Assembly: GCF_000732925.1 (NCBI RefSeq)
Contig: NZ_CP008953.1
Coordinates: forward strand, 1,984,001 to 2,048,000
Source: Amycolatopsis japonica
Lineage (GTDB): Bacteria > Actinomycetota > Actinomycetes > Mycobacteriales > Pseudonocardiaceae
Length of the DNA stretch: 64,000 nucleotides
Direction of reading: 5' to 3'
The translations under genes were made by a program, and so were the position numbers. The notes under the pieces were generated by a model, which was not told the origin of the DNA, ran no database searches, and saw only the letters and a list, made by a program, of their open reading frames with translations. Within the stretch, counting starts at the first letter, position 1. Every line of letters starts with the position of its first letter. Of the stretch, positions 1-64,000 are shown in pieces.

Positions 1-29
1 GCGATCGGTCCCGGAGCCCTGTTTGCGCG

Positions 30-1034
30 CTAGAGCCGCTTGGCCGCGCGGAACGCCTTCGCGTAGGTGCCTTCGCCGTCGATCAGCGAGGTGCCACCGG
101 CGTCGCCGAAGGTCGGCCCGTTGGCGACCTTCCGGCTGGACAGCACCCGCCGCCTGCCGTCACTGTCGAGTCCGAGATAGATGCCGGTATGCGAAACCCG
201 GGGCCCGAGCGCCGGCTCCAGGTTGAAGAACAGCAGATCGCCGGGCTGGAGGGCCGCGTAGTCCGTGGCCTGCCCCCTGGCGTCCTCGATCAACGTCGTG
301 CCCGGCCCGAGCTCCGACATCGCCCAGGCGCGCCGCGGCAGACCTGGCCCTTTCGTGTTGGTTCCGAGCAGCGGGTAACCCGCGCGGTAGCCGTAGACCA
401 TCCGTACGAAGCCCGAGCAGTCGAGGGAACCGAACCGGGCGCGCTCCGCCTTTTCGTGTTTGTCGGGGAAATCCCAGTCGACGCCGAGATAGTCGTAGAA
501 GTCGGACTTTTCAAGCCGCCCTTCGGCACTGTCGGGCCCGAAGGACGCGTCACCGGCTACGCGAAGCTTCTTGGTTGTCTGGGGCGGGGCGCCTTCGGAG
601 TACTGCAGGGCTATGGCCAGCAGATCCGGTGACGTGTCGCCGAGGGCCTTGGGCAACCAGTCGCGGAACCACCCCTCACGCTCGGCACCCGCTTTCCACG
701 GCTCGGGCGCGAACCGGATCCACGCCGACGACGTGACGGTGACCGTGGTGAACTTCGGTTCGGCGAAGGTCCGGCTCTTGCCGGACAGCAGCACCGAGCG
801 CGACCCGTCGGTGAAGGACGCCAGCTGGGTGCCGAGGGAATCCCGGACGACCGTCCGGGCGGGGTTCTCGAGCCGTTCGTAGGTGTACCCGCCGATCGCC
901 GCGTCGCCGCCGGGAGGCGCGGACGCCGACACCGCGGTGATGTCCCGCGGCTCCTCCTTCGCGACGTACACTGCGGCCGTCCCGGACACGCCGATCACCG
1001 CGACCAGCACCCCGATCCGGATCGCTTTGCGCAT
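30..1034 (-). CDS. NlpC/P60 peptidase of the PGA operon
   Basis: 334-residue protein. The ATG at 1034 is preceded by GAGGA at good spacing; a GTG at 1046 that overlaps the pgsC stop is the alternative start. Residues about 5-24 are a hydrophobic signal anchor, so the body should lie outside the membrane. The C-terminal part is an NlpC/P60 (C40) papain-like domain: catalytic Cys in LDCSGF near residue 205, PGDLLFF following, catalytic His in SHTGIYLG near 280. The family cuts gamma-D-glutamyl bonds in peptidoglycan stems, and some members degrade poly-gamma-glutamate. It is the last gene of a four-gene operon behind pgsB and pgsC, so trimming or release of the polymer is the likely role (inference). 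The middle region (about 30-190) is not assigned. Confidence 0.85.
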   Translation of the reverse strand: MRKAIRIGVLVAVIGVSGTAAVYVAKEEPRDITAVSASAPPGGDAAIGGYTYERLENPARTVVRDSLGTQLASFTDGSRSVLLSGKSRTFAEPKFTTVTVTSSAWIRFAPEPWKAGAEREGWFRDWLPKALGDTSPDLLAIALQYSEGAPPQTTKKLRVAGDASFGPDSAEGRLEKSDFYDYLGVDWDFPDKHEKAERARFGSLDCSGFVRMVYGYRAGYPLLGTNTKGPGLPRRAWAMSELGPGTTLIEDARGQATDYAALQPGDLLFFNLEPALGPRVSHTGIYLGLDSDGRRRVLSSRKVANGPTFGDAGGTSLIDGEGTYAKAFRAAKRL

Positions 1035-1042
1035 CGACGTCC

Positions 1043-1525
1043 TCACAACGTGGGAACCAGCCCGACCAGCACCCCGCTGATCAGGATCGCGTAACTGGCG
1101 AGGCTCACGCCCCCGGTGGCGAGGACGGTCGCCGCCGGCGGTTGCCGCACCAGCTGGTAGGCCACCAGGCCGGGGACCACGAAGCCCAGCGTCTGGTGCA
1201 CGAACAGCAGCGGGAAGTCGGCCTGCAGGACAAGCAGCAGGGTGGTCTGCAGGACGACCCCCAGCAGGACCACCGCGGCGAACAGGCGCTTGCCGTAGAG
1301 GATCACCACCCGCTGCAGGATCTTGGTGCCCACGTAGGTCAGCGCGGTCATCAGCACGATGATCGCCGCCCGCCGGAAGTCCTCGACGATGGTCAAGGCG
1401 ATCCAGCCAGGGGTGATCATGCCGCCGGGGGACAGGTTCGTGGTCAGGTAACAGACCAGCGACAGCAGCAGCCCGATGGCGAGCCCGATGGTGGCGACCT
1501 CGGGGGAGAGTGAAGTGGTGAGCAT
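1043..1525 (-). CDS. pgsC: PgsC/CapC-like poly-gamma-glutamate synthase membrane subunit
   Basis: 160-residue membrane protein with about five hydrophobic helices, the usual size of PgsC/CapC. The family forms the membrane part of the PGA synthase with PgsB, probably for elongation and export of the chain. The motif SPGGMITPGWIAL between helices 1 and 2 and a YGKRLF loop match the family pattern I know. The ATG at 1525 overlaps the pgsB stop by one base (TGATG), and its own stop overlaps a GTG of the next gene, so the operon is translationally coupled. The N-terminus begins MLTTSLSPEV. A longer reading upstream in this frame is only a shadow of pgsB. Confidence 0.88.
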   Translation of the reverse strand: MLTTSLSPEVATIGLAIGLLLSLVCYLTTNLSPGGMITPGWIALTIVEDFRRAAIIVLMTALTYVGTKILQRVVILYGKRLFAAVVLLGVVLQTTLLLVLQADFPLLFVHQTLGFVVPGLVAYQLVRQPPAATVLATGGVSLASYAILISGVLVGLVPTL

Positions 1526-2706
1526 CAGGAGGCGATCGTTTCCAGTTTCGCGAGTTCGTCGATGAGCAGTTCGCCCTGACCGTGGATGTTGCCGATGGCG
1601 ATCAGCGACGCTTGCCGGTCGACGCCACCGATGATCTTGCGCAGCAGTTCCTCGGGAGGCCGTGAGCCGCCGAGGTCGACGACGCGGTCCTGCCATTCGC
1701 CGGGGATCGCGATCCGGGCGCTGCGCGTCGGCTCGCCGATCAGCACCACCCGTTCCGGCGCGACCCGCGGGATCAGCGCGCCCATCTGCCCGTTGCGTTC
1801 GACGCGGTCGGGGCGGCAGTTGATGATCACGTGCAGCGGATCGGCGATCGCCCCCTGCGCGCGAAGCTGATCGATGTTCATCAGGGTCGATTCGGGATCG
1901 TTCGCGGCGAAGACGTTCGCGAAGCGCACCTGGCGCCGCCCGGCGCGATAGCGGTGGACCTGGAGCACTCCGGGGTCGGGCGGGGCGGCCCACATCCCTT
2001 CGAGCGCGAGCCGCCGGTTGACCTTGAGCAGATCGGCGACGGCCAGCGCGATCGCCACGTTCTCCTTGAACGTGATCCAGCCGAATCCGCGCATCTCCTC
2101 GTCGGTGACGCTTTCCGGATCGACGGCGATCAGACGGCAGTCCCGCTTGTCGGCCTCCTCCTGGAGGATCGCGAGACGGTCCTTCTCCGCGGTGAGGCAG
2201 ATCCCGCCGACCGGCATCGACCGGCTCAGTGACCGCGCCACGTCGTCCAGCGTCGGGCCCATTTCGGCGAGATGGTCCTCCCGGACGTTGCACAGCACGC
2301 CGATGGTGGACCGGATCAGCTTGCTCTGGTTGATCTCCTGGAGATCCGGCATCACCGCCATGCACTCGATCACCAGCGCGTCCGGCCGGTACGCGGCGGC
2401 ACGGCGGACGATGCCGATCTGCTCGACGACGTTGGCGATGCCGAACTTGCGGTAGACCGGCTCCTCGCTGCCGTCGGGATGGATGAACCTGGCCGCCGTG
2501 CCGGTCGTCTTCGCGGTCGTCACGAGACCGCCGCCGCGCAGCGCGCCCGCGCAGAGGCGGGTGATAGACGATTTCCCGCGGATGCCGTTGACCAGCACCC
2601 GGGTCGGGATGCTGTGCAGGTTCCGGTAGTGGCGGCGCTGTTCGGCGATACCCGCGGCGAGCATCGCCGACGACGCCACGAGAAGCACGAAGTAGAGGAA
2701 GGTCAT
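1525..2706 (-). CDS. pgsB: PgsB/CapB-like poly-gamma-glutamate ligase
   Basis: 393-residue Mur-ligase-like amide ligase that activates the gamma-carboxyl of glutamate with ATP to build poly-gamma-glutamate. A single N-terminal membrane helix (residues 2-20) is followed by the ATP-binding loop in LVNGIRGKSSITRL near residue 40, the family equivalent of the Mur GxxGKS/T loop. Further family hallmarks are TAKTTGTAAR, IECMAVMP and NVREDHLAEMG, the last shared with Mur ligases. The length equals that of Bacillus PgsB. The ATG at 2706 overlaps the upstream stop (ATGA), and the gene runs straight into pgsC. The substrate cannot be read from sequence; glutamate is assumed from the family. Confidence 0.92.
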   Translation of the reverse strand: MTFLYFVLLVASSAMLAAGIAEQRRHYRNLHSIPTRVLVNGIRGKSSITRLCAGALRGGGLVTTAKTTGTAARFIHPDGSEEPVYRKFGIANVVEQIGIVRRAAAYRPDALVIECMAVMPDLQEINQSKLIRSTIGVLCNVREDHLAEMGPTLDDVARSLSRSMPVGGICLTAEKDRLAILQEEADKRDCRLIAVDPESVTDEEMRGFGWITFKENVAIALAVADLLKVNRRLALEGMWAAPPDPGVLQVHRYRAGRRQVRFANVFAANDPESTLMNIDQLRAQGAIADPLHVIINCRPDRVERNGQMGALIPRVAPERVVLIGEPTRSARIAIPGEWQDRVVDLGGSRPPEELLRKIIGGVDRQASLIAIGNIHGQGELLIDELAKLETIAS

Positions 2707-5027
2707 TTCCGGCCCCGTTCCGCCGGCTCGGGCCGCCGGTTTCCCTGGTGCCGCCGCGGCTGCGGGCGGGGTTTCAGCGGCTGCGGTTCGCGCCGCCGGA
2801 CCGGCCGGGGGTGACCGCGGACCGGCTCGTCCTCGATCCGCTGGAGCAGTTTGGTTTCGTCGGTCGCCGCTCCGGCAGGCCGCCGGACCTCGCCGAGCCG
2901 CGTCTTGCCATCGGTCAGCGCCTGGCGGCAGATCTCGACGCAGGAGGCGATGGTCCCGATCTCGTCCTGGCGGTGGGGATAGACCACGGCGCCCATCCCG
3001 ACGCCCTTCGCGATGGGCACGGCGGATTCGGCCACCCGCCGCAATGGCCGGACGACGACCAGCAGATGCCAGGCGAACAGCATCAGGGCGACGACCGCCG
3101 TGAGGAGCGCGGCGACCCTGGCCCCCGACCGGACGGTGTTGTCCGCGACACCGAGTGAGGAGACCGGCTGGTCGGCGACGACGACCCAGTTCAGGTCGGC
3201 GACGCTGCCGTCGTCGGCGAGGCGGCTCGCGACCACCAACGACGAATCGGTGCTTTCGCGGGCGTCCTCGCCGGACTGCGCGGTGGCGACGTTCTTGACC
3301 AGCACGGAGTCGGTGAGTTCGGAGAAGGCCAGATAGCCCTGGGTGTCGGCGATGGTGCGCTTGCCTTCGTCGACGACGCGTACGCGACCACCCGCCGAGC
3401 CGAGCACCGACGCCATCCTCGGGATGTCGTACTCGCCGACCACGACCTTGCCGGAGTCCGGCAGACGCGCGAAGGCGTACACCACGGGAACCCGGCCGCT
3501 GGTGTTGTGCTGGTGGATACCCGAGCCGTCGGGCAGCTTCCCGGGATCGCGCAGCGATTCGCGCCCTGCTTGGTGAACTACGTTGCCTTCTTCGTCGGTG
3601 ACGTAGACGCTCCGGAACCGGTTTTCGTCCTCGGCGAGCCGTTCGAGCATGCCGTTCAGCCGGTCCGGCCGTTCCGCCGAACCGAGCCGGGCGACGGAGC
3701 GCAGGTCGCCGAGCCCCTGGGCGAGGCTGCGGCGCAGGGTCTCCGCCGAATGCGTGACGCGGCCGCCGTACTCGCCGAGCACGGCGGGGGAGACCGTGGC
3801 GTGCTGGCGGCCCAAGGTCGCGGCGACGGCGACCGACCAGCCGAGCAGCGCGAGCGTGACGACGGCGACGATCACCTGCGCGGAGACCACCGGCTTCACC
3901 TTGTCGCGGGGTCTGCGCCTGGCCAGTTTCGACCGGTACCGTTCGACCGCGCGGGTCAGCCGGTTGACTTCGCGGATCCTCGATTGCCGCACCGGTTCGT
4001 CGAGCGAGCCTGCCGCGACCGCGAGGGCGTCGGCGCGCAGACGGAGGATCGGCTTGACGACGGCGCTCCGCAACAGCACGAACCCGGCGACGGCGAGGAC
4101 CAGCAGCGCGGCCGCCGGCAGCAGACCCGGCCACCGCGCCGGCGCCGGCTCGACCGGGAACCGGCTGAGCGTGACGACCGCCAGCCCCAGGCTGCCCGCG
4201 GTGCCGTCCGAGGTGATCGGGGCGTAGGACACGACCGGTGCGAGCCGCTCGCCCGAATCCGTCGCGGCGCCGCTGAGCACCCCCGATTCCCCGGCCGCGG
4301 CGGCCGTGGAGGCGCGGGCGAGCAGATCCTGTGCGACGCGGTCGGTAGCGGGCACTTCGTTCCCGGACGAGAAGAGCGGCACGCCGTCCGGGGTGACCAG
4401 CCGGATCTGCCGCACGGGGCCCTTGTCGAGTTCCGCCGAAAGACCGCGCAGCGGCGTCGAGACGACGAGGAGCCTGCCTGCGCGGTCGCCGGTGAGCGGC
4501 AGGGCGGTGAGGACGAGCGGGCTGTCGCCGGGCCGGGCGATCGGGCGGACGGTGAGGTTCGTGACGTCGACGCCACGGAGGTTTTCGACCGCGACCGGCT
4601 CGCCGTGGGTGGCCACGACCCGTTTCGCGGCGGGATCGAAGACGGCGATTCCACGCCAGTCCGGGTAGGTCTTGCCGAGGCGGGCGAGCACGGCGTCGTC
4701 GCCGCCGTTGTCGAAGACGCCGGAATCGGTGGCGACGCGGAGGTCCCCCGCCGCCGAGGTGGCCGACGTGGCCAACGATTGGGCGAGGGCGGCGGTCGCG
4801 CGTTGCCGCCCCGCGGTGACCTCGTCCGGGAGCTGCCCGCCCGAGTCGGCGCGGAGCAGTGAGAGCGGTCCGGCCGTCGACAGGTAGACGGCGGTGAAGG
4901 CCGCGATCATCACAAGGAGGACGAAGGTGGTGGCGGACGCCACCCCCACACCTCGGGGGAAACCCGCCTCCGGGATCTGGTCGCGCAGGCGCGCCGCGGG
5001 GTCGGGCTGGTCCTTCTGCCGCTTCAC
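2703..5027 (-). CDS. Large membrane sensor-like protein heading the PGA operon
   Basis: About 774 residues from a GTG at 5027 with GAGGG close upstream; a GTG at 5069 in frame is possible but has no visible ribosome site. The protein is a tandem duplication of one layout: TM helix, extracytoplasmic domain, TM helix, HAMP-like segment. Helices lie at about 32-52, 305-330, 395-415 and 640-660. The second outer domain has VYVTDEEGNVVHQAG, typical of dCache/PAS-like ligand domains. There is no kinase, cyclase or methyl-accepting output domain. The cytoplasmic tail (last 60 residues) is rich in Arg and Pro. Its stop overlaps the pgsB start (ATGA). It may sense or scaffold the PGA synthase, possibly taking the place of the missing PgsA/CapA (inference). 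Confidence 0.8.
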   Translation of the reverse strand: MKRQKDQPDPAARLRDQIPEAGFPRGVGVASATTFVLLVMIAAFTAVYLSTAGPLSLLRADSGGQLPDEVTAGRQRATAALAQSLATSATSAAGDLRVATDSGVFDNGGDDAVLARLGKTYPDWRGIAVFDPAAKRVVATHGEPVAVENLRGVDVTNLTVRPIARPGDSPLVLTALPLTGDRAGRLLVVSTPLRGLSAELDKGPVRQIRLVTPDGVPLFSSGNEVPATDRVAQDLLARASTAAAAGESGVLSGAATDSGERLAPVVSYAPITSDGTAGSLGLAVVTLSRFPVEPAPARWPGLLPAAALLVLAVAGFVLLRSAVVKPILRLRADALAVAAGSLDEPVRQSRIREVNRLTRAVERYRSKLARRRPRDKVKPVVSAQVIVAVVTLALLGWSVAVAATLGRQHATVSPAVLGEYGGRVTHSAETLRRSLAQGLGDLRSVARLGSAERPDRLNGMLERLAEDENRFRSVYVTDEEGNVVHQAGRESLRDPGKLPDGSGIHQHNTSGRVPVVYAFARLPDSGKVVVGEYDIPRMASVLGSAGGRVRVVDEGKRTIADTQGYLAFSELTDSVLVKNVATAQSGEDARESTDSSLVVASRLADDGSVADLNWVVVADQPVSSLGVADNTVRSGARVAALLTAVVALMLFAWHLLVVVRPLRRVAESAVPIAKGVGMGAVVYPHRQDEIGTIASCVEICRQALTDGKTRLGEVRRPAGAATDETKLLQRIEDEPVRGHPRPVRRREPQPLKPRPQPRRHQGNRRPEPAERGRK

Positions 5028-5208
5028 TGGCCCTCGTGTCTTTCGGTAATCGGCTGGTTCGCGGCGCACGTCGGCCAGTAGCGAAACGTGTTCCCGATCA
5101 GGTCACACCGAGGTATCAAAAGTGTTAGTGAGGACGTTACAACTCCGCCGAGTGTCGGCAAAATGCACCTGGCGGTACTCATTCGGGTCAGTCAGTAGAG
5201 TCCAGGTG

Positions 5209-6120
5209 GTGATCGGCCGAACTCGAATGTTGCTCAGCGTGACCAGTGTCGCTCTGGCTCTGGCCTTGGTGCTGACCCTCGTGCTGGTCCTCGGTGACGA
5301 CGAGTCACAGCGACCCCCTCTCGACCCGGAGGCCGACCTGAGTTCACTGCTCGCCGGATTCACGTCGTCGCTTTCCGCTGAGCAGGACTACCGGTCACCC
5401 GGGGCGGGTGAACGCCGGACGGCCGCGGCCGGTTTCGCCGCGTTGCTGGACGCCTCTCCCGAGGGAACGGCGAGCCTCGGGGAGCTTGGATTCGCGGTAC
5501 GCGACGGGACGGACCGGCAGACCGGGCGGCCTTACACGGTCGCGGTGAACGAATCCGGTACCGAGCGATCCTGGGGTATGTACCTGATCGACCGGTCGGC
5601 CCCGCCGTCGCTGGCCATCGAGGTCCCGCATCCCGCGTCGGATCTGCGGACCGAGTCGTTCGGTCTCGACTACTTCCGCCAGGTGCCGGGCGCGGTGCTG
5701 CTGATCGCGGGCGCGCACCGCAAGGCGGACGACGGCCGCGCGGACGTCGCGCACGAGGTGGATTCCGTGTTCCACGTGGTCGCCACCACCCTCGCCGGAC
5801 GGGGGCTGCCGCAGATCCAGCTGCACGGCTTCGACGACCAGAACCTGCCCGACGACGACATCGTGCTCTCGTCCGGCGCGACCGTCGCCGGCCCGCCCGC
5901 CCACCGCGCCGCGGATCGGCTCGAAGCCGCCGGTCTCGACGTCTGCCGGGCCTGGGCGTCGTCGTGCGGGGCATTGGAAGGGACGAAGAACGTCCAGGGC
6001 AAGGCGGCGGCGAAGGACGGCACGGTCTTCCTGCATGTCGAGATGAGCCGCACCGTCCGGGAAGCCGGCACCGCGAACGTCATCCGGGCTTTGGTCGGAG
6101 CCGACCTTCGCAAAGCCTGA
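5209..6120 (+). CDS. Secreted or anchored protein with hydrolase-like His/Glu motifs, function unknown
   Basis: About 303 residues from GTG at 5209; ATG at 5227 is also possible. Residues about 7-25 form one Leu/Val-rich helix (signal anchor), so the rest is probably outside the cell. Spaced acidic and histidine motifs look like a metal- or acid-dependent hydrolase: IEVPHPASDLRTE, LLIAGAHR, IQLHGFDDQN and FLHVEMSRTVRE. I do not recognise the family securely; amidase-like or PGA-hydrolase-like folds are the first candidates. The gene is divergent from the PGA operon across about 180 bases, so a shared role in PGA or wall turnover is plausible but only inferred. ffh starts 107 bases downstream. 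Confidence 0.7.
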   Translation: MIGRTRMLLSVTSVALALALVLTLVLVLGDDESQRPPLDPEADLSSLLAGFTSSLSAEQDYRSPGAGERRTAAAGFAALLDASPEGTASLGELGFAVRDGTDRQTGRPYTVAVNESGTERSWGMYLIDRSAPPSLAIEVPHPASDLRTESFGLDYFRQVPGAVLLIAGAHRKADDGRADVAHEVDSVFHVVATTLAGRGLPQIQLHGFDDQNLPDDDIVLSSGATVAGPPAHRAADRLEAAGLDVCRAWASSCGALEGTKNVQGKAAAKDGTVFLHVEMSRTVREAGTANVIRALVGADLRKA

Positions 6121-6227
6121 ACGGGTCTTCGCAACCGTGTCAACGCCGGCCTCGGACACCGACTACCCTGGGAAGCCGCCGGTTCGTACCGGCGAGCCAC
6201 AACGACCCAGCTGGAGCGTGCACACCC

Positions 6228-7766
6228 GTGTTCGACACCCTCTCCGATCGGCTCACGTCCGCCCTGCAGACCCTGTCTCGCAAGGGCAGGCTCTCCGACG
6301 CCGACATCGACGCCACCGCGCGCGAGATCCGGATCGCGCTGCTCGAGGCGGATGTCGCGCTGTCTGTGGTCAAGGACTTCATCGCCCGGATCAAGGAGCG
6401 CGCCAAGGGCGCCGAGGTGCACGGCGCGCTGAACCCGGCGCAGCAGGTCATCAAGATCGTCAACGAGGAACTCGTCACCATCCTCGGCGGCGAGACCAGG
6501 CGGCTCACGTTCGCGAAGAACCCGCCGACGGTCATCATGCTCGCGGGTCTGCAGGGTGCCGGTAAGACGACGCTCGCGGGCAAGCTCGCGATGTGGCTGA
6601 AGAAACAGGGCCACGCGCCGATGCTGGTCGCGTGTGACCTCCAGCGTCCCAACGCCGTCACGCAGCTGCAGGTCGTCGGCGAGCGGGCCGGGGTCGCGGT
6701 CTTCGCGCCCGAGCCCGGCAACGGCGTCGGCGACCCGGTCGACGTCGCCCGCCGCGCCATCGACGAGGCCAAGCGCGCCCAGCACGACATCGTCCTGGTC
6801 GACACCGCCGGCCGTCTCGGCGTCGACGAAGAGCTGATGAAGCAGGCCGCGGACATCCGCGACGCCGTTTCTCCGGACGAGACGCTGTTCGTCGTCGACG
6901 CGATGATCGGTCAGGACGCGGTCACCACGGCCGAAGCCTTCCGCGACGGCGTCGGCTTCACCGGCGTCGTGCTCACCAAGCTCGACGGTGACGCCCGCGG
7001 TGGTGCCGCGCTGTCGGTCCGCCAGGTCACCGGCCAGCCGATCCTGTTCGCCTCCAACGGCGAGAAGCTCGAAGACTTCGACCTCTTCCACCCGGACCGG
7101 ATGGCCAGCCGGATCCTCGGCATGGGTGACGTGCTCAGCCTCATCGAGCAGGCCGAGCAGCACTTCGACCAGGAGAAGGCCGAGCAGACCGCGGCCAAGC
7201 TCGGCAGCGGCCAGCTCACCCTCGAAGACTTCCTCGAGCAGATGCTCGCGGTCCGCAAGATGGGCCCGATCGGCAACCTGCTCGGCATGCTGCCCGGCGC
7301 CGGTCAGATGAAGGACCAGCTCGCGCAGGTCGACGACAAGCAGCTCGACAAGCTGCAGGCGATCATCCGCGGGATGACCCCCGCCGAGCGGGCCGACCCG
7401 AAGATCATCAACGCCTCGCGTCGCGTGCGGATCTCGAAGGGGTCCGGTGTCGCCGTCCGCGACGTCAACGACCTGGTCAACCGGTTCTTCGAAGCGCGCA
7501 AGATGATGGCGCAGATGGCGGGCCGCTTCGGCTTCGGCGGCGGAGGCGGCGGCAGCAAGAACCGCAAGGGCAAGAAGGGGAAGAAGGGCAAGGGGCGCGG
7601 CCCGACGCAGCCCAAGGTCCGCGGCGGCTTTCCCGGCGGTATGCCGATGCTGCCCCCGGGCGGCGGGATGCCCGGTGGCGGGATGCCCGACCTTTCGCAG
7701 CTCGGCGGCATGAACGACGTACCCGGGTTCGACCCGAAGAAGTTCAAGCTGCCGAAGGACAAGTAG
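6228..7766 (+). CDS. ffh: Signal recognition particle GTPase Ffh
   Basis: 512-residue SRP54 protein that binds 4.5S RNA and signal sequences and docks with FtsY to deliver membrane proteins. The GTG at 6228 gives the usual N-terminus MFDTLSDRLTSALQTL and has GGAG about 10 bases upstream. The NG domain carries the P-loop GLQGAGKTTLAGKLA near residue 108, DLQRPNA, VDTAGR and TKLDGDARGG. The methionine-rich M domain follows (MLAVRKMGPIGNLLGMLPG, then RRVRISKGSG for RNA binding). The C-terminal tail is Gly/Lys-rich with GGGMP-type repeats, common in actinobacteria. The next gene starts three bases after the stop. Confidence 0.98.
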   Translation: MFDTLSDRLTSALQTLSRKGRLSDADIDATAREIRIALLEADVALSVVKDFIARIKERAKGAEVHGALNPAQQVIKIVNEELVTILGGETRRLTFAKNPPTVIMLAGLQGAGKTTLAGKLAMWLKKQGHAPMLVACDLQRPNAVTQLQVVGERAGVAVFAPEPGNGVGDPVDVARRAIDEAKRAQHDIVLVDTAGRLGVDEELMKQAADIRDAVSPDETLFVVDAMIGQDAVTTAEAFRDGVGFTGVVLTKLDGDARGGAALSVRQVTGQPILFASNGEKLEDFDLFHPDRMASRILGMGDVLSLIEQAEQHFDQEKAEQTAAKLGSGQLTLEDFLEQMLAVRKMGPIGNLLGMLPGAGQMKDQLAQVDDKQLDKLQAIIRGMTPAERADPKIINASRRVRISKGSGVAVRDVNDLVNRFFEARKMMAQMAGRFGFGGGGGGSKNRKGKKGKKGKGRGPTQPKVRGGFPGGMPMLPPGGGMPGGGMPDLSQLGGMNDVPGFDPKKFKLPKDK

Positions 7767-7769
7767 CCC

Positions 7770-8843
7770 GTGGAGGCGCTGCACCTGGCGGGGGTCGTCC
7801 TGCCGGACGGCGAGCACCGTGAGCTGTGGGTCACCGGCGGCCGGATCACCACCGAACCGGTGGCCGGGGCGGAAACCGTTGTCCGGGAAGGCTTTCTCGT
7901 TCCCGGACTGGTCGACGCGCATTGCCATCCCGGTATCGGGGTCGGTGGCGCGACCACGCTCGAAGAGGCCACCGAGCAGGCGATCACCGATCGCGACGCC
8001 GGGACGCTGCTGATCCGCGACTGCGGGCTGCCGATCGACGTCCGGCCGTTGCAGGAACGGGCCGACCTGCCGCGGATCATCCGCGCCGGACGGCATCTCG
8101 CCCTGCGCAAGCGCTACATCCCCGGGCTCGGTATCGAACTCGAAGACCCTTCCGAGCTGCCGAAGGCGGTCGCCGAACAGGCCCGTGACGGCGACGGCTG
8201 GGTCAAACTCGTCGGCGACTGGATCGACCGGGGCATCGGCGATCTCGCGCCGCTCTGGCCCGACGACGTGCTCGCCGAGGCCATCGCCGTCGCACACGCC
8301 GAGGGCGCCAAGGTCACGGCGCACGTGTTCGGCCAAGCCGCGTTGCCCGGTCTCATCGACGCGGGGATCGACTGCCTCGAACACGGCACGGAGCTCTCGG
8401 CGGACCAGCTGGGCGTCCTCGCCGAACGCGGCATCGCGCTCGTGCCGACCCTGATCAACATCGAGAACTTCCCCGGCATCGCGGACAAGGCGGGCAAGTA
8501 CCCGGTGTACGCGGACCACATGCGGGCGCTGCACGCCGGCGTGGGGGAGATGGTCTCGACGGCGATCGAGGCCGGTGTCCAGGTGTACGCGGGAAGCGAC
8601 GCGGGCGGCATGGTCGAGCACGGAAGGCTCGTCGACGAGATCGAGGCCTTGCACAAGGCGGGCATGTCCGCGGAGCAGGCGCTGGCTTCGGCTTCGTGGG
8701 CGGCTCGCGACTGGCTCGGCGTACCGGGAATCGTCGACGGCGCTTCGGCCGACCTGCTCGTTTACCCGTCCGATCCGCGCGAGGATCTCGCGGTGCTCCG
8801 CCATCCGAGCCATATCGTGCTGCGTGGCAAGATCTACGCCTGA
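7770..8843 (+). CDS. Metal-dependent amidohydrolase family protein
   Basis: 357-residue amidohydrolase-superfamily TIM-barrel enzyme starting at GTG 7770, three bases after ffh. Metal ligands are visible: VDAHCHPG near residue 52 (HxH), VKLVGDW (Lys), VTAHVFG (His), DCLEHGTEL (His) and YAGSDAGGM (Asp). The C-terminal strand SADLLVYPSDPRED is the usual composite beta-sandwich. The family includes imidazolonepropionase, prolidase-like and dihydroorotase-like enzymes; the substrate is not predictable here. The position next to ffh is conserved in mycobacteria as well (family knowledge), suggesting a housekeeping role that is still undefined. Confidence 0.88.
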   Translation: MEALHLAGVVLPDGEHRELWVTGGRITTEPVAGAETVVREGFLVPGLVDAHCHPGIGVGGATTLEEATEQAITDRDAGTLLIRDCGLPIDVRPLQERADLPRIIRAGRHLALRKRYIPGLGIELEDPSELPKAVAEQARDGDGWVKLVGDWIDRGIGDLAPLWPDDVLAEAIAVAHAEGAKVTAHVFGQAALPGLIDAGIDCLEHGTELSADQLGVLAERGIALVPTLINIENFPGIADKAGKYPVYADHMRALHAGVGEMVSTAIEAGVQVYAGSDAGGMVEHGRLVDEIEALHKAGMSAEQALASASWAARDWLGVPGIVDGASADLLVYPSDPREDLAVLRHPSHIVLRGKIYA

Positions 8844-8885
8844 CCCGACTCCGTCCGTTACGGAAGCGGCACTTAGCGTGGAGGC

Positions 8886-9638
8886 GTGGTGGACGACGGG
8901 CAGGCTCGCGAGCGTCTGGTGCTCGGAGCGCACTGGGGTTTCGTAGCGTTCTTCGCGGGCATCGCCGGATACCACCTCGTCACGCTCGTCATGAGCTTCC
9001 TGATGTCGGGCCGCTTCGGCGGCTACGACCCGCTCGAACTCCGTGACGTCGGCCCGCTGCTGATCCTCGCGTTCCTGCCGACCCTCGTCCTCGGACTCGG
9101 CCCTGTGGTCGGTTCACACGTCTGGGGACAGGGGCTTCGCGCGGACTTCGGGCTCAAACCCACGTGGCGCGACGTACGGATCGGGCTCGCCTGCGGAGCC
9201 GCCGCGCTCGCCGCCGGCTACCTCCTCAATCTGCTCCTGCTGGCCGTCTACGGGACCGACAGCGACGACAGGACCTTCTCCGACGTCTCGCCCGGACCGA
9301 TCACCGAACTGTCGGGAACCACCGAAGGCGACACGATCTGGCTGGTGCTGGCCGCGGTCATCGTCGTCCTCGCCGCTCCGGTCACCGAAGAACTGCTCTT
9401 CCGCGGCACGCTGTGGAACGCCATGGGCTTCCATCGCCTGCCTTCCTGGGTGATCCTGCTGGTCACCGCGCTGGTGTTCGCCCAGTTGCACGGGGAGGCC
9501 GCGCGCACGATCGCGTTGTTCGGCCAGGGCATCGCCATCGGTCTGGCCCGTTATCTGTCCGGCCGGGTGAGCGCGTCCGTGATCGCGCACGCGGCCAACA
9601 ACCTCCCACCGGCTGTATTGCTCTTCGCGGCGAGGTGA
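8886..9638 (+). CDS. CPBP family intramembrane metalloprotease (first of two)
   Basis: 250-residue polytopic membrane protein of the CPBP/Abi (Rce1-like) family. The catalytic signature is present: VTEELLFRGTLW near residue 170 (EExxxR), a His in FAQLHGEA, and the C-terminal SVIAHAANNLPP (HxxxN). About six to seven helices can be drawn. Family members cleave prenylated or other membrane substrates, or act in bacteriocin self-protection. It starts at GTG 8886, 42 bases after the amidohydrolase. A second CPBP gene follows immediately, so the pair is probably a local duplication within the ffh-rpsP interval. Substrate unknown. Confidence 0.85.
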   Translation: MVDDGQARERLVLGAHWGFVAFFAGIAGYHLVTLVMSFLMSGRFGGYDPLELRDVGPLLILAFLPTLVLGLGPVVGSHVWGQGLRADFGLKPTWRDVRIGLACGAAALAAGYLLNLLLLAVYGTDSDDRTFSDVSPGPITELSGTTEGDTIWLVLAAVIVVLAAPVTEELLFRGTLWNAMGFHRLPSWVILLVTALVFAQLHGEAARTIALFGQGIAIGLARYLSGRVSASVIAHAANNLPPAVLLFAAR

Positions 9639-9695
9639 TCGCCGGTCCAGGCGGTTAGAGTCTTTGAGTAACCGAACGATCACCGGAGGATCGGC

Positions 9696-10514
9696 GTGAC
9701 CGTATCTCAGCCCAGGGAGCCGATCCCCGAGGCCGCGCCGCCGGATGAGCTCCCAGAAGAAGTCATTGCCGGAGGTGAGGTGGCCGCGCCCGACACGCCA
9801 CCGCCGCATCGCTGGGGATTCGGGGCCTTCCTCCTGGTGGAGGCCGTCCTGCTGGCGTCGGCGGCGTTCATCAGCGTCCTGCTCGGCGACGTCCAGCCCG
9901 GTCAGCCCCTGCCGATGCGCATGGTGCTGCTCGGCACCATGCTGCCGACGATGATCGCGGCGGGCGTGGCGCTGCTGATCACCCGGCTGCGGGGCAACGG
10001 CCCGTTCATCGACCTGCGGATCGGCTGGAGCTGGGCCGACGTCAAGGTCGGCCTCAAACTCGGGGTGCTCGGGCTCGGGTTCACCTCGCTCGCCGCCTGG
10101 GCCTGGACGCAGGTCGTGGGCAACGAGAACGCGACCTCGGCGATCAGCGCACTCGTCGAGGATCGGCGGATGTCGGTCTCGGCCGCCGTCGTCATGTTCA
10201 TCTACCTGTGGCTGGTCGGGCCGATCTGCGAGGAGATCATCTACCGCGGCCTCCTGTGGGGCGCGGTCGAGCGATTGACCTGGCGCACCGAACGCTGGGG
10301 GAGGATCGCGGCGTTCCTGGTCTCCACGGCGGTTTTCGCGGCGAGCCACCTCGAACCGCTGCGCACCACGTTGCTGCTGGTGATCGCGATCCCGATCGGG
10401 CTGGCCAGGGTGTTCACCGGGCGGCTGCTCGGCAGCGTGGTCGCCCACCAGGTGAACAACTTCCTCCCGGCCGTGACCATCCTGCTCGCGTCGCTCGGGA
10501 TAGCCGCGTTCTGA
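9696..10514 (+). CDS. CPBP family intramembrane metalloprotease (second of two)
   Basis: 272 residues, starting at GTG 9696 with GGAGG six bases upstream. The N-terminal 40 residues are Pro/Glu-rich and cytoplasmic, followed by about seven membrane helices. CPBP motifs: CEEIIYRGLLWG near residue 182, ASHLEP, and VVAHQVNNFLP near the C-terminus. It shares family and layout with the preceding gene but is clearly diverged in sequence, which suggests an old duplication. Expected reaction: zinc-dependent cleavage of a membrane-embedded substrate. An inverted repeat follows at 10520-10560. Confidence 0.85.
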   Translation: MTVSQPREPIPEAAPPDELPEEVIAGGEVAAPDTPPPHRWGFGAFLLVEAVLLASAAFISVLLGDVQPGQPLPMRMVLLGTMLPTMIAAGVALLITRLRGNGPFIDLRIGWSWADVKVGLKLGVLGLGFTSLAAWAWTQVVGNENATSAISALVEDRRMSVSAAVVMFIYLWLVGPICEEIIYRGLLWGAVERLTWRTERWGRIAAFLVSTAVFAASHLEPLRTTLLLVIAIPIGLARVFTGRLLGSVVAHQVNNFLPAVTILLASLGIAAF

Positions 10515-10519
10515 CGGCA

Positions 10520-10560
10520 GTGTGCATGCACGCAAGCAACCCACGTGCACGCATGCACAC
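10520..10560. repeat. Inverted repeat between the CPBP gene and rpsP
   Basis: GTGTGCATGC at 10520-10529 is mirrored by GCATGCACAC at 10551-10560 (10 of 10 paired), with a 21-base loop that itself contains CGTGCAC. It lies 6 bases after the CPBP stop and 150 bases before rpsP. It could end the upstream transcript or serve as an operator for the ribosomal operon; there is no T-run, so I cannot decide. Confidence 0.5.
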
Positions 10561-10709
10561 AGCTCTCTGGCAGAATGTTCGCTTGCCTGCTTTGGCCGGA
10601 CCCTCTCACCGCGCCCGAGCTCACCCTTCGGGTGTGCGCAGCCGTGTCCCCACTCGGCTGGCGTGCGCCTTCCACATGCATCAGAGAGAACTGAGGAGTA
10701 CCCACACCC

Positions 10710-11156
10710 GTGGCCGTCAAGATCAAGCTGCAGCGTCTCGGCAAGATCCGTGCGCCGTACTACCGCATCATCGTCGCCGACGCGCGCACCCGCCGTGATG
10801 GCAAGGCCATCGAGACGATCGGCAAGTACCACCCCAAGGAAGAGCCGAGCTTCATCGAGGTCGACACCGAGCGGGCCCAGCACTGGCTGTCCGTCGGTGC
10901 CCAGCCGACCGAGCCGGTCCAGCGCATCCTCGAGATCACCGGTGACTGGCAGAAGTTCAAGGGCCTCCCGGGCGCCGAGGGCACCCTGAAGGTCGCCGAG
11001 CCGAAGCCGTCGAAGCAGGACCTGTTCAACGCCGCGCTCGCGGCCGCCGGTGACTCGGCCTCCGCCGAAGCCACCACGCCGAAGAAGAAGTCCGCCCCGA
11101 AGAAGGCCGAGGCCGAGAAGGCCGAAGCCGCCGAGGGTGACAAGGCCGAGGCGTGA
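10710..11156 (+). CDS. rpsP: 30S ribosomal protein S16
   Basis: 148 residues from GTG 10710, with GAGGAG about 13 bases upstream. The first 85 residues are the conserved S16 fold ([20 protein letters not shown], then [24 protein letters not shown] features), which binds 16S rRNA and assists 30S assembly. The last 50 residues form an Ala/Lys/Glu-rich, low-complexity extension found in actinobacterial S16. It leads the operon rpsP-khpA-rimM-trmD; its stop overlaps the khpA GTG (GTGA). The 195-base leader probably carries the operon promoter, but I see no clear -35/-10 pair. Confidence 0.98.
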
Positions 11157-11392
11157 GCTTCCTCGCTGACTCCCTCGAGCACCTGGTGCGCGGGATCGTC
11201 GACAACCCGGACGAGGTCCGGGTCGAGCTGCTGACCACTCGCCGTGGCCGCACGCTCGAGGTGCACGTGCACCCCGACGATCTCGGCAAGGTGATCGGCC
11301 GGGGCGGTCGTACCGCGACCGCCCTGCGCACCGTCATGGGCGGCATCGGTGGCCGCGGCGTCCGCGTGGACGTCGTCGACACCGATCGCTGA
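11153..11392 (+). CDS. khpA: KH-domain RNA-binding protein KhpA
   Basis: 79-residue single KH domain with the GxxG loop in [14 protein letters not shown] near residue 48. KhpA proteins bind many RNAs and, in Gram-positive bacteria, work with KhpB in control of cell division and envelope growth. The gene starts at a GTG that overlaps the rpsP stop, so translation is coupled. The position between rpsP and rimM is the standard actinobacterial arrangement. The length is exactly that of the family. Confidence 0.95.
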
Positions 11393-11408
11393 CCAAGGAC
11401 TGAACGGG

Positions 11409-11921
11409 ATGGACGTCGTAGTCGGCCGTATCGCCAAGGCGCACGGAATCCGCGGGGAACTCGCGGTGGACGTGCGCACGGACTCGCCGGAACAGCGGTT
11501 CGCGGTCGGTTCGGCCGTCACGACGAAGCTGCGTGACGGCAGCAGCAGAGACCTCACCATCGCAGCCGCCCGCGAACACAGCGGGCGGCTGCTGGTGCGT
11601 TTCGAAGAGGTGCTGACCAGGGACGTCGCGGAGACCCTCCGCGGCGCGCTGCTGATCGCCGACACCTCGACGCTGCCGCCGACCGAAGACCCCGACGAGT
11701 TCTACGACCACGAACTCGAAGGCCTGCGGGCCGAACTCGCCGACGGCACCGTCGTCGGCAAGGTGCTCGAAATCGTGCATTCGCCCGCCGGCGAACTGCT
11801 GTCGATCGAGCACGACGGACGTGAGGTGCTGGTGCCGTTCGTGAAGGCGATCGTCCCGGCCGTCGACGTCGCGGGCGGCCGCGTGGTCCTCGACCCGCCG
11901 GAAGGCCTGCTGGACGCCTGA
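11409..11921 (+). CDS. rimM: 16S rRNA processing protein RimM
   Basis: 170 residues from ATG 11409 ([17 protein letters not shown]), 16 bases after khpA. The N-terminal RimM beta-barrel (1-85) is followed by a PRC-barrel (about 95-165, with [17 protein letters not shown] and [15 protein letters not shown]). RimM binds S19 and helps mature the 30S head. The stop overlaps the trmD ATG by one base. An in-frame ATG at 11349 lies within khpA and is not credible as a start. Confidence 0.97.
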
Positions 11922-12685
11922 TGCGCCTCGACGTCGTCACGATCTTCCCCGAATACCTCGATCCGCTCCGCGCCGCGCTGCTCGGGCGCGCGATCGACCG
12001 CGGCCTCATCGAGGTCGGCGTCCACGACCTGCGGAACTGGACGCACGACGTCCACCGCGCCGTCGACGACGCCCCGTACGGCGGCGGGCCCGGCATGGTG
12101 ATGAAACCGCAGATCTGGGGCCCCGCCCTGGACGAGGTCTGCGGCGAGAACACCCGCCTCGTGGTCCCGACCCCCGCCGGACGGCCCTTCACCCAGGCCA
12201 TGGCCCACCAGTACGCCGCCGAGGAGCACCTGGTGTTCGCCTGCGGCCGCTACGAGGGCATCGACCAGCGGGTGATCGACGACGCCGCCCGGCGGATGCC
12301 CGTCGACGAGGTCTCCATCGGCGACTACGTGCTGGTCGGCGGCGAGGCGGCGGTGCTGGTGATGGTCGAGGCCGTCGTCCGGCTGCTGCCCGGGGTGCTC
12401 GGCAACTCCCGCTCCGCCGAGGAGGACTCGTTCTCCGACGGGCTGCTCGAAGGCCCCAGCTACACCCGGCCGGAGGTTTGGCGCGACCTGGCCGTACCCG
12501 ACGTACTGCGCTCGGGAAACCACGCGCTGATCGACCGCTGGCGCCGCGACCAGGCGCTGGAACGCACCGTCCGGCGCAGGCCCGAACTGATCGGCCTGCT
12601 GCCGGAAGGTAGTCTCGACAAGCACGATCTCAAGGTCCTCGACCGGTTGGACGAGGGCAGCGACCAGGCCGGGTCGAGCACCTGA
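11921..12685 (+). CDS. trmD: tRNA (guanine-N1)-methyltransferase TrmD
   Basis: 254-residue SPOUT-class, trefoil-knot methyltransferase that makes m1G37 in tRNAs reading CNN codons and prevents +1 frameshifts. Visible signatures are [16 protein letters not shown] at the start, [26 protein letters not shown], and the knot region [20 protein letters not shown] near 135. [19 protein letters not shown] in the C-terminal domain is also typical. Translationally coupled to rimM (TGATG). The C-terminal tail (last 25 residues) is a short hydrophilic extension. Confidence 0.98.
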
Positions 12686-12780
12686 GTCCTGGTCTGCAAT
12701 ACTTGACAGGTTGGCGTGAGTGGACGCGCGGCTTCGCAGCCGGCGCCGTACACCGGAACGCCATCAGCCCCCGGGTAGGT

Positions 12781-12799
12781 CGCAGTGCCCGACACTGCG
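12781..12799 (+). promoter_or_regulatory. Hairpin in the rplS leader
   Basis: CGCAGTG at 12781-12787 pairs with CACTGCG at 12793-12799 around a five-base loop, 47 bases before the rplS start. The 160-base interval after trmD also holds a TTGACA hexamer at about 12703, without a convincing -10. The hairpin may belong to an L19-type leader or be a weak attenuator; this is a suggestion only. Confidence 0.35.
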
Positions 12800-12845
12800 C
12801 GCCCAAGCTGCACGTAAGCCATACGAAGACGAGGACGGACCACCG

Positions 12846-13214
12846 ATGAACACCCTGGACGCGCTGGACGCGCAGTCACTGCGTTCCGACATCCCGGACT
12901 TCCGACCGGGCGACACGCTCAAGGTTCACGTCCGCGTCATCGAGGGCAACCGCGAGCGCAACCAGATCTTCCAGGGCGTCGTGCTGCGTCGCCAGGGCGG
13001 CGGCATCCGCGAGACCTTCACGGTCCGCAAGGTGTCGTTCGGCATCGGCGTGGAGCGCACCTTCCCGGTGCACTCGCCGAACATCGCCGAGGTCGAGGTC
13101 TTCAAGCGCGGCGACGTCCGCCGGGCGAAGCTGTACTACCTCCGTGAGCTGCGCGGCAAGGCCGCCAAGATCAAGGAACGCCGCGAAAACCGCGAGACGA
13201 CCTCCGCCAAGTAG
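12846..13214 (+). CDS. rplS: 50S ribosomal protein L19
   Basis: 122 residues from ATG 12846. L19 sits at the 30S-50S interface. Conserved features: [56 protein letters not shown] and the C-terminal [17 protein letters not shown]. The length is normal. It is separated from trmD by 160 bases and so may have its own promoter; lepB starts 32 bases after its stop. The in-frame extension upstream to 12720 is not conserved and has no ribosome site. Confidence 0.98.
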
Positions 13215-13245
13215 GTAGCCACTCGGTTACAGGTAACCTGGCGTC

Positions 13246-14175
13246 GTGGTCGAACCCGTGTCCCAGAACACCTCCGAAGACGAGCCCGATCGCCCCGAAG
13301 AGGAGCGCCCCACGCGGGCCTCCCGCCGGGGCCGATCCGGTTCCAAGAAATTCGGCAAGGTCAACAAGAAGCGGTCGTTCTGGAAGGAACTGCCGATCCT
13401 GATCGTCGTCGCGCTCGTGCTGACGATCTTGATCCAGCAGTTCCTCGCCAAGGTCTACATGATCCCCTCGGGATCGATGGAGACCACTTTGCACGGCTGC
13501 TCGGGATGCACGGGCGACCGGATCCTGGTCGACCGGATCACGTACGACTTCACCGATCCCGGCCCTGGCGACGTGGTGGTCTTCAAGGGCCCGCCCGCCT
13601 GGGTCGGCGAGATCGACACGCCGGAGTCCAGCAACATCTTCGTCACCGGATTCCGCACGCTGGGTTCCCTGATCGGGTTCGCGCCGCCGGACGAGCGCGA
13701 CTTCGTCAAGCGGATCATCGCGGTCGGCGGCCAGACGGTCCAGTGCTGCGACAACAACCGCGTCGTCGTCGACGGCAAGGCACTCGACGAGCCGTACGTC
13801 CACTGGGAAGAGGGCATGGCCCCCACCGAGCGGACGTTCGAGCCGGTCAAGGTGCCCGCCGGCTACGTCTGGGTGATGGGCGACAACCGCAACAACTCCA
13901 GCGACTCCCGTATCCAGGGTGGCGGTGGGGTCAACGGTGCCGTCCCGGTGGACAACATCATCGGCAAGGCACGGGTCATCGTGCTCCCGCCCGGCCGCTG
14001 GGGTGGCGTTTCGGACCACAACCCGCAGGCGAACGCTCAGCCGCTGGCGCTCGGCGCCCCGGCCTGGCAGCAGGGGCTCCCCTTGGGAGTCGGTATCGCC
14101 GCGGCGTGGCCCGTGCTCTTCCTCGGCAGGCGGATGTCGGCCGGAGTGCGCAAGGCGGTCGACCGGAGGCGGTAA
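13246..14175 (+). CDS. lepB: Signal peptidase I
   Basis: 309 residues from GTG 13246. This is the membrane-bound serine protease that removes signal peptides from Sec and Tat substrates. A cytoplasmic, charged N-terminus (1-45) is followed by a helix at about 48-68, then the catalytic Ser in [11 protein letters not shown] and the catalytic Lys in [23 protein letters not shown] is the family box E. A second hydrophobic segment near the C-terminus (about 278-298) gives a two-helix topology as in Streptomyces signal peptidases. Two Cys (HGCSGC) just after the active Ser and a CC pair are unusual and could form disulfides (inference). Confidence 0.96.
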
Positions 14176-14179
14176 GGCC

Positions 14180-15013
14180 TTGAGAGTTCCTGTACCGCTC
14201 ACACCGGCCGAGCCGCTTCGGCCACCGCGGGCAGTGGTGCGTGGCGACCTCTTCTGGGGTTTGCAGGGTGCGCTGGACCGGCGGGGCCTCGGGCCCGTCG
14301 CCGGAGTCGACGAGGCAGGGCGCGGTGCTTGCGCCGGCCCGCTCGTCGTGGCCGCCTGCGTCCTGCGTCCCGGCGACGCCGCCCGCCTGCCCGAGCTCAC
14401 CGACTCGAAGGTGCTCACGGCCAAGGCCCGCGACCGGGTGTACGACCGGGTCGTCCAGCGTGCCGTCGACTACTCGGTCATCGTCATCCCGGCGGCCGAG
14501 GTCGACCTGTTCGGCATCCACGTCATGAACCTCGAAGGCATGCGGCGAGCCGTCTCGGCGCTGCGGAACACGCCAGGCTACGTCCTGACCGACGGATTCC
14601 GTGTGTCCGGGCTGCCCGCTCCGAGTGTCCCGGTGATCAAAGGCGACAAGGCCGTCGCGTGCGTGGCGGCGGCTTCCGTGCTGGCGAAGGTCACCAGGGA
14701 CCGGATCATGAGCGACCTGCACGACGTCCACCCGCACTACGGTTTCGACGTGCACAAGGGGTACAGCACCACCGACCACGGCGCCGCGCTGGACACTCAC
14801 GGTCCGAGTCCGGTCCATCGCTGGTCGTACGCCAACGTGGCCACCGCGGCCGCCGCGCACCGGGTGCGACCGCCTCACCCGGTCGTGCTGACCGTCGCGG
14901 CACTGGAAAACCCGAGCGTGCCGATACGTGCCCTCGGCCCGTACGTGGGTAACAATGAACGCTCCGCCGCTGGAACAGCAGCAAAATCGCGAGGAGGGGC
15001 GCGGATTTCATGA
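14180..15013 (+). CDS. rnhB: Ribonuclease HII
   Basis: 277 residues if started at TTG 14180, which has GGAGG about ten bases upstream; a GTG at about 14234 is the main alternative. RNase HII cuts RNA in DNA:RNA hybrids and starts ribonucleotide excision. The acidic catalytic set is visible in [27 protein letters not shown] and the basic [21 protein letters not shown]. The last 50 residues are a non-conserved tail. It begins five bases after lepB and its stop overlaps the DUF2469 start (ATGA). Confidence 0.95.
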
Positions 15014-15333
15014 GCGCAGAGGATCTCGAGAAGTACGAGACCGAGATGGAGCTCTCGCTTTACCGCGAGTATCGCGACATAGTCGGCCAGTTCTCGTACG
15101 TGGTGGAGACCGAGCGGCGGTTCTATCTGGCCAACGCCGTCGACGTGCAGGTGCGCGACGGCGGCGGCGAGGTGTACTTCGAGGTCCGCATGTCCGACGC
15201 GTGGGTCTGGGACATGTACCGGCCCGCCCGGTTCGTCAAGCACGTCCGGGTCATCACGTTCAAGGACGTCAACGTCGAGGAGCTCGACAAACCGGATCTC
15301 CGGCTGCCGGAAGACGGACCGTTCTCAGGCTGA
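15010..15333 (+). CDS. DUF2469 family protein
   Basis: 107 residues, Glu- and Tyr-rich, matching the actinobacteria-specific DUF2469 family in length and in features such as [35 protein letters not shown] and [19 protein letters not shown]. It is always found directly behind rnhB (family knowledge). Its role is unknown; a structural or regulatory role close to RNase HII has been suggested only by context. Coupled to rnhB through an ATGA overlap and followed by a very strong hairpin. Confidence 0.93.
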
Positions 15334-15343
15334 GCCCCCTAAG

Positions 15344-15396
15344 TACGTGAAGGCCCCCTTCACGGCGCTGGACGCCGTGAAGGGGGCCTTCACGTA
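15344..15396. terminator. 24-bp perfect hairpin with self-palindromic arms
   Basis: The arm 15344-15367 pairs base for base with 15373-15396 around a 5-base loop (CTGGA). Each arm contains GTGAAGG...CCTTCAC, so it is itself a near-palindrome that can fold alone. It starts 10 bases after the DUF2469 stop, has no T-run, and is followed by nearly 180 gene-free bases. A factor-independent terminator or a dispersed palindromic element are both possible. Confidence 0.75.
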
Positions 15397-15480
15397 TCTA
15401 CCCGGGGCCATATAGCACAGCCCACCGACGATTCCGCCCGGCAAACCCCCATGGCGGCCGAACCATCCACAACACCCCGG

Positions 15481-15489
15481 TTGTCCACA
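15481..15489 (+). promoter_or_regulatory. DnaA-box-like 9-mer upstream of yraN
   Basis: TTGTCCACA at 15481-15489 is a perfect match to the actinobacterial DnaA box. A related CATCCACAAC lies just before it. The interval 15397-15576 between the hairpin and yraN holds no gene that I can see; the sequence upstream of yraN has GAGGGGG about 8 bases before the ATG. A lone box may be chance or may link this operon to DnaA. Confidence 0.4.
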
Positions 15490-15576
15490 GGCGCCGAAAT
15501 CGGGTCTGTCCCCCACCCCCTCACCCTGGCAGCGTTGATCGCACACGCACCGTGACGATCGCTGAGGGGGATCGAG

Positions 15577-15963
15577 ATGACGAGCACGGCCGAACAGCCG
15601 CCCGCCGGGGCACCACGGATCGAACTGGGCCGCTGGGGAGAGGACCTCGCGGTCCGGCATCTGGAGAAGAGGGGCTATGTCGTCCTGAGCCGCAACTGGC
15701 GTTGTCGTGACGGCGAACTGGATCTCATCGCGACCGACAGGAAACGCCTCGTCTTCTGCGAGGTGAAGACGAGGACGGGGCTGGGTTTCGGCACCCCGGC
15801 CGAGGCGGTGACCCCGGACAAGGCGGATCGCATCCGCCGTCTCGCTTACCAATGGCAGCGCAAGTTCATGCTCCGCTGGGCCCCGGTCCGCTACGACATC
15901 ATCGCGATCGTCGCCTCGCCCGACGCCCCGCCCCGGGTGCGGCATATCAAGGCGGCGTTCTGA
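15577..15963 (+). CDS. YraN (UPF0102) family nuclease-fold protein
   Basis: 128-residue protein of the YraN/UPF0102 family, a small restriction-endonuclease-like fold. The signature GRWGEDLAVRHLEKRGYVVL, then NWRCRDGELDLIATD and FCEVKTRTG contains the predicted metal site (E, D, ExK). ATG 15577 is preceded by GAGGGGGATCGAG. The biochemical role is undefined; association with DNA processing is inferred from neighbours comM-like and dprA. It ends exactly at the base before the next ATG. Confidence 0.93.
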   Translation: MTSTAEQPPAGAPRIELGRWGEDLAVRHLEKRGYVVLSRNWRCRDGELDLIATDRKRLVFCEVKTRTGLGFGTPAEAVTPDKADRIRRLAYQWQRKFMLRWAPVRYDIIAIVASPDAPPRVRHIKAAF

Positions 15964-17475
15964 ATGGCGCTGGCGAAGGCCTGGTCGATCGCGCTTCTCG
16001 GCGTCGAGGGCAGGATGATCGAGATCGAGGCCGACATCGGCGGCGGATCGCCGAAGGTGACGATGGTCGGCCTGCCCGACACCGGGCTGAAAGAGGCCAA
16101 GGACAGGGTCCGTTCCGCCGTGCGCAATTCCGGGCGGACCTGGCCGGACGAGAGGGTGATCCTCGGCCTGTCGCCGGCGAATCTCCCGAAGGTGGGGTCC
16201 GGCTACGACCTGGGGATCGCGGCGGCGGTCATGGCCGCCACCGGCGCGGTCCCCGCGACGAAACTGCTGAACACCGTGCTGCTCGGTGAGCTCGCCCTCG
16301 ACGGCCGGGTACGGGCGGTCCGCGGGGTCCTGCCGGGACTGCTGGCGGCGCGCGACGCCGGGTACAGACGGGCCGTCGTCCCCGCCGAGTCGCTGTTCGA
16401 AGCCGCTCTCGTGGACGGGCTGGAGGTCGGTGGAGTAGCGCGGTTGAGCGACTTCGTGGACTGGCTCAAGGGCGAAGGAGAGCTCACCCTCCCTGAGCCG
16501 TCCGTCGTCCAGGCGCCGCCACAGGTACCCGACCTCGCCGACGTCGTAGGGCAGCCGGAAGCGCGATGGGCGCTGGAGGTTGCCGCGGCCGGTGGGCATC
16601 ACCTGCTCATGACCGGCCCGCCAGGGGTGGGCAAGACGATGCTCGCGAAACGCCTTCCCGGCCTGCTTCCGCGACTGACCGCCGAAGAGTCGCTGCAGGT
16701 GACAGCGGTGCATTCGATCGACGGTTCGCTCTCCCGCGCCGAACCGCTCGTCACCGTGCCGCCGTTCGTCGCGCCGCATCATTCGATCAGCGTGCCCGCC
16801 CTGATCGGCGGCGGAAGCGGCCTGGCCGTGCCCGGCGCGATCAGCCGCGCGCACCGGGGAATCCTGTTCCTCGACGAGGTGTGCGAGTTCGGCCCGGAGC
16901 GGCTGGAGTCGCTGCGCACGGTGCTCGAAGAGGGCGAAGTGCGGATCGCGAGGGTCAAGGGCGCCGTGCGGTACCCGGCACGTTTCCAGTTGGTCTTGGC
17001 GACCAACCCCTGCCCTTGCGCTCCGGCGAAGGACGCCGACTGCACATGCTCGGCGACCGTGCGAAGGCGCTACTTGGGCCGTCTGTCCGGGCCATTACTC
17101 GATCGGGTGGATCTGCGGGTTCGGCTGCGCCCGCTGTCCGCGCTCAGCGCGCATCTGAGCGAGCCGCCCGAGGCGTCGGCGGCCGTCCGGGAGCGGGTGC
17201 TGGAGGCACGCGAGCGTGCCGGGAAACGCTGGGCGGAGCAAGGCTGGCTCACGAACGCGGAAGTGCCCGGTCCCGCGCTGCGCCGTGAGTTCGCCCTGCC
17301 GTCGCAGGTCACGGCGCTGCTGGACCGCGCGTTGGAGCGGGGCGCGATCACCGCGCGCGGCGCCGACCGCTGCCTTCGCATCGCTTGGACGCTCGCCGAT
17401 TTGAAGGGGGCCGACAAGCCGGAGGCGGACGAGGTCGCGGCGGCGCTGAACTTCCGGGAGAGGTCATCCGGATGA
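15964..17475 (+). CDS. YifB/ComM family Mg-chelatase-like AAA+ ATPase
   Basis: 503 residues. The N-terminal Lon-like ChlI domain (1-170, starting ALAKAWSIALLGVEG) is followed by the AAA+ core: Walker A in TGPPGVGKTMLAKRLPG near 222, Walker B in ILFLDEVCEF, and the C-terminal helical domain. A Cys cluster (NPCPCAPAKDADCTCS) is typical of the family. ComM is a hexameric helicase promoting branch migration during natural transformation. Begins at the base after yraN and overlaps dprA (ATGA), forming a DNA-uptake/recombination operon. Confidence 0.95.
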   Translation: MALAKAWSIALLGVEGRMIEIEADIGGGSPKVTMVGLPDTGLKEAKDRVRSAVRNSGRTWPDERVILGLSPANLPKVGSGYDLGIAAAVMAATGAVPATKLLNTVLLGELALDGRVRAVRGVLPGLLAARDAGYRRAVVPAESLFEAALVDGLEVGGVARLSDFVDWLKGEGELTLPEPSVVQAPPQVPDLADVVGQPEARWALEVAAAGGHHLLMTGPPGVGKTMLAKRLPGLLPRLTAEESLQVTAVHSIDGSLSRAEPLVTVPPFVAPHHSISVPALIGGGSGLAVPGAISRAHRGILFLDEVCEFGPERLESLRTVLEEGEVRIARVKGAVRYPARFQLVLATNPCPCAPAKDADCTCSATVRRRYLGRLSGPLLDRVDLRVRLRPLSALSAHLSEPPEASAAVRERVLEARERAGKRWAEQGWLTNAEVPGPALRREFALPSQVTALLDRALERGAITARGADRCLRIAWTLADLKGADKPEADEVAAALNFRERSSG

Positions 17476-18611
17476 GTGAACTCGAAGCCGAACGCCTCGC
17501 GCGGTCGTACCTCCTGCGTGTGGCCGAGCCTCCAGCACCCGCTTTGGCCGGTTTCGTGGGCGAATTCGGCCCTGTCGTCGCCGCGGAACGGGTGCGTCGC
17601 GCCGACTGCCCGCCGAAGGTGCGCGACGAGACGGCCGCCCGGCGAGCGCACGACTACGCCGAGCGGGATCTGGAGCGCGCCGCGGCCGACGAGACCAGGC
17701 TCGTCATCCCCGAAGACGACGAATGGCCTGCCTGGCCCTTGCTTTCGCTGGCCGTGGCGCAGGGCAGGGGCGTTTCCGGCATGGCGCCTCCGCTGGCGTT
17801 GTGGGTCCGCGGCCCGGTCAAGCTCGGCGAAGCGGTCGACCAGGCGATCGCGATCGTCGGCGCCCGCGCGGCGACCGGATACGGCGAGCACAACGCGGCC
17901 GAAGTGGGCTATCACCTCGCGAGCCGGGGGATCCCGGTGTTCTCGGGAGCGGCGTTCGGCATCGACGGCGCCGCCCACCGGGGCGCGTTGAGCGCGGACG
18001 GGACGACGGTCGCCGTGCTCGGCTGCGGAGCCGACGTCGAGTACCCGGCGCAGCACGCGACCTTGTTGCGCAACATCGGAAAGGTCGGCGCGGTGGTCAG
18101 CGAGTACCCGCCGGGGACCACGCCCGCGAGGCATCGGTTCCTCGTCCGGAACAGGCTCATCGCGGCGCTCACCGAAGGGACCGTCGTGGTCGAGGCGGGA
18201 AGGCGCAGCGGCGCGCGGAACACCGCGAGTACGGCCGGGGCCCTGGGCAAGGTCGTGATGGCCATGCCGGGCCCGGTCTCGTCGGGGATGTCCGCCGGCT
18301 GCCACGCGCTGATTCGCGAAGGCGAGGCCACGCTGGTGACCTCGGTCGACGAGATCCTCGAGACCGCCGGACGGTTCGGGGCGGAGGGGGCGGAACCGTC
18401 GAAACCGCGCCGCCGCACCGATCGGCTCGGTCCGGAGGCGCTGCGCGTGCACGACGCCCTGTCCACGCGGTCGGCGAGACCCGAGGAAAGACTCGCGGCC
18501 GAGTCGGGCATCCCGGTGGAGCGCGTCCGCTCGCTCCTTCCCGAACTGGAACTCGACGGCTTCGCGGAAAGGAGTGACGCAGGGTGGCGAAAACGAGCCG
18601 CCAAGACCTGA
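17472..18611 (+). CDS. dprA: DNA processing protein DprA
   Basis: 379 residues from ATG 17472, overlapping the upstream stop. DprA loads RecA on incoming single-stranded DNA. The Rossmann-like core shows IAIVGARAATGYGE, SGAAFGIDGAAHRGAL, LGCGADVEYPAQH, SEYPPGTTPARHRFLVRNR and the EAGRRSGARNTA motif. The N-terminal helix-hairpin segment (1-100) and a C-terminal winged-helix-like region (about 310-375) are as expected. Whether this strain is naturally competent is unknown; the gene is conserved in non-competent actinobacteria too. Confidence 0.96.
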   Translation: MSELEAERLARSYLLRVAEPPAPALAGFVGEFGPVVAAERVRRADCPPKVRDETAARRAHDYAERDLERAAADETRLVIPEDDEWPAWPLLSLAVAQGRGVSGMAPPLALWVRGPVKLGEAVDQAIAIVGARAATGYGEHNAAEVGYHLASRGIPVFSGAAFGIDGAAHRGALSADGTTVAVLGCGADVEYPAQHATLLRNIGKVGAVVSEYPPGTTPARHRFLVRNRLIAALTEGTVVVEAGRRSGARNTASTAGALGKVVMAMPGPVSSGMSAGCHALIREGEATLVTSVDEILETAGRFGAEGAEPSKPRRRTDRLGPEALRVHDALSTRSARPEERLAAESGIPVERVRSLLPELELDGFAERSDAGWRKRAAKT

Positions 18612-18716
18612 CTGGCCTACACCTGAGACGCCATCCCGGCACGATCCGACCACGGACACCGCAACAGGGTGCGGCGATACTTGACCATCCGCCGTACATC
18701 GCGCAGCGTGATCGGC

Positions 18717-19712
18717 ATGCCGTCGACCGAAGGTCCCCACGGCACGGGGAAACGCGCCCGCAGACCCGATCTGCGCGCCGCCCGTGCCGCGCTGCCGGAG
18801 CCTGTCCGGAAGCTGATCGACGACTACGAGCGGCACCTTTCCCTGGAACGAGGGCTCTCCGCGCACACCGTGCGTGCCTACGTCGGCGACGTGGTGTCGC
18901 TGCTGGGATTCGTCGACGGGAACGGCGGCCGGTTCGAGGATCTCGACATCGGCACACTGCGCGGCTGGCTCGCCCGGCAACGCGAAGAAGGGGCCAGCCG
19001 GACGACGCTGGCGAGGCGTGCGGCGGCGGCCCGCACCTTCACCGCCTGGGCCCACCGAGGCGGGGCCCTCGCGTCGGATCCGGGCGGACGCCTGGTGGCG
19101 CCCCGCGCGCACCGCAAGCTTCCCGGGGTCCTCCGCGCGGAGCAGGCGAGTGACGTCATGCGCTTCTCAGCCGCCGGTGCCGAACAGCGCGACCCGGTGG
19201 CTTTGAGGGACAGTGCCATCGTGGAACTGCTCTACGCGACCGGCGTACGCGTCTCGGAACTGTGCGGGCTGGATGTGGGCGACGTCGACTTCTCCCGCCG
19301 GGTCGTGCTCGTACTGGGCAAGGGTGGCAAGGAACGTGTCGTGCCGTTCGGCGTCCCCGCCGAAACGGCCTTGCGGGCATGGCTGGACGAGGGCAGGGGA
19401 AAGCTCGCCGTCGAAACGAAGGAGCCGGGGAAAGCGGCGCTCTTCCTGGGGGCGCGGGGCGGCAGGCTCGACCCGCGGGCGGCCCGGCGGATCGTCCACG
19501 ACGCCGTCGGTTCGGTGCCGGGCGCGAACGACATGGGGCCGCACGGCCTGAGGCATTCCGCGGCCACCCATCTGCTCGAAGGCGGCGCTGATCTTCGAAG
19601 CGTTCAGGAACTGCTTGGTCACGCTACGCTGGCTACAACGCAGCTCTACACTCATGTGACCGTCGATCGGCTGAAGGCGATCCACGACCGCGCGCACCCC
19701 CGGGCCCGATGA
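18717..19712 (+). CDS. xerC: Tyrosine recombinase XerC
   Basis: 331 residues from ATG 18717; GTG 18708 and ATG 18669 lie in frame. The catalytic residues of a tyrosine recombinase are all visible: Arg in [12 protein letters not shown], Lys in [24 protein letters not shown] (HxxR), [15 protein letters not shown] (His and nucleophile Tyr). The N-terminal SAM-like DNA-binding domain covers about 20-120 ([16 protein letters not shown]). XerC resolves chromosome dimers at dif with XerD. The chromosomal context between dprA and the sigma gene is the standard one, so this is not an integrase of a mobile element. Confidence 0.95.
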
Positions 19713-19819
19713 TGCCGGGGAGAACTCGGCAGGTGACCCGGCGGCCCGGACCGGCGGCGCACGCGCATCCGCACGAGCACGGAGACCACGCTGAGTCGCA
19801 TGCTGAGAACGGCGGTCCG

Positions 19820-20668
19820 ATGACCGCCGACCCACATGTCACCGAAGCCGCCGGGAAACATCGCCCCGGCGGGGACGGTCCTGCCGTCGCACCCGAAGCA
19901 CGGACCGGCTACGAGGTGGACGCCGGCATCCAGGCGCTGTGGCGGGAGTTCACCGAGTCGCCGGACCAGGTCGTGCGCGACCGGCTCGTGCTGCACTACG
20001 CCCCGCTCGTCAAGTACGTCGCCGGCCGGGTCGGCACCGGGCTGCCGACCCACGTCGACGTCGGTGACCTGATCCAGTCCGGGATCTTCGGCCTGGTCGA
20101 CGCGATCGAGAAGTTCGAACCCGCCAGAGGGCTGCGGTTCGAGACCTACGCCATGCAGCGCATCCGGGGCGCGATCCTCGACGATCTCCGGTCCCAGGAC
20201 TGGGTCCCGAGGGCGGTCCGCAGCAAGGCCCGCGAGGCCGAGCGCGCCCTGGAACGCCTCGGCGCCCGGCTCAACCGCACACCGACCGACGCCGAACTCG
20301 CGGCCGAGCTCGAAATCAGCGTCGACGATCTGCGCGAGTTCTACGGGCAGATGCAGCTGACCAGCGTCATCGCGCTGGAAGACCTCGTCGCCGCGGGCAA
20401 GGACAGCGGCTCGCTGGTCGACACCCTGCCCGACGACGGCGCCGTCGACCCGGTGGCCGTCCTGGTCGACCAGGACAACCGCCGCCAGCTGGCGCAGGCG
20501 ATCGCGCAGCTCACCGAACGCGACCGGATCGTGGTCGGTCTCTACTACTTCGAGAGCCTGACGCTCGCCGAGATCGGCAAGGTCCTCGGCGTCACCGAGT
20601 CACGGGTCAGCCAGCTGCACACCCGCGCCGTCATGCGGCTGCGCGCCAAACTGGTCGAGCAGGCCTAA
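19820..20668 (+). CDS. whiG: FliA/WhiG-type sigma factor
   Basis: 282 residues from ATG 19820; an ATG at 19709 overlapping the xerC stop is also in frame. Region 2 starts at RDRLVLHYAPLVKYVAGRV and has DLIQSGIFGLVDAIEKFEPARG and FETYAMQRIRGAILDDLR. Region 4 ends in LTLAEIGKVLGVTESRVSQLHTRAVMRLRAKL, a clear -35-recognition helix-turn-helix. In Streptomyces WhiG commits aerial hyphae to sporulation and is held by an anti-sigma factor. No anti-sigma gene lies alongside. The gene symbol rests on family similarity and context. Confidence 0.88.
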   Translation: MTADPHVTEAAGKHRPGGDGPAVAPEARTGYEVDAGIQALWREFTESPDQVVRDRLVLHYAPLVKYVAGRVGTGLPTHVDVGDLIQSGIFGLVDAIEKFEPARGLRFETYAMQRIRGAILDDLRSQDWVPRAVRSKAREAERALERLGARLNRTPTDAELAAELEISVDDLREFYGQMQLTSVIALEDLVAAGKDSGSLVDTLPDDGAVDPVAVLVDQDNRRQLAQAIAQLTERDRIVVGLYYFESLTLAEIGKVLGVTESRVSQLHTRAVMRLRAKLVEQA

Positions 20669-20697
20669 GCCCCCACGCGCCACGGCGAGTCCCGCCT

Positions 20698-20758
20698 CCA
20701 ATCACGCGTGTTCGCCCCCCAATCACGCGTGTGCGCCGTCCAATCACGTGTGTCCGCC
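20698..20758. repeat. Three tandem 21-bp repeats downstream of whiG
   Basis: A 19-base core CCAATCACGCGTGTTCGCC begins at 20698, 20719 and 20740, exactly 21 bases apart, with one to three substitutions between copies. A partly inverted, degenerate copy (GACACGCGAATCACGG) follows at about 20763-20778. The array lies in the 180-base gap between the convergent whiG and M23 peptidase genes. Each core holds the palindrome ACGCGT or ACGTGT. No open reading frame fits. Confidence 0.75.
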
Positions 20759-20848
20759 GCCAGGACACGCGAATCACGGCATTGTGCGGAGAAGGAGCAC
20801 GTGGCGGCACCGCCACTCGGCCGACCGAGCCCGTTCCGTAACGATCAC

Positions 20849-21454
20849 TCAATCTCCTTCCCACGGTTTGAGCCGGATCTCGGACGGCTCGCCGATCAAC
20901 GCGAGCGGATCGACGTACTCCTCGCCCCGCCGGACGCCGAAATGCAGGCACGCCGGCTCCGGGCAGCCGGGATGGCCCGCCGCGAGCGTCCCGAGCATCT
21001 GCCCCCGGTAGACCTGATCACCCGCGGTGACCGTCAGGGCGAGTGGTTGGTAGGTGGTGCGCAGCCCTCCGTCGTGGTCGATCGACACCACGCCGCGGCC
21101 CGCCACCTGCCCGGCGAACATCACCACTCCTTCGGCGGCCGCGAGCACGTTCGTGCCCGGTGCCGCCGCGAGGTCGATGCCCCGATGGCCGGGCCCGTAC
21201 GGAGTCGAGGGCGGCTCGAAGTACCTGGTGACGCTCGGTACCGGCGAGAGCGGCCACGAGAGTCGCCCTTGCGGGGAGGGTGCGCCTCTGGCCGTTCCCG
21301 GCATCGCCACCGACGCGAAGATCGCGAGCAGGGTCGCGAGGATCGCGAGGCGCGGAAGCCGCCGAGGACGCCCGGGGCGGCGGTGCCTCCCGCCGGTGCG
21401 GTCGAGGGCGAAGGAGTGCCTGGTGACAGGGCGGGAACAGGTCGTCATGGTCAT
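20849..21454 (-). CDS. Secreted M23 family metallopeptidase
   Basis: 201 residues from ATG 21454 (ATG 21448 possible). An Arg-rich N-terminus and a helix at about 40-60 form an unusually long signal peptide. The LytM/M23 domain follows: HRGIDLAAAPGTNVLAAAEG near residue 100 supplies zinc ligands (HxxxD), and LHFGVRRGEEYVDP supplies the final HxG-type His. M23 enzymes cut peptide cross-links of peptidoglycan. Short distance between domain and signal peptide suggests a small secreted lysin or a non-catalytic regulator, but the metal ligands seem intact. Convergent with whiG, divergent from rpsB, an arrangement shared with other actinobacteria. Confidence 0.88.
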   Translation of the reverse strand: MTMTTCSRPVTRHSFALDRTGGRHRRPGRPRRLPRLAILATLLAIFASVAMPGTARGAPSPQGRLSWPLSPVPSVTRYFEPPSTPYGPGHRGIDLAAAPGTNVLAAAEGVVMFAGQVAGRGVVSIDHDGGLRTTYQPLALTVTAGDQVYRGQMLGTLAAGHPGCPEPACLHFGVRRGEEYVDPLALIGEPSEIRLKPWEGD

Positions 21455-21505
21455 GTGTTCCAGGCTGGGGGACCGGCGTGGCGTGCGGGGCGCGCCGGGG
21501 GAATC

Positions 21506-21533
21506 TGTGGATAACCGAGGCGGTTGTGGACAA
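21506..21533 (-). promoter_or_regulatory. Pair of DnaA-box-like 9-mers upstream of rpsB
   Basis: Read on the minus strand, 21514-21506 is TTATCCACA and 21533-21525 is TTGTCCACA, both perfect DnaA boxes, 19 bases apart. They lie in the 382-base gap between the M23 gene and rpsB, which I otherwise find empty of genes. The gap must carry the divergent promoters; a GTAGACTCT-like -10 candidate occurs near 21582. DnaA control of a neighbouring promoter is possible but unproven. Confidence 0.45.
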
Positions 21534-21836
21534 CCCCTCTCATCAGGGGCTGCCGGTGCGGTACCCGGTGGCGACAGGGAGTAGACTCTTTTGCGCGGTC
21601 CGCGGCAGCGGACTGACTTCGCGTGCACGTGCGCGCTCCCGATGGCCGATCTCCTCACGGAGGGTCAGGACAGGCGGGGGCACACGGCCCGGCGGTCCCT
21701 GCGGTCACTTCGCCACAGGGTCCGGGCCCGAGCATCGGCACCAGGGCGATCGGCCACCCGGCCGAGAGCGACGAACCGAGCAAGCGCGTTCCGGCGGAGC
21801 CGGGCGCGCACGACACAGAAGAGGTTGATTCCGGCA

Positions 21837-22697
21837 ATGGCCGTCGTCACCATGAAGCAGCTGCTCGACAGCGGCGTGCACTTCGGGCACCAGACCCGTC
21901 GGTGGAACCCGAAGATGAAGCGCTACATCTTCACCGAGCGCAACGGTATCTACATCATCGACCTGCAGCAGACGCTGACGTACATCGACCGTGCGTACGA
22001 GTTCATCAAGGAAACCGTCGCGCACGGCGGCACCATCATGTTCGTCGGCACGAAGAAGCAGGCTCAGGAAGCCATCGCCTCCGAGGCCTCGCGCGTGGGC
22101 ATGCCCTACGTGAACCAGCGCTGGCTCGGCGGCATGCTGACCAACTTCCAGACGGTGCACAAGCGTCTCCTCCGCCTGAAGGAGCTCGAGTCGCAGGAGC
22201 AGACCGGTGGTTTCGCCGGCCTGACCAAGCGCGAAATCCTCACGCTCACCCGTGAGAAGGACAAGCTCGAGAAGACCCTCGGCGGTATCCGCGACATGGC
22301 CAAGGTGCCGAGCATCGTGTGGATCGTCGACACGAAGAAGGAGCACATCGCCGTCGGCGAGGCTCGCAAGCTGAACATCCCGGTCGTCGCGATCCTGGAC
22401 ACCAACTGCGACCCGGACGAGGTCGACTACCCGATCCCGGGTAACGACGACGCGATCCGTTCGGCCGCGCTGCTGACCAAGGTCGTGGCCGAGGCCGCCG
22501 CCGCCGGTCTGATGGCCCGCTCCAGCCGCAACGGTTCCTCCGCCGACGCCAAGCCCGAGGCGGGCGTCGCCACGGACGAGCCGCTGGCCGAGTGGGAGAA
22601 GGAGCTGCTCGCCGGCTCCGAGACCGCCGCTGCGGACGCCAAGGAAGCCGCCGCCGCGACCGAGGCCCCGGCCGAGCAGGCCACCGCCTCCTCCTGA
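21837..22697 (+). CDS. rpsB: 30S ribosomal protein S2
   Basis: 286 residues from ATG 21837 ([32 protein letters not shown]). S2 is a late-assembling protein needed to anchor S1-type mRNA contacts. Conserved segments include [30 protein letters not shown] and [28 protein letters not shown]. The last 55 residues are an Ala/Glu-rich actinobacterial extension. Heads the rpsB-tsf pair; a strong hairpin sits in the 92-base gap before tsf, likely giving more S2 than EF-Ts. Confidence 0.98.
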
Positions 22698-22705
22698 TCC
22701 ACCCG

Positions 22706-22737
22706 CTCGTGGGGCCGCCTCCGGGCGGCCCCACGAG
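22706..22737 (+). terminator. Hairpin between rpsB and tsf
   Basis: CTCGTGGGGCCGCC (22706-22719) pairs perfectly with GGCGGCCCCACGAG (22724-22737) around a four-base loop. It begins eight bases after the rpsB stop and is followed by a weakly A-rich stretch, not a T-run. Partial termination or mRNA-end protection between the two translation genes is likely. Confidence 0.75.
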
Positions 22738-22789
22738 TGAATTCCCCAAAAGACTTTCTCGTACCTGAAAAAGGACGGACACACCCACG

Positions 22790-23614
22790 ATGGCGAACTA
22801 CACCGCCGCAGACGTGAAGCGTCTCCGGGAGCTGACCGGCTCCGGCATGATGAACTGCAAGAAGGCGCTGGAGGAGAACGACGGCGACTTCGACAAGGCC
22901 GTCGAGTTCCTGCGCATCAAGGGCGCCAAGGACGTCGGCAAGCGCGCCGAGCGCGCCACCGCCGAGGGCCTCGTCGCCGGTGACGGCGGCGTGCTGATCG
23001 AGCTCGACTCCGAGACCGACTTCGTCGCGAAGAACGAGGACTTCCAGGCCCTCGCCGCGAAGATCGTCGAGGTCGCGAAGGCCGAGAAGACCAGCGACGT
23101 CGAGAAGCTGAAGGCCGCCTCGCTCGACGGCAAGACCGTCGAGGAGCAGGTCCAGGAGCTGGCCGCCCGTATCGGTGAGAAGCTCGAGCTGCGCCGTGTC
23201 GCCGCCTACGAGGGCACCACCACCACGTACCTGCACCGTCGCGGTGCGGACCTCCCGCCCGCCGTCGGCGTGCTCATCGAGTACACCGGTGAGGGCGAAG
23301 CCGCCGCCGAGGCCGCTCGTGGCGCCGCCATGCAGGTCGCCGCGCTCAAGGCGAAGTACCTCACCCGCGAAGAGGTCCCGGCCGAGATCGTCGAGAACGA
23401 GCGCCGCGTCGCCGAGGCGACCGCCCGCGAAGAGGGCAAGCCGGAGCAGGCCATGCCCAAGATCATCGAGGGCAAGGTCAACGCCTACTACAAGGACAAC
23501 GTCCTGCTCGAGCAGCCGTCGGTCAAGGACAACAAGAAGACCGTCAAGGCCCTGCTCGACGAGGCCGGCGTGGCCGTGAGCCGGTTCGCCCGGTTCGAGG
23601 TCGGCCAGGCCTGA
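22790..23614 (+). CDS. tsf: Elongation factor Ts
   Basis: 274 residues from ATG 22790. EF-Ts is the guanine nucleotide exchange factor for EF-Tu. The N-terminal UBA-like part ([34 protein letters not shown]), the TDFVAKN motif near residue 80 and the C-terminal dimer domain are conserved. [18 protein letters not shown] and [15 protein letters not shown] are also family features. The length is normal for actinobacteria. A 13-bp hairpin follows in the 93-base gap to pyrH. Confidence 0.98.
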
Positions 23615-23640
23615 TCCAGGCGCGGAACACAAGAACCACC

Positions 23641-23679
23641 ACTGTGCCCCGTCTCCGTCCATCGGGGACGGGGCACAGT
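23641..23679 (+). terminator. Hairpin between tsf and pyrH
   Basis: ACTGTGCCCCGTC (23641-23653) pairs perfectly with GACGGGGCACAGT (23667-23679); the loop is 13 bases and can pair further. It starts 27 bases after the tsf stop. The sequence after it (CGGGTTTCAG) has only a short T-run, so this is a probable actinobacterial-type terminator that separates tsf from pyrH-frr-cdsA. Confidence 0.75.
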
Positions 23680-23707
23680 CGGGTTTCAGAGCATTAGGGA
23701 GGGCGAC

Positions 23708-24451
23708 ATGGGTGTCCGGGTCGAAGGCGGATACCGGCGGGTGCTGCTGAAACTGGGCGGCGAGATGTTCGGCGGCGGTTCCATCGGGGTCGATCCCGAT
23801 GTGGTGCACTCGGTCGCCCAGCAGATCGCCGACGTCGCGCGGACGGGCGTGCAGATCGCCGTCGTGATCGGCGGTGGCAACTACTTCCGCGGCGCGGAAC
23901 TGTCGCAGCGCGGCATGGACCGCGACCGCGCGGACTACATGGCGATGCTCGGCACCGTCATGAACTGCCTGGCGTTGCAGGACTTCCTGGAGAAGGAAGG
24001 CCTGCCCACCCGGGTGCAGACCGCCATCACCATGGGGCAGGTCGCCGAGCCGTACATCCCGCGCCGCGCCGAGCGTCACCTGGAGAAGGGCCGCGTCGTC
24101 ATCTTCGGCGCCGGGGTCGGCATGCCGTACTTCTCGACGGACACCGCCGCCGCGCAGCGCGCGCTCGAACTCGGCTGCGAGGCCGTCTTGATGGCGAAGG
24201 CCGTCGACGGCGTCTACACCGCGGACCCGAAGAGCGACCCGACCGCCGAGATGTTCCACGAGATCAGCCACCGCGAGGTGCTGGAACGGGACCTCAAGGT
24301 CGCCGACGCCACCGCGTTCAGCCTGTGCATGGACAACAACATGCCGATCATCGTGTTCAATCTCCTCACCGAGGGGAACATCGCCCGTGCGGTCAGCGGT
24401 GAAAGGATCGGCACCCTGGTCGACACCCCCGCCGACGGGGTGCCCGCGTAG
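23708..24451 (+). CDS. pyrH: UMP kinase
   Basis: 247-residue amino-acid-kinase-fold enzyme that phosphorylates UMP to UDP with ATP, a hexamer controlled by GTP and UTP. Conserved motifs: [14 protein letters not shown] (phosphate loop; the Gly version of KLxGE is usual in actinobacteria), [51 protein letters not shown] and [17 protein letters not shown] 23708 has AGGGAGGGCG just upstream. First gene of pyrH-frr-cdsA, probably from its own promoter after the tsf hairpin. Confidence 0.98.
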
Positions 24452-24502
24452 TCCTGCTCTGATCTCCGTAATCGGTACGCATACACAACAACGGGAGTTG
24501 CC

Positions 24503-25060
24503 GTGATCGACGAGACCCTCCTCGACGCCGAGGAGAAGATGGAAAAAGCGGTGTCCGTCGCCAAGGAGGACCTGTCGTCGGTACGCACCGGCCGGGCCCA
24601 CCCCGGGATGTTCTCGCGCGTTGTCGTCGATTACTACGGCGCGCCGACCCCGCTGAACCAGCTTGCGGGCGTCAACATCCCCGAAGCCCGGATGGCGTTG
24701 ATCAAGCCTTACGACCAGACCTCGCTCAACGCCATCGAGAAGGCGATCCGCGAGTCGGACCTCGGCGTCAACCCGAGCAACGACGGCAACGTGATCCGCA
24801 TCGTCATCCCGCAGCTTACCGAAGAGCGCCGCAAGGAGATGGTGAAGGTCGCCAAGTCCAAGGGGGAGGACGCCCGCGTCTCGATCCGCAGCGTCCGCCG
24901 CAAGGCCAAGGAAGAACTCGACCGGATCAAGAAGGACGGCGAGGCGGGCGAGGACGAGGTCGTCCACGCCGAGAAGGAACTCCAGAACCTCACCGACACC
25001 TACACCCACAAGGTGGACGAGCTGGTGAAACACAAGGAAGCCGAGCTACTCGAGGTCTGA
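24503..25060 (+). CDS. frr: Ribosome recycling factor
   Basis: 185 residues from GTG 24503, preceded by CGGGAG. RRF splits post-termination ribosomes together with EF-G. The L-shaped fold is recognisable from [41 protein letters not shown] and [22 protein letters not shown] features, ending in a long coiled-coil helix with the [15 protein letters not shown] tail. Stop codon overlaps the cdsA ATG by one base, so the two are coupled. Confidence 0.98.
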
Positions 25061-25956
25061 TGAGCCAGGTGAGCGAGGAACGCGAGGATCGGGTGGAGAA
25101 CCCGGAACCGGTTCCGGCGGAGAAGCCGGAACCGGCGCAAAAGGTTTCCCGCGCCGGCCGTAACCTGCCCGCCGCGATCGGGGTGGGGCTGCTGCTGGGC
25201 GCGGCGATCGTCACGTCCCTGCTCACCGTGCGCTTTCTGTTCATCGGCATCATCGCGATCGCCATCGCGGTCGGCACGATCGAGCTGGCCGGGGCGTTGA
25301 AGCGCGCGGCGGGCATCCGGATCGCGCTGGTCCCGGTGCTCGTCGGCGGTCAGGCGATGATCTGGCTGGCCTGGCCGTATGGCCGCGAAGGCGCGCTGAC
25401 GGCGTTCGTGCTGACGGTGCTCGTCTGCCTGCTGTGGCGGTTGCCCGGCGGCGCGGACGGGTATCTGCGCGACATCAGCGCGTCGGTCTTCGCCGCCGCG
25501 TACATCCCGCTTTTCGGTGCCTTCGCCGCCATGCTCGTCCCGCCGGAGGACGGCGTGGGCCGGGTGCTGGCGTTCATGATCGGCGTCGTCGCCTCGGACA
25601 CCGGTGGCTACATCGCCGGTGTGCTGGGCGGAAAACACCCGATGGCGCCCACGATCAGCCCGAAGAAGACCTGGGAAGGTTTCGCCGGTTCCCTCGTGGC
25701 CGGTGTCGTCGCCGGCGCGCTGACCCTGAGCCTCCTGCTCGACGGCCACGCCTGGCAGGGTGTGCTGTTCGGCGCGGCGATCGTCTGCACGGCGACGCTG
25801 GGCGATCTCGTCGAGTCGCTGATCAAACGCGACCTCGGCGTCAAGGACATGGGGAACATGCTGCCGGGACACGGCGGCTTGATGGACCGGCTCGACTCCT
25901 TGCTTCCTTCGGCCGTCGTCTCCTGGTTGCTGCTCTCGGCGTTCGTCCCCGTCTAG
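25060..25956 (+). CDS. cdsA: Phosphatidate cytidylyltransferase
   Basis: 298-residue membrane enzyme that makes CDP-diacylglycerol from phosphatidate and CTP, the entry to phospholipid head-group synthesis. A charged N-terminus (1-35) precedes about eight helices. The family signature is complete near the end: LGDLVESLIKRDLGVKDMGNMLPGHGG followed by MDRLDS. SPKKTWEGFAGS is also diagnostic. In many actinobacteria rlmN follows cdsA closely; here they are separated by 6.7 kb of accessory genes. Confidence 0.97.
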   Translation: MSQVSEEREDRVENPEPVPAEKPEPAQKVSRAGRNLPAAIGVGLLLGAAIVTSLLTVRFLFIGIIAIAIAVGTIELAGALKRAAGIRIALVPVLVGGQAMIWLAWPYGREGALTAFVLTVLVCLLWRLPGGADGYLRDISASVFAAAYIPLFGAFAAMLVPPEDGVGRVLAFMIGVVASDTGGYIAGVLGGKHPMAPTISPKKTWEGFAGSLVAGVVAGALTLSLLLDGHAWQGVLFGAAIVCTATLGDLVESLIKRDLGVKDMGNMLPGHGGLMDRLDSLLPSAVVSWLLLSAFVPV

Positions 25957-25968
25957 CCTCTGCCCGGC

Positions 25969-26814
25969 TCAGTCGTCGTAGGGATCGTCGACTTCGGCGG
26001 TACCCCAGCCCTCGACGGCCCGGGAGTGGTCGATCACGGCGAAGACCGAACCGTCCGGGTCGGCGAGGATCGCCATCCGGCCGTACGGGGTGTCGTAGGG
26101 CTGGACCACGACGGCACCGCCGAGCATCAACGCCTGTCCGGCCGCGGCGTCCGCGCCGCGAGCCGGGTCGAGGGCGAGGTAGACCATCCAGTGCGGGGGA
26201 GTGTCCGGCCGGTATTCCGAGCCCATGACGTACCGGTACAGCACCGGTTCGTGCTCGATGAGCCATTCGGCGTAGTCGAGCGACGCGCCGTCGCCGATCT
26301 GGTGGCTGGTGTAGTCGAAGAGGCGGCAGTAGAAGTGATCCGCCGCCGCGCCGTCGTGGGTGTTGAGATCCGCGCCGCTGAAGGTGTTCGGCACCCCGGT
26401 CGCGAACTCCCAGGTGGCGGGAGGCTCCCAGAAGACGACGTGCGCGCCGCACGCGTCGATGGCGTGCACGATGCTGCCGCGATGGGGGATCGCCATCGGT
26501 CCGAGTGTGACCCGGCCACCGAGACTGTCCACCCATTCGGCGGCGGCGGCCGCCTGGGACACCGAGATGTGAACGCTCCAGCCGGACGGTCCGTCCGCGC
26601 CCGCGCGGTACAGACCACCGGTCGGGACGCCGTTCAGCGTCGCGATCGAATACCGGCCGGTCGGCGTCGCCGGATCACGCTGGACGGTGAACTCCCAGTC
26701 GAAAAGCCCGCTGTAGAAGGCTTGTGCGGCCGCTTCGTCTCTGCACGCGAGCTCGATCCAGCACGGGATTCCCGAAGGTATGACGGAAGTGTGGGCGGCC
26801 GAGCCAAGCGACAT
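25969..26814 (-). CDS. VOC family protein with two glyoxalase-like domains
   Basis: 281 residues built from two vicinal-oxygen-chelate modules: residues about 14-130 (CWIELACRDEAAAQAFYSGLFDWEF, ending VVFWEP) and about 140-270 (DLNTHDGAAADHFYCRLFDYT, ending GSVFAVIDHS). Such proteins bind a metal with His/Glu and act on small molecules, or sequester antibiotics without catalysis. The substrate cannot be told. Convergent with cdsA with a 12-base gap. ATG 26814 has GGGAGAACC upstream. First gene of the accessory segment between cdsA and rlmN. Confidence 0.85.
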   Translation of the reverse strand: MSLGSAAHTSVIPSGIPCWIELACRDEAAAQAFYSGLFDWEFTVQRDPATPTGRYSIATLNGVPTGGLYRAGADGPSGWSVHISVSQAAAAAEWVDSLGGRVTLGPMAIPHRGSIVHAIDACGAHVVFWEPPATWEFATGVPNTFSGADLNTHDGAAADHFYCRLFDYTSHQIGDGASLDYAEWLIEHEPVLYRYVMGSEYRPDTPPHWMVYLALDPARGADAAAGQALMLGGAVVVQPYDTPYGRMAILADPDGSVFAVIDHSRAVEGWGTAEVDDPYDD

Positions 26815-26929
26815 GCGGTTCTCCCTTACCGGTGGGAGTAAAGTCTAGTCGCTGACCGCATTGTTTCCGTCAAAGATTTCGGCCCGGATACCCCGGAACC
26901 CGGCCCGGCGTCCCTTCGTTGGAGCTTCC

Positions 26930-27769
26930 GTGCGCTGGTTTCCCCGAGCTCTCTCCTCCTCCCGCCGCGGCGGCGAGGAGGTGCTGCCGAGTCCGAACAT
27001 CTGGTATTACCAAAAGGCCTACGAGGTCGAAAACCGCGCGCAGGACGTCGACGACGAGATCTGGCGCGTGCTCACCGGGGCCCGCGATTGGTCCGGGGCG
27101 GACGTCCTCGACATCGGCTGTGGTGACGGTTTCCACCTGCCGCGGTTCGCCGCGACGGCGCGGTCGGTGGTCGGCGTCGAACCCCATGAGCCGCTCGTCC
27201 GTGACGCGCGGAACCGCGTGGAGCGGCTGGCGAACGTCGAGGTGCGGCAGGGGCGTGCGCAGCGGCTTCCCTTGCCGGACGAGGCTTTCGACGTCGTCCA
27301 CGCCCGCACCGCGTACTTCTTCGGCCCCGGTTGCGAACCCGGTCTTCGCGAAGCGGAGCGGGTGCTGCGCCCGGGTGGGCTGATGATGATCGTGGATCTC
27401 GACGTGACGAGTGAGCCCTACGGCCGCTGGATGCGGCTGGATCTGCCGCACTACGACCCGCCCGGGGTCGAGAAGTTCTTCGCGCGTCAGGGATTCGACT
27501 GCCGCAAGGTGATGACGCGGTGGCTGTTCGAAGACGCCGCCGCGATGGACGCGGTGCTGAAGATCGAGTTCAGCGCTCCGGTCGCGGCGAAGGCGATCGC
27601 GGAGGTCCGGCGGCTCAACGAGGTTTCGTCAGGTACCGGGGAGAAGCAGGTGACGCTGCCGGTGGGCTATCGCGTGCATACGCGCGCCAAGCCCACCGGC
27701 CTCGTCGTGCCGGATCACTCCGTGTCCTCGTCCGGGGCGGTGTCCTCGGCCTCGCCGAGGATGCCGTAG
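26930..27769 (+). CDS. Class I SAM-dependent methyltransferase
   Basis: 279 residues from GTG 26930, with GGAG five bases upstream. The SAM-binding Rossmann fold shows motif I VLDIGCGDGFHLPRF near residue 63, acidic motif II in VVGVEPHEPL, and motif III-IV FDVVHARTAYFF followed by RVLRPGGLMMIVDLDV. The N-terminal SPNIWYYQKAYEVENRAQD motif is one I associate with conserved actinobacterial proteins of unknown substrate. The 3' end overlaps the convergent padR-like gene by 55 bases. It is not obviously part of the RiPP operon, which lies on the other strand. Confidence 0.87.
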   Translation: MRWFPRALSSSRRGGEEVLPSPNIWYYQKAYEVENRAQDVDDEIWRVLTGARDWSGADVLDIGCGDGFHLPRFAATARSVVGVEPHEPLVRDARNRVERLANVEVRQGRAQRLPLPDEAFDVVHARTAYFFGPGCEPGLREAERVLRPGGLMMIVDLDVTSEPYGRWMRLDLPHYDPPGVEKFFARQGFDCRKVMTRWLFEDAAAMDAVLKIEFSAPVAAKAIAEVRRLNEVSSGTGEKQVTLPVGYRVHTRAKPTGLVVPDHSVSSSGAVSSASPRMP

Positions 27770-28326
27770 ATCGTCCGGCGTGCCTCGTTGAGGACGTCGA
27801 CGGTGCGGGCCTGCTGGCTTTCGCTGCCGGCGTGCATGACCTGCGCGACCGCCGCGGCCAGGGTCGCGCCCGCCTTGCGCAGGTTCACCTCGACCGGGTC
27901 GACGTCGTGGGCGATCTGCTCCCACGGCGGGACGGCGTCCTGCTGCTCGGCCGCGGCGCGGCCGGATTCGGTGAGCTCGAACAGCTTCTTGCCGTTCTCG
28001 TCCTTGCTGATCACCAGGCCTTCGTCGGCCAGCATCTGCAGGGTCGGGTAGACCGAGCCGGGGCTCGGCTTCCAGAAGCCGCCGCTGCGTTCGCCGATCT
28101 CACGGATGATCTCGTAGCCGTGCCTCGGCTGCTCGGAAAGCAGCGCCAGGATCGCGGCGCGGACGTCACCGCGTTTGCCGCGCCGTCCACCGGGGCCGCC
28201 GCGACGGCCGTGCCGGTGCCGGTGGCCCGGCCCACCCGGGCCCGGGGGGAAGTCGCCGAAGCCGCCGCGAGCCCAGGGCCCGAAGGCGGGTCGGCCGTGT
28301 TCTGGAGGGAAAGGTCGTCGTCGCAT
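27715..28326 (-). CDS. PadR family transcriptional regulator
   Basis: 203 residues from ATG 28326, with AGAGGA upstream. An unusual N-terminal extension (1-50) rich in Gly, Pro, His and Arg (GHRHRHGRRGGPGG) could bind metal or nucleic acid. The winged helix follows: DVRAAILALLSEQPRHGYEI, FWKPSPGSVYPTLQMLADEG and KKLFELTESG. The C-terminal helices dimerise. PadR proteins are usually ligand-released repressors. A CGATATATCG palindrome 38 bases upstream of the start suggests autoregulation. It lies 88 bases behind the GNAT gene on the same strand, so it may regulate the RiPP operon, but that is inferred from position alone. Confidence 0.92.
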   Translation of the reverse strand: MRRRPFPPEHGRPAFGPWARGGFGDFPPGPGGPGHRHRHGRRGGPGGRRGKRGDVRAAILALLSEQPRHGYEIIREIGERSGGFWKPSPGSVYPTLQMLADEGLVISKDENGKKLFELTESGRAAAEQQDAVPPWEQIAHDVDPVEVNLRKAGATLAAAVAQVMHAGSESQQARTVDVLNEARRTIYGILGEAEDTAPDEDTE

Positions 28327-28364
28327 GATGTGAATCCTCTCTTCGTAATGTTCCGACTCGTTCA

Positions 28365-28374
28365 CGATATATCG
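28365..28374. promoter_or_regulatory. Probable PadR operator palindrome
   Basis: CGATATATCG at 28365-28374 is a perfect 10-base palindrome flanked by GTTCA and GAAACA. It is one of few AT-rich spots in the region, and similar ATAT-centred dyads are typical operators of PadR regulators. It sits just upstream of the padR-like gene, in the interval after the GNAT stop. Confidence 0.5.
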
Positions 28375-28414
28375 GAAACAGTCGTACGGCAACCCGTCTT
28401 CGGTGATCTGGGTC

Positions 28415-28882
28415 TCAGGAGAGGGCGAGTGCGAGCAGGTCGATGCCGCCGGAGTCGAACGCGCCGACCTTCCGCCATCCCCAACGGTGATAGAGCCGCC
28501 GCGCCGGCGCCTCGACGCGTGAGGCGAGTACGGCGAACCGTTCCGGTCGCTCTTTCAGCAGGTCGTCGAGCAGAGCGCGGCCCAGTCCGCGGCCACGGAG
28601 CTCGGGGACGAGCGCCAGTTCGTATACGTAGAACAGCTCCTCGCCGTCGAGCCACGAGGGAGCCGGAGCCGTCGCACGGCCAGGCCACCAGCCGGCTTCT
28701 CGCCGGACCCCGTAGGCGAAGCCGCCGATCGTTCCGGCTTCGCGCACCGTCGTCATGGCGAACCCGGGGAGCGCGGCGTGTTCGGCGAACAGCACGCCGA
28801 ACCGGGCGACGTCGTCCTCGCCTTCGAGGTAAGGCGGTTCGCGATAGACGCGGCGGTAGACGTCGTCCAGTTCAGAGCGCAC
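28415..28882 (-). CDS. GNAT family N-acetyltransferase of the YcaO cluster
   Basis: 155 residues from GTG 28882, overlapping the MFS stop by 11 bases, so coupled to it. The GNAT fold is clear: FYVYELALVPELRGRGLGRALLDDLL near residue 90 contains the acetyl-CoA pyrophosphate loop (RGRGLGRA), followed by RVEAPARRLYHRWGWRKVG, typical of the last strands. Members acetylate amines of small molecules, peptides or proteins. As last gene of the peptide-YcaO-MFS operon it may acetylate the mature peptide or provide immunity (inference). Confidence 0.88.
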   Translation of the reverse strand: MRSELDDVYRRVYREPPYLEGEDDVARFGVLFAEHAALPGFAMTTVREAGTIGGFAYGVRREAGWWPGRATAPAPSWLDGEELFYVYELALVPELRGRGLGRALLDDLLKERPERFAVLASRVEAPARRLYHRWGWRKVGAFDSGGIDLLALALS

Positions 28883-30080
28883 GGTTCAGTCTGCCCAGCA
28901 CCACGATCGCCACGCCACAGAAGCCGATCAGCACCAGCCACGGCAGAGCCGGACCGTGCGACAGCAACCAGGTGAACATCGCCGGGGCGATCACCCGCGC
29001 CGCGCTCCACACGAGTTCTTCGAGGCCGAGATAGCGGCCGCGCAGCCGCGCCGGGGCGATCGCGACGGTCAGCGCGCTGCTGGTCGGCGCCTGGAGCAGT
29101 TCGGCGCAGGTGAAGACGATCATCGCGAGGGCGAGCACGAGGAACGCCGCCGTGGACTCTCCGGTGGGTACCAGCGCGAACAGGGCGAACGAGATCGCCC
29201 AGACCGCGGCCGAGAGCCGGAGTGTGCGCGGCATGCTTCGCCGCTCGACCCGGCGTGACACCACGGTCTGCGCGAGCACGATCAGCACCGTGTTGACCGT
29301 GAACAGGACCCCGGGCTGCCAAGCCGGCAGCTTCAGGCCGTCGAGGACGTAGGCGCTCAGCAGGACGGTCAACGCCAGGTCGCACAACGCGAAGACGAAG
29401 ACGGTCACGAGAACGCCGCGAAAGATCCGGTCGGCGAACACCTTCCGGTAGCCGCCGGCGGGAGCGGCCTCCGGTTCGGTCTCGCGCGGGGTGCCCGCCG
29501 GGGCGCGCCACGACGCGACCAGAACCGCGGCGACGACGAAACTAGCGGCGTTCACCAGCACGATCGCCGTGTAGCCGGCGGTGCCGCCCCACGCGACCAT
29601 CGCCGCGCCGAGGAGCCCGCCGAGCCCGATGCCGACGTTGCGCAGCGCGCGTTCCATCGCATACCAGCGGGCGCGCTGGCCGTCGTCGGCCACCTGCGCC
29701 ACCAGCGCGCCGGTCGACGGCCAGAACATGCCCTCGCCCCAGAAGGTCACCGCGGCCAGGACGACCAGATGCCACGCCTCGTCGGCGAAGACGTAGCCGG
29801 TGAAGGTCACCGCCCGGATCAGGTTGGCGGTGATCACCATCCGGCCTGGTCCGAACCGGTCGATCAGCCGTCCCGCGAGCGGCCCCGACGGCAACGCGAT
29901 CAGCGCCGCGATCGACAGCGCCGCTCCGACGGCCGTCAGCGAAAGGCCCTTGGCCGCGTGGAAGTACACGACGGCGAACGGGAGGAACAGACCGGTCCCG
30001 AGCGCGTCGACGCTTTGCGCCGCGATGAGCGGGAACCGCCCGCGGGTGCTGGGGAGACCGAGCAGGTCCGCGGTGGCCAT
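28872..30080 (-). CDS. MFS transporter of the YcaO cluster
   Basis: 402 residues from ATG 30080, which overlaps the YcaO stop (TGATG), so the two are translationally coupled. Twelve hydrophobic segments can be drawn; the loop 2-3 motif is present as GPLAGRLIDRFGPGRMVI, and the second half repeats it as VSRRVERRSMPRTLRL. The family is drug:proton antiport-like (DHA1). In this operon it most likely exports the modified peptide and gives self-resistance. An upstream in-frame extension into the YcaO gene is not credible. Confidence 0.9.
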   Translation of the reverse strand: MATADLLGLPSTRGRFPLIAAQSVDALGTGLFLPFAVVYFHAAKGLSLTAVGAALSIAALIALPSGPLAGRLIDRFGPGRMVITANLIRAVTFTGYVFADEAWHLVVLAAVTFWGEGMFWPSTGALVAQVADDGQRARWYAMERALRNVGIGLGGLLGAAMVAWGGTAGYTAIVLVNAASFVVAAVLVASWRAPAGTPRETEPEAAPAGGYRKVFADRIFRGVLVTVFVFALCDLALTVLLSAYVLDGLKLPAWQPGVLFTVNTVLIVLAQTVVSRRVERRSMPRTLRLSAAVWAISFALFALVPTGESTAAFLVLALAMIVFTCAELLQAPTSSALTVAIAPARLRGRYLGLEELVWSAARVIAPAMFTWLLSHGPALPWLVLIGFCGVAIVVLGRLNRAL

Positions 30081-32248
30081 CACGCGTGGGGAAGCGGGAA
30101 GACGTTGAGTTCGTGCTCGGCGAGAGGTTCGTCCCGCCAGCCGAGTTCCACGGCCGCGTCGGCGATCCTTCCGTTCCCCCACAACGGCGATCCGGCGGGG
30201 AAGTTCGAAACGAGGCCCGGCACGAGCGTATGCGCGGCGTGGAATCCGGCGGCCGCGACGTCACAGGTCGTCAGGTCGACGCTGATCACCTCGAACCCCC
30301 GGCTTTCGACGCGGGCTTGGTAGGCCTTGAGCCGCCGCTCGCCGAGGGCGGGAAGATCGGCCCAGTCGCGGCTCGGCAGGTCCATGACCCAGGGCTTCAC
30401 TCGCTTCGCGGCCCGTGGGTCGAGGTAGATCTGTTGCTGGCAAAGGAGATCCGCGACATCGGCGAAATCGTGGCGATACGAGTCCAGGTAGCGCCGATCG
30501 GCCCGGTGCGGTTTGAGGTTGCCCAGATGCGGCAGGTCCCGGCGCATACCGGACAGCTCGCGTTCGTCGTCGAGTGCGTGGCAGGTGTGCTGGAGCGTGA
30601 AGCCTTCGGCGAGCGCCTTCTTGGCGGCCTCCAGTGCGTCCGGCCGGGCCGCGAAGCCGATCGACAGCCAGCGCTTCACCCGGTCGAACACCGCCGCGGC
30701 GATCACCGGGACGTCGAACTCGTTGTCCAGGTGGATGAGCGCGACCTCGTAGTCGTCGGTGGCGTCGGCGATGAGCGACCGGATCTCGTCCGGGATCGAG
30801 AGACGGCCGAGGCGTGGTGTGTTGGCCCACCAGAGCATGGTCGTGTCGCGCTCGAGAACCTCTTCGAGGCCGGACGTGACGGCGTGCTCCTCGGTGGTCC
30901 CGCTCGCGAGGCCCGCGATCAGAGGGTCGGCGAAATGCGCTTCCCCGGGTCGGCGTTCGTTCGAGAACAGGAAAGCCGGAATCCACACGGGTTCGCCGGT
31001 GGTGTGGGAGAAGCCTTCCACCCACGAACACTCCGTGTCCCGGGTGAGCGGCGCGAACGGGAAACCCGGCGACCGGTACTGCGAAGCCGAATAGAGGTTC
31101 AGCCGTCGAGGGTCGACCGCGGGTACGCCGTAGCGGAGGAACTGGTTGTAGCTGCCGAAGCACACTTCGCGCTCCGGAGCGAGCCAGCTTCCGCAGTACC
31201 GCTCGACAGCTTCGCCGATGGCCGACTGCCGCGCGAGGTCGAAGTCGTACCACGACGTGCCGAAGGCCTGACGGTCGTTGGGCCAGTTCGTCACCCGGCG
31301 CATGTCCGCGACGTCGACCGCGCAGACCCGCAGCCGGGCGGGCATTCCCGGGGTGGGCGGGATTTCGCCGACGCCGGTCACGATCCCGGTCTGATCGTCC
31401 ACCAGCAGCTCGGGATCGGTCACGGTGGGAACGGTCCGGGCCCGGTCGGGGACGGGGAGGATCGGGCGGCGGATCTCGGTCAGGTCCGCAGGGTTGAGTT
31501 CGATCTCGCCGGTGGTCATGGCGGTTCGCCCGCCGGAGAGCCAGCGTCCGAGATGGACGGCGAGGGTGGTCAGCGCCCAGCGGGCGTCGCCGGGCCGAAG
31601 CGGGGTGGAGCCGGAGGGGGCGGAAAGGAACGCCTCGACGACACGCGGGTCTTGCGCGGCGGAGCGGCGCCGCGCGACGACGTCGGCGAAATCGATGCCG
31701 CCGGGCGCGATCGCGGGTCCGGCGATCACGCGGCCACGTTCGCGGCGCAACGGAAGCCAGCGCACCCCGCTTCCGGCGCACAACGCGTCCAGCGCGATCA
31801 ATTCGGTGTAGGCGGGGTGATCGAAGGCGGAGACCACGACGGTGTTGTTCAGGTCCATTTCGGACAGGTCATGGAAGTAAGGGACCGTTTCGACGCTCGC
31901 GTACCCGACCGCCTCGAGGATCTCCGCCAGCGGCTCGATGAGCACGGGCGAGCCGGTGAGAACGATCGCGGTGGTGGTGACGTCGTCGGCCTCGGTGCCC
32001 CGGTCGGGACGGAGGCAGCCGTCCGCTTCGAGGATGTCCATCATTTCCGCGTAATCCGGATTCATGCCGTCCAGCAGTTCGGCGCGAGTCCGGGTGCCGT
32101 CGCAACGGCTCGCCCAGGCGCGGAATTCCCCGGTGGGCGCGGCGATGTAGAACTGTCCCCCGTTGGGGGTGACGAGAAAGCAGAGCTCTGGTTCGAGATC
32201 GGTGATCTCGATCCCGTCGAGCCGCGGTCTGACCTCTTCGGACCCCAT
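30080..32248 (-). CDS. YcaO cyclodehydratase fused to a leader-binding/E1-like domain (TOMM-type RiPP enzyme)
   Basis: 722 residues from ATG 32248. Residues about 10-90 (PELCFLVTPNGGQFYIAA, then EMMDILEADGCLRPD) look like a RiPP recognition element (PqqD-like winged helix). Residues 90-200 are a degenerate ThiF/E1-like part. From about 270 on it is YcaO: SAIGEAVERYCGSW (SxxxExxER, ATP/Mg site), GLEEVLERDTTMLWW, QHTCHALDDEREL, and a Pro-containing C-terminus ending FPLPHA, as in azoline cyclodehydratases where the C-terminal prolines matter. YcaO enzymes phosphorylate a backbone amide to make azolines, thioamides or amidines. The putative substrate gene lies 87 bases upstream behind a hairpin. 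No separate dehydrogenase or TfuA gene is present. Confidence 0.93.
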   Translation of the reverse strand: MGSEEVRPRLDGIEITDLEPELCFLVTPNGGQFYIAAPTGEFRAWASRCDGTRTRAELLDGMNPDYAEMMDILEADGCLRPDRGTEADDVTTTAIVLTGSPVLIEPLAEILEAVGYASVETVPYFHDLSEMDLNNTVVVSAFDHPAYTELIALDALCAGSGVRWLPLRRERGRVIAGPAIAPGGIDFADVVARRRSAAQDPRVVEAFLSAPSGSTPLRPGDARWALTTLAVHLGRWLSGGRTAMTTGEIELNPADLTEIRRPILPVPDRARTVPTVTDPELLVDDQTGIVTGVGEIPPTPGMPARLRVCAVDVADMRRVTNWPNDRQAFGTSWYDFDLARQSAIGEAVERYCGSWLAPEREVCFGSYNQFLRYGVPAVDPRRLNLYSASQYRSPGFPFAPLTRDTECSWVEGFSHTTGEPVWIPAFLFSNERRPGEAHFADPLIAGLASGTTEEHAVTSGLEEVLERDTTMLWWANTPRLGRLSIPDEIRSLIADATDDYEVALIHLDNEFDVPVIAAAVFDRVKRWLSIGFAARPDALEAAKKALAEGFTLQHTCHALDDERELSGMRRDLPHLGNLKPHRADRRYLDSYRHDFADVADLLCQQQIYLDPRAAKRVKPWVMDLPSRDWADLPALGERRLKAYQARVESRGFEVISVDLTTCDVAAAGFHAAHTLVPGLVSNFPAGSPLWGNGRIADAAVELGWRDEPLAEHELNVFPLPHA

Positions 32249-32279
32249 GGCAACCCCATCGTTTCCTGGACTCCCGCCT

Positions 32280-32316
32280 CGCCGCCGCGATCCCCGTGGC
32301 CGGGATCGCGGCGGCG
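32280..32316 (-). terminator. Hairpin between the precursor gene and the YcaO gene
   Basis: CGCCGCCGCGATCCC (32280-32294) pairs perfectly with GGGATCGCGGCGGCG (32302-32316), a 15-bp stem with a 7-base loop. It lies 20 bases behind the peptide stop and 32 bases before the enzyme start, without a T-run. In RiPP operons such a structure typically lowers read-through or stabilises the precursor mRNA, so that peptide exceeds enzyme. Confidence 0.75.
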
Positions 32317-32335
32317 CGGGCGGCTGGTCGGCCGG

Positions 32336-32470
32336 TTACTTGGCGGCGGAACGGTTGTGCACGACCGCGCGGTTGTGCACGACGGCGCGGTTGTGGACGA
32401 CCGCGCGGTTGTGGACCACGGCGCGGTTGTGGACGACGACGGCGGCGGGGCGCTCGAAGGTCGAGATCAT
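32336..32470 (-). CDS. Repeat-core RiPP precursor peptide (five VVHNRA hexads)
   Basis: 44-residue peptide from ATG 32470 with a textbook AGGAGG four bases upstream, ending in TAA. The N-terminus is MISTFERPAAV (leader-like), followed from residue 12 by four VVHNRA units and a fifth VVHNR-S, then AAK. The five 18-bp units (32437 down to 32348) differ only at third codon positions of Val, Ala and Arg, apart from the final Ala-to-Ser, so selection acts on the peptide. The hexads contain no Cys or Thr, the only Ser is the last residue of unit five, and the remaining S/T are S3 and T4. Directly upstream of a YcaO fusion with a leader-binding domain on the same strand. Modified residues are unknown; His, Asn, Arg or the backbone are candidates. 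Confidence 0.88.
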   Translation of the reverse strand: MISTFERPAAVVVHNRAVVHNRAVVHNRAVVHNRAVVHNRSAAK

Positions 32471-32497
32471 GGTTCCTCCTGTAGTTCACTCGGGGTC

Positions 32498-32517
32498 GTC
32501 ACGCTCCGTGGCGTGAC
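32498..32517. promoter_or_regulatory. Inverted repeat upstream of the precursor gene
   Basis: GTCACGC (32498-32504) and GCGTGAC (32511-32517) form a dyad with a six-base spacer, 28 bases above the peptide start. Further upstream CCGGACGT occurs twice at 32534 and 32547, 13 bases apart. The 219 bases between this gene and divergent rlmN otherwise show no gene. The dyad could be an operator or a 5' leader hairpin. Confidence 0.45.
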
Positions 32518-32689
32518 ATGAACAAGTCTGGCGCCGGACGTGACCTCCGGACGTCTCCTGACGTGCGATCCGCACGAGCCGGCGTGAACGACGCATGGGT
32601 CGGTCCGGGCACGGCTCACGTGACCTGGGGAACAGCGATCCAGGGCGGCCGAGGCGCGTCGCAGGTGGACGTGGGACACTGAATGAGCT

Positions 32690-33796
32690 ATGACTGCCCT
32701 CCCTCTCGTCTTCGACGCGCCCAAGCGCGGCCTCCCGCCGCGCCACCTCGCCGATCTCACCGCCGCCGAGCGGGCCGCGGCCGTCGCCGAGCTGGGTGAG
32801 AAGCCGTTCCGCGCGAAACAGCTTTCGAACCACTACTTCTCGCGGCTCACGGTGAACCCGGAGGAGATGACCGACATCCCGGCCGCGTCGCGGGAGAAGC
32901 TCGTCGGCGATCTGATGCCGACGCTGCTCACCGAGATCAAGGCGCTCGCCTGTGATGACGGGACCACCCGCAAGACCTTGTGGCGCGCGCACGACGGGAC
33001 GCTGCTGGAGAGCGTGCTGATGCGCTACCCGGACCGCGCGACCCTGTGCATCTCGAGCCAGGCGGGGTGCGGCATGGCGTGCCCCTTCTGCGCGACCGGG
33101 CAGGGCGGCCTCGACCGGAACCTGTCGACCGCGGAGATCGTCGACCAGGTCCGCTCCGCCGCCGCCGTGATGCGCGACGGACAGATGCCCGGCGGTCCCG
33201 GCCGCCTGTCGAACATCGTCTTCATGGGCATGGGCGAGCCGCTCGCGAACTACAAGCGGGTGGTGGCGGCGGTCCGGCGGATCACCGATCCCTCGCCGGA
33301 GGGACTCGGGATCGGTCAGCGTTCGGTGACCGTGTCGACGGTGGGTCTCGCGCCGGCGATCCGGAAGCTGGCGGACGAGAAGATGCAGGTGCGCCTGGCG
33401 GTTTCGCTGCACACGCCGGACGACGAACTGCGGGACACGCTGGTGCCGGTGAACGAGCGCTGGTCTGTGGACGAGGTCCTGTCCGCGGCCCGGTATTACG
33501 CGGACACTTCCGGCCGCCGGGTGTCGATCGAGTACGCGCTGATCCGGGACGTCAACGACCAGCCTTGGCGTGCCGAACTGCTGGCGAAGCGGCTTCGCCA
33601 GCACCTGGGCCAGTTGGTGCACGTGAACGTGATCCCGCTGAACCCGACGCCGGGAAGCAAGTGGGACGCCTCGCCGAAGCCGGTGGAGCGGGAGTTCGTC
33701 CGGCTGGTGAACGCGGGCGGTGTGGCGTGCACGGTGCGTGACACGCGTGGTCAGGAGATCGCGGCGGCGTGCGGTCAGCTCGCCGCCGAGAACTGA
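32690..33796 (+). CDS. rlmN: Dual-specificity 23S rRNA/tRNA C2-adenosine methyltransferase RlmN
   Basis: 368-residue radical-SAM enzyme methylating A2503 of 23S rRNA and A37 of tRNA. The iron-sulphur Cys triad lies in [16 protein letters not shown] (CxxxCxxC) near residue 125. [24 protein letters not shown] and [14 protein letters not shown] are further hallmarks, and the C-terminal catalytic Cys is in [24 protein letters not shown] 32690 follows GAATGAGCT. In synteny it should follow cdsA; the RiPP island intervenes. Confidence 0.97.
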
Positions 33797-33825
33797 GTTT
33801 TCCTTTCAGTGATGGAGATTTTGTC

Positions 33826-34122
33826 GTGATGTATGCCCCCAGCCTGTTGGACCCGGCTGCGGAGGAGCTGAAGCTCGCGGACGTGCTCGGCCATGGCGCG
33901 ACCGGTGTCGCGCGCGAGGCCAGGACGTTGCTCGGTGAGCGGTTCAGCTCGGTGACCTTCATGTACGTCCTGATGCGGGCGTTCGAGGTGGAGTACACGG
34001 CGGCGCGGGACGCTTCGCGGTGGCACGAGTTCCACGGCGGACCGTACGCGCTGTCGGACGCCGACCTCGAAGCCCTGCTGGCGCCCTGGCTCGGGGCACC
34101 GGCCGCGTCGATCACCGCGTAG
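33826..34122 (+). CDS. Small protein of unknown function behind rlmN
   Basis: 98 residues from GTG 33826 (or ATG 33829), with GGAG nine bases before the GTG. I do not recognise the family. It is predicted helical and acidic in part; notable segments are VLGHGATGVAREARTLLGERF, VTFMYVLMRAFEVEYTAARD, and a final Ala/Leu-rich part. There is no signal peptide or Cys. It lies 29 bases after rlmN on the same strand, so co-transcription is likely, but no functional link can be stated. Confidence 0.6.
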   Translation: MMYAPSLLDPAAEELKLADVLGHGATGVAREARTLLGERFSSVTFMYVLMRAFEVEYTAARDASRWHEFHGGPYALSDADLEALLAPWLGAPAASITA

Positions 34123-34154
34123 GCGGGATCGACGCGACCGTCCTTTGTGGATGG

Positions 34155-34730
34155 TCAGTGCGGAGTCGGCCGGTAGACGAGCTCCTGGACACGCCCGTCG
34201 AACGTCCGGCTCTCGAGCAGTTCGAGGTCGAAGTCGGCCGCACCGCGGAAGATCGCGTCCGCTCCGGTCCTGCCGGTGATCACGGGGAAAACCGTCACCT
34301 GCACGCGATCCACCAGGCCGGCGGCCATCAGCGCCCGGTTCATCGACAGGCTGCCGTGCGAGCGCAGCGGCACTTCGGACTCCTCCTTGAGCCGGGCGAC
34401 GACGTCGACCGCGTCCTCGCTCACGACGGTCGCGTCCGGCCAGTCGAGCGGCTCCCGCAGGGTCGTCGAGACGACCGTCGCCGGCAGGTGCTTCAGCCGG
34501 GAGACCCATGGATCCAGCGCCTCGACGTCCGGGATCTCCGCGTTGAGCATCTCCATGTTCGTCCGGAACGTGGTGGCGCCGAAGACCATCCGCTGCTCCT
34601 CGGAGTACAGGGCCAGACGGTGTTCGAGGAATTCGGGGCCTTGCTTGCCCCAGTAACCGCCCCAATCGCCGGTGTGGGCGCCGTAGCCGTCGAGGCTGGA
34701 AAAGACGTCGAACGTGTAGGTCGCGGTCAT
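34155..34730 (-). CDS. Dihydrofolate reductase family (RibD C-terminal) protein
   Basis: 191 residues from ATG 34730 with GGAG five bases upstream. The RibD_C/DHFR-like fold is seen in TFDVFSSLDGYGAHTG at the N-terminus, VFGATTFRTNMEML, LRSHGSLSMNRALMAAGLVD and VFPVITGRTGADAIF. These stand-alone proteins bind NADPH and reduce pterin-like or other small substrates; the true substrate is usually unknown. Convergent with the preceding small gene (32-base gap). Confidence 0.85.
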   Translation of the reverse strand: MTATYTFDVFSSLDGYGAHTGDWGGYWGKQGPEFLEHRLALYSEEQRMVFGATTFRTNMEMLNAEIPDVEALDPWVSRLKHLPATVVSTTLREPLDWPDATVVSEDAVDVVARLKEESEVPLRSHGSLSMNRALMAAGLVDRVQVTVFPVITGRTGADAIFRGAADFDLELLESRTFDGRVQELVYRPTPH

Positions 34731-34842
34731 GATGCTCCTTCGGGTGAGTTCGTCTCTCACCCTGGCTACGAACGCGGGCGGCGCGGATAGACATCGTCGG
34801 CGGAAAAATCTTCGCGGGACGGCGAACTGGCAGGATGCGGGC

Positions 34843-35253
34843 ATGTATTGCCTGCGAGCCGTCATCGTCACCGAGTCCGCACGGCGCCGAGTGCTCGATT
34901 CGCTCGAAGGCGCGAGGCTCGTGCCGCTCGGACAGAACCTGTCGCTGATGCCGGTGGCCGAGACGCGATTCGACACCGGGCCGCTCGCCGAGTGCTCCGA
35001 GCACGGCGCCGTGGCGTACGTCGAAGCCGAGTACTTCGGTGGCGCCGGGACGCAGTTCGCTCAGGTGTGGGAAGGCGGCGAGACCGTTCTCGGCCCGCTG
35101 CAGGTCGACGAAGACGAACCCGACCCGGCCGACGGCAGCCCGATCTCCCAGGCGCTTCGACGGCTGGGCGCGCTCAAGGGCGACCACTTCGACGAGTTCG
35201 ACGCCGTGGGGCTCGGCAGGCATCGCGACACCGACGACTGGCTGTCCGCGTAG
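34843..35253 (+). CDS. Hypothetical acidic protein
   Basis: 136 residues from ATG 34843. Not recognised. Features: MYCLRAVIVTESARRRVLDS at the start, a Gly/Phe-rich middle (AYVEAEYFGGAGTQFAQVWEGG) and a strongly acidic C-terminal half with DEDEPDPADG. No signal peptide or membrane helix. The pattern of a compact, acidic, cytosolic domain is shared by many actinobacterial orphan proteins, including immunity-like ones, but no partner gene is adjacent. An in-frame extension to 34729 overlaps the neighbouring start and lacks support. Confidence 0.6.
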   Translation: MYCLRAVIVTESARRRVLDSLEGARLVPLGQNLSLMPVAETRFDTGPLAECSEHGAVAYVEAEYFGGAGTQFAQVWEGGETVLGPLQVDEDEPDPADGSPISQALRRLGALKGDHFDEFDAVGLGRHRDTDDWLSA

Positions 35254-35345
35254 GCCTCCTTCGCGCTGGGCCGGACGGACCAGTCACGCGGCGGTCTTCA
35301 CCGTCGGCGGCGACACTCGATGGAGACTCTGAGGAGGTGGACCGG

Positions 35346-36161
35346 ATGTCCACGACCAAGGCGAGACAGGTGCGCCACAACAAGGCCGTCCAGGTGCTCG
35401 GACGGATCGGCATGGGCTGCTACGGGCTGGTGTACCTGCTCATCGGGTACCTGGCGGTGCGTGTCGCCGTCGGCGGTGGCGGACAGGAGGCCGACGGACG
35501 CGGCGCGATCACCGAGGTCGGTTCGACCCCGGCGGGCGGGGTGCTGTTGTGGGTATTGGCGGTGGGACTGGTGGCCTACGGCCTGTGGCAGGGGTTGCTG
35601 GCCGCCGTCGGCTACACGTGGATCGACAAGCAGCGCACTCGCACCGTCAAGCGGGTGACGTCCGGAGTGCGCTGCCTGGTGGGGATTTCGCTCGGCGTGT
35701 ACGCGGCCAAGGTCGCCTTGGGGGCGGGGGAACAGGGCAGCGGCGACCAGAAGCAGCAGGAGTTCACCGCCTGGCTGCTCGGATTGCCCGCCGGCCCGTT
35801 CCTGGTGGCCGTGGTGGCCGTCATCGTGTTCGGCGTCGCGGTGGGCTCGGCGGTGAAAGGGATACGCCGGACCTTCGAGCAGGACCTCGACCTCGCGAAG
35901 CTCCCGTCGGGGACCCGGCGATGGGTGGAGCGTCTGGGCAGGATCGGTTACGTGGCAAGGGGTGTCGTGTTCGGTGTGGTCTCCGTACTGGTCGGGTACG
36001 CGGCGTTGACGCATGACCCGTCCCGTTCCGGCGGGCTCGACGCCGCCCTGCGGACCTTGGCCGCCCAGCCGTTCGGCACCGTGCTCCTCATCGTGGTGGC
36101 GGTCGGGGTCGCGGCCTTCGGTGTGTACTGCGTCGGGGCGGCACGAGCACAGCGTGGATGA
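35346..36161 (+). CDS. DUF1206 membrane protein
   Basis: 271 residues from ATG 35346 behind GAGGAGG. The protein has six helices as three repeated helix pairs, each pair beginning LGRIGxxxxGxVY-like (QVLGRIGMGCYGLVYLLIGYLAV; RLGRIGYVARGVVFGVVSVLVG), the hallmark of DUF1206. Function is unknown; the family is common in soil actinobacteria and cyanobacteria. The gene stands alone on this strand, followed by a decayed SDR fragment on the other. Confidence 0.88.
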   Translation: MSTTKARQVRHNKAVQVLGRIGMGCYGLVYLLIGYLAVRVAVGGGGQEADGRGAITEVGSTPAGGVLLWVLAVGLVAYGLWQGLLAAVGYTWIDKQRTRTVKRVTSGVRCLVGISLGVYAAKVALGAGEQGSGDQKQQEFTAWLLGLPAGPFLVAVVAVIVFGVAVGSAVKGIRRTFEQDLDLAKLPSGTRRWVERLGRIGYVARGVVFGVVSVLVGYAALTHDPSRSGGLDAALRTLAAQPFGTVLLIVVAVGVAAFGVYCVGAARAQRG

Positions 36162-36167
36162 GCGCCG

Positions 36168-36264
36168 TCAGGCGTAGTCGGAATCCGGCGAAGATTCCGC
36201 CAGGAACCCAAGGCGGCGGCGGTTTCCCTTGTGCGGCGCCGGTGACGAGTACGTTCTTGCTCAT
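36168..36264 (-). pseudogene. Remnant of a short-chain dehydrogenase gene
   Basis: From ATG 36264, with AAAGGAG ten bases upstream, the frame reads MSKNVLVTGAAQG, the exact start of an SDR Rossmann fold (TGxxxGxG). It then breaks; in another frame the tail LGFLAESSPDSDYA ends at a TGA (36170-36168). This looks like a large internal deletion that joined both ends of an SDR gene. It lies behind the AraC gene on the same strand, the likely former operon partner. The tail assignment is weaker than the N-terminus. Confidence 0.5.
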
Positions 36265-36303
36265 GCGATGAACTCCTTTGTTCGCCTGGGCGAGACACCG
36301 GGT

Positions 36304-37077
36304 TCAGAGCGCGGACGCGGCGCGGTAGTCCCTCGGTGAAGTGCCGAGAAGCCGGGTGAACATCGTCGAGAACGCGGCGGGGCTCTCGTAGCCGAGCGAG
36401 GCGGCGATCGCGGCGATGGGCAGGCCGTCCGACAGCAGTGACAGGGAATGCAGGACGCAGGCCCGTTGCCGCCAGCGGGCGAAACCCATCCCGGTCTCCG
36501 CGGTGAAGAGCCGGTTCAGCGTCCGTTCGCTCACGTGCAGACGGTTCGCCCACTCGCTCGCGGGATCGTGGATGTCCGGAGCGTCCAAAAAGGACTCACA
36601 CTGGGCTCGCAGCCGTTCGTGCTTCGGCAGCGGGAGGTCGAGCCGGACCGGCGCGGACCGGCGGATCTCGTGCAGGGTCAGGCCGATGACCGCGGCGTCT
36701 CGTCCGCGAGCGGTGTACAGCTCCGGCACGCCGACGGCCTCGTTCAGGAGTTCCCGGAGCAGCGCGGACACCTCGACGACCTGGCAGCGGCGCGGGAACC
36801 ACGGCACCGCCTTCGGCTCGATGTACAGGCTCCGGGTGCTCACGGTCGTCGTGAACACCTGATGGACGGTCTCCGGCGGGACGAGCACGGCGCGCCGGGT
36901 CGGGATGGTCCACGTGCCGTCGGCCGTTTCGACTCGCATCGACCCGGTCGCGCTGTAGAGGAACTGCGCCCGCCGGTGCCGATGCGGGAGGATCCGGTGC
37001 CCCGGTGGGTAATCGGTGCGGATCGCCACCACCGCGCGGTCGAGATGGTCGACCTCGTCGATGGGGATGTCACGCAC
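36304..37077 (-). CDS. AraC family transcriptional regulator
   Basis: 257 residues from GTG 37077. N-terminal cupin ligand domain (about 15-110: LPHRHRRAQFLYSATGSMRVET, VPPETVHQV) and C-terminal double helix-turn-helix of AraC/XylS type (about 165-255: HVSERTLNRLFTAETGMGFARWRQRA, then IAAIAASLGYESPAAFSTMFTRLLGTSPRDYR). A longer frame to 37257 would overlap the divergent transporter gene. It probably controls that TSUP gene (91-base divergent gap) and formerly the adjacent SDR. Confidence 0.92.
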   Translation of the reverse strand: MRDIPIDEVDHLDRAVVAIRTDYPPGHRILPHRHRRAQFLYSATGSMRVETADGTWTIPTRRAVLVPPETVHQVFTTTVSTRSLYIEPKAVPWFPRRCQVVEVSALLRELLNEAVGVPELYTARGRDAAVIGLTLHEIRRSAPVRLDLPLPKHERLRAQCESFLDAPDIHDPASEWANRLHVSERTLNRLFTAETGMGFARWRQRACVLHSLSLLSDGLPIAAIAASLGYESPAAFSTMFTRLLGTSPRDYRAASAL

Positions 37078-37168
37078 CTCACCGAGGCTACGCCGGGTGT
37101 CCGATCCGCGAAAGAAACTGGCGACCTTTCGAATGCCCGCCGTGCCGCCGGGGCCTACCGTCGAGGGA

Positions 37169-37972
37169 GTGCTGATCGAGATCTCGGTGCTCCTCGGGTT
37201 CGGTTGCCTGAGCGGCGTCACCACCGTCCTTTTCGGATTCGGCGGCGGGTTCATCACCGTGCCCGTCGTCTACGCCTTCGCGCTCGCGGATCCGGAGCAC
37301 GCACAGGATGCGATGCACGTGGCGGTGGCCACGTCGACCGCCGTGATGGTGGTCAACGCCGGGAGCGCGACCCTCGCCCAGCTGCGGACGGGCCGGCTCC
37401 GCCGCGACTATCTGTGGCCGCTCGTCGCCTTCATCGGTTTGGGCGCCGTGCTCGGCTCCTTCGCCGCCACCGTGGCCGACGAGGGTGTCCTGCGCTGGCT
37501 CTTCGTCGCCTACCTCGCGCTGACCATCGCCGACAGCGTCGCCCGGAAAGGTTTCGTGAGCAGACGGGAGGACGACGGACCGCGTGCTCTCGGCGGGGTC
37601 ACCACCATCGCGGGCGGGACCGGGATCGGTGCCGTGGCGAGCTTTCTCGGCGTCGGGGGCAGCGTCCTCACCGTGCCGCTCATGCGGCGCAAGGGACTGC
37701 CGATGGCCGACGCGACCGCGCTCGCGAACCCGCTGAGCCTGCCCGTGGCGGTGATCGGCGCAGCCGTCTACGCCTTCGCGGCGACGGGCGCGTCCTCGGG
37801 CGGCGCTCACGTCGGCTACGTCGACCTCGTGGCCGCGGGCGCGCTGCTGTGCGGATCGCTCCCGACCATCGCCGTGACGCGACGCGTGGTCGGCCGGATC
37901 CCGGACCGTGCGCACGCGATCGCGTACCTCGCCCTGCTCGCCGCCGCGCTGATCGCCATAGTCATCCGATGA
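37169..37972 (+). CDS. TSUP (TauE/SafE) family membrane permease
   Basis: 267 residues from GTG 37169; ATG 37133 is an alternative. Two homologous halves of four helices each. The repeated TSUP motif is visible as GFGGGFITVPVVYAF near residue 20 and GVGGSVLTVPLMRRKGLPMADATALANPL near 165. The family exports or imports sulfite, sulfonates or related C2 anions. Divergent from the AraC gene, which likely regulates it. Substrate unknown. Confidence 0.9.
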   Translation: MLIEISVLLGFGCLSGVTTVLFGFGGGFITVPVVYAFALADPEHAQDAMHVAVATSTAVMVVNAGSATLAQLRTGRLRRDYLWPLVAFIGLGAVLGSFAATVADEGVLRWLFVAYLALTIADSVARKGFVSRREDDGPRALGGVTTIAGGTGIGAVASFLGVGGSVLTVPLMRRKGLPMADATALANPLSLPVAVIGAAVYAFAATGASSGGAHVGYVDLVAAGALLCGSLPTIAVTRRVVGRIPDRAHAIAYLALLAAALIAIVIR

Positions 37973-38088
37973 GTTTTCGGTAAGTCAAGTCTTGACAAGG
38001 CGTATCGAAGATGGGAAGGGGTTATCGCCAGGCAAAGATCCGACGAATCCTCTATCTCTTTTCCGGATCTTGCGCCAAGATCTCCCGC

Positions 38089-40074
38089 ATGAAACTGAGA
38101 TCGATCACCAAACGCATGTTCGTTCTCGGGCTGCTGACGGTTCTCGGCACCACCGGGGCGACGTCGGTGGCCACCGCCGAACCCCAGGCACCGCCCTCGG
38201 ACGTCAACGCGACCGGGAAGCCGCGCGGCGGCTGGGAACCGGTCGGCCCGAACAGCGTCGGCGGGATGCTCGCCGTTTCGCCCGCCGGCCTCGCGATGAT
38301 GCAGCCGAGCCCGCCCGCCCTGTGGCTCTCCGGCGATCGCGGCGCTTCCTGGAGTGTGCGCCGCGGACTGCCGCAGGACACCTCCATCCAGGGATTCTTC
38401 GTCGATCCGGCGAACCCGGACCGGATGCTCGCGGTGGGCAACAAACCGGCGGGCTTCCTCGGCGAATGGCGCGGCATGCTGGTGCGGACCACCGACCGCG
38501 GCCAGACCTGGGAAACCCTGCGCGAGTGGTACCCCGACGGCGCGTTCGGCATGGCCACGGACCCGACCGGCCGGGTCGTCGTGGTGCAGAACATGGATTC
38601 GCTGAGCGTCAGCACCGACGGTGGCGAGCACTGGAACGACGTGCCGAGGACCTGGCCGCGTGAGGGCAACGCCTCGCCGGTCGGCGCGCTCAAGCTCACG
38701 TTGGTCGGCGACGACGCCTACCTCACGACAGTCCTTCCCGAGTACGCCCTTTGGGTGGTCCGAGGGGTCAGCGGCAAGGAGCCGCAGGCCGAACTCGTCT
38801 ACCGGGCCAACGGCGAGATCAACCAGGTCGCCTCGGACGGCAAGCGATTCGTGGTCACGGTCGGCCCCGAACTGCACGGCTCCACCGACGGCGGCAAGAC
38901 CTGGACGGTACTGCGCCGCGATCCCGGCGAGCAGACCCTGCGCGAACCGCGTTTCCTCGGTGGACGGCTGTACGTGTCGACGTATAACGACATAGACGTC
39001 AGCGCGGACTTCGGCCGCACCTGGTCCCGCAAACCGGTGCCCGCGGCGGGCGAAGGCGTCAGCGACATGATCGACCTCCCCGCCGGACCGGGCAAACCCG
39101 CCACGACGCTGATCTCCTCGCTCTATCGAGGCGTGTACGCGGACGAGGGCAAGCGGGGCTACCAGCAGATCGGTGTCCCGGGCGAATCCATCCGCGACCT
39201 CGTGACGACCGGGAACCTGCTGCGCGAGAGCGTCGTCGCGGCGGGTGTGCAGGAGATCTACAACACGCCGCTCCCGCGCGGCAAGGTGGCCGCGGCGGAT
39301 CGGGTCTGGCAGTCGCACCCGGCCGACCGGCTGCACGAGGACGCGCGTCTGTCCGTCTCGCCGAGCCGACCGGACGTCGTCTGGCAGGTCACCCGGAACG
39401 GTTTCTCGCTCGACGTGCTCCGCAGTGGCGACGGCGGGCGGACCTGGGAATTCGCGGCTAAGGCGAAGGAAGGCCTCCCCAGGGCGATCTTCGCCCACCC
39501 GGCCGACCCGAACCGGGTGCTCGTCTCGGCCTTCGCTCCCAGTGGCTACGTGCTCTACCGCAGCAACGATGCCGGGAAGACCTGGGAGAAGCTCGCGACC
39601 GACAACGGCTTCATCGCGTTCGCCGGTGATCCGTGGAATCCGGACCGGGTCTGGGGCGGGGACTCCGACGGCCTGTCCCGGTCGGACGACGGCGGCAAGA
39701 CCTGGACCCACGTGACCAGCCAGCCGGTCAGTGCGATCTCGATCAGCCGATGGGGTGGCGGCCGCGTGCTCATCGGCGGCGCGGGCATCCACCTGAGTGA
39801 AGACGGCGGCAAGACGTTCCGCCGGGTCTTCGACGGCGAGGACCCCCGTGAGATCAGCCGGATCCTGCCGCATCCGTTCGACTTCCGGGTGTGGTTCGCG
39901 AGCAACGCGACCGGCGGCGGCGTGCTGCGCAGCACGGACTTCGGCCGCACCTGGTCGCCCGTGCCCGGCGCGCTGCCCGATTCCAGGGTGCTCTCCCTGG
40001 CGGTCAGCGCGGACGGCCGGTATCTGTTCGCCGGGACCGCGCAGTCCGGCGCGTACCGGTTGACGCTGTACTGA
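38089..40074 (+). CDS. Secreted beta-propeller protein with Asp-box (BNR/sortilin-like) repeats
   Basis: 661 residues from ATG 38089. Residues 1-35 are a signal peptide (MFVLGLLTVLGTTGATSVATA). About ten Asp boxes of form SxDxGxTW follow: SGDRGASW, TTDRGQTW, STDGGEHW, STDGGKTW, SADFGRTW, SGDGGRTW, SNDAGKTW, SDDGGKTW, SEDGGKTF, STDFGRTW. They imply a double or ten-bladed propeller as in VPS10/sortilin and xyloglucanase folds. No sialidase arginine triad is evident, so binding or an unassigned glycosidase activity is likely. A ten-box set is more than a single seven-blade propeller needs. Stands alone; an AT-rich leader precedes it. Confidence 0.85.
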   Translation: MKLRSITKRMFVLGLLTVLGTTGATSVATAEPQAPPSDVNATGKPRGGWEPVGPNSVGGMLAVSPAGLAMMQPSPPALWLSGDRGASWSVRRGLPQDTSIQGFFVDPANPDRMLAVGNKPAGFLGEWRGMLVRTTDRGQTWETLREWYPDGAFGMATDPTGRVVVVQNMDSLSVSTDGGEHWNDVPRTWPREGNASPVGALKLTLVGDDAYLTTVLPEYALWVVRGVSGKEPQAELVYRANGEINQVASDGKRFVVTVGPELHGSTDGGKTWTVLRRDPGEQTLREPRFLGGRLYVSTYNDIDVSADFGRTWSRKPVPAAGEGVSDMIDLPAGPGKPATTLISSLYRGVYADEGKRGYQQIGVPGESIRDLVTTGNLLRESVVAAGVQEIYNTPLPRGKVAAADRVWQSHPADRLHEDARLSVSPSRPDVVWQVTRNGFSLDVLRSGDGGRTWEFAAKAKEGLPRAIFAHPADPNRVLVSAFAPSGYVLYRSNDAGKTWEKLATDNGFIAFAGDPWNPDRVWGGDSDGLSRSDDGGKTWTHVTSQPVSAISISRWGGGRVLIGGAGIHLSEDGGKTFRRVFDGEDPREISRILPHPFDFRVWFASNATGGGVLRSTDFGRTWSPVPGALPDSRVLSLAVSADGRYLFAGTAQSGAYRLTLY

Positions 40075-40154
40075 GTCCGAGACGCTTCGTGGCCGGAGGA
40101 AGTTCCGGCCACGAAGCGTTTACGCGTGCCTCCCTGGATGTCAGAGTCGGGGAC

Positions 40155-41336
40155 ATGGCCATCGATGTCGCCGCCCTCCGGCTCCACTTCCCCTCCCTCG
40201 CCGACGGAACCGCCTTTTTCGACGGACCCGCGGGTACCCAGACACCCCGGACCGTCGCCGACGCCATCGCCGGTACGCTGACCGGTCCGTTGTCGAACCG
40301 GGGCAAGATCAGTCCGTCCGAACTCAACGCGGAGAACGCCGTCTCGGGCTTCCGCGACGCCTACGCGGACTTCCTCGGTGTGCCTGCCGAAGGCGTCGTC
40401 CACGGCCGCAGCGCCACCCAGCTGACTTACGACTTTTCCCGGCACCTGGCCAAAAGCTGGCGCGAGGGCGACGAGATCGTCGTCAGCCGTCTCGATCACG
40501 ACGCCAACGTCCGGCCGTGGGTCCAGGCCGCCGAGCGCGCCGGAATGACCGTCCGTTGGCTCGACATCGACCCGGAAACCACGGAACTCGACCTCGATTC
40601 CCTCGTCCTCACCGAACGGACGAGGCTGGTCGCGGTCACGGCGGCCTCGAACGTCCTCGGCACCAAGCCGCCGATCCGCCGGATCGCCGATCTCGCCCAC
40701 GACGCCGGGGCGCTGGTGTTCGTGGACGGAGTGCACTACGCCGCCCACGAACTGGTCGACGTGCCCGCGCTCGGAGCGGATTTCTTCGTCTGCTCGCCGT
40801 ACAAGTTCCTGGGCCCGCACTGCGGCGTGCTCGGCGCGTCGCCCGCCCTGCTCGAAACCGTCGAGCCGGACAAGCTCGTGCCGTCGCCCGACAGCGTGCC
40901 CGAGCGGTTCGAATTCGGCACGCTGCCCTACGAAATGCTCGCGGGTGCCACGGCGGCGGTGGACTTCCTCGCCGCGCTGGACCCCGGAGCGGGCGGATCA
41001 CGGCGAGAACGGCTCGCGAATTCGATGAACTCGTTGCACGAGCACGAAAGCACGTTGCGCGCCAGGCTGGAGGAGGGGCTGGGCGACGCCGTCACCGTCC
41101 ACTGCAAGGCGGCGGACCGGACCCCGACCGTGCTGATGGGCCTCGGTGGCCGGGAGCGCGAGGCGCAACGGCATCTCGCCGAAAGGAACGTCGTCGCGCC
41201 GGCGGGATCCTTCTACGCCCACGAAGTCTTCGCGGCCTTGAAGCTGGAGGATCCGGCGCTCCGGGTCGGGCTGGCACCGTACACCAGCGTCGACGACGTC
41301 GACAGGTTGCTGGACGGGCTTTCGACGTTCGGGTGA
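40155..41336 (+). CDS. Cysteine-desulfurase-like class V aminotransferase
   Basis: 393 residues from ATG 40155. PLP-dependent fold type I: FFDGPAGTQTPRTVADAI near the start, HGRSATQLTYDFSRHLA, DHDANVRPW, the cofactor Asp in VFVDGVHYAAH, and Schiff-base Lys in FVCSPYKFLGPHCGVLG near residue 220. This CsdA/NifS-like subgroup includes desulfurases, selenocysteine lyases and lyases/isomerases of secondary metabolism. No iron-sulphur assembly genes are adjacent, so the substrate is open. Confidence 0.88.
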   Translation: MAIDVAALRLHFPSLADGTAFFDGPAGTQTPRTVADAIAGTLTGPLSNRGKISPSELNAENAVSGFRDAYADFLGVPAEGVVHGRSATQLTYDFSRHLAKSWREGDEIVVSRLDHDANVRPWVQAAERAGMTVRWLDIDPETTELDLDSLVLTERTRLVAVTAASNVLGTKPPIRRIADLAHDAGALVFVDGVHYAAHELVDVPALGADFFVCSPYKFLGPHCGVLGASPALLETVEPDKLVPSPDSVPERFEFGTLPYEMLAGATAAVDFLAALDPGAGGSRRERLANSMNSLHEHESTLRARLEEGLGDAVTVHCKAADRTPTVLMGLGGREREAQRHLAERNVVAPAGSFYAHEVFAALKLEDPALRVGLAPYTSVDDVDRLLDGLSTFG

Positions 41337-41416
41337 AGACCACAGTGGACAGTCGGGCGTAACTCGAACAGGTTGGATTTCCACGCCGTCACCAGGAGCC
41401 GTATTACCGTTCGGTC

Positions 41417-41968
41417 ATGATCGACAACGGGAGGTTCGCGATGCGTTTCCGGTCGATGGCCGCTTCTGTTCTTCTCGGTTGCGCCCTGTGCGTGGCGCCC
41501 GCGGCACTCGGGGCGGGGCCCTCGTCGCTCGCGATCCAGCCCTGTCCCGAGGTCAACGATCCGCCCGACTACACGATCTCGAACGGCGCCAAGGCCTGGA
41601 TGAAGACGAACCTGCGCAGTGACTACCTGCGCGGGCCGGGCACGATCACCTACAACAAGACGACGACCTCGTCGGTCAACGCCTCCATCACCGGCACGAC
41701 CAGCGCCGAGGCGGGCGTCATCTTCGCGAAGGCGAGTGTCTCGCTGGCGGTGAGCGTCGGCGCGAGCTACTCGAAGGCCGATTCCTGGTCCTACGCCGCG
41801 ACCGTGCCCGCGGGGAAGACGTTGCGGCTGCAGCAGTACAAGGAAGGCCGTTCCTTCACCGTGCAGAAGTACCGCATCGTCCCACCCTGCAAGGTGAAGT
41901 ACCTCTGGAAGAAGAACGCCGTCGCACCGGTGAAGAGTCCGAGCTACCTGTGGCAGCTCGTCGGCTGA
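41417..41968 (+). CDS. Secreted Ser/Thr-rich protein, possibly aerolysin-like
   Basis: 183 residues (ATG 41417; ATG 41441 also possible). A signal peptide ends near residue 33. The mature part has an alternating Thr/Ser stretch (KTTTSSVNASITGTTSAEAG, then VSLAVSVGASYSKADSWSYA), followed by VPAGKTLRLQQYKEGRSFTVQKYRI. Alternating polar/hydrophobic strands of this sort occur in amphipathic hairpins of aerolysin/ETX-type pore formers, but also in plain beta-sandwich proteins. Two or three Cys in the mature chain. A 15-16 bp hairpin ends the transcript. Confidence 0.65.
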   Translation: MIDNGRFAMRFRSMAASVLLGCALCVAPAALGAGPSSLAIQPCPEVNDPPDYTISNGAKAWMKTNLRSDYLRGPGTITYNKTTTSSVNASITGTTSAEAGVIFAKASVSLAVSVGASYSKADSWSYAATVPAGKTLRLQQYKEGRSFTVQKYRIVPPCKVKYLWKKNAVAPVKSPSYLWQLVG

Positions 41969-41978
41969 CCCTCGCTTT

Positions 41979-42023
41979 GGGGCCGATCACAAGACTCGTC
42001 CGCCCGATCTTGTGATCGGCCCC
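41979..42023. terminator. Hairpin terminator after the secreted protein gene
   Basis: GGGGCCGATCACAAG (41979-41993) pairs perfectly with CTTGTGATCGGCCCC (42009-42023), one more pair possible. It begins 11 bases after the stop. Good candidate for the transcript end; the sequence after it lacks a T-run. Confidence 0.7.
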
Positions 42024-42097
42024 ATGGACGTACGGTGACCGGGCCGACACCCTGAGAGGAACGCCGTGGGCAACGGGGTCCTGGCGGAACGGGACGG

Positions 42098-42934
42098 GTG
42101 GCCATCATGGGGAGACTTCGCGCACGGACACTGATCGCCGGGATGGTCGCGCTCGCCACCGTCGGCCTCGCACCCGCCGCGACGGCCGCGACCGGTATCG
42201 ACACCCGGTGGAGCGAACCAGGCCCCTACGCGGTGACCGTCGAAGCCCTCGACAGCGCGCACACCGTGTACCGGCCTTCGCGGCTGGAGAGGCATCCGGT
42301 CATCCTGTGGGGCAACGGGACCGGCGCGAACCCGAAGACCTATGACGGCCTGCTGCGGCATCTGGCCTCCCACGGTTTCGTCGTCGCGGCGGCCGACACC
42401 CCGAACGCCGGTTCGGGGCAGGAGATGCTGGCCGGTGCCACGACCTTGATCGCCGAGAACTCCCGTCCCGGCAGCCGCTATGAGGGGAAGATCGACACCG
42501 CGCACATCGGCGCCACCGGCCATTCCCAGGGCGGCGGCGGAGCGATCGCCGCCGGCGCCGACGCGCGCGTCACCACCACGATCCCGATCGAACCGGGGCC
42601 GCAGGGCTCCGCCACGGCACTCAAGGGTCCTTCGTTCTTCCTCGGCGGCCAGTTCGACACCATCGTCATCCCCGGGCTGCTGGTCATCCCGCGCTACCGC
42701 CTCGCGGACCAGGTCCCCGCGATCTACGGCGAACTCCGCGGCGCGACCCACTTCACGCCCGTCGGCGACGGAGGCGGGTTCCGTGGCGCCATCACGGCGT
42801 GGTTCCGGTTCTGGCTTTCCGGTGACGAGCGGGCCCGTGCGGAGTTCTTCGGCCCGTCCTGCGGATTGTGCCGGGACGGCGCGTGGTCCGCTGTCCAGCG
42901 CAACACGAAGGCGCTGGCCGTTCCGGGAGCTTGA
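42098..42934 (+). CDS. Secreted alpha/beta hydrolase (cutinase/PET-hydrolase-like)
   Basis: 278 residues from GTG 42098; ATG 42107 also fits. Signal peptide to about residue 34. The nucleophile elbow is GATGHSQGGGGA near residue 145, oxyanion part GNGTGANPKTYDGLLRHLA, and the His in GATHFTP near 238. The layout and the SHGFVVAAADTPNAGSG segment resemble secreted serine esterases that act on polyesters or acylated polysaccharides. Cys pair GPSCGLC close to the C-terminus is as in several cutinase-like enzymes. No neighbours suggest a specific substrate. Confidence 0.82.
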   Translation: MAIMGRLRARTLIAGMVALATVGLAPAATAATGIDTRWSEPGPYAVTVEALDSAHTVYRPSRLERHPVILWGNGTGANPKTYDGLLRHLASHGFVVAAADTPNAGSGQEMLAGATTLIAENSRPGSRYEGKIDTAHIGATGHSQGGGGAIAAGADARVTTTIPIEPGPQGSATALKGPSFFLGGQFDTIVIPGLLVIPRYRLADQVPAIYGELRGATHFTPVGDGGGFRGAITAWFRFWLSGDERARAEFFGPSCGLCRDGAWSAVQRNTKALAVPGA

Positions 42935-43001
42935 TCGCCGTTCTTGTCGGTGGTCCGGGCTAGGGTCTGCCTCAGCAGCCTGACCTGGAGGGATACCCGT
43001 C

Positions 43002-43556
43002 ATGACCACTCTCGACAACCGGCCGAACACCGCGCTCCTCGTCGTCGACGTCCAGAACGCCGTCGTCGACGAGGGCTACGAGCGCGACGCCGTGGTCGCG
43101 AAGATCGGCGGGCTCGTCGGCAGGGCACGGCGGGAAGGCGTCCCGGTCGTCTGGGTGCAGCACTCCGACGACGGGCTCGTGCGAGGAAGCGAAGAATGGC
43201 GCATCGTCGGCGAACTGAACCAGGAGGAAGCCGAGCCGGTCGTCGAAAAGTCCTACGGTGACTCGTTCGAGGACACCGACCTGGAGAAGGTGCTGGCCGA
43301 ACGCGGTGTCGGACGGCTCGTGGTCGTCGGGGCCGAGACCGACGCCTGCATCCGTTCGACGCTGCACGGCGCCATCGTCCGCGGGTACGACGCGACGCTG
43401 GTCGGCGACGCGCACACGACCGTGGACAAGACCGAGTGGGGCGGAATCGCGCCGGAACTGGTCATCGCGCACACGAACCTGTACTGGCGGTATCAGGCCG
43501 CGCCGGGCCGAAAGGGAGGGACGGTGATGAGCGAAGACGTCGATTTCAGCGGCTGA
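43002..43556 (+). CDS. Isochorismatase-family cysteine hydrolase
   Basis: 184 residues from ATG 43002. Catalytic triad visible: Asp in ALLVVDVQNAVV near residue 16, Lys in VEKSYGDSFEDT near 84, Cys in GAETDACIRSTLHGA near 118. Family members hydrolyse isochorismate, nicotinamide, ureidoacrylate or N-carbamoyl amides; no siderophore genes are near, so a nicotinamidase-like or unknown amide substrate is equally likely. Convergent with the phosphatase gene (6-base gap). Confidence 0.88.
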   Translation: MTTLDNRPNTALLVVDVQNAVVDEGYERDAVVAKIGGLVGRARREGVPVVWVQHSDDGLVRGSEEWRIVGELNQEEAEPVVEKSYGDSFEDTDLEKVLAERGVGRLVVVGAETDACIRSTLHGAIVRGYDATLVGDAHTTVDKTEWGGIAPELVIAHTNLYWRYQAAPGRKGGTVMSEDVDFSG

Positions 43557-43562
43557 GCGGCT

Positions 43563-44996
43563 TCACGGCGTTCCCGGCCAGTGAGCGAGTAGCAGACCGG
43601 CGTCACCGGCGAAAGTGTCGTGGCAGTGGGACTTCGCCGCCTGCAGCACGCGGCGGGCGATCTCGGGCGGTACGTGTCCGGCGTTGGCGTCCAGGCTCCC
43701 GGCGAGAGAGAACCGTGCGCCGTCGGCGGAACGCGCCTCCGAGAGGCCTTCGGTGTGCAGGACGAGGAGATCTCCAGGCTGGAGTCGGGTGGTCGAGACC
43801 CGGCCTGGCGTCCCGGCACCGAACGGCGATCGCGGCGCACTGTCCACTGTGGACTTTTCGTGCCCGCTGCCGAACACGAGCGGTGCTTCCCCGCCCGCTT
43901 CGAGGTGGCGCACGTCCCCGTGGGCGAGGTCCACTTCGGCCAGGGTCCCGCGAACTGACCCGCCGGCACCGAACTGCGTCGAAAGCGCTTTGTCGACAGC
44001 GCTCTCCTGGCCATGCAGGCCCTGGCCCTCACGGCGGGCGGACCGGTAGGCCGCGAGTGCCGCCGACACCACCAGGCCTGAGGACTCGGTGTCGCGGCCC
44101 GCGTCGAAGATCGCCAGCCATGCCGTCGTTGCGGAAAGGGCGTAGTCGAACGTGACGCCGCGAACGTCGTAGGCGGGCTCGACTCCGCCTGCCACCACGA
44201 CGTCGCGCGTCGCCGCCGTCAACGGGGGCAGGTGCTGCCAGAGCAGTTCGGCGGTGGGATCGCGCCTCCGTCGTCGGCGAGTCATGTCGAGGCCGTCGCC
44301 GTAGCGCATCGCGGCGGCGATGAGGTGGCCGGACAGCGACGCGAGCCAATGGCATTGAGTGCGTAACGAGGGGTCGTTGAGGTCGGTGTTCGGGCCGGCT
44401 TCGACCTCGAGCACGCCGACGCGCTCGTCGCCGTCCAGCAGCGTGGCCCACAAGCGCGGCCCGGCGGAGTCTGCGGCCAGCACGGTGTCCGCCTGCCGAT
44501 ACGCCTGACCGGCGATGCTGGTTTCGATCGCCTGCGGTACCCGGCCGGGCGCCTGCTCGGGAAACGGGATGAGCCGGTGCTGGTCGTAGTCGGCGAGGTA
44601 GACGGCTATCCGCAGGTCCAGCGCGCGCCCTGCCGCCGCGATGACCTCGGGCAGCCGCTCCGGGGCGACCCGGTGGGCGCCGTCGAGAAGTCCCACCAGC
44701 GCGGCCAGCGGACCGCGGGGGCGGGTGTCCTCACTGGGCTCGCGGCTGTACGGCGCCCGTCTCGCGCCGGAGATCTCGTCGAGGCGCTCGTTGACCGCGT
44801 GGGCCACCATGTCCCGTTGGATCCGGGGCAGGGGGAACAGTCCCTGCAGGAACGCCTCCAGTTCGACTTCGCTGACGTCACCGCCGAGCGCGAAGTACCT
44901 CAACCACAGCTGCTCCATCGTGAGCCCGGTGCGCGCGAAGCAGGCAGCGACGATCCGTCGCTGCTCCTCGGCCTGGAGCGAGGACAGAGTGACCAC
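43563..44996 (-). CDS. GAF/SpoIIE-type PP2C phosphatase with an altered active site
   Basis: 477 residues from GTG 44996. A helical N-terminal part (1-95), then a GAF-like sensor domain (about 100-240), then a SpoIIE/PP2C domain (about 260-475) with EPAYDVRGVTFDYALSATTAWLAIFDAG, GGEAPLVF and PGDLLVLHTEGLSEAR. Two usual metal-binding places deviate: the GGD of GGDxYD reads RGV, and TDG reads TEG. It may be a weak or pseudo-phosphatase in a partner-switching (anti-anti-sigma) pathway. Divergent from the GAF-ANTAR regulator across about 340 bases. Confidence 0.83.
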   Translation of the reverse strand: MVTLSSLQAEEQRRIVAACFARTGLTMEQLWLRYFALGGDVSEVELEAFLQGLFPLPRIQRDMVAHAVNERLDEISGARRAPYSREPSEDTRPRGPLAALVGLLDGAHRVAPERLPEVIAAAGRALDLRIAVYLADYDQHRLIPFPEQAPGRVPQAIETSIAGQAYRQADTVLAADSAGPRLWATLLDGDERVGVLEVEAGPNTDLNDPSLRTQCHWLASLSGHLIAAAMRYGDGLDMTRRRRRRDPTAELLWQHLPPLTAATRDVVVAGGVEPAYDVRGVTFDYALSATTAWLAIFDAGRDTESSGLVVSAALAAYRSARREGQGLHGQESAVDKALSTQFGAGGSVRGTLAEVDLAHGDVRHLEAGGEAPLVFGSGHEKSTVDSAPRSPFGAGTPGRVSTTRLQPGDLLVLHTEGLSEARSADGARFSLAGSLDANAGHVPPEIARRVLQAAKSHCHDTFAGDAGLLLAHWPGTP

Positions 44997-45335
44997 CCCC
45001 GGGGTTCTCGGCGATACGGCGCCTGGGTACCAACCACGGCGCTGGCTGAAACATGGCGGAGAGGACGTCGCGTTACGCCAGGTGGCCGATCGGTTCGTCG
45101 ACCGCGTGCCAGGAAGAAACGATCCACGACGGGCCGAACGTGGGTCGCGGTAGGCGGGGTGATCGCATTCGGCTAAGGTCGGCTTCCGAAAGCGGTTCTG
45201 AGCGTTGAGAAGTTAGCGCCGATCCGCCGGTAACCGGGTTGGTTGCGGCGGTTGATGGTGCGCGCTCGGCGCCGGTTCCCGCCGGTGGCTCCCGTGGTGC
45301 ATCACGCCGATGTGCAGAAGTGGGAGAGGCGGGCT
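44997..45335. other. Intergenic region between the phosphatase and ANTAR genes
   Basis: About 340 bases with no convincing gene; it must contain the divergent promoters. ATG 45255 and GTG 45294/45297 extend the ANTAR frame upstream, so part of it may be coding. I see no long repeat or strong hairpin. Confidence 0.5.
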
Positions 45336-46160
45336 TTGGACGATGAAATCGACTGGCAGCGGGACAAGAACCGATTCGTCGAGGATGTCGGCGACGGCGA
45401 ACTGCCGGTGACCTCTGAAAACGGCGCCCGGCTCCTCGCCGGGCCACTGGTCAACCAGTTCGTCTCCCTGACCAGGGCGTTGCTGGATTCCGGTTCGATC
45501 GCGGCGGTACTCGAACGGGTGGTCTTCGCGACGCGTGATCTGGTGCCCGGTGCGGATCTGGTCAGCGTCACCCTCCTCGATCCCGACGGCGGGTTCCACA
45601 CGCCGATGGGGACCGACGAGATCGCCGGCGAACTGGACCAGCTGCAGTATCAGTACGGCGAGGGTGCCTGTGTCGAAGCGGCGCGGGTTTCGGGACCGGC
45701 GGCGGCCTTCAGCGACAACCTCGCGGAAGACGCCCGGTGGCCGCGTTTCGGCCCTGCCGCCGCGGCGCTCGGGTTCCACTCGCTGGTGTCGACGGCCTTG
45801 CTGCCGGAAGCGTCGAGTTCGCAGGTGTCCGGCGCGTTGAACGTCTACTCGCGCCGTCCGCACGGCATCGCCAGGGCCGACCGCGACGTGCTGCTGCTCC
45901 TGGCGACGCACGCGTCGCTGGCTTTGGCGACGACGCACGCGGTCACGCGCGGGCAGCTCCAGGAGGAGCAGCTCCAGCAGGCGCTCGACAGCAGGGACGC
46001 GATCGGGCAGGCCAAGGGCATCCTCATGGCACGGCGCGGGATCGACGCCGCGGAGGCGTTCGAGGTGCTGCGGCATACGTCGCAGAACATGAACGTCAAA
46101 CTCCGGGAGCTGGCGGAGATGCTGTCCAAACGGCATACGGAACTGCAATTGCCCGACTGA
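45336..46160 (+). CDS. GAF and ANTAR domain RNA-binding antiterminator
   Basis: 274 residues from TTG 45336, preceded by GGAGAGG at good spacing; ATG 45255 (301 residues) is an alternative. GAF domain at about 45-185 (YQYGEGACVEAAR, DARWPRFGPAAAALGFHSLVST). C-terminal ANTAR domain (about 205-265): ALDSRDAIGQAKGILMARRGIDAAEAF and LRHTSQNMNVKLRELAEML, which binds paired hexaloop hairpins in mRNA to prevent termination. Common in actinobacteria as stress sensors. The divergent phosphatase may belong to the same pathway. Confidence 0.9.
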   Translation: MDDEIDWQRDKNRFVEDVGDGELPVTSENGARLLAGPLVNQFVSLTRALLDSGSIAAVLERVVFATRDLVPGADLVSVTLLDPDGGFHTPMGTDEIAGELDQLQYQYGEGACVEAARVSGPAAAFSDNLAEDARWPRFGPAAAALGFHSLVSTALLPEASSSQVSGALNVYSRRPHGIARADRDVLLLLATHASLALATTHAVTRGQLQEEQLQQALDSRDAIGQAKGILMARRGIDAAEAFEVLRHTSQNMNVKLRELAEMLSKRHTELQLPD

Positions 46161-46189
46161 GCGGGACGGCCGCCACTACCATCGCGATC

Positions 46190-47053
46190 ATGGGATTCGG
46201 CGAGCTGGAGTTGTCGCGGACGTTCGAGTGGCGTGGCCGTTCGGTGGCGTGGGAACGCCTCGGCGAAGGCGCCCCGGTGGTGCTGTGCCACGGGACACCG
46301 TGGTCGGCACAACTGTGGGCGCCTTTCGCGCGAGCGCTCAGCGAGGAGTTCGCCGTCCACGTCTGGGACATGCCCGGATACGGTCGTTCGTCGAAGGATC
46401 CCGGCCACGCCGTCGATCTCGGCACGCAGGGCGAGCTTTTCGCCGACCTGCTCACGTATTGGGGGCTGGCCGCCCCGCACGTGATCGCCCATGACTACGG
46501 CGGAGCCGTTTCGCTGCGCGCGAAGCTGCTGCACGGTGCGGAGTACGCCTCGCTCGCGCTGGTGGACGTCGTCGCGCTGCGGCCATGGGGTTCGGAGTTC
46601 TTCCGGCTCGTCGCCGAGAACGCCGAGGTCTTCCAGGCGCAGCCCCCGACGGTGCACAAGGGTGCGCTCGAGTCCTACATCGGGACGGCCTCCCATCGAG
46701 GTCTCACCGGCGCGCAACTGGCCACCCTGACCGGGCCTTGGCTGGACGAGGAGGGGCAACGCGCCTTCTACCGGCAGATCGCCGAGGCGGACGTCCGGTT
46801 CACCGACGAGATGCAGGACCGCTATCCGGAACTCGAGTTGCCGGTGAAGGTGATCTGGGGCGCGGACGACACGTGGATACCGGTGGATCGCGCGGAACAG
46901 CTCGCCGACGCGATTCCCGGTGCCCTTCTGGACGTCATTCCCGATGCCGGGCATCTGATCCAGTACGACGCGCCGGTCGAACTGGCGTTTTCCCTGCATC
47001 GGTGGCTCACCGCGGAAGTGGGCCGGTGGGGACCAGCCGGGAGCGGACGCTGA
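46190..47053 (+). CDS. Alpha/beta hydrolase with Asp nucleophile (dehalogenase/epoxide-hydrolase-like)
   Basis: 287 residues from ATG 46190. Oxyanion motif CHGTPWSAQLW near residue 33; nucleophile elbow VIAHDYGGAVSLRAK near 103, where the central residue is Asp rather than Ser; acid Asp in VIWGADDTWIPV; His in PDAGHLIQYD near 262. This pattern is that of haloalkane dehalogenases and epoxide hydrolases, acting through a covalent alkyl-enzyme ester. The start is placed at ATG because the frame upstream only shadows the ANTAR gene. Substrate unknown. Confidence 0.85.
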   Translation: MGFGELELSRTFEWRGRSVAWERLGEGAPVVLCHGTPWSAQLWAPFARALSEEFAVHVWDMPGYGRSSKDPGHAVDLGTQGELFADLLTYWGLAAPHVIAHDYGGAVSLRAKLLHGAEYASLALVDVVALRPWGSEFFRLVAENAEVFQAQPPTVHKGALESYIGTASHRGLTGAQLATLTGPWLDEEGQRAFYRQIAEADVRFTDEMQDRYPELELPVKVIWGADDTWIPVDRAEQLADAIPGALLDVIPDAGHLIQYDAPVELAFSLHRWLTAEVGRWGPAGSGR

Positions 47054-47090
47054 AAGGCGCCGTCAAGATCAACATCGTTGCATTCGGATA

Positions 47091-47432
47091 TTAGAAGTCG
47101 TCTACGTGATATCCGGCCACGTAGGCGCTCGAAAGCAGTGCGCCGTGACATTCCGCGGTCGACGGGCCGAAACCGATCGGCACCCAATGGCCGACGGTGT
47201 ACCAAAAGGAGGACCCGGACGCGCAGTGGGCGACCACTCGGTACGTTTCCGAGTGTCTCGGCAGCGAGAAGCAGGTCATCGAAATGCCCTCGCCGAAGAG
47301 GATTCCGTAGCGACTGCTGTCGCATCCGTAGGGCGGGAACTGGCCTTCGGTCGCCGCGGCGGCCGGCGAGGCGGCCAGGAGTCCGGCCGCCGAAAAGGCG
47401 GCCATGACTAAAGCGGCGATTTTCTTCTTCAT
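47091..47432 (-). CDS. Small secreted Cys-containing protein
   Basis: 113 residues from ATG 47432, with GGGAGAA six bases upstream. Signal peptide MKKKIAALVMAAFSAAGLLA with cleavage after ASPAAAA near residue 28. The mature chain of about 85 residues has four Cys (YGCDSS, MTCFSL, AHCASG, AECHGA), enough for two disulfides, and many aromatic residues. Fold unknown to me; size and composition recall secreted inhibitors or small antimicrobial/bacteriocin-like proteins. A T/A-rich leader stands out in this GC-rich region. Confidence 0.72.
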   Translation of the reverse strand: MKKKIAALVMAAFSAAGLLAASPAAAATEGQFPPYGCDSSRYGILFGEGISMTCFSLPRHSETYRVVAHCASGSSFWYTVGHWVPIGFGPSTAECHGALLSSAYVAGYHVDDF

Positions 47433-47594
47433 TGTTTCTCCCGCGTCTGGTTCCCAGTGGAAAGGCCAGATTAGCCGCACGGAAGAATTGTCGTGAATTC
47501 ATCGGGCAGGTGAAACGAGAACGCGTGCGGTGAACCGCGCTGCTCCGAAAGGGCGTCGCCGCCCCTCTTCTGAGTTCCCGGCTCCCCTTTTGGC

Positions 47595-49130
47595 CTAGCG
47601 CCGCCGGTACTGTGCCGGAGACGTGCTGGTGGACCGGTCCTCATAGGACCCGGCCCGGCCGCGGTCGACGTGGAACGTCGTCAGGGTGCTCACCGGGGAA
47701 CGCGGGTCGCGCCGGTCGCCGATCACCCGCATGTGCGTGCTCCAGCGGCGCGGGGTGACCTCGTAGACGTCGTAGCCGTACCGGTCGCCTTCGAAGTACT
47801 TGAGGTGCGGGTTGGCCGCGCCCATCTTCGGTCCGTTCGTGGCGTTCCACTCGGGGGAGTAGGCGCCGGAGGTGACCGAGTGCGCGGTGAACTCCGTGCC
47901 GATCACGGGGGTGGCGGGATCCGCGAAGTCCGGGCGGATGTCGTCGACGAACGCGGAATGCCAGTCGCCGGTGATCACCACGAGGTCTTCGAGGCCGCTC
48001 TGTGCCACGTGGGTCAGCACCTCCTTGCGTTCGGCGAGGAAGCCGTCCCACTGGTCCGTGAACATGTAGCCGCCGCCGGGCTTCGCCAGCTGGCTCAGCA
48101 TGATCGAGTTCACCCAGCAGTGCCAGGCCTCGCCGGCCCCGGTCACCTGGTCCTTGAGCCACGCCTTCTGGTCCGCGCCGAGGATCGTGCCGTCGGGCAG
48201 GTTCTGCGCCGAGCGGTACTGCCGCAGGTCCAAAATGGACAGGTCGAGGAGGTCGCCCCAGCGGCGCTGACGGTGGATCCTCGGCGTCGAGGGGTGGTCC
48301 GGGCGCACCGGCATATGCTCGAACCAGGCCTGATACGCCGCCGAGCGTCGCGCCCGCAACGACGGGGTGGTGCCGCTGTAGTCGTTGACGACCTCGTGAT
48401 CGTCCCAGGTGATGAACCAGGGGTGGGCCGCGTGGGCGTCCCGCAACGAGGGGTCGGACTTGTAGAGCGCGTGGCGCCGCCGGTACGCAGGCAGGGTCAG
48501 CACCTCGGGACCTTCGTGGTCGCGCAGCGGGTTGCCGCCGACCTGACCGTGCTCGTAGACGTAGTCGCCGAGGTGGACGACGAAGTCCAGCTCCTCCCGC
48601 GCGATCCCGGCGTGCGCCGCGTAGAACCCGTCGTGGAACGCCTGGCAGTTCGCCGAGGCGAACCGCACCCGCCGGACCGGCCCGACCGGCGCGGTGCGGG
48701 TGCGGCCGATCCGGCTGACCTTGCCGAGCACGTGGAAGCGGTAGTAGTACTGCGAGCCCGGCTCCAGCCCGGACACCGGCACGTGCACGCTGTGTCCGGC
48801 CCCGGCGGTTGCGGCCGTCGTCCCACGCGCCACGCGGCGGCGGAACCCGCGGTCGGTGGCCACCTCCCAGCCGACCTCGACGGTGTCGTCGAGCGGCTGC
48901 TCGAACTCCATCGGTTTCGGCGCGAGCCTGGTCCAGAGCGCGACGCCGTACGGGACCGGGTCGCCGGACGCGACGCCGAGCGTGAACGGCGCCTCGTCCC
49001 AGGTCGCGCCCAGTGCGACGGCGGCCTCCTCGGCCTGCGCGACCGTCATCCGCGAACTCAACGGCCAGGCCAGCCCCAGCGCACCGGCGGTGGCGGCGCC
49101 TCGCAACAGGTCCCGGCGGTTGACGGACAT
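47595..49130 (-). CDS. phoD: Tat-exported PhoD-type alkaline phosphatase/phosphodiesterase
   Basis: 511 residues from ATG 49130. Twin-arginine signal SVNRRDLLRGAATAGALGLA. N-terminal Ig-like domain (about 40-150, FTLGVASGDPVPYGVALWTRLAP), then the PhoD metallophosphoesterase core: FASANCQAFHDGFY, FVVHLGDYVYEHG, WFITWDDHEVVNDYSG and VVITGDWHSAFVDDI. The ligands (Cys/Asp/Asn/His) for Fe/Ca are in place. It releases phosphate from mono- and diesters outside the cell and is usually PhoP-induced. A Pho box is not evident to me in the 83-base upstream gap. Confidence 0.93.
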   Translation of the reverse strand: MSVNRRDLLRGAATAGALGLAWPLSSRMTVAQAEEAAVALGATWDEAPFTLGVASGDPVPYGVALWTRLAPKPMEFEQPLDDTVEVGWEVATDRGFRRRVARGTTAATAGAGHSVHVPVSGLEPGSQYYYRFHVLGKVSRIGRTRTAPVGPVRRVRFASANCQAFHDGFYAAHAGIAREELDFVVHLGDYVYEHGQVGGNPLRDHEGPEVLTLPAYRRRHALYKSDPSLRDAHAAHPWFITWDDHEVVNDYSGTTPSLRARRSAAYQAWFEHMPVRPDHPSTPRIHRQRRWGDLLDLSILDLRQYRSAQNLPDGTILGADQKAWLKDQVTGAGEAWHCWVNSIMLSQLAKPGGGYMFTDQWDGFLAERKEVLTHVAQSGLEDLVVITGDWHSAFVDDIRPDFADPATPVIGTEFTAHSVTSGAYSPEWNATNGPKMGAANPHLKYFEGDRYGYDVYEVTPRRWSTHMRVIGDRRDPRSPVSTLTTFHVDRGRAGSYEDRSTSTSPAQYRRR

Positions 49131-49213
49131 CGGTGGTCTCCTCGGCGCTCGGCGGATCGCTCACCGATACCGAACACCGTCGAGATGGCCGGAGACCGAC
49201 GCGGGGGAGAACA

Positions 49214-50176
49214 TCAGACGGTGATGACGACCTTGCCGCTCGTATGCCCGTCCCGCACGTAGCGGACGGCTTCGGGCGCCTCGGCCAGCGAATAGGCGCG
49301 GTCGATCACCGGCGTGACCTTCCCTGCCTCGATGAGCGCGCGCAGCGTCTGCAGATCGTCCTGGTTCTCCGTGGAAATCAGGCCGCGGAGCTTCTGCTTC
49401 ACGAACGGCCCGAGCATCAGCGCCCGCAGAGTGCGGCCCACCGCGCCGATCCATTTCCCTTCGGTCTCCCCGCCGACGAGGACGAGAGTGCCTCGCGGAG
49501 TCAGGGATTTCCGCAACGAGGTCAGCGACCGGTTGCCGGCGGTGTCGACGATGAGGTCGTAGCCGCCGCCGAAGTCTTCGCGGGTGTAGTCGAAGACCCG
49601 GGCCGCGCCGAGCGAACGCACCAGATCGACCTTGCCCGTGCCGCATACGCCGTCCACTTCGGCGCCGAACGCCTTGGCGATCTGCACCGCGAAGGTGCCC
49701 ACGCCGCCGCCCGCGCCGATGATCAGGACCTTCTGCCGGGGCGCGACCCGGCCCCTGTCCCGGAGCGCTTGGAGCGCGGTGAAGGCCGAGATGGGGACGG
49801 CGGCCGCTTCGTCGAAGCCGAGCCGCTCCGGTTTCCGGGCGATACTGTCCACTGTGGTCAATGCGTACTCGGCGAAAGATCCTTGACAGGTACCGAAAAC
49901 CTCGTCGCCGGGCCGGAATCGTGTCACATTGCCGCCGACGGCGTGCACGACACCGGCGAAGTCCATCCCGCGAACGCGGGCCTTCGGTCTCCGCACCCCG
50001 AAACCCATCAGCCGCACCAGATACGGCGAGCCTTCCATGAGGTGCCAGACGCCGGGATCGACCCCCGCCGCCCGGACTCGCACGACCACACCGTCCGGTC
50101 CCGCTTCGGGTTCGGGCAGGTCGGCGGGCTGCAGGACGTCGGTGGTGCCGTACTCGTTCTGGACGATCGCCTTCAT
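49214..50176 (-). CDS. Zinc-less MDR-family NAD(P)-dependent oxidoreductase
   Basis: 320 residues from ATG 50176. Medium-chain dehydrogenase fold: MKAIVQNEYGTTDVLQPADLPEP, RGMDFAGVVHAVGGNVTRFRPGDEVFG, and the NADPH-binding KVLIIGAGGGVGTFAVQIAKAFGAEV near residue 150. The catalytic and structural zinc Cys residues of alcohol dehydrogenases are absent, so it belongs to the quinone-oxidoreductase-like group. Substrate open. It lies 14 bases behind the Xre gene, forming an operon with it and the membrane protein gene. Confidence 0.9.
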   Translation of the reverse strand: MKAIVQNEYGTTDVLQPADLPEPEAGPDGVVVRVRAAGVDPGVWHLMEGSPYLVRLMGFGVRRPKARVRGMDFAGVVHAVGGNVTRFRPGDEVFGTCQGSFAEYALTTVDSIARKPERLGFDEAAAVPISAFTALQALRDRGRVAPRQKVLIIGAGGGVGTFAVQIAKAFGAEVDGVCGTGKVDLVRSLGAARVFDYTREDFGGGYDLIVDTAGNRSLTSLRKSLTPRGTLVLVGGETEGKWIGAVGRTLRALMLGPFVKQKLRGLISTENQDDLQTLRALIEAGKVTPVIDRAYSLAEAPEAVRYVRDGHTSGKVVITV

Positions 50177-50190
50177 GGCGGCCTCTTTTC

Positions 50191-50403
50191 CTAGTCCGGG
50201 TACTGGAAAACATCGTCGAGCCCGACGCCGAACGCCCGGGCGATCTGGAACGCCATCTCCAGCGACGGCGAGTAGCGGCCTTGCTCGATCGCGATGACCG
50301 TCTGGCGCGTCACGCCGATCCGGTTCGCGAGTTCGGCCTGGGTCATCTCGCCCTTGGCGAACCGCAGGGCGCGGATGGAGTTCGTGACCTTGGTCGGTTT
50401 CAC
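50191..50403 (-). CDS. Small Xre-type helix-turn-helix regulator
   Basis: 70 residues from GTG 50403. Nearly the whole protein is a Cro/CI-type domain: RALRFAKGEMTQAELANRIGVTRQTVIAIEQGRYSPSLEMAFQIARAFGVGLDDVFQYPD (shown as family match over residues 10-70). Its GTG overlaps the stop of the upstream membrane protein (GTGA). Such two-gene pairs of a membrane protein plus short Xre regulator are widespread; the membrane protein is thought to modulate the regulator, as inferred from pairing only. Confidence 0.9.
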   Translation of the reverse strand: MKPTKVTNSIRALRFAKGEMTQAELANRIGVTRQTVIAIEQGRYSPSLEMAFQIARAFGVGLDDVFQYPD

Positions 50404-50828
50404 CACGCCTGGAATCCCTCGCGGTATGCGGCGATCTTCGCGAGCGAGCCGAGCAGGGACGAGCACACGAAGGCGAGGTAGACGGTGTTGGCGATCCAGA
50501 AGTGGTCCAGTTCCGCCATCGCCATGACGAGCGCCGCGACACCGCCGATCACGACGAACGACTGTCCTATGTGGTCACTGAACCGGCCGATCTCGCGGTC
50601 TCGCTGGTCTTTGCGGTCGTCGTCACGCGGCGCGGCGATCGTCACGGCGATGTTCAGCGCGATCGTGGCCGCGATGGCCGCCCCGATCGTCCACAGCAGC
50701 GTCGCCACGTAAGGAACGTCGACGAGCGGGCCGGAGCCCGCTCGGCTGAGGACGACGATCAGATACACCACGTAGGCGCAGATCGTGACCACCGCGGTGA
50801 TCCACGCGCGTTTCTCTTCCAGTGCCAC
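50400..50828 (-). CDS. Four-helix membrane protein paired with the Xre regulator
   Basis: 142 residues from GTG 50828; a TTG at 50837 is in frame but overlaps the predicted -10 element. Four helices at about 12-30, 42-65, 85-105 and 110-130, with a charged loop DDDRKDQRDREIGRFSDH between helices 2 and 3. Function unknown. A TTGACA promoter lies so close that the mRNA would start at or next to the GTG, suggesting a leaderless message, common in actinobacteria. Confidence 0.78.
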   Translation of the reverse strand: MALEEKRAWITAVVTICAYVVYLIVVLSRAGSGPLVDVPYVATLLWTIGAAIAATIALNIAVTIAAPRDDDRKDQRDREIGRFSDHIGQSFVVIGGVAALVMAMAELDHFWIANTVYLAFVCSSLLGSLAKIAAYREGFQAW

Positions 50829-50836
50829 GAAATCCA

Positions 50837-50864
50837 AGGTAAAGAGTTCTGGACATCATGTCAA
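50837..50864 (-). promoter_or_regulatory. Probable promoter of the membrane protein/Xre operon
   Basis: On the minus strand TTGACA (50864-50859) is followed after 16 bases by TTACCT (50842-50837). GTAAAGA and TCTTTAC (50839-50845 and 50869-50875) form an inverted repeat around the -35 region, a likely operator for autoregulation. Confidence 0.5.
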
Positions 50865-50891
50865 AGATTCTTTACTTCGACACCGAGAACT

Positions 50892-50924
50892 AGTTCGTGA
50901 TACAAATAGTGCGTACTACGAACT
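50892..50924. promoter_or_regulatory. Inverted repeat upstream of the LLM oxidoreductase
   Basis: AGTTCGT (50892-50898) and ACGAACT (50918-50924) form a dyad with TAC extensions, 13 bases before the LLM start and overlapping its probable promoter. A repressor site is likely; the Xre protein encoded in the divergent operon is a candidate ligand. Confidence 0.5.
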
Positions 50925-50936
50925 CAAGGAGTGGTG

Positions 50937-51833
50937 ATGGCACTGTTCGGATTCGGCCTCGAGACCGGCGTCGGCGAAGTGGACGACCTTCTGCGGCACG
51001 CCGAACAGGCCGACCGCGCGGGACTCGACCTGGTCAGCTTGTCCGATCACCCGTACTTCGCCGACCGGCTGGACGCCTACGCGGCGCTGGGTGTGATCCT
51101 CGGCAGGACGTCGCGCGTGACGGCCGCCGTCAACGTCACCAACCTGCCGAGCCGTCCCGCGCCGATGCTGGCGAGGACGATCACGTCGCTTTCGGCGCTC
51201 TCGGGCGGTCGCGTCGCGCTCGGGATCGGTGCGGGCGGGCTCTGGCGGGAGATCGCCAAGCTCGGAGTGGAGCACCGGACGCCCGCCGAGGCGGTCCGGG
51301 CGATGAGCGAGGCGATCACCCTGGTCAAGGCGCTTTCCGGAGGCGGGGCACCGGTGACGTTCGAGGGGGAGTTCTACTCCGTCGACGGCTTGGTGCCTGC
51401 CGCCGCGGCCGCGCCGCCGGTCTGGACGGGCGCGGTCGGGCCCAAATCCCTCGCGGTGACCGGGAAACTGGCCGACGGCTGGATCCCGGGGCACGCCGCG
51501 GACTGGCTCAGCCCCCGGTTCGCCGAATCCCGTCCGGTGATCGACCAGGCGGCCGTCGACGCGGGCCGGGACCCCGGCGAGATCGCGACCATCTACAACT
51601 TCCCCGGCCGCATAACGGAAAACCCGCTGGCGTCCCCGCGTGACGACGACGGGCGCTGGATCGGTGGTTCACCGGAGCAATGGGCCGGGGAACTGGTCTC
51701 GGCGGTGCGCGACCACGGCGCGGCGGGGTTCATCTACTTCCCTGTCGAGGACGGAACCTCCACCGACAGCGCGCTCGGGCGCTGGGGGAACGAAGTCGTC
51801 CCCGCGGTTCGCGAGGAGCTGGCGCGGGGCTGA
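50937..51833 (+). CDS. LLM-class (F420/FMN-dependent) oxidoreductase
   Basis: 298 residues from ATG 50937, AAGGAG five bases upstream. Luciferase-like TIM barrel: ETGVGEVDDLLRHAEQADRAGLDLVSLSDHPYF, TNLPSRPAPMLARTITSLSALSGGRVALGIGAGG, and GAVGPKSLAVTGKLADGWIPG near 185. In actinobacteria most such enzymes use reduced F420 for hydride transfer. Substrate unknown. Divergent from the membrane protein/Xre/MDR operon, and possibly regulated together with it. Confidence 0.9.
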   Translation: MALFGFGLETGVGEVDDLLRHAEQADRAGLDLVSLSDHPYFADRLDAYAALGVILGRTSRVTAAVNVTNLPSRPAPMLARTITSLSALSGGRVALGIGAGGLWREIAKLGVEHRTPAEAVRAMSEAITLVKALSGGGAPVTFEGEFYSVDGLVPAAAAAPPVWTGAVGPKSLAVTGKLADGWIPGHAADWLSPRFAESRPVIDQAAVDAGRDPGEIATIYNFPGRITENPLASPRDDDGRWIGGSPEQWAGELVSAVRDHGAAGFIYFPVEDGTSTDSALGRWGNEVVPAVREELARG

Positions 51834-51883
51834 CCACGATCGCCTCGTGAGGGACAAGCCAAAGGGGCGGAGACCCGCCGGCG

Positions 51884-52270
51884 TCAGGCGTCGATGGTGA
51901 GGGTCTCTTCGAGGGTCGCCCGGTGTGTCGGCTTCGCCTCTTCGTAGCGGCGACGGCCCTCGTCGGTCACGACGACGAAGATTCCGCGCCGGTCGGATTC
52001 GCAGAGCGCGCGCTGGACGAGGCCCTCACGCTCGAGACGGGCGACGAGCCGTGAGGTGGCGCTCTGGCTCAGGTGCACGACCTCGGTCAGGTCGGCCGCG
52101 CGGCATTTGCCGACCACGCAGGTGACCAGCCGTTCGAGGGCTTCGAACTCGGTGACGCCGAGCCCGTGGCGCTCCTGCAGCCGGCACTCGAGCCGACCGA
52201 AGACCGCCGCATGCCGGGTGGACAGGTCGTGCCACTCCCGCAGCAGGTCTTCTTCGGCGACGTCGCTCAC
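51884..52270 (-). CDS. MarR family transcriptional regulator
   Basis: 128 residues from GTG 52270. Winged helix: LGVTEFEALERLVTC, ADLTEVVHLSQSATSRLVARLEREGLVQRALCESDRRGIFVVVTDEGRRRY, the DxRG wing being diagnostic. Short N-terminus with HDLSTRHAAVFGRLE dimer helix. A Cys pair (VTCVVGKC) could be redox-sensitive. Divergent from an MFS pump gene with paired TGCAT/ATGCA sites in between, so it very likely represses the pump and itself. Confidence 0.92.
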   Translation of the reverse strand: MSDVAEEDLLREWHDLSTRHAAVFGRLECRLQERHGLGVTEFEALERLVTCVVGKCRAADLTEVVHLSQSATSRLVARLEREGLVQRALCESDRRGIFVVVTDEGRRRYEEAKPTHRATLEETLTIDA

Positions 52271-52284
52271 GCGGCCCAAGATAG

Positions 52285-52340
52285 CATGCACATGAATTTT
52301 ATGCAAAGTCATTAAATGCACTTGCATTAGATGCGTGTGC
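52285..52340. promoter_or_regulatory. Probable MarR operator region with TGCA-type half-sites
   Basis: The divergent interval holds AATGCA-CT-TGCATT (52315-52328), a perfect dyad, flanked by two further pairs: TGCACATG...TTATGCA on the left and GATGCGTGTGCATG on the right. Such repeated ATGCA/TGCAT half-sites are AT-rich compared with surroundings and typical of MarR operators. Confidence 0.6.
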
Positions 52341-52356
52341 ATGTACTGTACGGATC

Positions 52357-53814
52357 ATGAGTTCTTCCGTGCAGCTGTCCACCAGCTCGACAAGGTGGGA
52401 CGCGCGCCTCTGGGGTGTCCTGCTCACTGTGTCCGTTGTCGTCGGCCTCGACGCGCTCGACGTGTCGATGGTCGCCGTCGCCCTCCCGTCCATCCAGGCC
52501 GACATCGGCCTCTCCACCGGCGCCCTGCAGTGGATCATCAGTGCCTACGTGCTCGGCTACGGCGGCCTGCTGCTCCTCGGCGGCCGCACCGCCGACCTGC
52601 TCGGCAGGCGCCGGGTCTTCCTCGTCGCCGTCGCGGTCTTCGCGCTCGCTTCCCTGCTCGGCGGTCTCGTCGACGACGGCGCGCTGCTGATCGCCACCCG
52701 CTTCATCAAGGGGCTGGCCGCCGCGTTCACCGCACCGGCCGCGTTGTCCATCATCACCACGACCTTCCACGAAGGTCCCGCCCGCAACCGGGCGATCAGC
52801 ATCTTCGCCGTGTTCGGTGCCAGCGGTTACTCCGCGGGCCTCGTCTTCTCCGGTCTGCTCACCGAGGTGGGCTGGCGCTGGACGTTCCTGCTGCCGGTGC
52901 CGATCGCGATCGCCGCACTGGTCGCCGCGATCAAGCTGATCCCGTCCTACGAGCCGCAGACGGGCGGCGGCTACGACTTCCCCGGCGCGATCACCGGTGC
53001 CGCCGGTTCGCTCCTGCTGGTCTTCGCCGTGGTCGAAGCGCCGGAGATCGGCTGGGCCGCGCCTCGGACGCTGATCTCGTTCGCCCTCGCGCTCGCCCTG
53101 CTCGCCACCTTCGTGTTCATCGAGAAGCGCAGCAAGCACCCGCTGCTCCGGCTCGGCATCCTGCGTTCGGGTCCGCTGGCCCGCGCCAACCTCGGTGGCG
53201 CGACGTTCTTCGGCGCCTACATCGGTTTCCAGTTCGTGGTGATGCTGTACCTGCAGAACGTGCTGCACTGGTCCGCGCTGCAGACCGCGCTCGGATTCCT
53301 GCCCGCCGCGCTGATCGTGGCCTTCGGTTCGCCTCGGATCGAGCCGCTGATCGACCGGCTCGGCACGCCGCGCACGATCCTCGCCGGTGTCGTCGCTCAC
53401 GTCATCGGGTACGCGCTGTTCCTGCGGATCGACGAGAGTTCCAGCTACGCCGGCTCGGTGCTGCCGAGCATGATCCTGCTGGGCATCGGCTTCATGCTGG
53501 CGTTCTCGTCGCTGAACATCCAGGCGACCAACGGCATCTCCGACGACGAGCAGGGGCTCGCCGGCGGACTGCTGAACACGTCGATCCAGGTCGGCGGCGC
53601 GATCGGGCTCGCCGTGGTGACCGCGGTCCTGACCGGCAACTCCGGCGGGGCCACCGGCCCGGCGGCGCTGCTGAACGGTCTGGCGCCCGCGCTGACCGTC
53701 GTCACCGGCATCGCCGTGATCAGTGTCCTGGTGGCGCTGTCCGGAGTCGTCGGCCTGCGCAAGGCCGAAGCCCGCTCCGCCATCGCCGAGCCGGAGTACG
53801 CCGCGGCCGAATGA
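52357..53814 (+). CDS. MFS drug efflux transporter (DHA2, 14 helices)
   Basis: 485 residues from ATG 52357. Fourteen hydrophobic segments; motif A LGGRTADLLGRRRVFLVAVAVF in loop 2-3, motif D1 near helix 1 (LDALDVSMVAVALPSIQADIG) and motif C-like GASGYSAGLVFSGLLTEVGWRWTFL. The DHA2 group expels antibiotics, dyes and detergents by proton antiport. Expression is probably controlled by the divergent MarR protein. Convergent with the frameshifted P450; a 12-bp hairpin separates them. Confidence 0.93.
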   Translation: MSSSVQLSTSSTRWDARLWGVLLTVSVVVGLDALDVSMVAVALPSIQADIGLSTGALQWIISAYVLGYGGLLLLGGRTADLLGRRRVFLVAVAVFALASLLGGLVDDGALLIATRFIKGLAAAFTAPAALSIITTTFHEGPARNRAISIFAVFGASGYSAGLVFSGLLTEVGWRWTFLLPVPIAIAALVAAIKLIPSYEPQTGGGYDFPGAITGAAGSLLLVFAVVEAPEIGWAAPRTLISFALALALLATFVFIEKRSKHPLLRLGILRSGPLARANLGGATFFGAYIGFQFVVMLYLQNVLHWSALQTALGFLPAALIVAFGSPRIEPLIDRLGTPRTILAGVVAHVIGYALFLRIDESSSYAGSVLPSMILLGIGFMLAFSSLNIQATNGISDDEQGLAGGLLNTSIQVGGAIGLAVVTAVLTGNSGGATGPAALLNGLAPALTVVTGIAVISVLVALSGVVGLRKAEARSAIAEPEYAAAE

Positions 53815-53828
53815 TCAGGGGGTGAGGT

Positions 53829-53860
53829 GCCCCTTCCCGCGCTCGGGGGCGGGAAGGGGC
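53829..53860. terminator. Bidirectional hairpin between MFS and P450 genes
   Basis: GCCCCTTCCCGC (53829-53840) pairs perfectly with GCGGGAAGGGGC (53849-53860), loop eight bases. It lies between convergent genes whose stops are at 53814 and 53867, so it can serve both. Confidence 0.7.
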
Positions 53861-53866
53861 CCTTCG

Positions 53867-55116
53867 CTACCAGCGGATCGGCAAGGATTTCAGCCCGTTC
53901 TGGAAGTTCGACCGCAACCGCACCGGTTCACCGGCGAGTTCGGCCTCGCCGAGCAGATCAAGGACCGCTTCGAACATCGCGCGCAGCTGCACCCGCGCCA
54001 GCTGGGCGCCGAGGCAGAAATGCGGACCGTGCCCGAAGGTCAGGTGATCGTTGGGAGTGCGGCCGATGTCGAAGCGATCCGGGTCCGCGAAGACGGCCTC
54101 GTCGCGATTCGCGGCGGAGAACCAGACGACCACTTCTCGCCCGCGCGGATGTCCACATCGGACAGAACGACGTCCTCGGTCGCGGTCCGGCGGAAGTGCA
54201 TGACCGGCGTCCAGAAACGCAACATCTCTTCCACCGCACCGGGAAGCAGCGAACGGTCGGCCAGCAGCCGCCGGTACTGATCCGGATGCGACAGCAACGA
54301 CAACATCCCACCGGGGATGCCGTTGCGCAGTGTTTCGTTGCCTGCCACGGAAAACAGCCAGAACAGGTTCTCGAACTCCGCGATGGACACCCGGCCGCCG
54401 TCTTCCACGTGCCCCATCAGATTGCTCATCACGTCTTCGCCGGGATGCCGGCGTTTGTACTCGCCGAGCGCGGTGGCGTACGCGTAGAGATCCGGCATCC
54501 CGGCCCGCGTGCGCGGATCGGGCATCGCGCCGTCCGGTCCCGGAACCGGCCGCACCGCCAGCGCCGCCCGCGCGAGATCGGTGACGTCACCCGCGTCGAC
54601 CGTCGCGCTCACCGCGTAATCGGCGTCCTGGTAGCCGATCACGCGATTGCTCCAGTCGTACATCAGCCGCCGGTCCTGTTCGGGGATCCCGAAGACCTCG
54701 GCGAGCGTCAGCAACGGGAGATCGGCGGCGAGAGTGGCGAAATCGCACTCGCCGTCGTCCCGGACCCCGGCGATCAGCTCCCTGGCCCAGCCCTGGATCC
54801 GCTCGGTCAGCCTGCCGACCGCGCGCGGCGTGAACGCCTTCGTGAGCAGGCCACGCAGCCGGGCGTGCTCGGGCGGGTCCATGTTGAGCATCATCCGCTG
54901 GACGTAACCGAGATCCTGCTCGGTCGCCGGATCCCGGATCTGTGTCCCGCCGAGGTGCGACGAGAACTGCTTCGGGTTCTTCAGCACGTGCTTGACGTCC
55001 GAATGCCGCAGCACGGCCCAGAAATCGTCCACGCGCACGACCGGTGACTCCCGGCGCAGCGCCGCGAGGTGCTCGTACGGCACGCCCCGCGTGTACACGT
55101 CCGGATCGGTGATCAC
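53867..55116 (-). pseudogene. Cytochrome P450 with a single-base frameshift
   Basis: From GTG 55116 the frame encodes a bacterial (class I) P450 through the I-helix (FWLFSVAGNETLRNGI), the ExxR region (GAVEEMLRFWTPVMHFRR) and DVVLSDVDIRAGEK. At about 54133 one G is missing (AAG GTG reads AAGTG), so this frame drifts and stops at 54040. The other frame continues exactly from there with VVVWFSAANRDEAVFADPDRFD, the haem-binding FGHGPHFCLGAQLAR and the last strands. The whole would be about 416 residues. Either the gene is newly inactivated or the base is a sequencing error. The ligand Cys and I-helix are intact otherwise. Confidence 0.85.
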
Positions 55117-55164
55117 GGCGTCGACACTAGCCCGCGCACCGGGGACTGAGGAAAGATCCGTCCG

Positions 55165-55893
55165 GTGGACAAGCTGAAGATGCGCACCGCCGGAACCGAA
55201 GGCCCCGCAGTGCTCCTGTTGCACGGTCTCGGCGCGACGGGCGCGGTCTGGGACGGCCTGATGCTGCAACCCGGCTACCGCTGGCTGGCGCCCGACCTGC
55301 CAGGGCACGGGGCCTCACCGCACTCGGCGCACTACTCGTTCGGCGGGTTGGCGGCGGCGGTCGCCGAGGTGCTCCCGGAACGTGGTCCGCTGCTGGTGAT
55401 CGGCCACTCCCTGGGCGGAGTGGTCGGGCTCGCGCTGGCCAGCGGGTGGTTCGGGCTCCAGGTCGACGGGTTGCTCGCGGTGGGCGTCAAGGTCGACTGG
55501 AGCGAGTCCGACCTCGCGAAGGCCGCCGACATGGCGGCGAAACCGCCCAGGGTGTTCCCGGCCCGCGAGGACGCCGAACGAGCGTTCCTCAAGATCGCCG
55601 GCTTGACCGGCCTCGCCGAAGCGGACCCCGACGGCATCGTCGAAACCGAAGGCGGCTGGCGGTTGGCCCTGGATCCCCGCGCGTTCGCCGTCGGCGCTCC
55701 CGACATGCCCGGACTGCTCGGCGCGGCGCGCTGCCCGGTCGCCCTCGCCGCCGGCGAGCACGACCCCATGAGCCGGCCCGAACAGCTTCGCGCGCTCAGC
55801 GAGGCTTCCGTGGAACTTCCCGGGCTGGGCCACAACGCCCACGTCGAAGACCCGGCCGTGCTCCTGGCCTTCCTCGGGCAATTCGTCCTCTGA
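55165..55893 (+). CDS. Alpha/beta hydrolase
   Basis: 242 residues from GTG 55165. Classical serine hydrolase: oxyanion LLLHGLGATGAVWDGL near residue 18, APDLPGHGAS, nucleophile elbow VIGHSLGGVVGLAL near 78, acid in AAGEHDPMS, His in LPGLGHNAHVEDP near 223. Similar enzymes cleave esters, lactones or C-C bonds; no specific substrate can be assigned. Divergent from the P450 (48-base gap). Its stop codon lies inside the left arm of a long hairpin. Confidence 0.87.
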   Translation: MDKLKMRTAGTEGPAVLLLHGLGATGAVWDGLMLQPGYRWLAPDLPGHGASPHSAHYSFGGLAAAVAEVLPERGPLLVIGHSLGGVVGLALASGWFGLQVDGLLAVGVKVDWSESDLAKAADMAAKPPRVFPAREDAERAFLKIAGLTGLAEADPDGIVETEGGWRLALDPRAFAVGAPDMPGLLGAARCPVALAAGEHDPMSRPEQLRALSEASVELPGLGHNAHVEDPAVLLAFLGQFVL

Positions 55894-55935
55894 ATGCGGT
55901 AGTTCGCCGTCGAACCACCGCATTCAGAGGACGAA
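55882..55935. terminator. 19-bp perfect hairpin covering the hydrolase stop codon
   Basis: Arm 55882-55900 pairs perfectly with 55917-55935; the loop adds GTTCG/CGAAC (55902-55906, 55911-55915). The TGA of the hydrolase (55891-55893) is inside the left arm. It separates two convergent genes (the MocR stop is at 55948) and probably terminates both. Confidence 0.75.
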
Positions 55936-55947
55936 ACGCGGGGGTGG

Positions 55948-57384
55948 CTAGCGTCGAAGGCGGCCGAGGGTCGCGATGCCCTCGGCGATGTCGCTCGCCG
56001 GGCTCGCCCCGTACCCGAGGACGAGGCCGGGATTCATCGGCCGCTGACAGTGCCACGACAGCGGCTGCACCTTCACCCCTTGCTCCAGCGCGGAGGCGGC
56101 GAAGTCGAGATCGGAGAACTCGCCGTCGAAGGTGATCGTCAGATGCAGCCCGGCGGCTGCGCCGTGCACCACGGCGTCCGGGAGATGCGTCCGGAGCGCG
56201 TCGATCATCGCGTCCCGGCGGCGGCGATGCCGCTTGCGCACGAACCGCAGCTGCCGTTCCATCTCGCCGGATTCCATCAGATGCGCCAGCACCAGCTGCG
56301 GGAGGACGGCGTTGCCGAGGTCGGCGAACCGTTTGGCCGCGACCACCTCGTCCCGGTATCGCGGCGGCACCAGCATCCAACCGACCCGGAGCGCGGGCGC
56401 GAGCCACTTCGACACGCTGCCCGCGTAACAGACCTGCTCGGCGAGCATCGAGCGCAGCGCGGGGACCGGCGGGCGGTCGTAGCGGTGCTCGGCGTCGTAG
56501 TCGTCCTCGATGATCAGCCCGCCGTCCGCGGCCCAGCGCATGAGTTCGCGACGGCGTTCCCCGCCGAGCACGACACCGGTCGGGAACTGGTGCGCGGGCG
56601 TGAGCAGCACGGCGGGCGCGCCGCTGCGGACGAGTTCGTCGACGTCGATCCCGTCTTCGTCGACCCGGATCGGCGGTGTCGCGAGCCGCCGGTCGTGCAG
56701 ATGCTGCCGCGCGCCCAGTGAACTCGGATCCTCGATGGCGATCTCGGACATCCCATTGTCGCGCAGCACCTGCGCCAGCAAACCGAGACCCTGTGCGACA
56801 CCGGCGACGATCAGCACGTCGTCGGCGTCGGCGGTGATGCCCCGGGTGCGGGCGATCCAGTGCGCGATGGCCAGCCGCAACGCGGGCGCGCCCCGCGGGT
56901 CGCCGTAGCCGAAGGCCGCCGCAGAGAGGTCGTTGAGCACGGTGCGTTCCGCGCGTAACCAGGCGGTTCGCGGGAACGCCGTCAGATCCGGCACGCCGGG
57001 GGACAGGTCGATCCGCGCCGGGGTCGACCGCAGCGAGTCGAAGACGCCGATCCCGGGAGCGGGCTGGAAGATCGTGCCCGCGGCCGGGGGACCGGGTGCC
57101 GTCTGCTCTTTCGTCCTCGCCGGTGCCGCGACGACCACTGTGCCCGCGCGGCCGCGTCCGGCGACGTGGCCGTCTTCGACCAGCCGTTGGTAGGCCTCGG
57201 TGACCACGCCGCGGGAGACCCGCAGGTCCGCGGCCAGCGCCCTGGTCGCGGGCAGCCTGCTGCCGACCGGCAGGCGGCCGTCGGAGATGGCGTGCCGCAA
57301 CCGCGACGCCAGCCAGTCCGACCGGCGCCCCGGCGGTGCGTCCCCGATGTCCAGCTGCAGGAAGTCCGAGCCCTCGGCAGTCAC
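55948..57384 (-). CDS. MocR/PdxR-type regulator (GntR helix-turn-helix fused to aminotransferase)
   Basis: 478 residues from GTG 57384. Winged helix of GntR type at about 20-90 (LRHAISDGRLPVGSRLPATRALAADLRVSRGVVTEAYQRL), linker, then a class I aminotransferase-like domain (about 125-478) with FGYGDPRGAPALRLAIAHWI, IIEDDYDAEHRYD and PLP Lys in YAGSVSKWLAPALRVGW. MocR proteins use PLP as ligand, often controlling pyridoxine or amino acid genes. It starts 12 bases after metH on the same strand, so the two are probably co-transcribed; no pdxST genes are near. Confidence 0.92.
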   Translation of the reverse strand: MTAEGSDFLQLDIGDAPPGRRSDWLASRLRHAISDGRLPVGSRLPATRALAADLRVSRGVVTEAYQRLVEDGHVAGRGRAGTVVVAAPARTKEQTAPGPPAAGTIFQPAPGIGVFDSLRSTPARIDLSPGVPDLTAFPRTAWLRAERTVLNDLSAAAFGYGDPRGAPALRLAIAHWIARTRGITADADDVLIVAGVAQGLGLLAQVLRDNGMSEIAIEDPSSLGARQHLHDRRLATPPIRVDEDGIDVDELVRSGAPAVLLTPAHQFPTGVVLGGERRRELMRWAADGGLIIEDDYDAEHRYDRPPVPALRSMLAEQVCYAGSVSKWLAPALRVGWMLVPPRYRDEVVAAKRFADLGNAVLPQLVLAHLMESGEMERQLRFVRKRHRRRRDAMIDALRTHLPDAVVHGAAAGLHLTITFDGEFSDLDFAASALEQGVKVQPLSWHCQRPMNPGLVLGYGASPASDIAEGIATLGRLRR

Positions 57385-57396
57385 GCGGTCATTGTG

Positions 57397-61005
<3,609 letters not shown>

Positions 61006-61012
61006 CCAGCGC

Positions 61013-61100
61013 TCCTCCCATGTCGTGGGAGGCGCCCTTGCGGTGAAGTCCGGGGCCGAGCGTGGCGGACCCCGCGGTCCGTTGCAGCGCCTCTCGACCT
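61013..61100 (-). ncRNA. Probable SAH riboswitch in the metH leader
   Basis: Reading the minus strand from 61100: GAGGCGCTGCAACGG (61093 down) agrees with the conserved SAH-riboswitch core (GAGGMGCGCUGC-like), then a GC-rich stem-loop and CTCGG, then AAGGGCGCCTCCC (to about 61027). P1 would be GAGGCGC (61093-61087) with GCGCCTC (61035-61029). The 3' part CCTCCC (61032-61027) is complementary to GGGAGG (61019-61014), which is the metH ribosome site. Ligand binding would thus free the RBS and turn metH on, as expected when S-adenosylhomocysteine accumulates. Confidence 0.68.
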
Positions 61101-61148
61101 TGGCGACCAGACTACCGGACCCGCACAAGGGCGCTTCGCCTGAATTGC

Positions 61149-62237
61149 TCAGCCGCTGGCCAGGGCGGGTTCGGCTTCCCGGATCGTGGGACGGGGCGGC
61201 GCGGGCCTGCGCCGGGCGACCAGTTTGCGGCCGACGTCGATCATCGGCACCTCGACCCAGCGGTAGAGGACGTCGGAGATGACGAGGGCGACGACGGTCA
61301 CGGCGAGCGCGGTCAGCGTCCGGTGGGTGCTCAGCTGGGGAATCGACAGCGCGACCACGGTCGCCGCCACCCCTTGCAGGAGGTAGACGGAATACGACCG
61401 CTCGCCGATGAACCGCATCGGAGGGGTGGAGAAGAGCCAGGCGATCGGGCCGCGCGGGATCAGCGACGTGACGAACAGCGCGACCAACACCGCGTACGTG
61501 GTGCCACCGATCGTGCCGCCGTCTTGGAAGAAGGCTTCGATGTCGGTGATGTGGATCTGGAGCACGACGAGCGTCGCGAGCAGGACGAAGCAGGCGATGG
61601 GATGGGTGAAGACGCGGAGGACCGCGAAGCCCTTGCGGTAGTGGAGGCCGATGGCGAGCGCGCAACCGATGATGATCGGCGAGTAAGCGCCGGCGTAGGG
61701 CATCACCGGGATCAGGGCGATCATGAGCGCGATCAGGCCGATCGCCAGGCCCAGCCGCTTCGGGAAGCTCAGCGCCGCGATGCCGAAGGCCAGGAACGGC
61801 CAGACGAGGTAGAACTTCTGCTCGACACCCAGCGTCCACGACTGACCGAAAGGTGCGTTGTGGGCGAATTCGTTGGTGAACGTCAGGAAGTACGGCATCG
61901 CTCCGGAAAGACCGCTGGACGTGTACTGGCCGCGCAGATAGGTGAACACCACGATGATGCCCAGAACCGCGAAATACACGGGAAGAATGCGAAACGCGCG
62001 ACGGATATAGAAGTTCGCGAGCGAGATCCTGCCGTTTCGGTCTTCTTCACGCAGTGCGAGCGTGGTGATCAGGAAGCCGGAAAGCACGAAGAAGAGATGG
62101 ACGCCGATCCAGCCGTTGGCCATGGCCCACGACGGTCCTCCGTAGTGGAACACCACCACGAGGAGCGCGGCGATCGCGCGCAGCCCGTCGAGGGCCGGGA
62201 ATCTCTTCGTGGACAGGTACTGCTCGTGCGTCATCAT
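61149..62237 (-). CDS. Acyltransferase-3 family membrane protein
   Basis: 362 residues from ATG 62237 (ATG 62234 also possible). Ten or so helices. AT3 features: [23 protein letters not shown] near residue 10 (catalytic His), [23 protein letters not shown] and [19 protein letters not shown], then [11 protein letters not shown]. The family O-acylates sugars, exopolysaccharides, peptidoglycan or antibiotics. No extracellular SGNH domain. A long frame extension to 62378 is unsupported. It lies 143 bases upstream of the metH riboswitch, same strand, separate unit. Confidence 0.9.
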
Positions 62238-62410
62238 GCTTGCCCCCAGGAACGTCACCGGTAGTCGGGCTCGATGCGGATGCGTCACTCTAAAGGGTGA
62301 AATGCTGGTTCCTGTGAGGGGGCTGTGTGTTTTCTGTGCGTAGTAAAGACTGTTACAGCGTGTTTCGTTATTTGGCAACGGTCGACCATCAACAATGGTG
62401 ACCTCTTTTC

Positions 62411-62714
62411 TTGAAAGCGGATCACCATCTTAATGATCAAGTGTCGTTGCCGGATATCGGCAACGATGGTTTCGTGCATCCGGCGAGACATGTGGTCGCG
62501 GGACTGCTCGGTGCTCTGCCCACGCGACTCGCCGGGGTCGTCGAAGGGCGGATTGTCGTTTTCGGATCGGATGGAGGAGGGTCGATGTTCGCCTTGCGTG
62601 CGGTCTGTGGACCTGTCCACCGATTGCGGGGCGGACCTTTCCTCGACGGGGCCTACGAAGTCGATCAACAGGGACGACTTCGACTCGTTCGCCCGTGACG
62701 TCGGAGAAAGGTAG
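62411..62714 (+). pseudogene. Fragment resembling an SMI1/KNR4 (SUKH) immunity-type protein
   Basis: Frame from TTG 62411 gives VEGRIVVFGSDGGGSMFALR and CGPVHRLRGGPFLDGAYEV, strikingly like the core of SMI1/KNR4-type proteins (VVFGSDGGG...GPVYRL). It runs into a TGA at 62698, but a frame shift near 62660 leads to RDDFDSFARDVGER and a stop at 62714, a plausible C-terminus. The N-terminal half is missing. So I read it as a decayed gene. It occupies a 556-base gap before the next gene. Confidence 0.5.
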
Positions 62715-62793
62715 TGATGCGTTCGATCGAGCTGCGCTCGGCCGACAACCACTCCGTATGGTGGTTCCACGGCAGCAGCACCCGAAAGTACGG

Positions 62794-63084
62794 ATGGTCA
62801 TGGCAGCAGTGATCAGGCTCGGTGTCGAAAGTATCGAGCAAGGGCCTCGGGGGAAGACCGTATGCGTTGTCCGGTGTCTCGGTGAGCAGGTCTCGGTCGG
62901 CGACTTTCTCTCCACCGCGGTCTTCGAGGATGGCACGTCGACGAAGGTCGATCTGCGCATCGTCATGATCCTGCGTTACGAACGGCCGGTCGGGCTGCTG
63001 GACTCGCCGCACAGCGCGAAGATCGAACTGGCGGGCGTGGATGGGCTCGAAGGAGTCCGGGAACTCCGAGGCTGTCCGCAGTGA
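62794..63084 (+). CDS. Small beta-barrel-like protein of unknown function
   Basis: 96 residues from ATG 62794 (ATG 62800 also possible); no strong ribosome site. The order GKTVCVVRCLGEQVSVGDFLS, then IVMILRYERPVGLLDSPHSAKIELAGVDGLEGVREL, recalls domain II of EF-Tu-like factors (GDxL...AELxGvd), without a GTPase domain. Function unknown. Its stop overlaps the GTG of the next gene (GTGA), so both form one unit behind the decayed SMI1-like gene, perhaps a toxin/immunity remnant area. Confidence 0.6.
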   Translation: MVMAAVIRLGVESIEQGPRGKTVCVVRCLGEQVSVGDFLSTAVFEDGTSTKVDLRIVMILRYERPVGLLDSPHSAKIELAGVDGLEGVRELRGCPQ

Positions 63085-63374
63085 AACGGAATTCCCGGCG
63101 AACCAGCTGGATTTCGACGCTGATTTCCGTCATTGACGGAGGTTCGGACCGGATCGATCACCATCCGTGTCCGCGTTGCGAGAAGAACCGGTTGGAAGTC
63201 AGGTATCTCGGCTATCCGGAGAGTCGTCTCGCCACGGTCCATCTCTGGTGCAATGCGTGTCTGCACGGCATTCAGATCTCGCGTGCCCGCGCTCCGGAAG
63301 GGATGACGCTGTACCCGATCAAGGATCCGGCGTCGGCCGACGGGATTCCCGACTTCGTCCGGCATCAGCCCTGA
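63081..63374 (+). CDS. Small zinc-ribbon-like protein
   Basis: 97 residues from GTG 63081. CPRCEKNRLEVRYLGYPESR and WCNACLHGIQISRARAP supply two CxxC pairs, a likely zinc ribbon. The N-terminus (SWISTLISVIDGG) is hydrophobic/neutral; the C-terminus ends in Pro-rich VRHQP. No known family recognised by me. Coupled with the preceding gene through a four-base overlap. Convergent with the cyclophilin gene. Confidence 0.65.
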   Translation: MKRNSRRTSWISTLISVIDGGSDRIDHHPCPRCEKNRLEVRYLGYPESRLATVHLWCNACLHGIQISRARAPEGMTLYPIKDPASADGIPDFVRHQP

Positions 63375-63416
63375 GCGTGCTCGCCGAATTCTGCGGGTTG
63401 AGATCCCTACCCTTGA

Positions 63417-64000
63417 TCAGAACCCGACGGTCGCCTTCTGGATCTTCACCGGCTTCGCGGGCAGTCCATCGGCAGGACCGTTCGGATCCGTCGGGATGAT
63501 CCCGTTCGCCACGATCCGGTCCAGCACCTCCATGCCCCGCACGACCTTGCCCATCACCGAGTAGTTCTTCGGGATGTTCGCGAACGAGTGCACGATGAAG
63601 AACTCGCTGCCGTTGGTGCCGGGGCCCTGGTTGCCCATGGCGATGGTGCCGCGTTCGTAGGTCTCGGTGCCGTCGACCTCGTCCGGGAACTTGTAGCCCG
63701 GCCCGCCCTTTTCGGCTTCGTAGATGTCGCCGCACTGCAGGACGCCGAGGCGCGACGAGTTGGTCAGGCGCCAGCACTGGCTGCGGTCGTAGAAGCGCTG
63801 CAGGGCCAGGCTCGCCAGGTTGTGGACGGCGCACGGGGCGGCGCCGGCGCGGTTCAGGCGCACGGTCACCGGGCCGTAGTTGAAGCGGAACGTGACGTCG
63901 ACGGTGCCGCGGGTCAGGGCGAAGGGGAGCGGACGCAGGACCGGGCGGGCCGCGGGGTTTTCGGGCGTCGGCGTGAATTCGCAGCGCACGATCGGCAGGG
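63417..64000 (-). CDS. Secreted or anchored cyclophilin-type peptidyl-prolyl isomerase, 5' end outside window
   Basis: At least 194 residues; the frame runs off the window end, so the N-terminus is missing (a GTG at 63989 is just one codon). Cyclophilin core: VTVRLNRAGAAPCAVHNLASLALQRFYD, CWRLTNSSRLGVLQCGDIY, GGPGYKFPDEV, AMGNQGPGTNGSEFFIV and VMGKVVRGMEVLDRIVANGI. CEFTPTPENPAARP near the left edge is typical of actinobacterial lipoprotein or membrane-anchored members. The Cys pairs CWRL...VLQC are found in these too. The active Arg is substituted (W-R kept in CWRLT). Confidence 0.9.
   Translation of the reverse strand, partial: LPIVRCEFTPTPENPAARPVLRPLPFALTRGTVDVTFRFNYGPVTVRLNRAGAAPCAVHNLASLALQRFYDRSQCWRLTNSSRLGVLQCGDIYEAEKGGPGYKFPDEVDGTETYERGTIAMGNQGPGTNGSEFFIVHSFANIPKNYSVMGKVVRGMEVLDRIVANGIIPTDPNGPADGLPAKPVKIQKATVGF

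Follow-up and report, generated by a model that had tools for sequence, protein, structure and literature searches.

In the 64,000-nucleotide stretch of Amycolatopsis japonica DNA analyzed here (the window), a gene for a 44-residue peptide with five tandem VVHNR(A/S) hexads heads a unit that further encodes a YcaO fusion enzyme, an MFS transporter and a GNAT acetyltransferase. We consider it very likely that this peptide is the precursor and substrate of the adjoining YcaO, and probable, with rather less confidence, that it is a RiPP precursor heading the YcaO/MFS/GNAT genes, in which four to six VVHNR[A] units form a repeated core predicted to undergo backbone modification by the fused enzyme. 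A repeat-core RiPP precursor beside a YcaO had been proposed in a preliminary description of the window, and codon-level selection, the conservation of the four-gene unit and its joint loss make this the best reading. It probably supplies the starting material of a secreted peptide natural product, although most of its repeats are without the residues on which YcaO-type enzymes usually act. The features are as follows:

32336..32470, minus strand: probable precursor peptide gene, 44 residues, stop codon included (sequence; 19 further intact orthologous loci)
32475..32480, minus strand: AGGAGG ribosome-binding site, 4 nt upstream of the ATG (sequence)
32438..32470, minus strand: leader-like start MISTFERPAAV, residues 1–11 (putative leader role)
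32348..32437, minus strand: five tandem 18-bp units, VVHNRA four times and VVHNRS once, at 32437-32420, 32419-32402, 32401-32384, 32383-32366 and 32365-32348 (sequence)
32280..32316, minus strand: perfect 15-bp inverted repeat with a 7-nt loop and no T run, between the peptide and YcaO genes (putative function)
30080..32248, minus strand: YcaO fusion enzyme, 722 aa (Pfam PF02624, E 1.6e-57; TIGR03604, 264 bits against a cut-off of 219)
32248-32003, minus strand: RRE domain, residues about 1–82 (fold matches)
32002-31436, minus strand: E1-like domain, residues about 83–271 (fold matches)
31420-30083, minus strand: YcaO domain, residues about 277–722 (PF02624; fold matches)
28872..30080, minus strand: MFS transporter, about 402 aa if starting at the ATG that overlaps the YcaO stop (PF07690, E 9.5e-43; putative export role)
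28415..28882, minus strand: GNAT acetyltransferase, 155 aa, overlapping the MFS end (PF13508, E 5.7e-07)

The peptide gene and the variation of its repeats

Read from 32470 to 32336 on the minus strand, the gene translates as MISTFERPAAV followed by four VVHNRA units, one VVHNRS unit, AAK and a stop codon, exactly as first described, including the 11-residue leader-like start ahead of the repeats. The AGGAGG site reported at the same time is also present, although calling its distance ideal was slightly generous at 4 nt from the ATG; a site of the AGGAGG or GGAGG type lies upstream of the peptide gene in all 20 intact loci compared below. Residue 1 is Met or a TTG start, and all 20 intact peptides retain Ile2 and Ser3; those of the genus begin [ML]IS[TSI][FV][EV]RP (TTG start in three genes) and those of Streptomyces MIS[TA]VK. 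At the other end, Ser or Thr directly follows the last HNR and the terminal residue is Lys, again in 20/20. The repeats contain no Cys; past the leader, Ser or Thr either closes the final unit or lies in the tail.

The gene is tiny and overlooked. The peptide belongs to no Pfam or NCBIfam family, and a search of about 5.8 billion proteins with its 44 residues returned a single match at E ≤ 0.01, partial and chimeric-looking, which bears out the earlier label "unannotated". This sole record begins like the peptide and continues like the peptide's reverse strand, and thus looks like a hairpin or assembly chimera. For the VVHNRA unit and motif strings including VVHNR, APHNHA and VNTCVAA, we found no description in the accessible portions of the open-licence literature.

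Across the 20 intact genes, 96 units are encoded by 27 different DNA forms, and all 96 read VVHNR without exception; position six holds Ala in 88 units, Ser in seven and Thr in one, with Ser and Thr confined to final units. When the VVHNR copies within each gene are compared, all 247 pairwise differences (20 genes) fall at codon position 3, and the five units of the window's gene differ only synonymously apart from the last Ala/Ser, as had been noted. Three or more distinct DNA forms of the unit are present in 19 of the 20 genes, and recent copying alone is therefore not the explanation. Among 14 aligned 44-codon genes, codons 12–40 vary at 17 nucleotide sites, every one of them a third position, whereas the leader and tail also change residues. 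The peptide reading frame is under purifying selection, and the claim of selection on the peptide, made from the window's gene, extends to its orthologs.

Distribution and joint decay of the four-gene unit

A search with the YcaO protein across 80 genomes of the genus (Amycolatopsis) found a relative at ≥58% identity in 25, of which 15 have an intact peptide gene and ten are without a working one. A further five loci, in Streptomyces (katrae, halstedii, toxytricini, BR123 and H27-S2), came from a named-genome scan with two peptide patterns; their YcaOs are 62–65% identical and the peptide is present in 5/5. The Amycolatopsis loci of that scan (L102–L107, L110, L114–L116) were taken to be those already counted and were not added again. 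In the peptide search of the genus genomes, matches in G000, G003, G005 and G019 were taken as real, and a match at L007 (E 5e-6), which is without the VVHNR repeat, was rejected. Unit number is five in the genus peptides (six in one of them) and four in the Streptomyces peptides; co-occurrence with varied repeat counts near YcaO genes, suggested at the outset as a check, is thus found across the 20 intact loci.

The gene order is peptide, RRE/E1-like/YcaO fusion, MFS transporter and GNAT, the YcaO gene starting 87 nt past the stop of the peptide directly above it, as described, and all four genes are detected by tblastn in 20/20 intact loci (15 Amycolatopsis and five Streptomyces). The remaining flanking genes differ by insertion site, as judged with a crude ORF caller. 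A PadR gene (27715-28392) was rejected as a fifth member, being near full length in 10/10 loci of the window's clade regardless of the peptide and absent from the other compared loci. A DUF885 gene, possibly encoding a peptidase, lies near the peptide in 5/5 Streptomyces loci (L108, L109, L111, L112, L113; Pfam run on L108); it is not counted in the unit because it was not seen in the genus loci, and the intact loci share no hydrolase or peptidase gene. Metal uptake genes were not recognized within the unit. PADLOC gave no family at E ≤ 0.01 for the peptide, enzyme, MFS or GNAT, and a defence system was ruled out on this ground.

Loss of the peptide is accompanied by loss of its neighbors. In the ten peptide-less genus loci a whole MFS gene is found in none and GNAT is missing or fragmented in every one (tblastn); as a control, the PadR neighbor was detected in 10/10 loci of the window's clade. 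In one recent loser (L072, in G019) three hexads remain, the start codon and ribosome site are lost, only MFS residues 310–404 persist and GNAT is in two pieces; in the other (L073, in G014) the peptide remnant has no hexad left, MFS is gone and GNAT survives as fragments. The eight older losers (L089–L096) gave no tblastn match to peptide, MFS or GNAT, and peptide searches of the ten peptide-less genomes revealed no copy elsewhere beyond noise and the L072 remnant. In the enzyme, four conserved YcaO glutamates are all kept in the 20 intact loci and in L072, L073 and L089, and one to four of them are replaced in the remaining seven loci (7/8 older losses). The RRE region (the first ~75–92 residues) is absent in five of the eight older losers (L089–L091, L093, L095), which are not independent, since missing peptide and missing RRE may there be one old deletion. 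A tree used for 30 family rows only, with six open forks and long outgroup branches, requires four to five peptide-state changes, four of them forced by well-supported branches. A Fisher test of peptide against MFS was set aside, as it takes no account of kinship.

Two observations temper the argument from decay. L089 is a counter-example to joint decay, keeping its four glutamates with neither peptide nor RRE. The dN/dS of the YcaO is 0.14–0.29 in intact pairs (n = 9), 0.26–0.35 in older-loser pairs (n = 6), 0.19 in the recent-loser pair and 0.19–0.45 in mixed pairs (n = 7), so that the loser values are raised, not neutral and well under 1, which limits the decay argument. In L089–L096 the YcaO frames are still open over ~580–720 codons even though peptide, MFS and GNAT are gone and active-site glutamates have been replaced; a pseudoenzyme role is possible, or simply recent decay in GC-rich DNA.

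Because loss of MFS and GNAT and replacement of YcaO glutamates accompany peptide loss, over four to five changes in the tree, the peptide and the enzyme most likely belong to one pathway. The preliminary description had held that relatives' YcaO loci lacking any such peptide would speak against its reading. Taken literally, such loci make up 10 of the 25 near genus loci, yet they are decayed, which favors the link. Judged as a RiPP locus in general, the system has a selected small ORF beside a peptide-modifying enzyme, the two being kept or lost together.

The fusion enzyme and its candidate chemistries

The AlphaFold2 model of the fusion enzyme (pLDDT 93.2) shows, by fold search, the RRE/E1-like/YcaO architecture of LynD, TruD and MusD; the VIA-align fold comparison covered Foldseek's best 1000 chains. 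By sequence the top PDB match is MusD (E 5.2e-18), which also ranks among the best matches by fold; TruD and LynD match almost as well. The enzyme scores above the cut-off of the SagD-family model, and its C-terminus is FPLPHA in intact loci. As judged from a 75-sequence alignment (the enzyme and 74 of its 117 collected homologues), the four glutamates E346, E349, E463 and E466 are invariant or ≥90% conserved; they sit in motifs that we take to be the ATP/Mg site of YcaO proteins. With this YcaO domain and its conserved glutamates, preceded by RRE and E1-like folds, we assign the protein to the YcaO enzymes.

We propose that the RRE domain would hold the short peptide start (M-I-S...), and that the YcaO domain would use ATP to activate the backbone amide in successive units. 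The repeats offer no Cys, and Ser or Thr closes only the final unit, so that the attacking group within the array does not come from a side chain able to form an azoline. TfuA (PF07812) is absent from the 9.05-Mb host genome, in a search whose control was positive in 1 of 14 known genomes. Given both points, neither azolines nor TfuA-type thioamides are likely within the repeats. Composition excludes azolines in all but the last unit, cyclizable core sites with Cys, Ser or Thr, as in azol(in)e RiPPs (TOMMs), being lacking apart from the array end; TfuA-type thioamidation was rejected on the absence of TfuA. An amidine as in streptamidine could form at His-Asn, after release of pieces beginning with His (HNRAVV or HNR). 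Export of the product would then fall to the MFS protein, and the GNAT enzyme may acetylate it for tailoring or self-protection; in microcin C, according to the part of the source available, GNAT-type acetylation confers immunity (PMC12250964). Several copies of one small molecule would be expected per precursor. The calculated [M+H]+ is 695.395 for the hexapeptide in any permutation (677.384 dehydrated, 737.405 acetylated, 719.395 with both changes) and 426.221 for HNR (408.210 dehydrated).

The amidine is the leading proposal because some relatives of the enzyme are YcaOs that accompany streptamidine-related precursors (ALVHNPF). A class sample of 394 genomes yielded relatives of the YcaO fusion at E ≤ 1e-60 in 16 genomes other than the window's, and in six of these a precursor matching NF040715 (streptamidine-related) lies within 3 kb of the related YcaO; the 18 genomes that match the streptamidine model itself are not among the YcaO-relative matches. 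Seven NF040715 loci read ALVHNPF, ALVHSPF, ALVQNPF or ALVQSPF, and a locus in the window's genus (L100) has ALVHNPF twice beside two YcaOs 37–38% identical to the fusion, its precursor scoring 119 bits against a cut-off of 45 with the streptamidine-related NCBIfam model. The window peptide matches neither NF040714 nor NF040715 at E ≤ 0.1, nor does a Streptomyces peptide at E ≤ 10. As the peptides match no NCBIfam model, their relation to streptamidine-type precursors is argued from a short motif and related enzymes. In the accessible text on streptamidine, the amidine joins the His1 amine to the Leu2 carbonyl of the core HLSATH, motif B peptides have no residues able to form heterocycles in the corresponding region, a role for ALV in recognition or cleavage is discussed, and metal binding and antibacterial activity were sought and not found (PMC8442711). 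Since the modified core of streptamidine precursors precedes ALV, AVVHNR resembles the follower rather than the core. The backbone amidine step, taken by itself, is a tentative suggestion, which may well prove wrong.

Related loci show other peptide formats. Four sister YcaO fusions (L117–L120; wider stretches L134–L137), 40–47% identical, are accompanied by single short peptides such as MIREVNEAREETIAPHNHAVTAASFHWS, and APHNHA occurs in the peptides of three of them. These sister loci adjoin FecCD, Peripla_BP_2 and paired ABC transporter genes, as identified by Pfam at one locus and for one protein of a second and by homology at the rest. Their Fec-type neighbors hint at a metal-related product for the sister clusters, and the comparison suggests that the His-Asn motif may be old and the tandem array derived. 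Two loci, L060 (G023) and L061 (G072), carry three or four 10-residue units VNTCVAA(S/R/Y)L ahead of a YcaO 42–44% identical, with an MFS gene close by; the L061 peptide has no NCBIfam match. Similar second YcaOs were observed in G003, G005, G068 and G084, and the second YcaO gene of the host genome (G000:C1:6452897-6453886; L001, L101) scores 352.8 bits and is about 26% identical to the fusion. At the more distant YcaO loci L058, L059 and L066, peptides such as MLEIFESFENENELAILANNNVAPEIEFSWDED carry NNN, VAP and F-x-W towards the C-terminus, and the two tested match no NCBIfam model.

MusD-like cleavage is the main rival to the amidine proposal: the YcaO might act mainly as an ATP-dependent peptide cutter, hydrolyzing the activated amide to free units or the tail and leaving the hexads otherwise unmodified save for GNAT acetylation. 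The place of MusD among the PDB matches fits such a role, as does its removal of terminal residues with ATP and water, described in the accessible part of the report (PMC10885120); the units offer nothing to cyclodehydrate, and a peptidase gene common to the intact loci was not found. However, the heterocycle makers TruD and LynD match almost equally, and the likeness to MusD is one of overall sequence and fold. We regard cleavage as the main activity as unlikely.

Somewhat less probable again are one or two azolines at the ends only, at Ser3 or at the Ser/Thr after the last HNR, with the hexads serving as an unmodified functional array, for instance a metal-binding or charged chain. End azolines are possible because all 20 peptides retain Ile2-Ser3 and a Ser/Thr just behind the last HNR, and the SagD-family score and FPLPHA terminus of the enzyme point the same way; the three APHNHA sister loci beside FecCD and Peripla_BP_2 genes are consistent with end azolines on a metal-binding array. 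However, a site at the ends alone gives no reason for VVHNR to stay unchanged in all copies when the leader around it drifts, and the four-gene unit has no recognized metal uptake genes.

Backbone modification of the repeats is thus preferred over both, and the ORF is very improbable as a regulatory leader peptide or attenuator of the YcaO gene, as opposed to a substrate. Its position 87 nt ahead of that gene, with a hairpin in between, would suit attenuation, but the window's hairpin is without a T run, the codons vary freely while the residues do not, and loss of the peptide accompanies loss of MFS and GNAT and decay of the YcaO active site; residue-level conservation and this co-loss led us to reject it. 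A perfect 13–15 bp stem is found in 16/20 intact loci, though the stem sequence differs, and the hairpin may serve uneven expression, giving more precursor than enzyme. A chance repeat in GC-rich DNA, where tandem repeats arise easily and the opposite strand likewise reads as an imperfect repeat, is dismissed as vanishingly improbable, given array variation that is all synonymous in one frame across two genera, four-gene conservation and joint decay with the YcaO active site.

Significance and comparison with known systems

We give somewhat less than an even chance to a broader proposal, a new actinomycete RiPP class in which a 39–50-residue precursor with four to six near-perfect VVHNRA cassettes (recognition AVV, core HNR) and one fused YcaO would yield several small His-Asn-Arg peptides by non-azoline backbone chemistry, without a dedicated protease. 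The system would extend the known precursors by a type that RiPP finders are prone to overlook, with almost no Cys, Ser or Thr and one partial record in 5.8 billion, and it raises the question of how a cyclodehydratase-shaped YcaO acts on a peptide with nothing to cyclodehydrate in its repeats. Non-azoline YcaO chemistry is testable here, as the system is four genes, natural losses provide negative controls, and the named strains that carry it include Amycolatopsis roodepoortensis DSM 46661 and Streptomyces katrae NRRL B-16271.

By sequence comparison, the unit appears to be a variant of YcaO-dependent RiPP systems, whose status as a new class depends on its chemistry. It shares with streptamidine (AmiA; NF040714, NF040715), as far as the accessible text goes, a YcaO with RRE/E1-like help and a precursor without a Ser/Thr/Cys-rich core (PMC8442711); in some streptamidine-related RiPPs the motif is repeated, and ALV[HQ][NS]PF resembles AVVHNR. 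In contrast to streptamidine, RRE/E1-like and YcaO parts are here one protein, the precursor has four to six six-residue units and matches neither precursor model, and the unit contains no amiC hydrolase or fec genes; streptamidine needs AmiC before the amidine forms, whereas the intact loci have no hydrolase in common. Microcin C-type systems (mccA, mccB, mccE), as described in the part of the source available (PMC12250964), differ in that the catalytic part here is a YcaO, and their precursors end in Asn for adenylation, whereas 20/20 peptides here end in Lys. The YcaO-TfuA std cluster, in the accessible part of its description, likewise has a YcaO acting at an Asn-containing motif and an MFS permease (PMC13174530); unlike YcaO-TfuA thioamide RiPP genomes, the present one has no TfuA. 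The cyanobactin-type enzymes LynD, TruD and MusD have the same architecture at about 20% identity to the fusion; unlike in cyanobactins, no cyanobactin protease was recognized in the Pfam annotation of the four genes, and the units lack Cys and have Ser/Thr solely in the closing position of the array. Like the present peptide, the VNTCVAA precursors carry short tandem repeats and are encoded ahead of a related YcaO, near an MFS gene, but their ten-residue units contain Thr-Cys, so that azolines are possible there.
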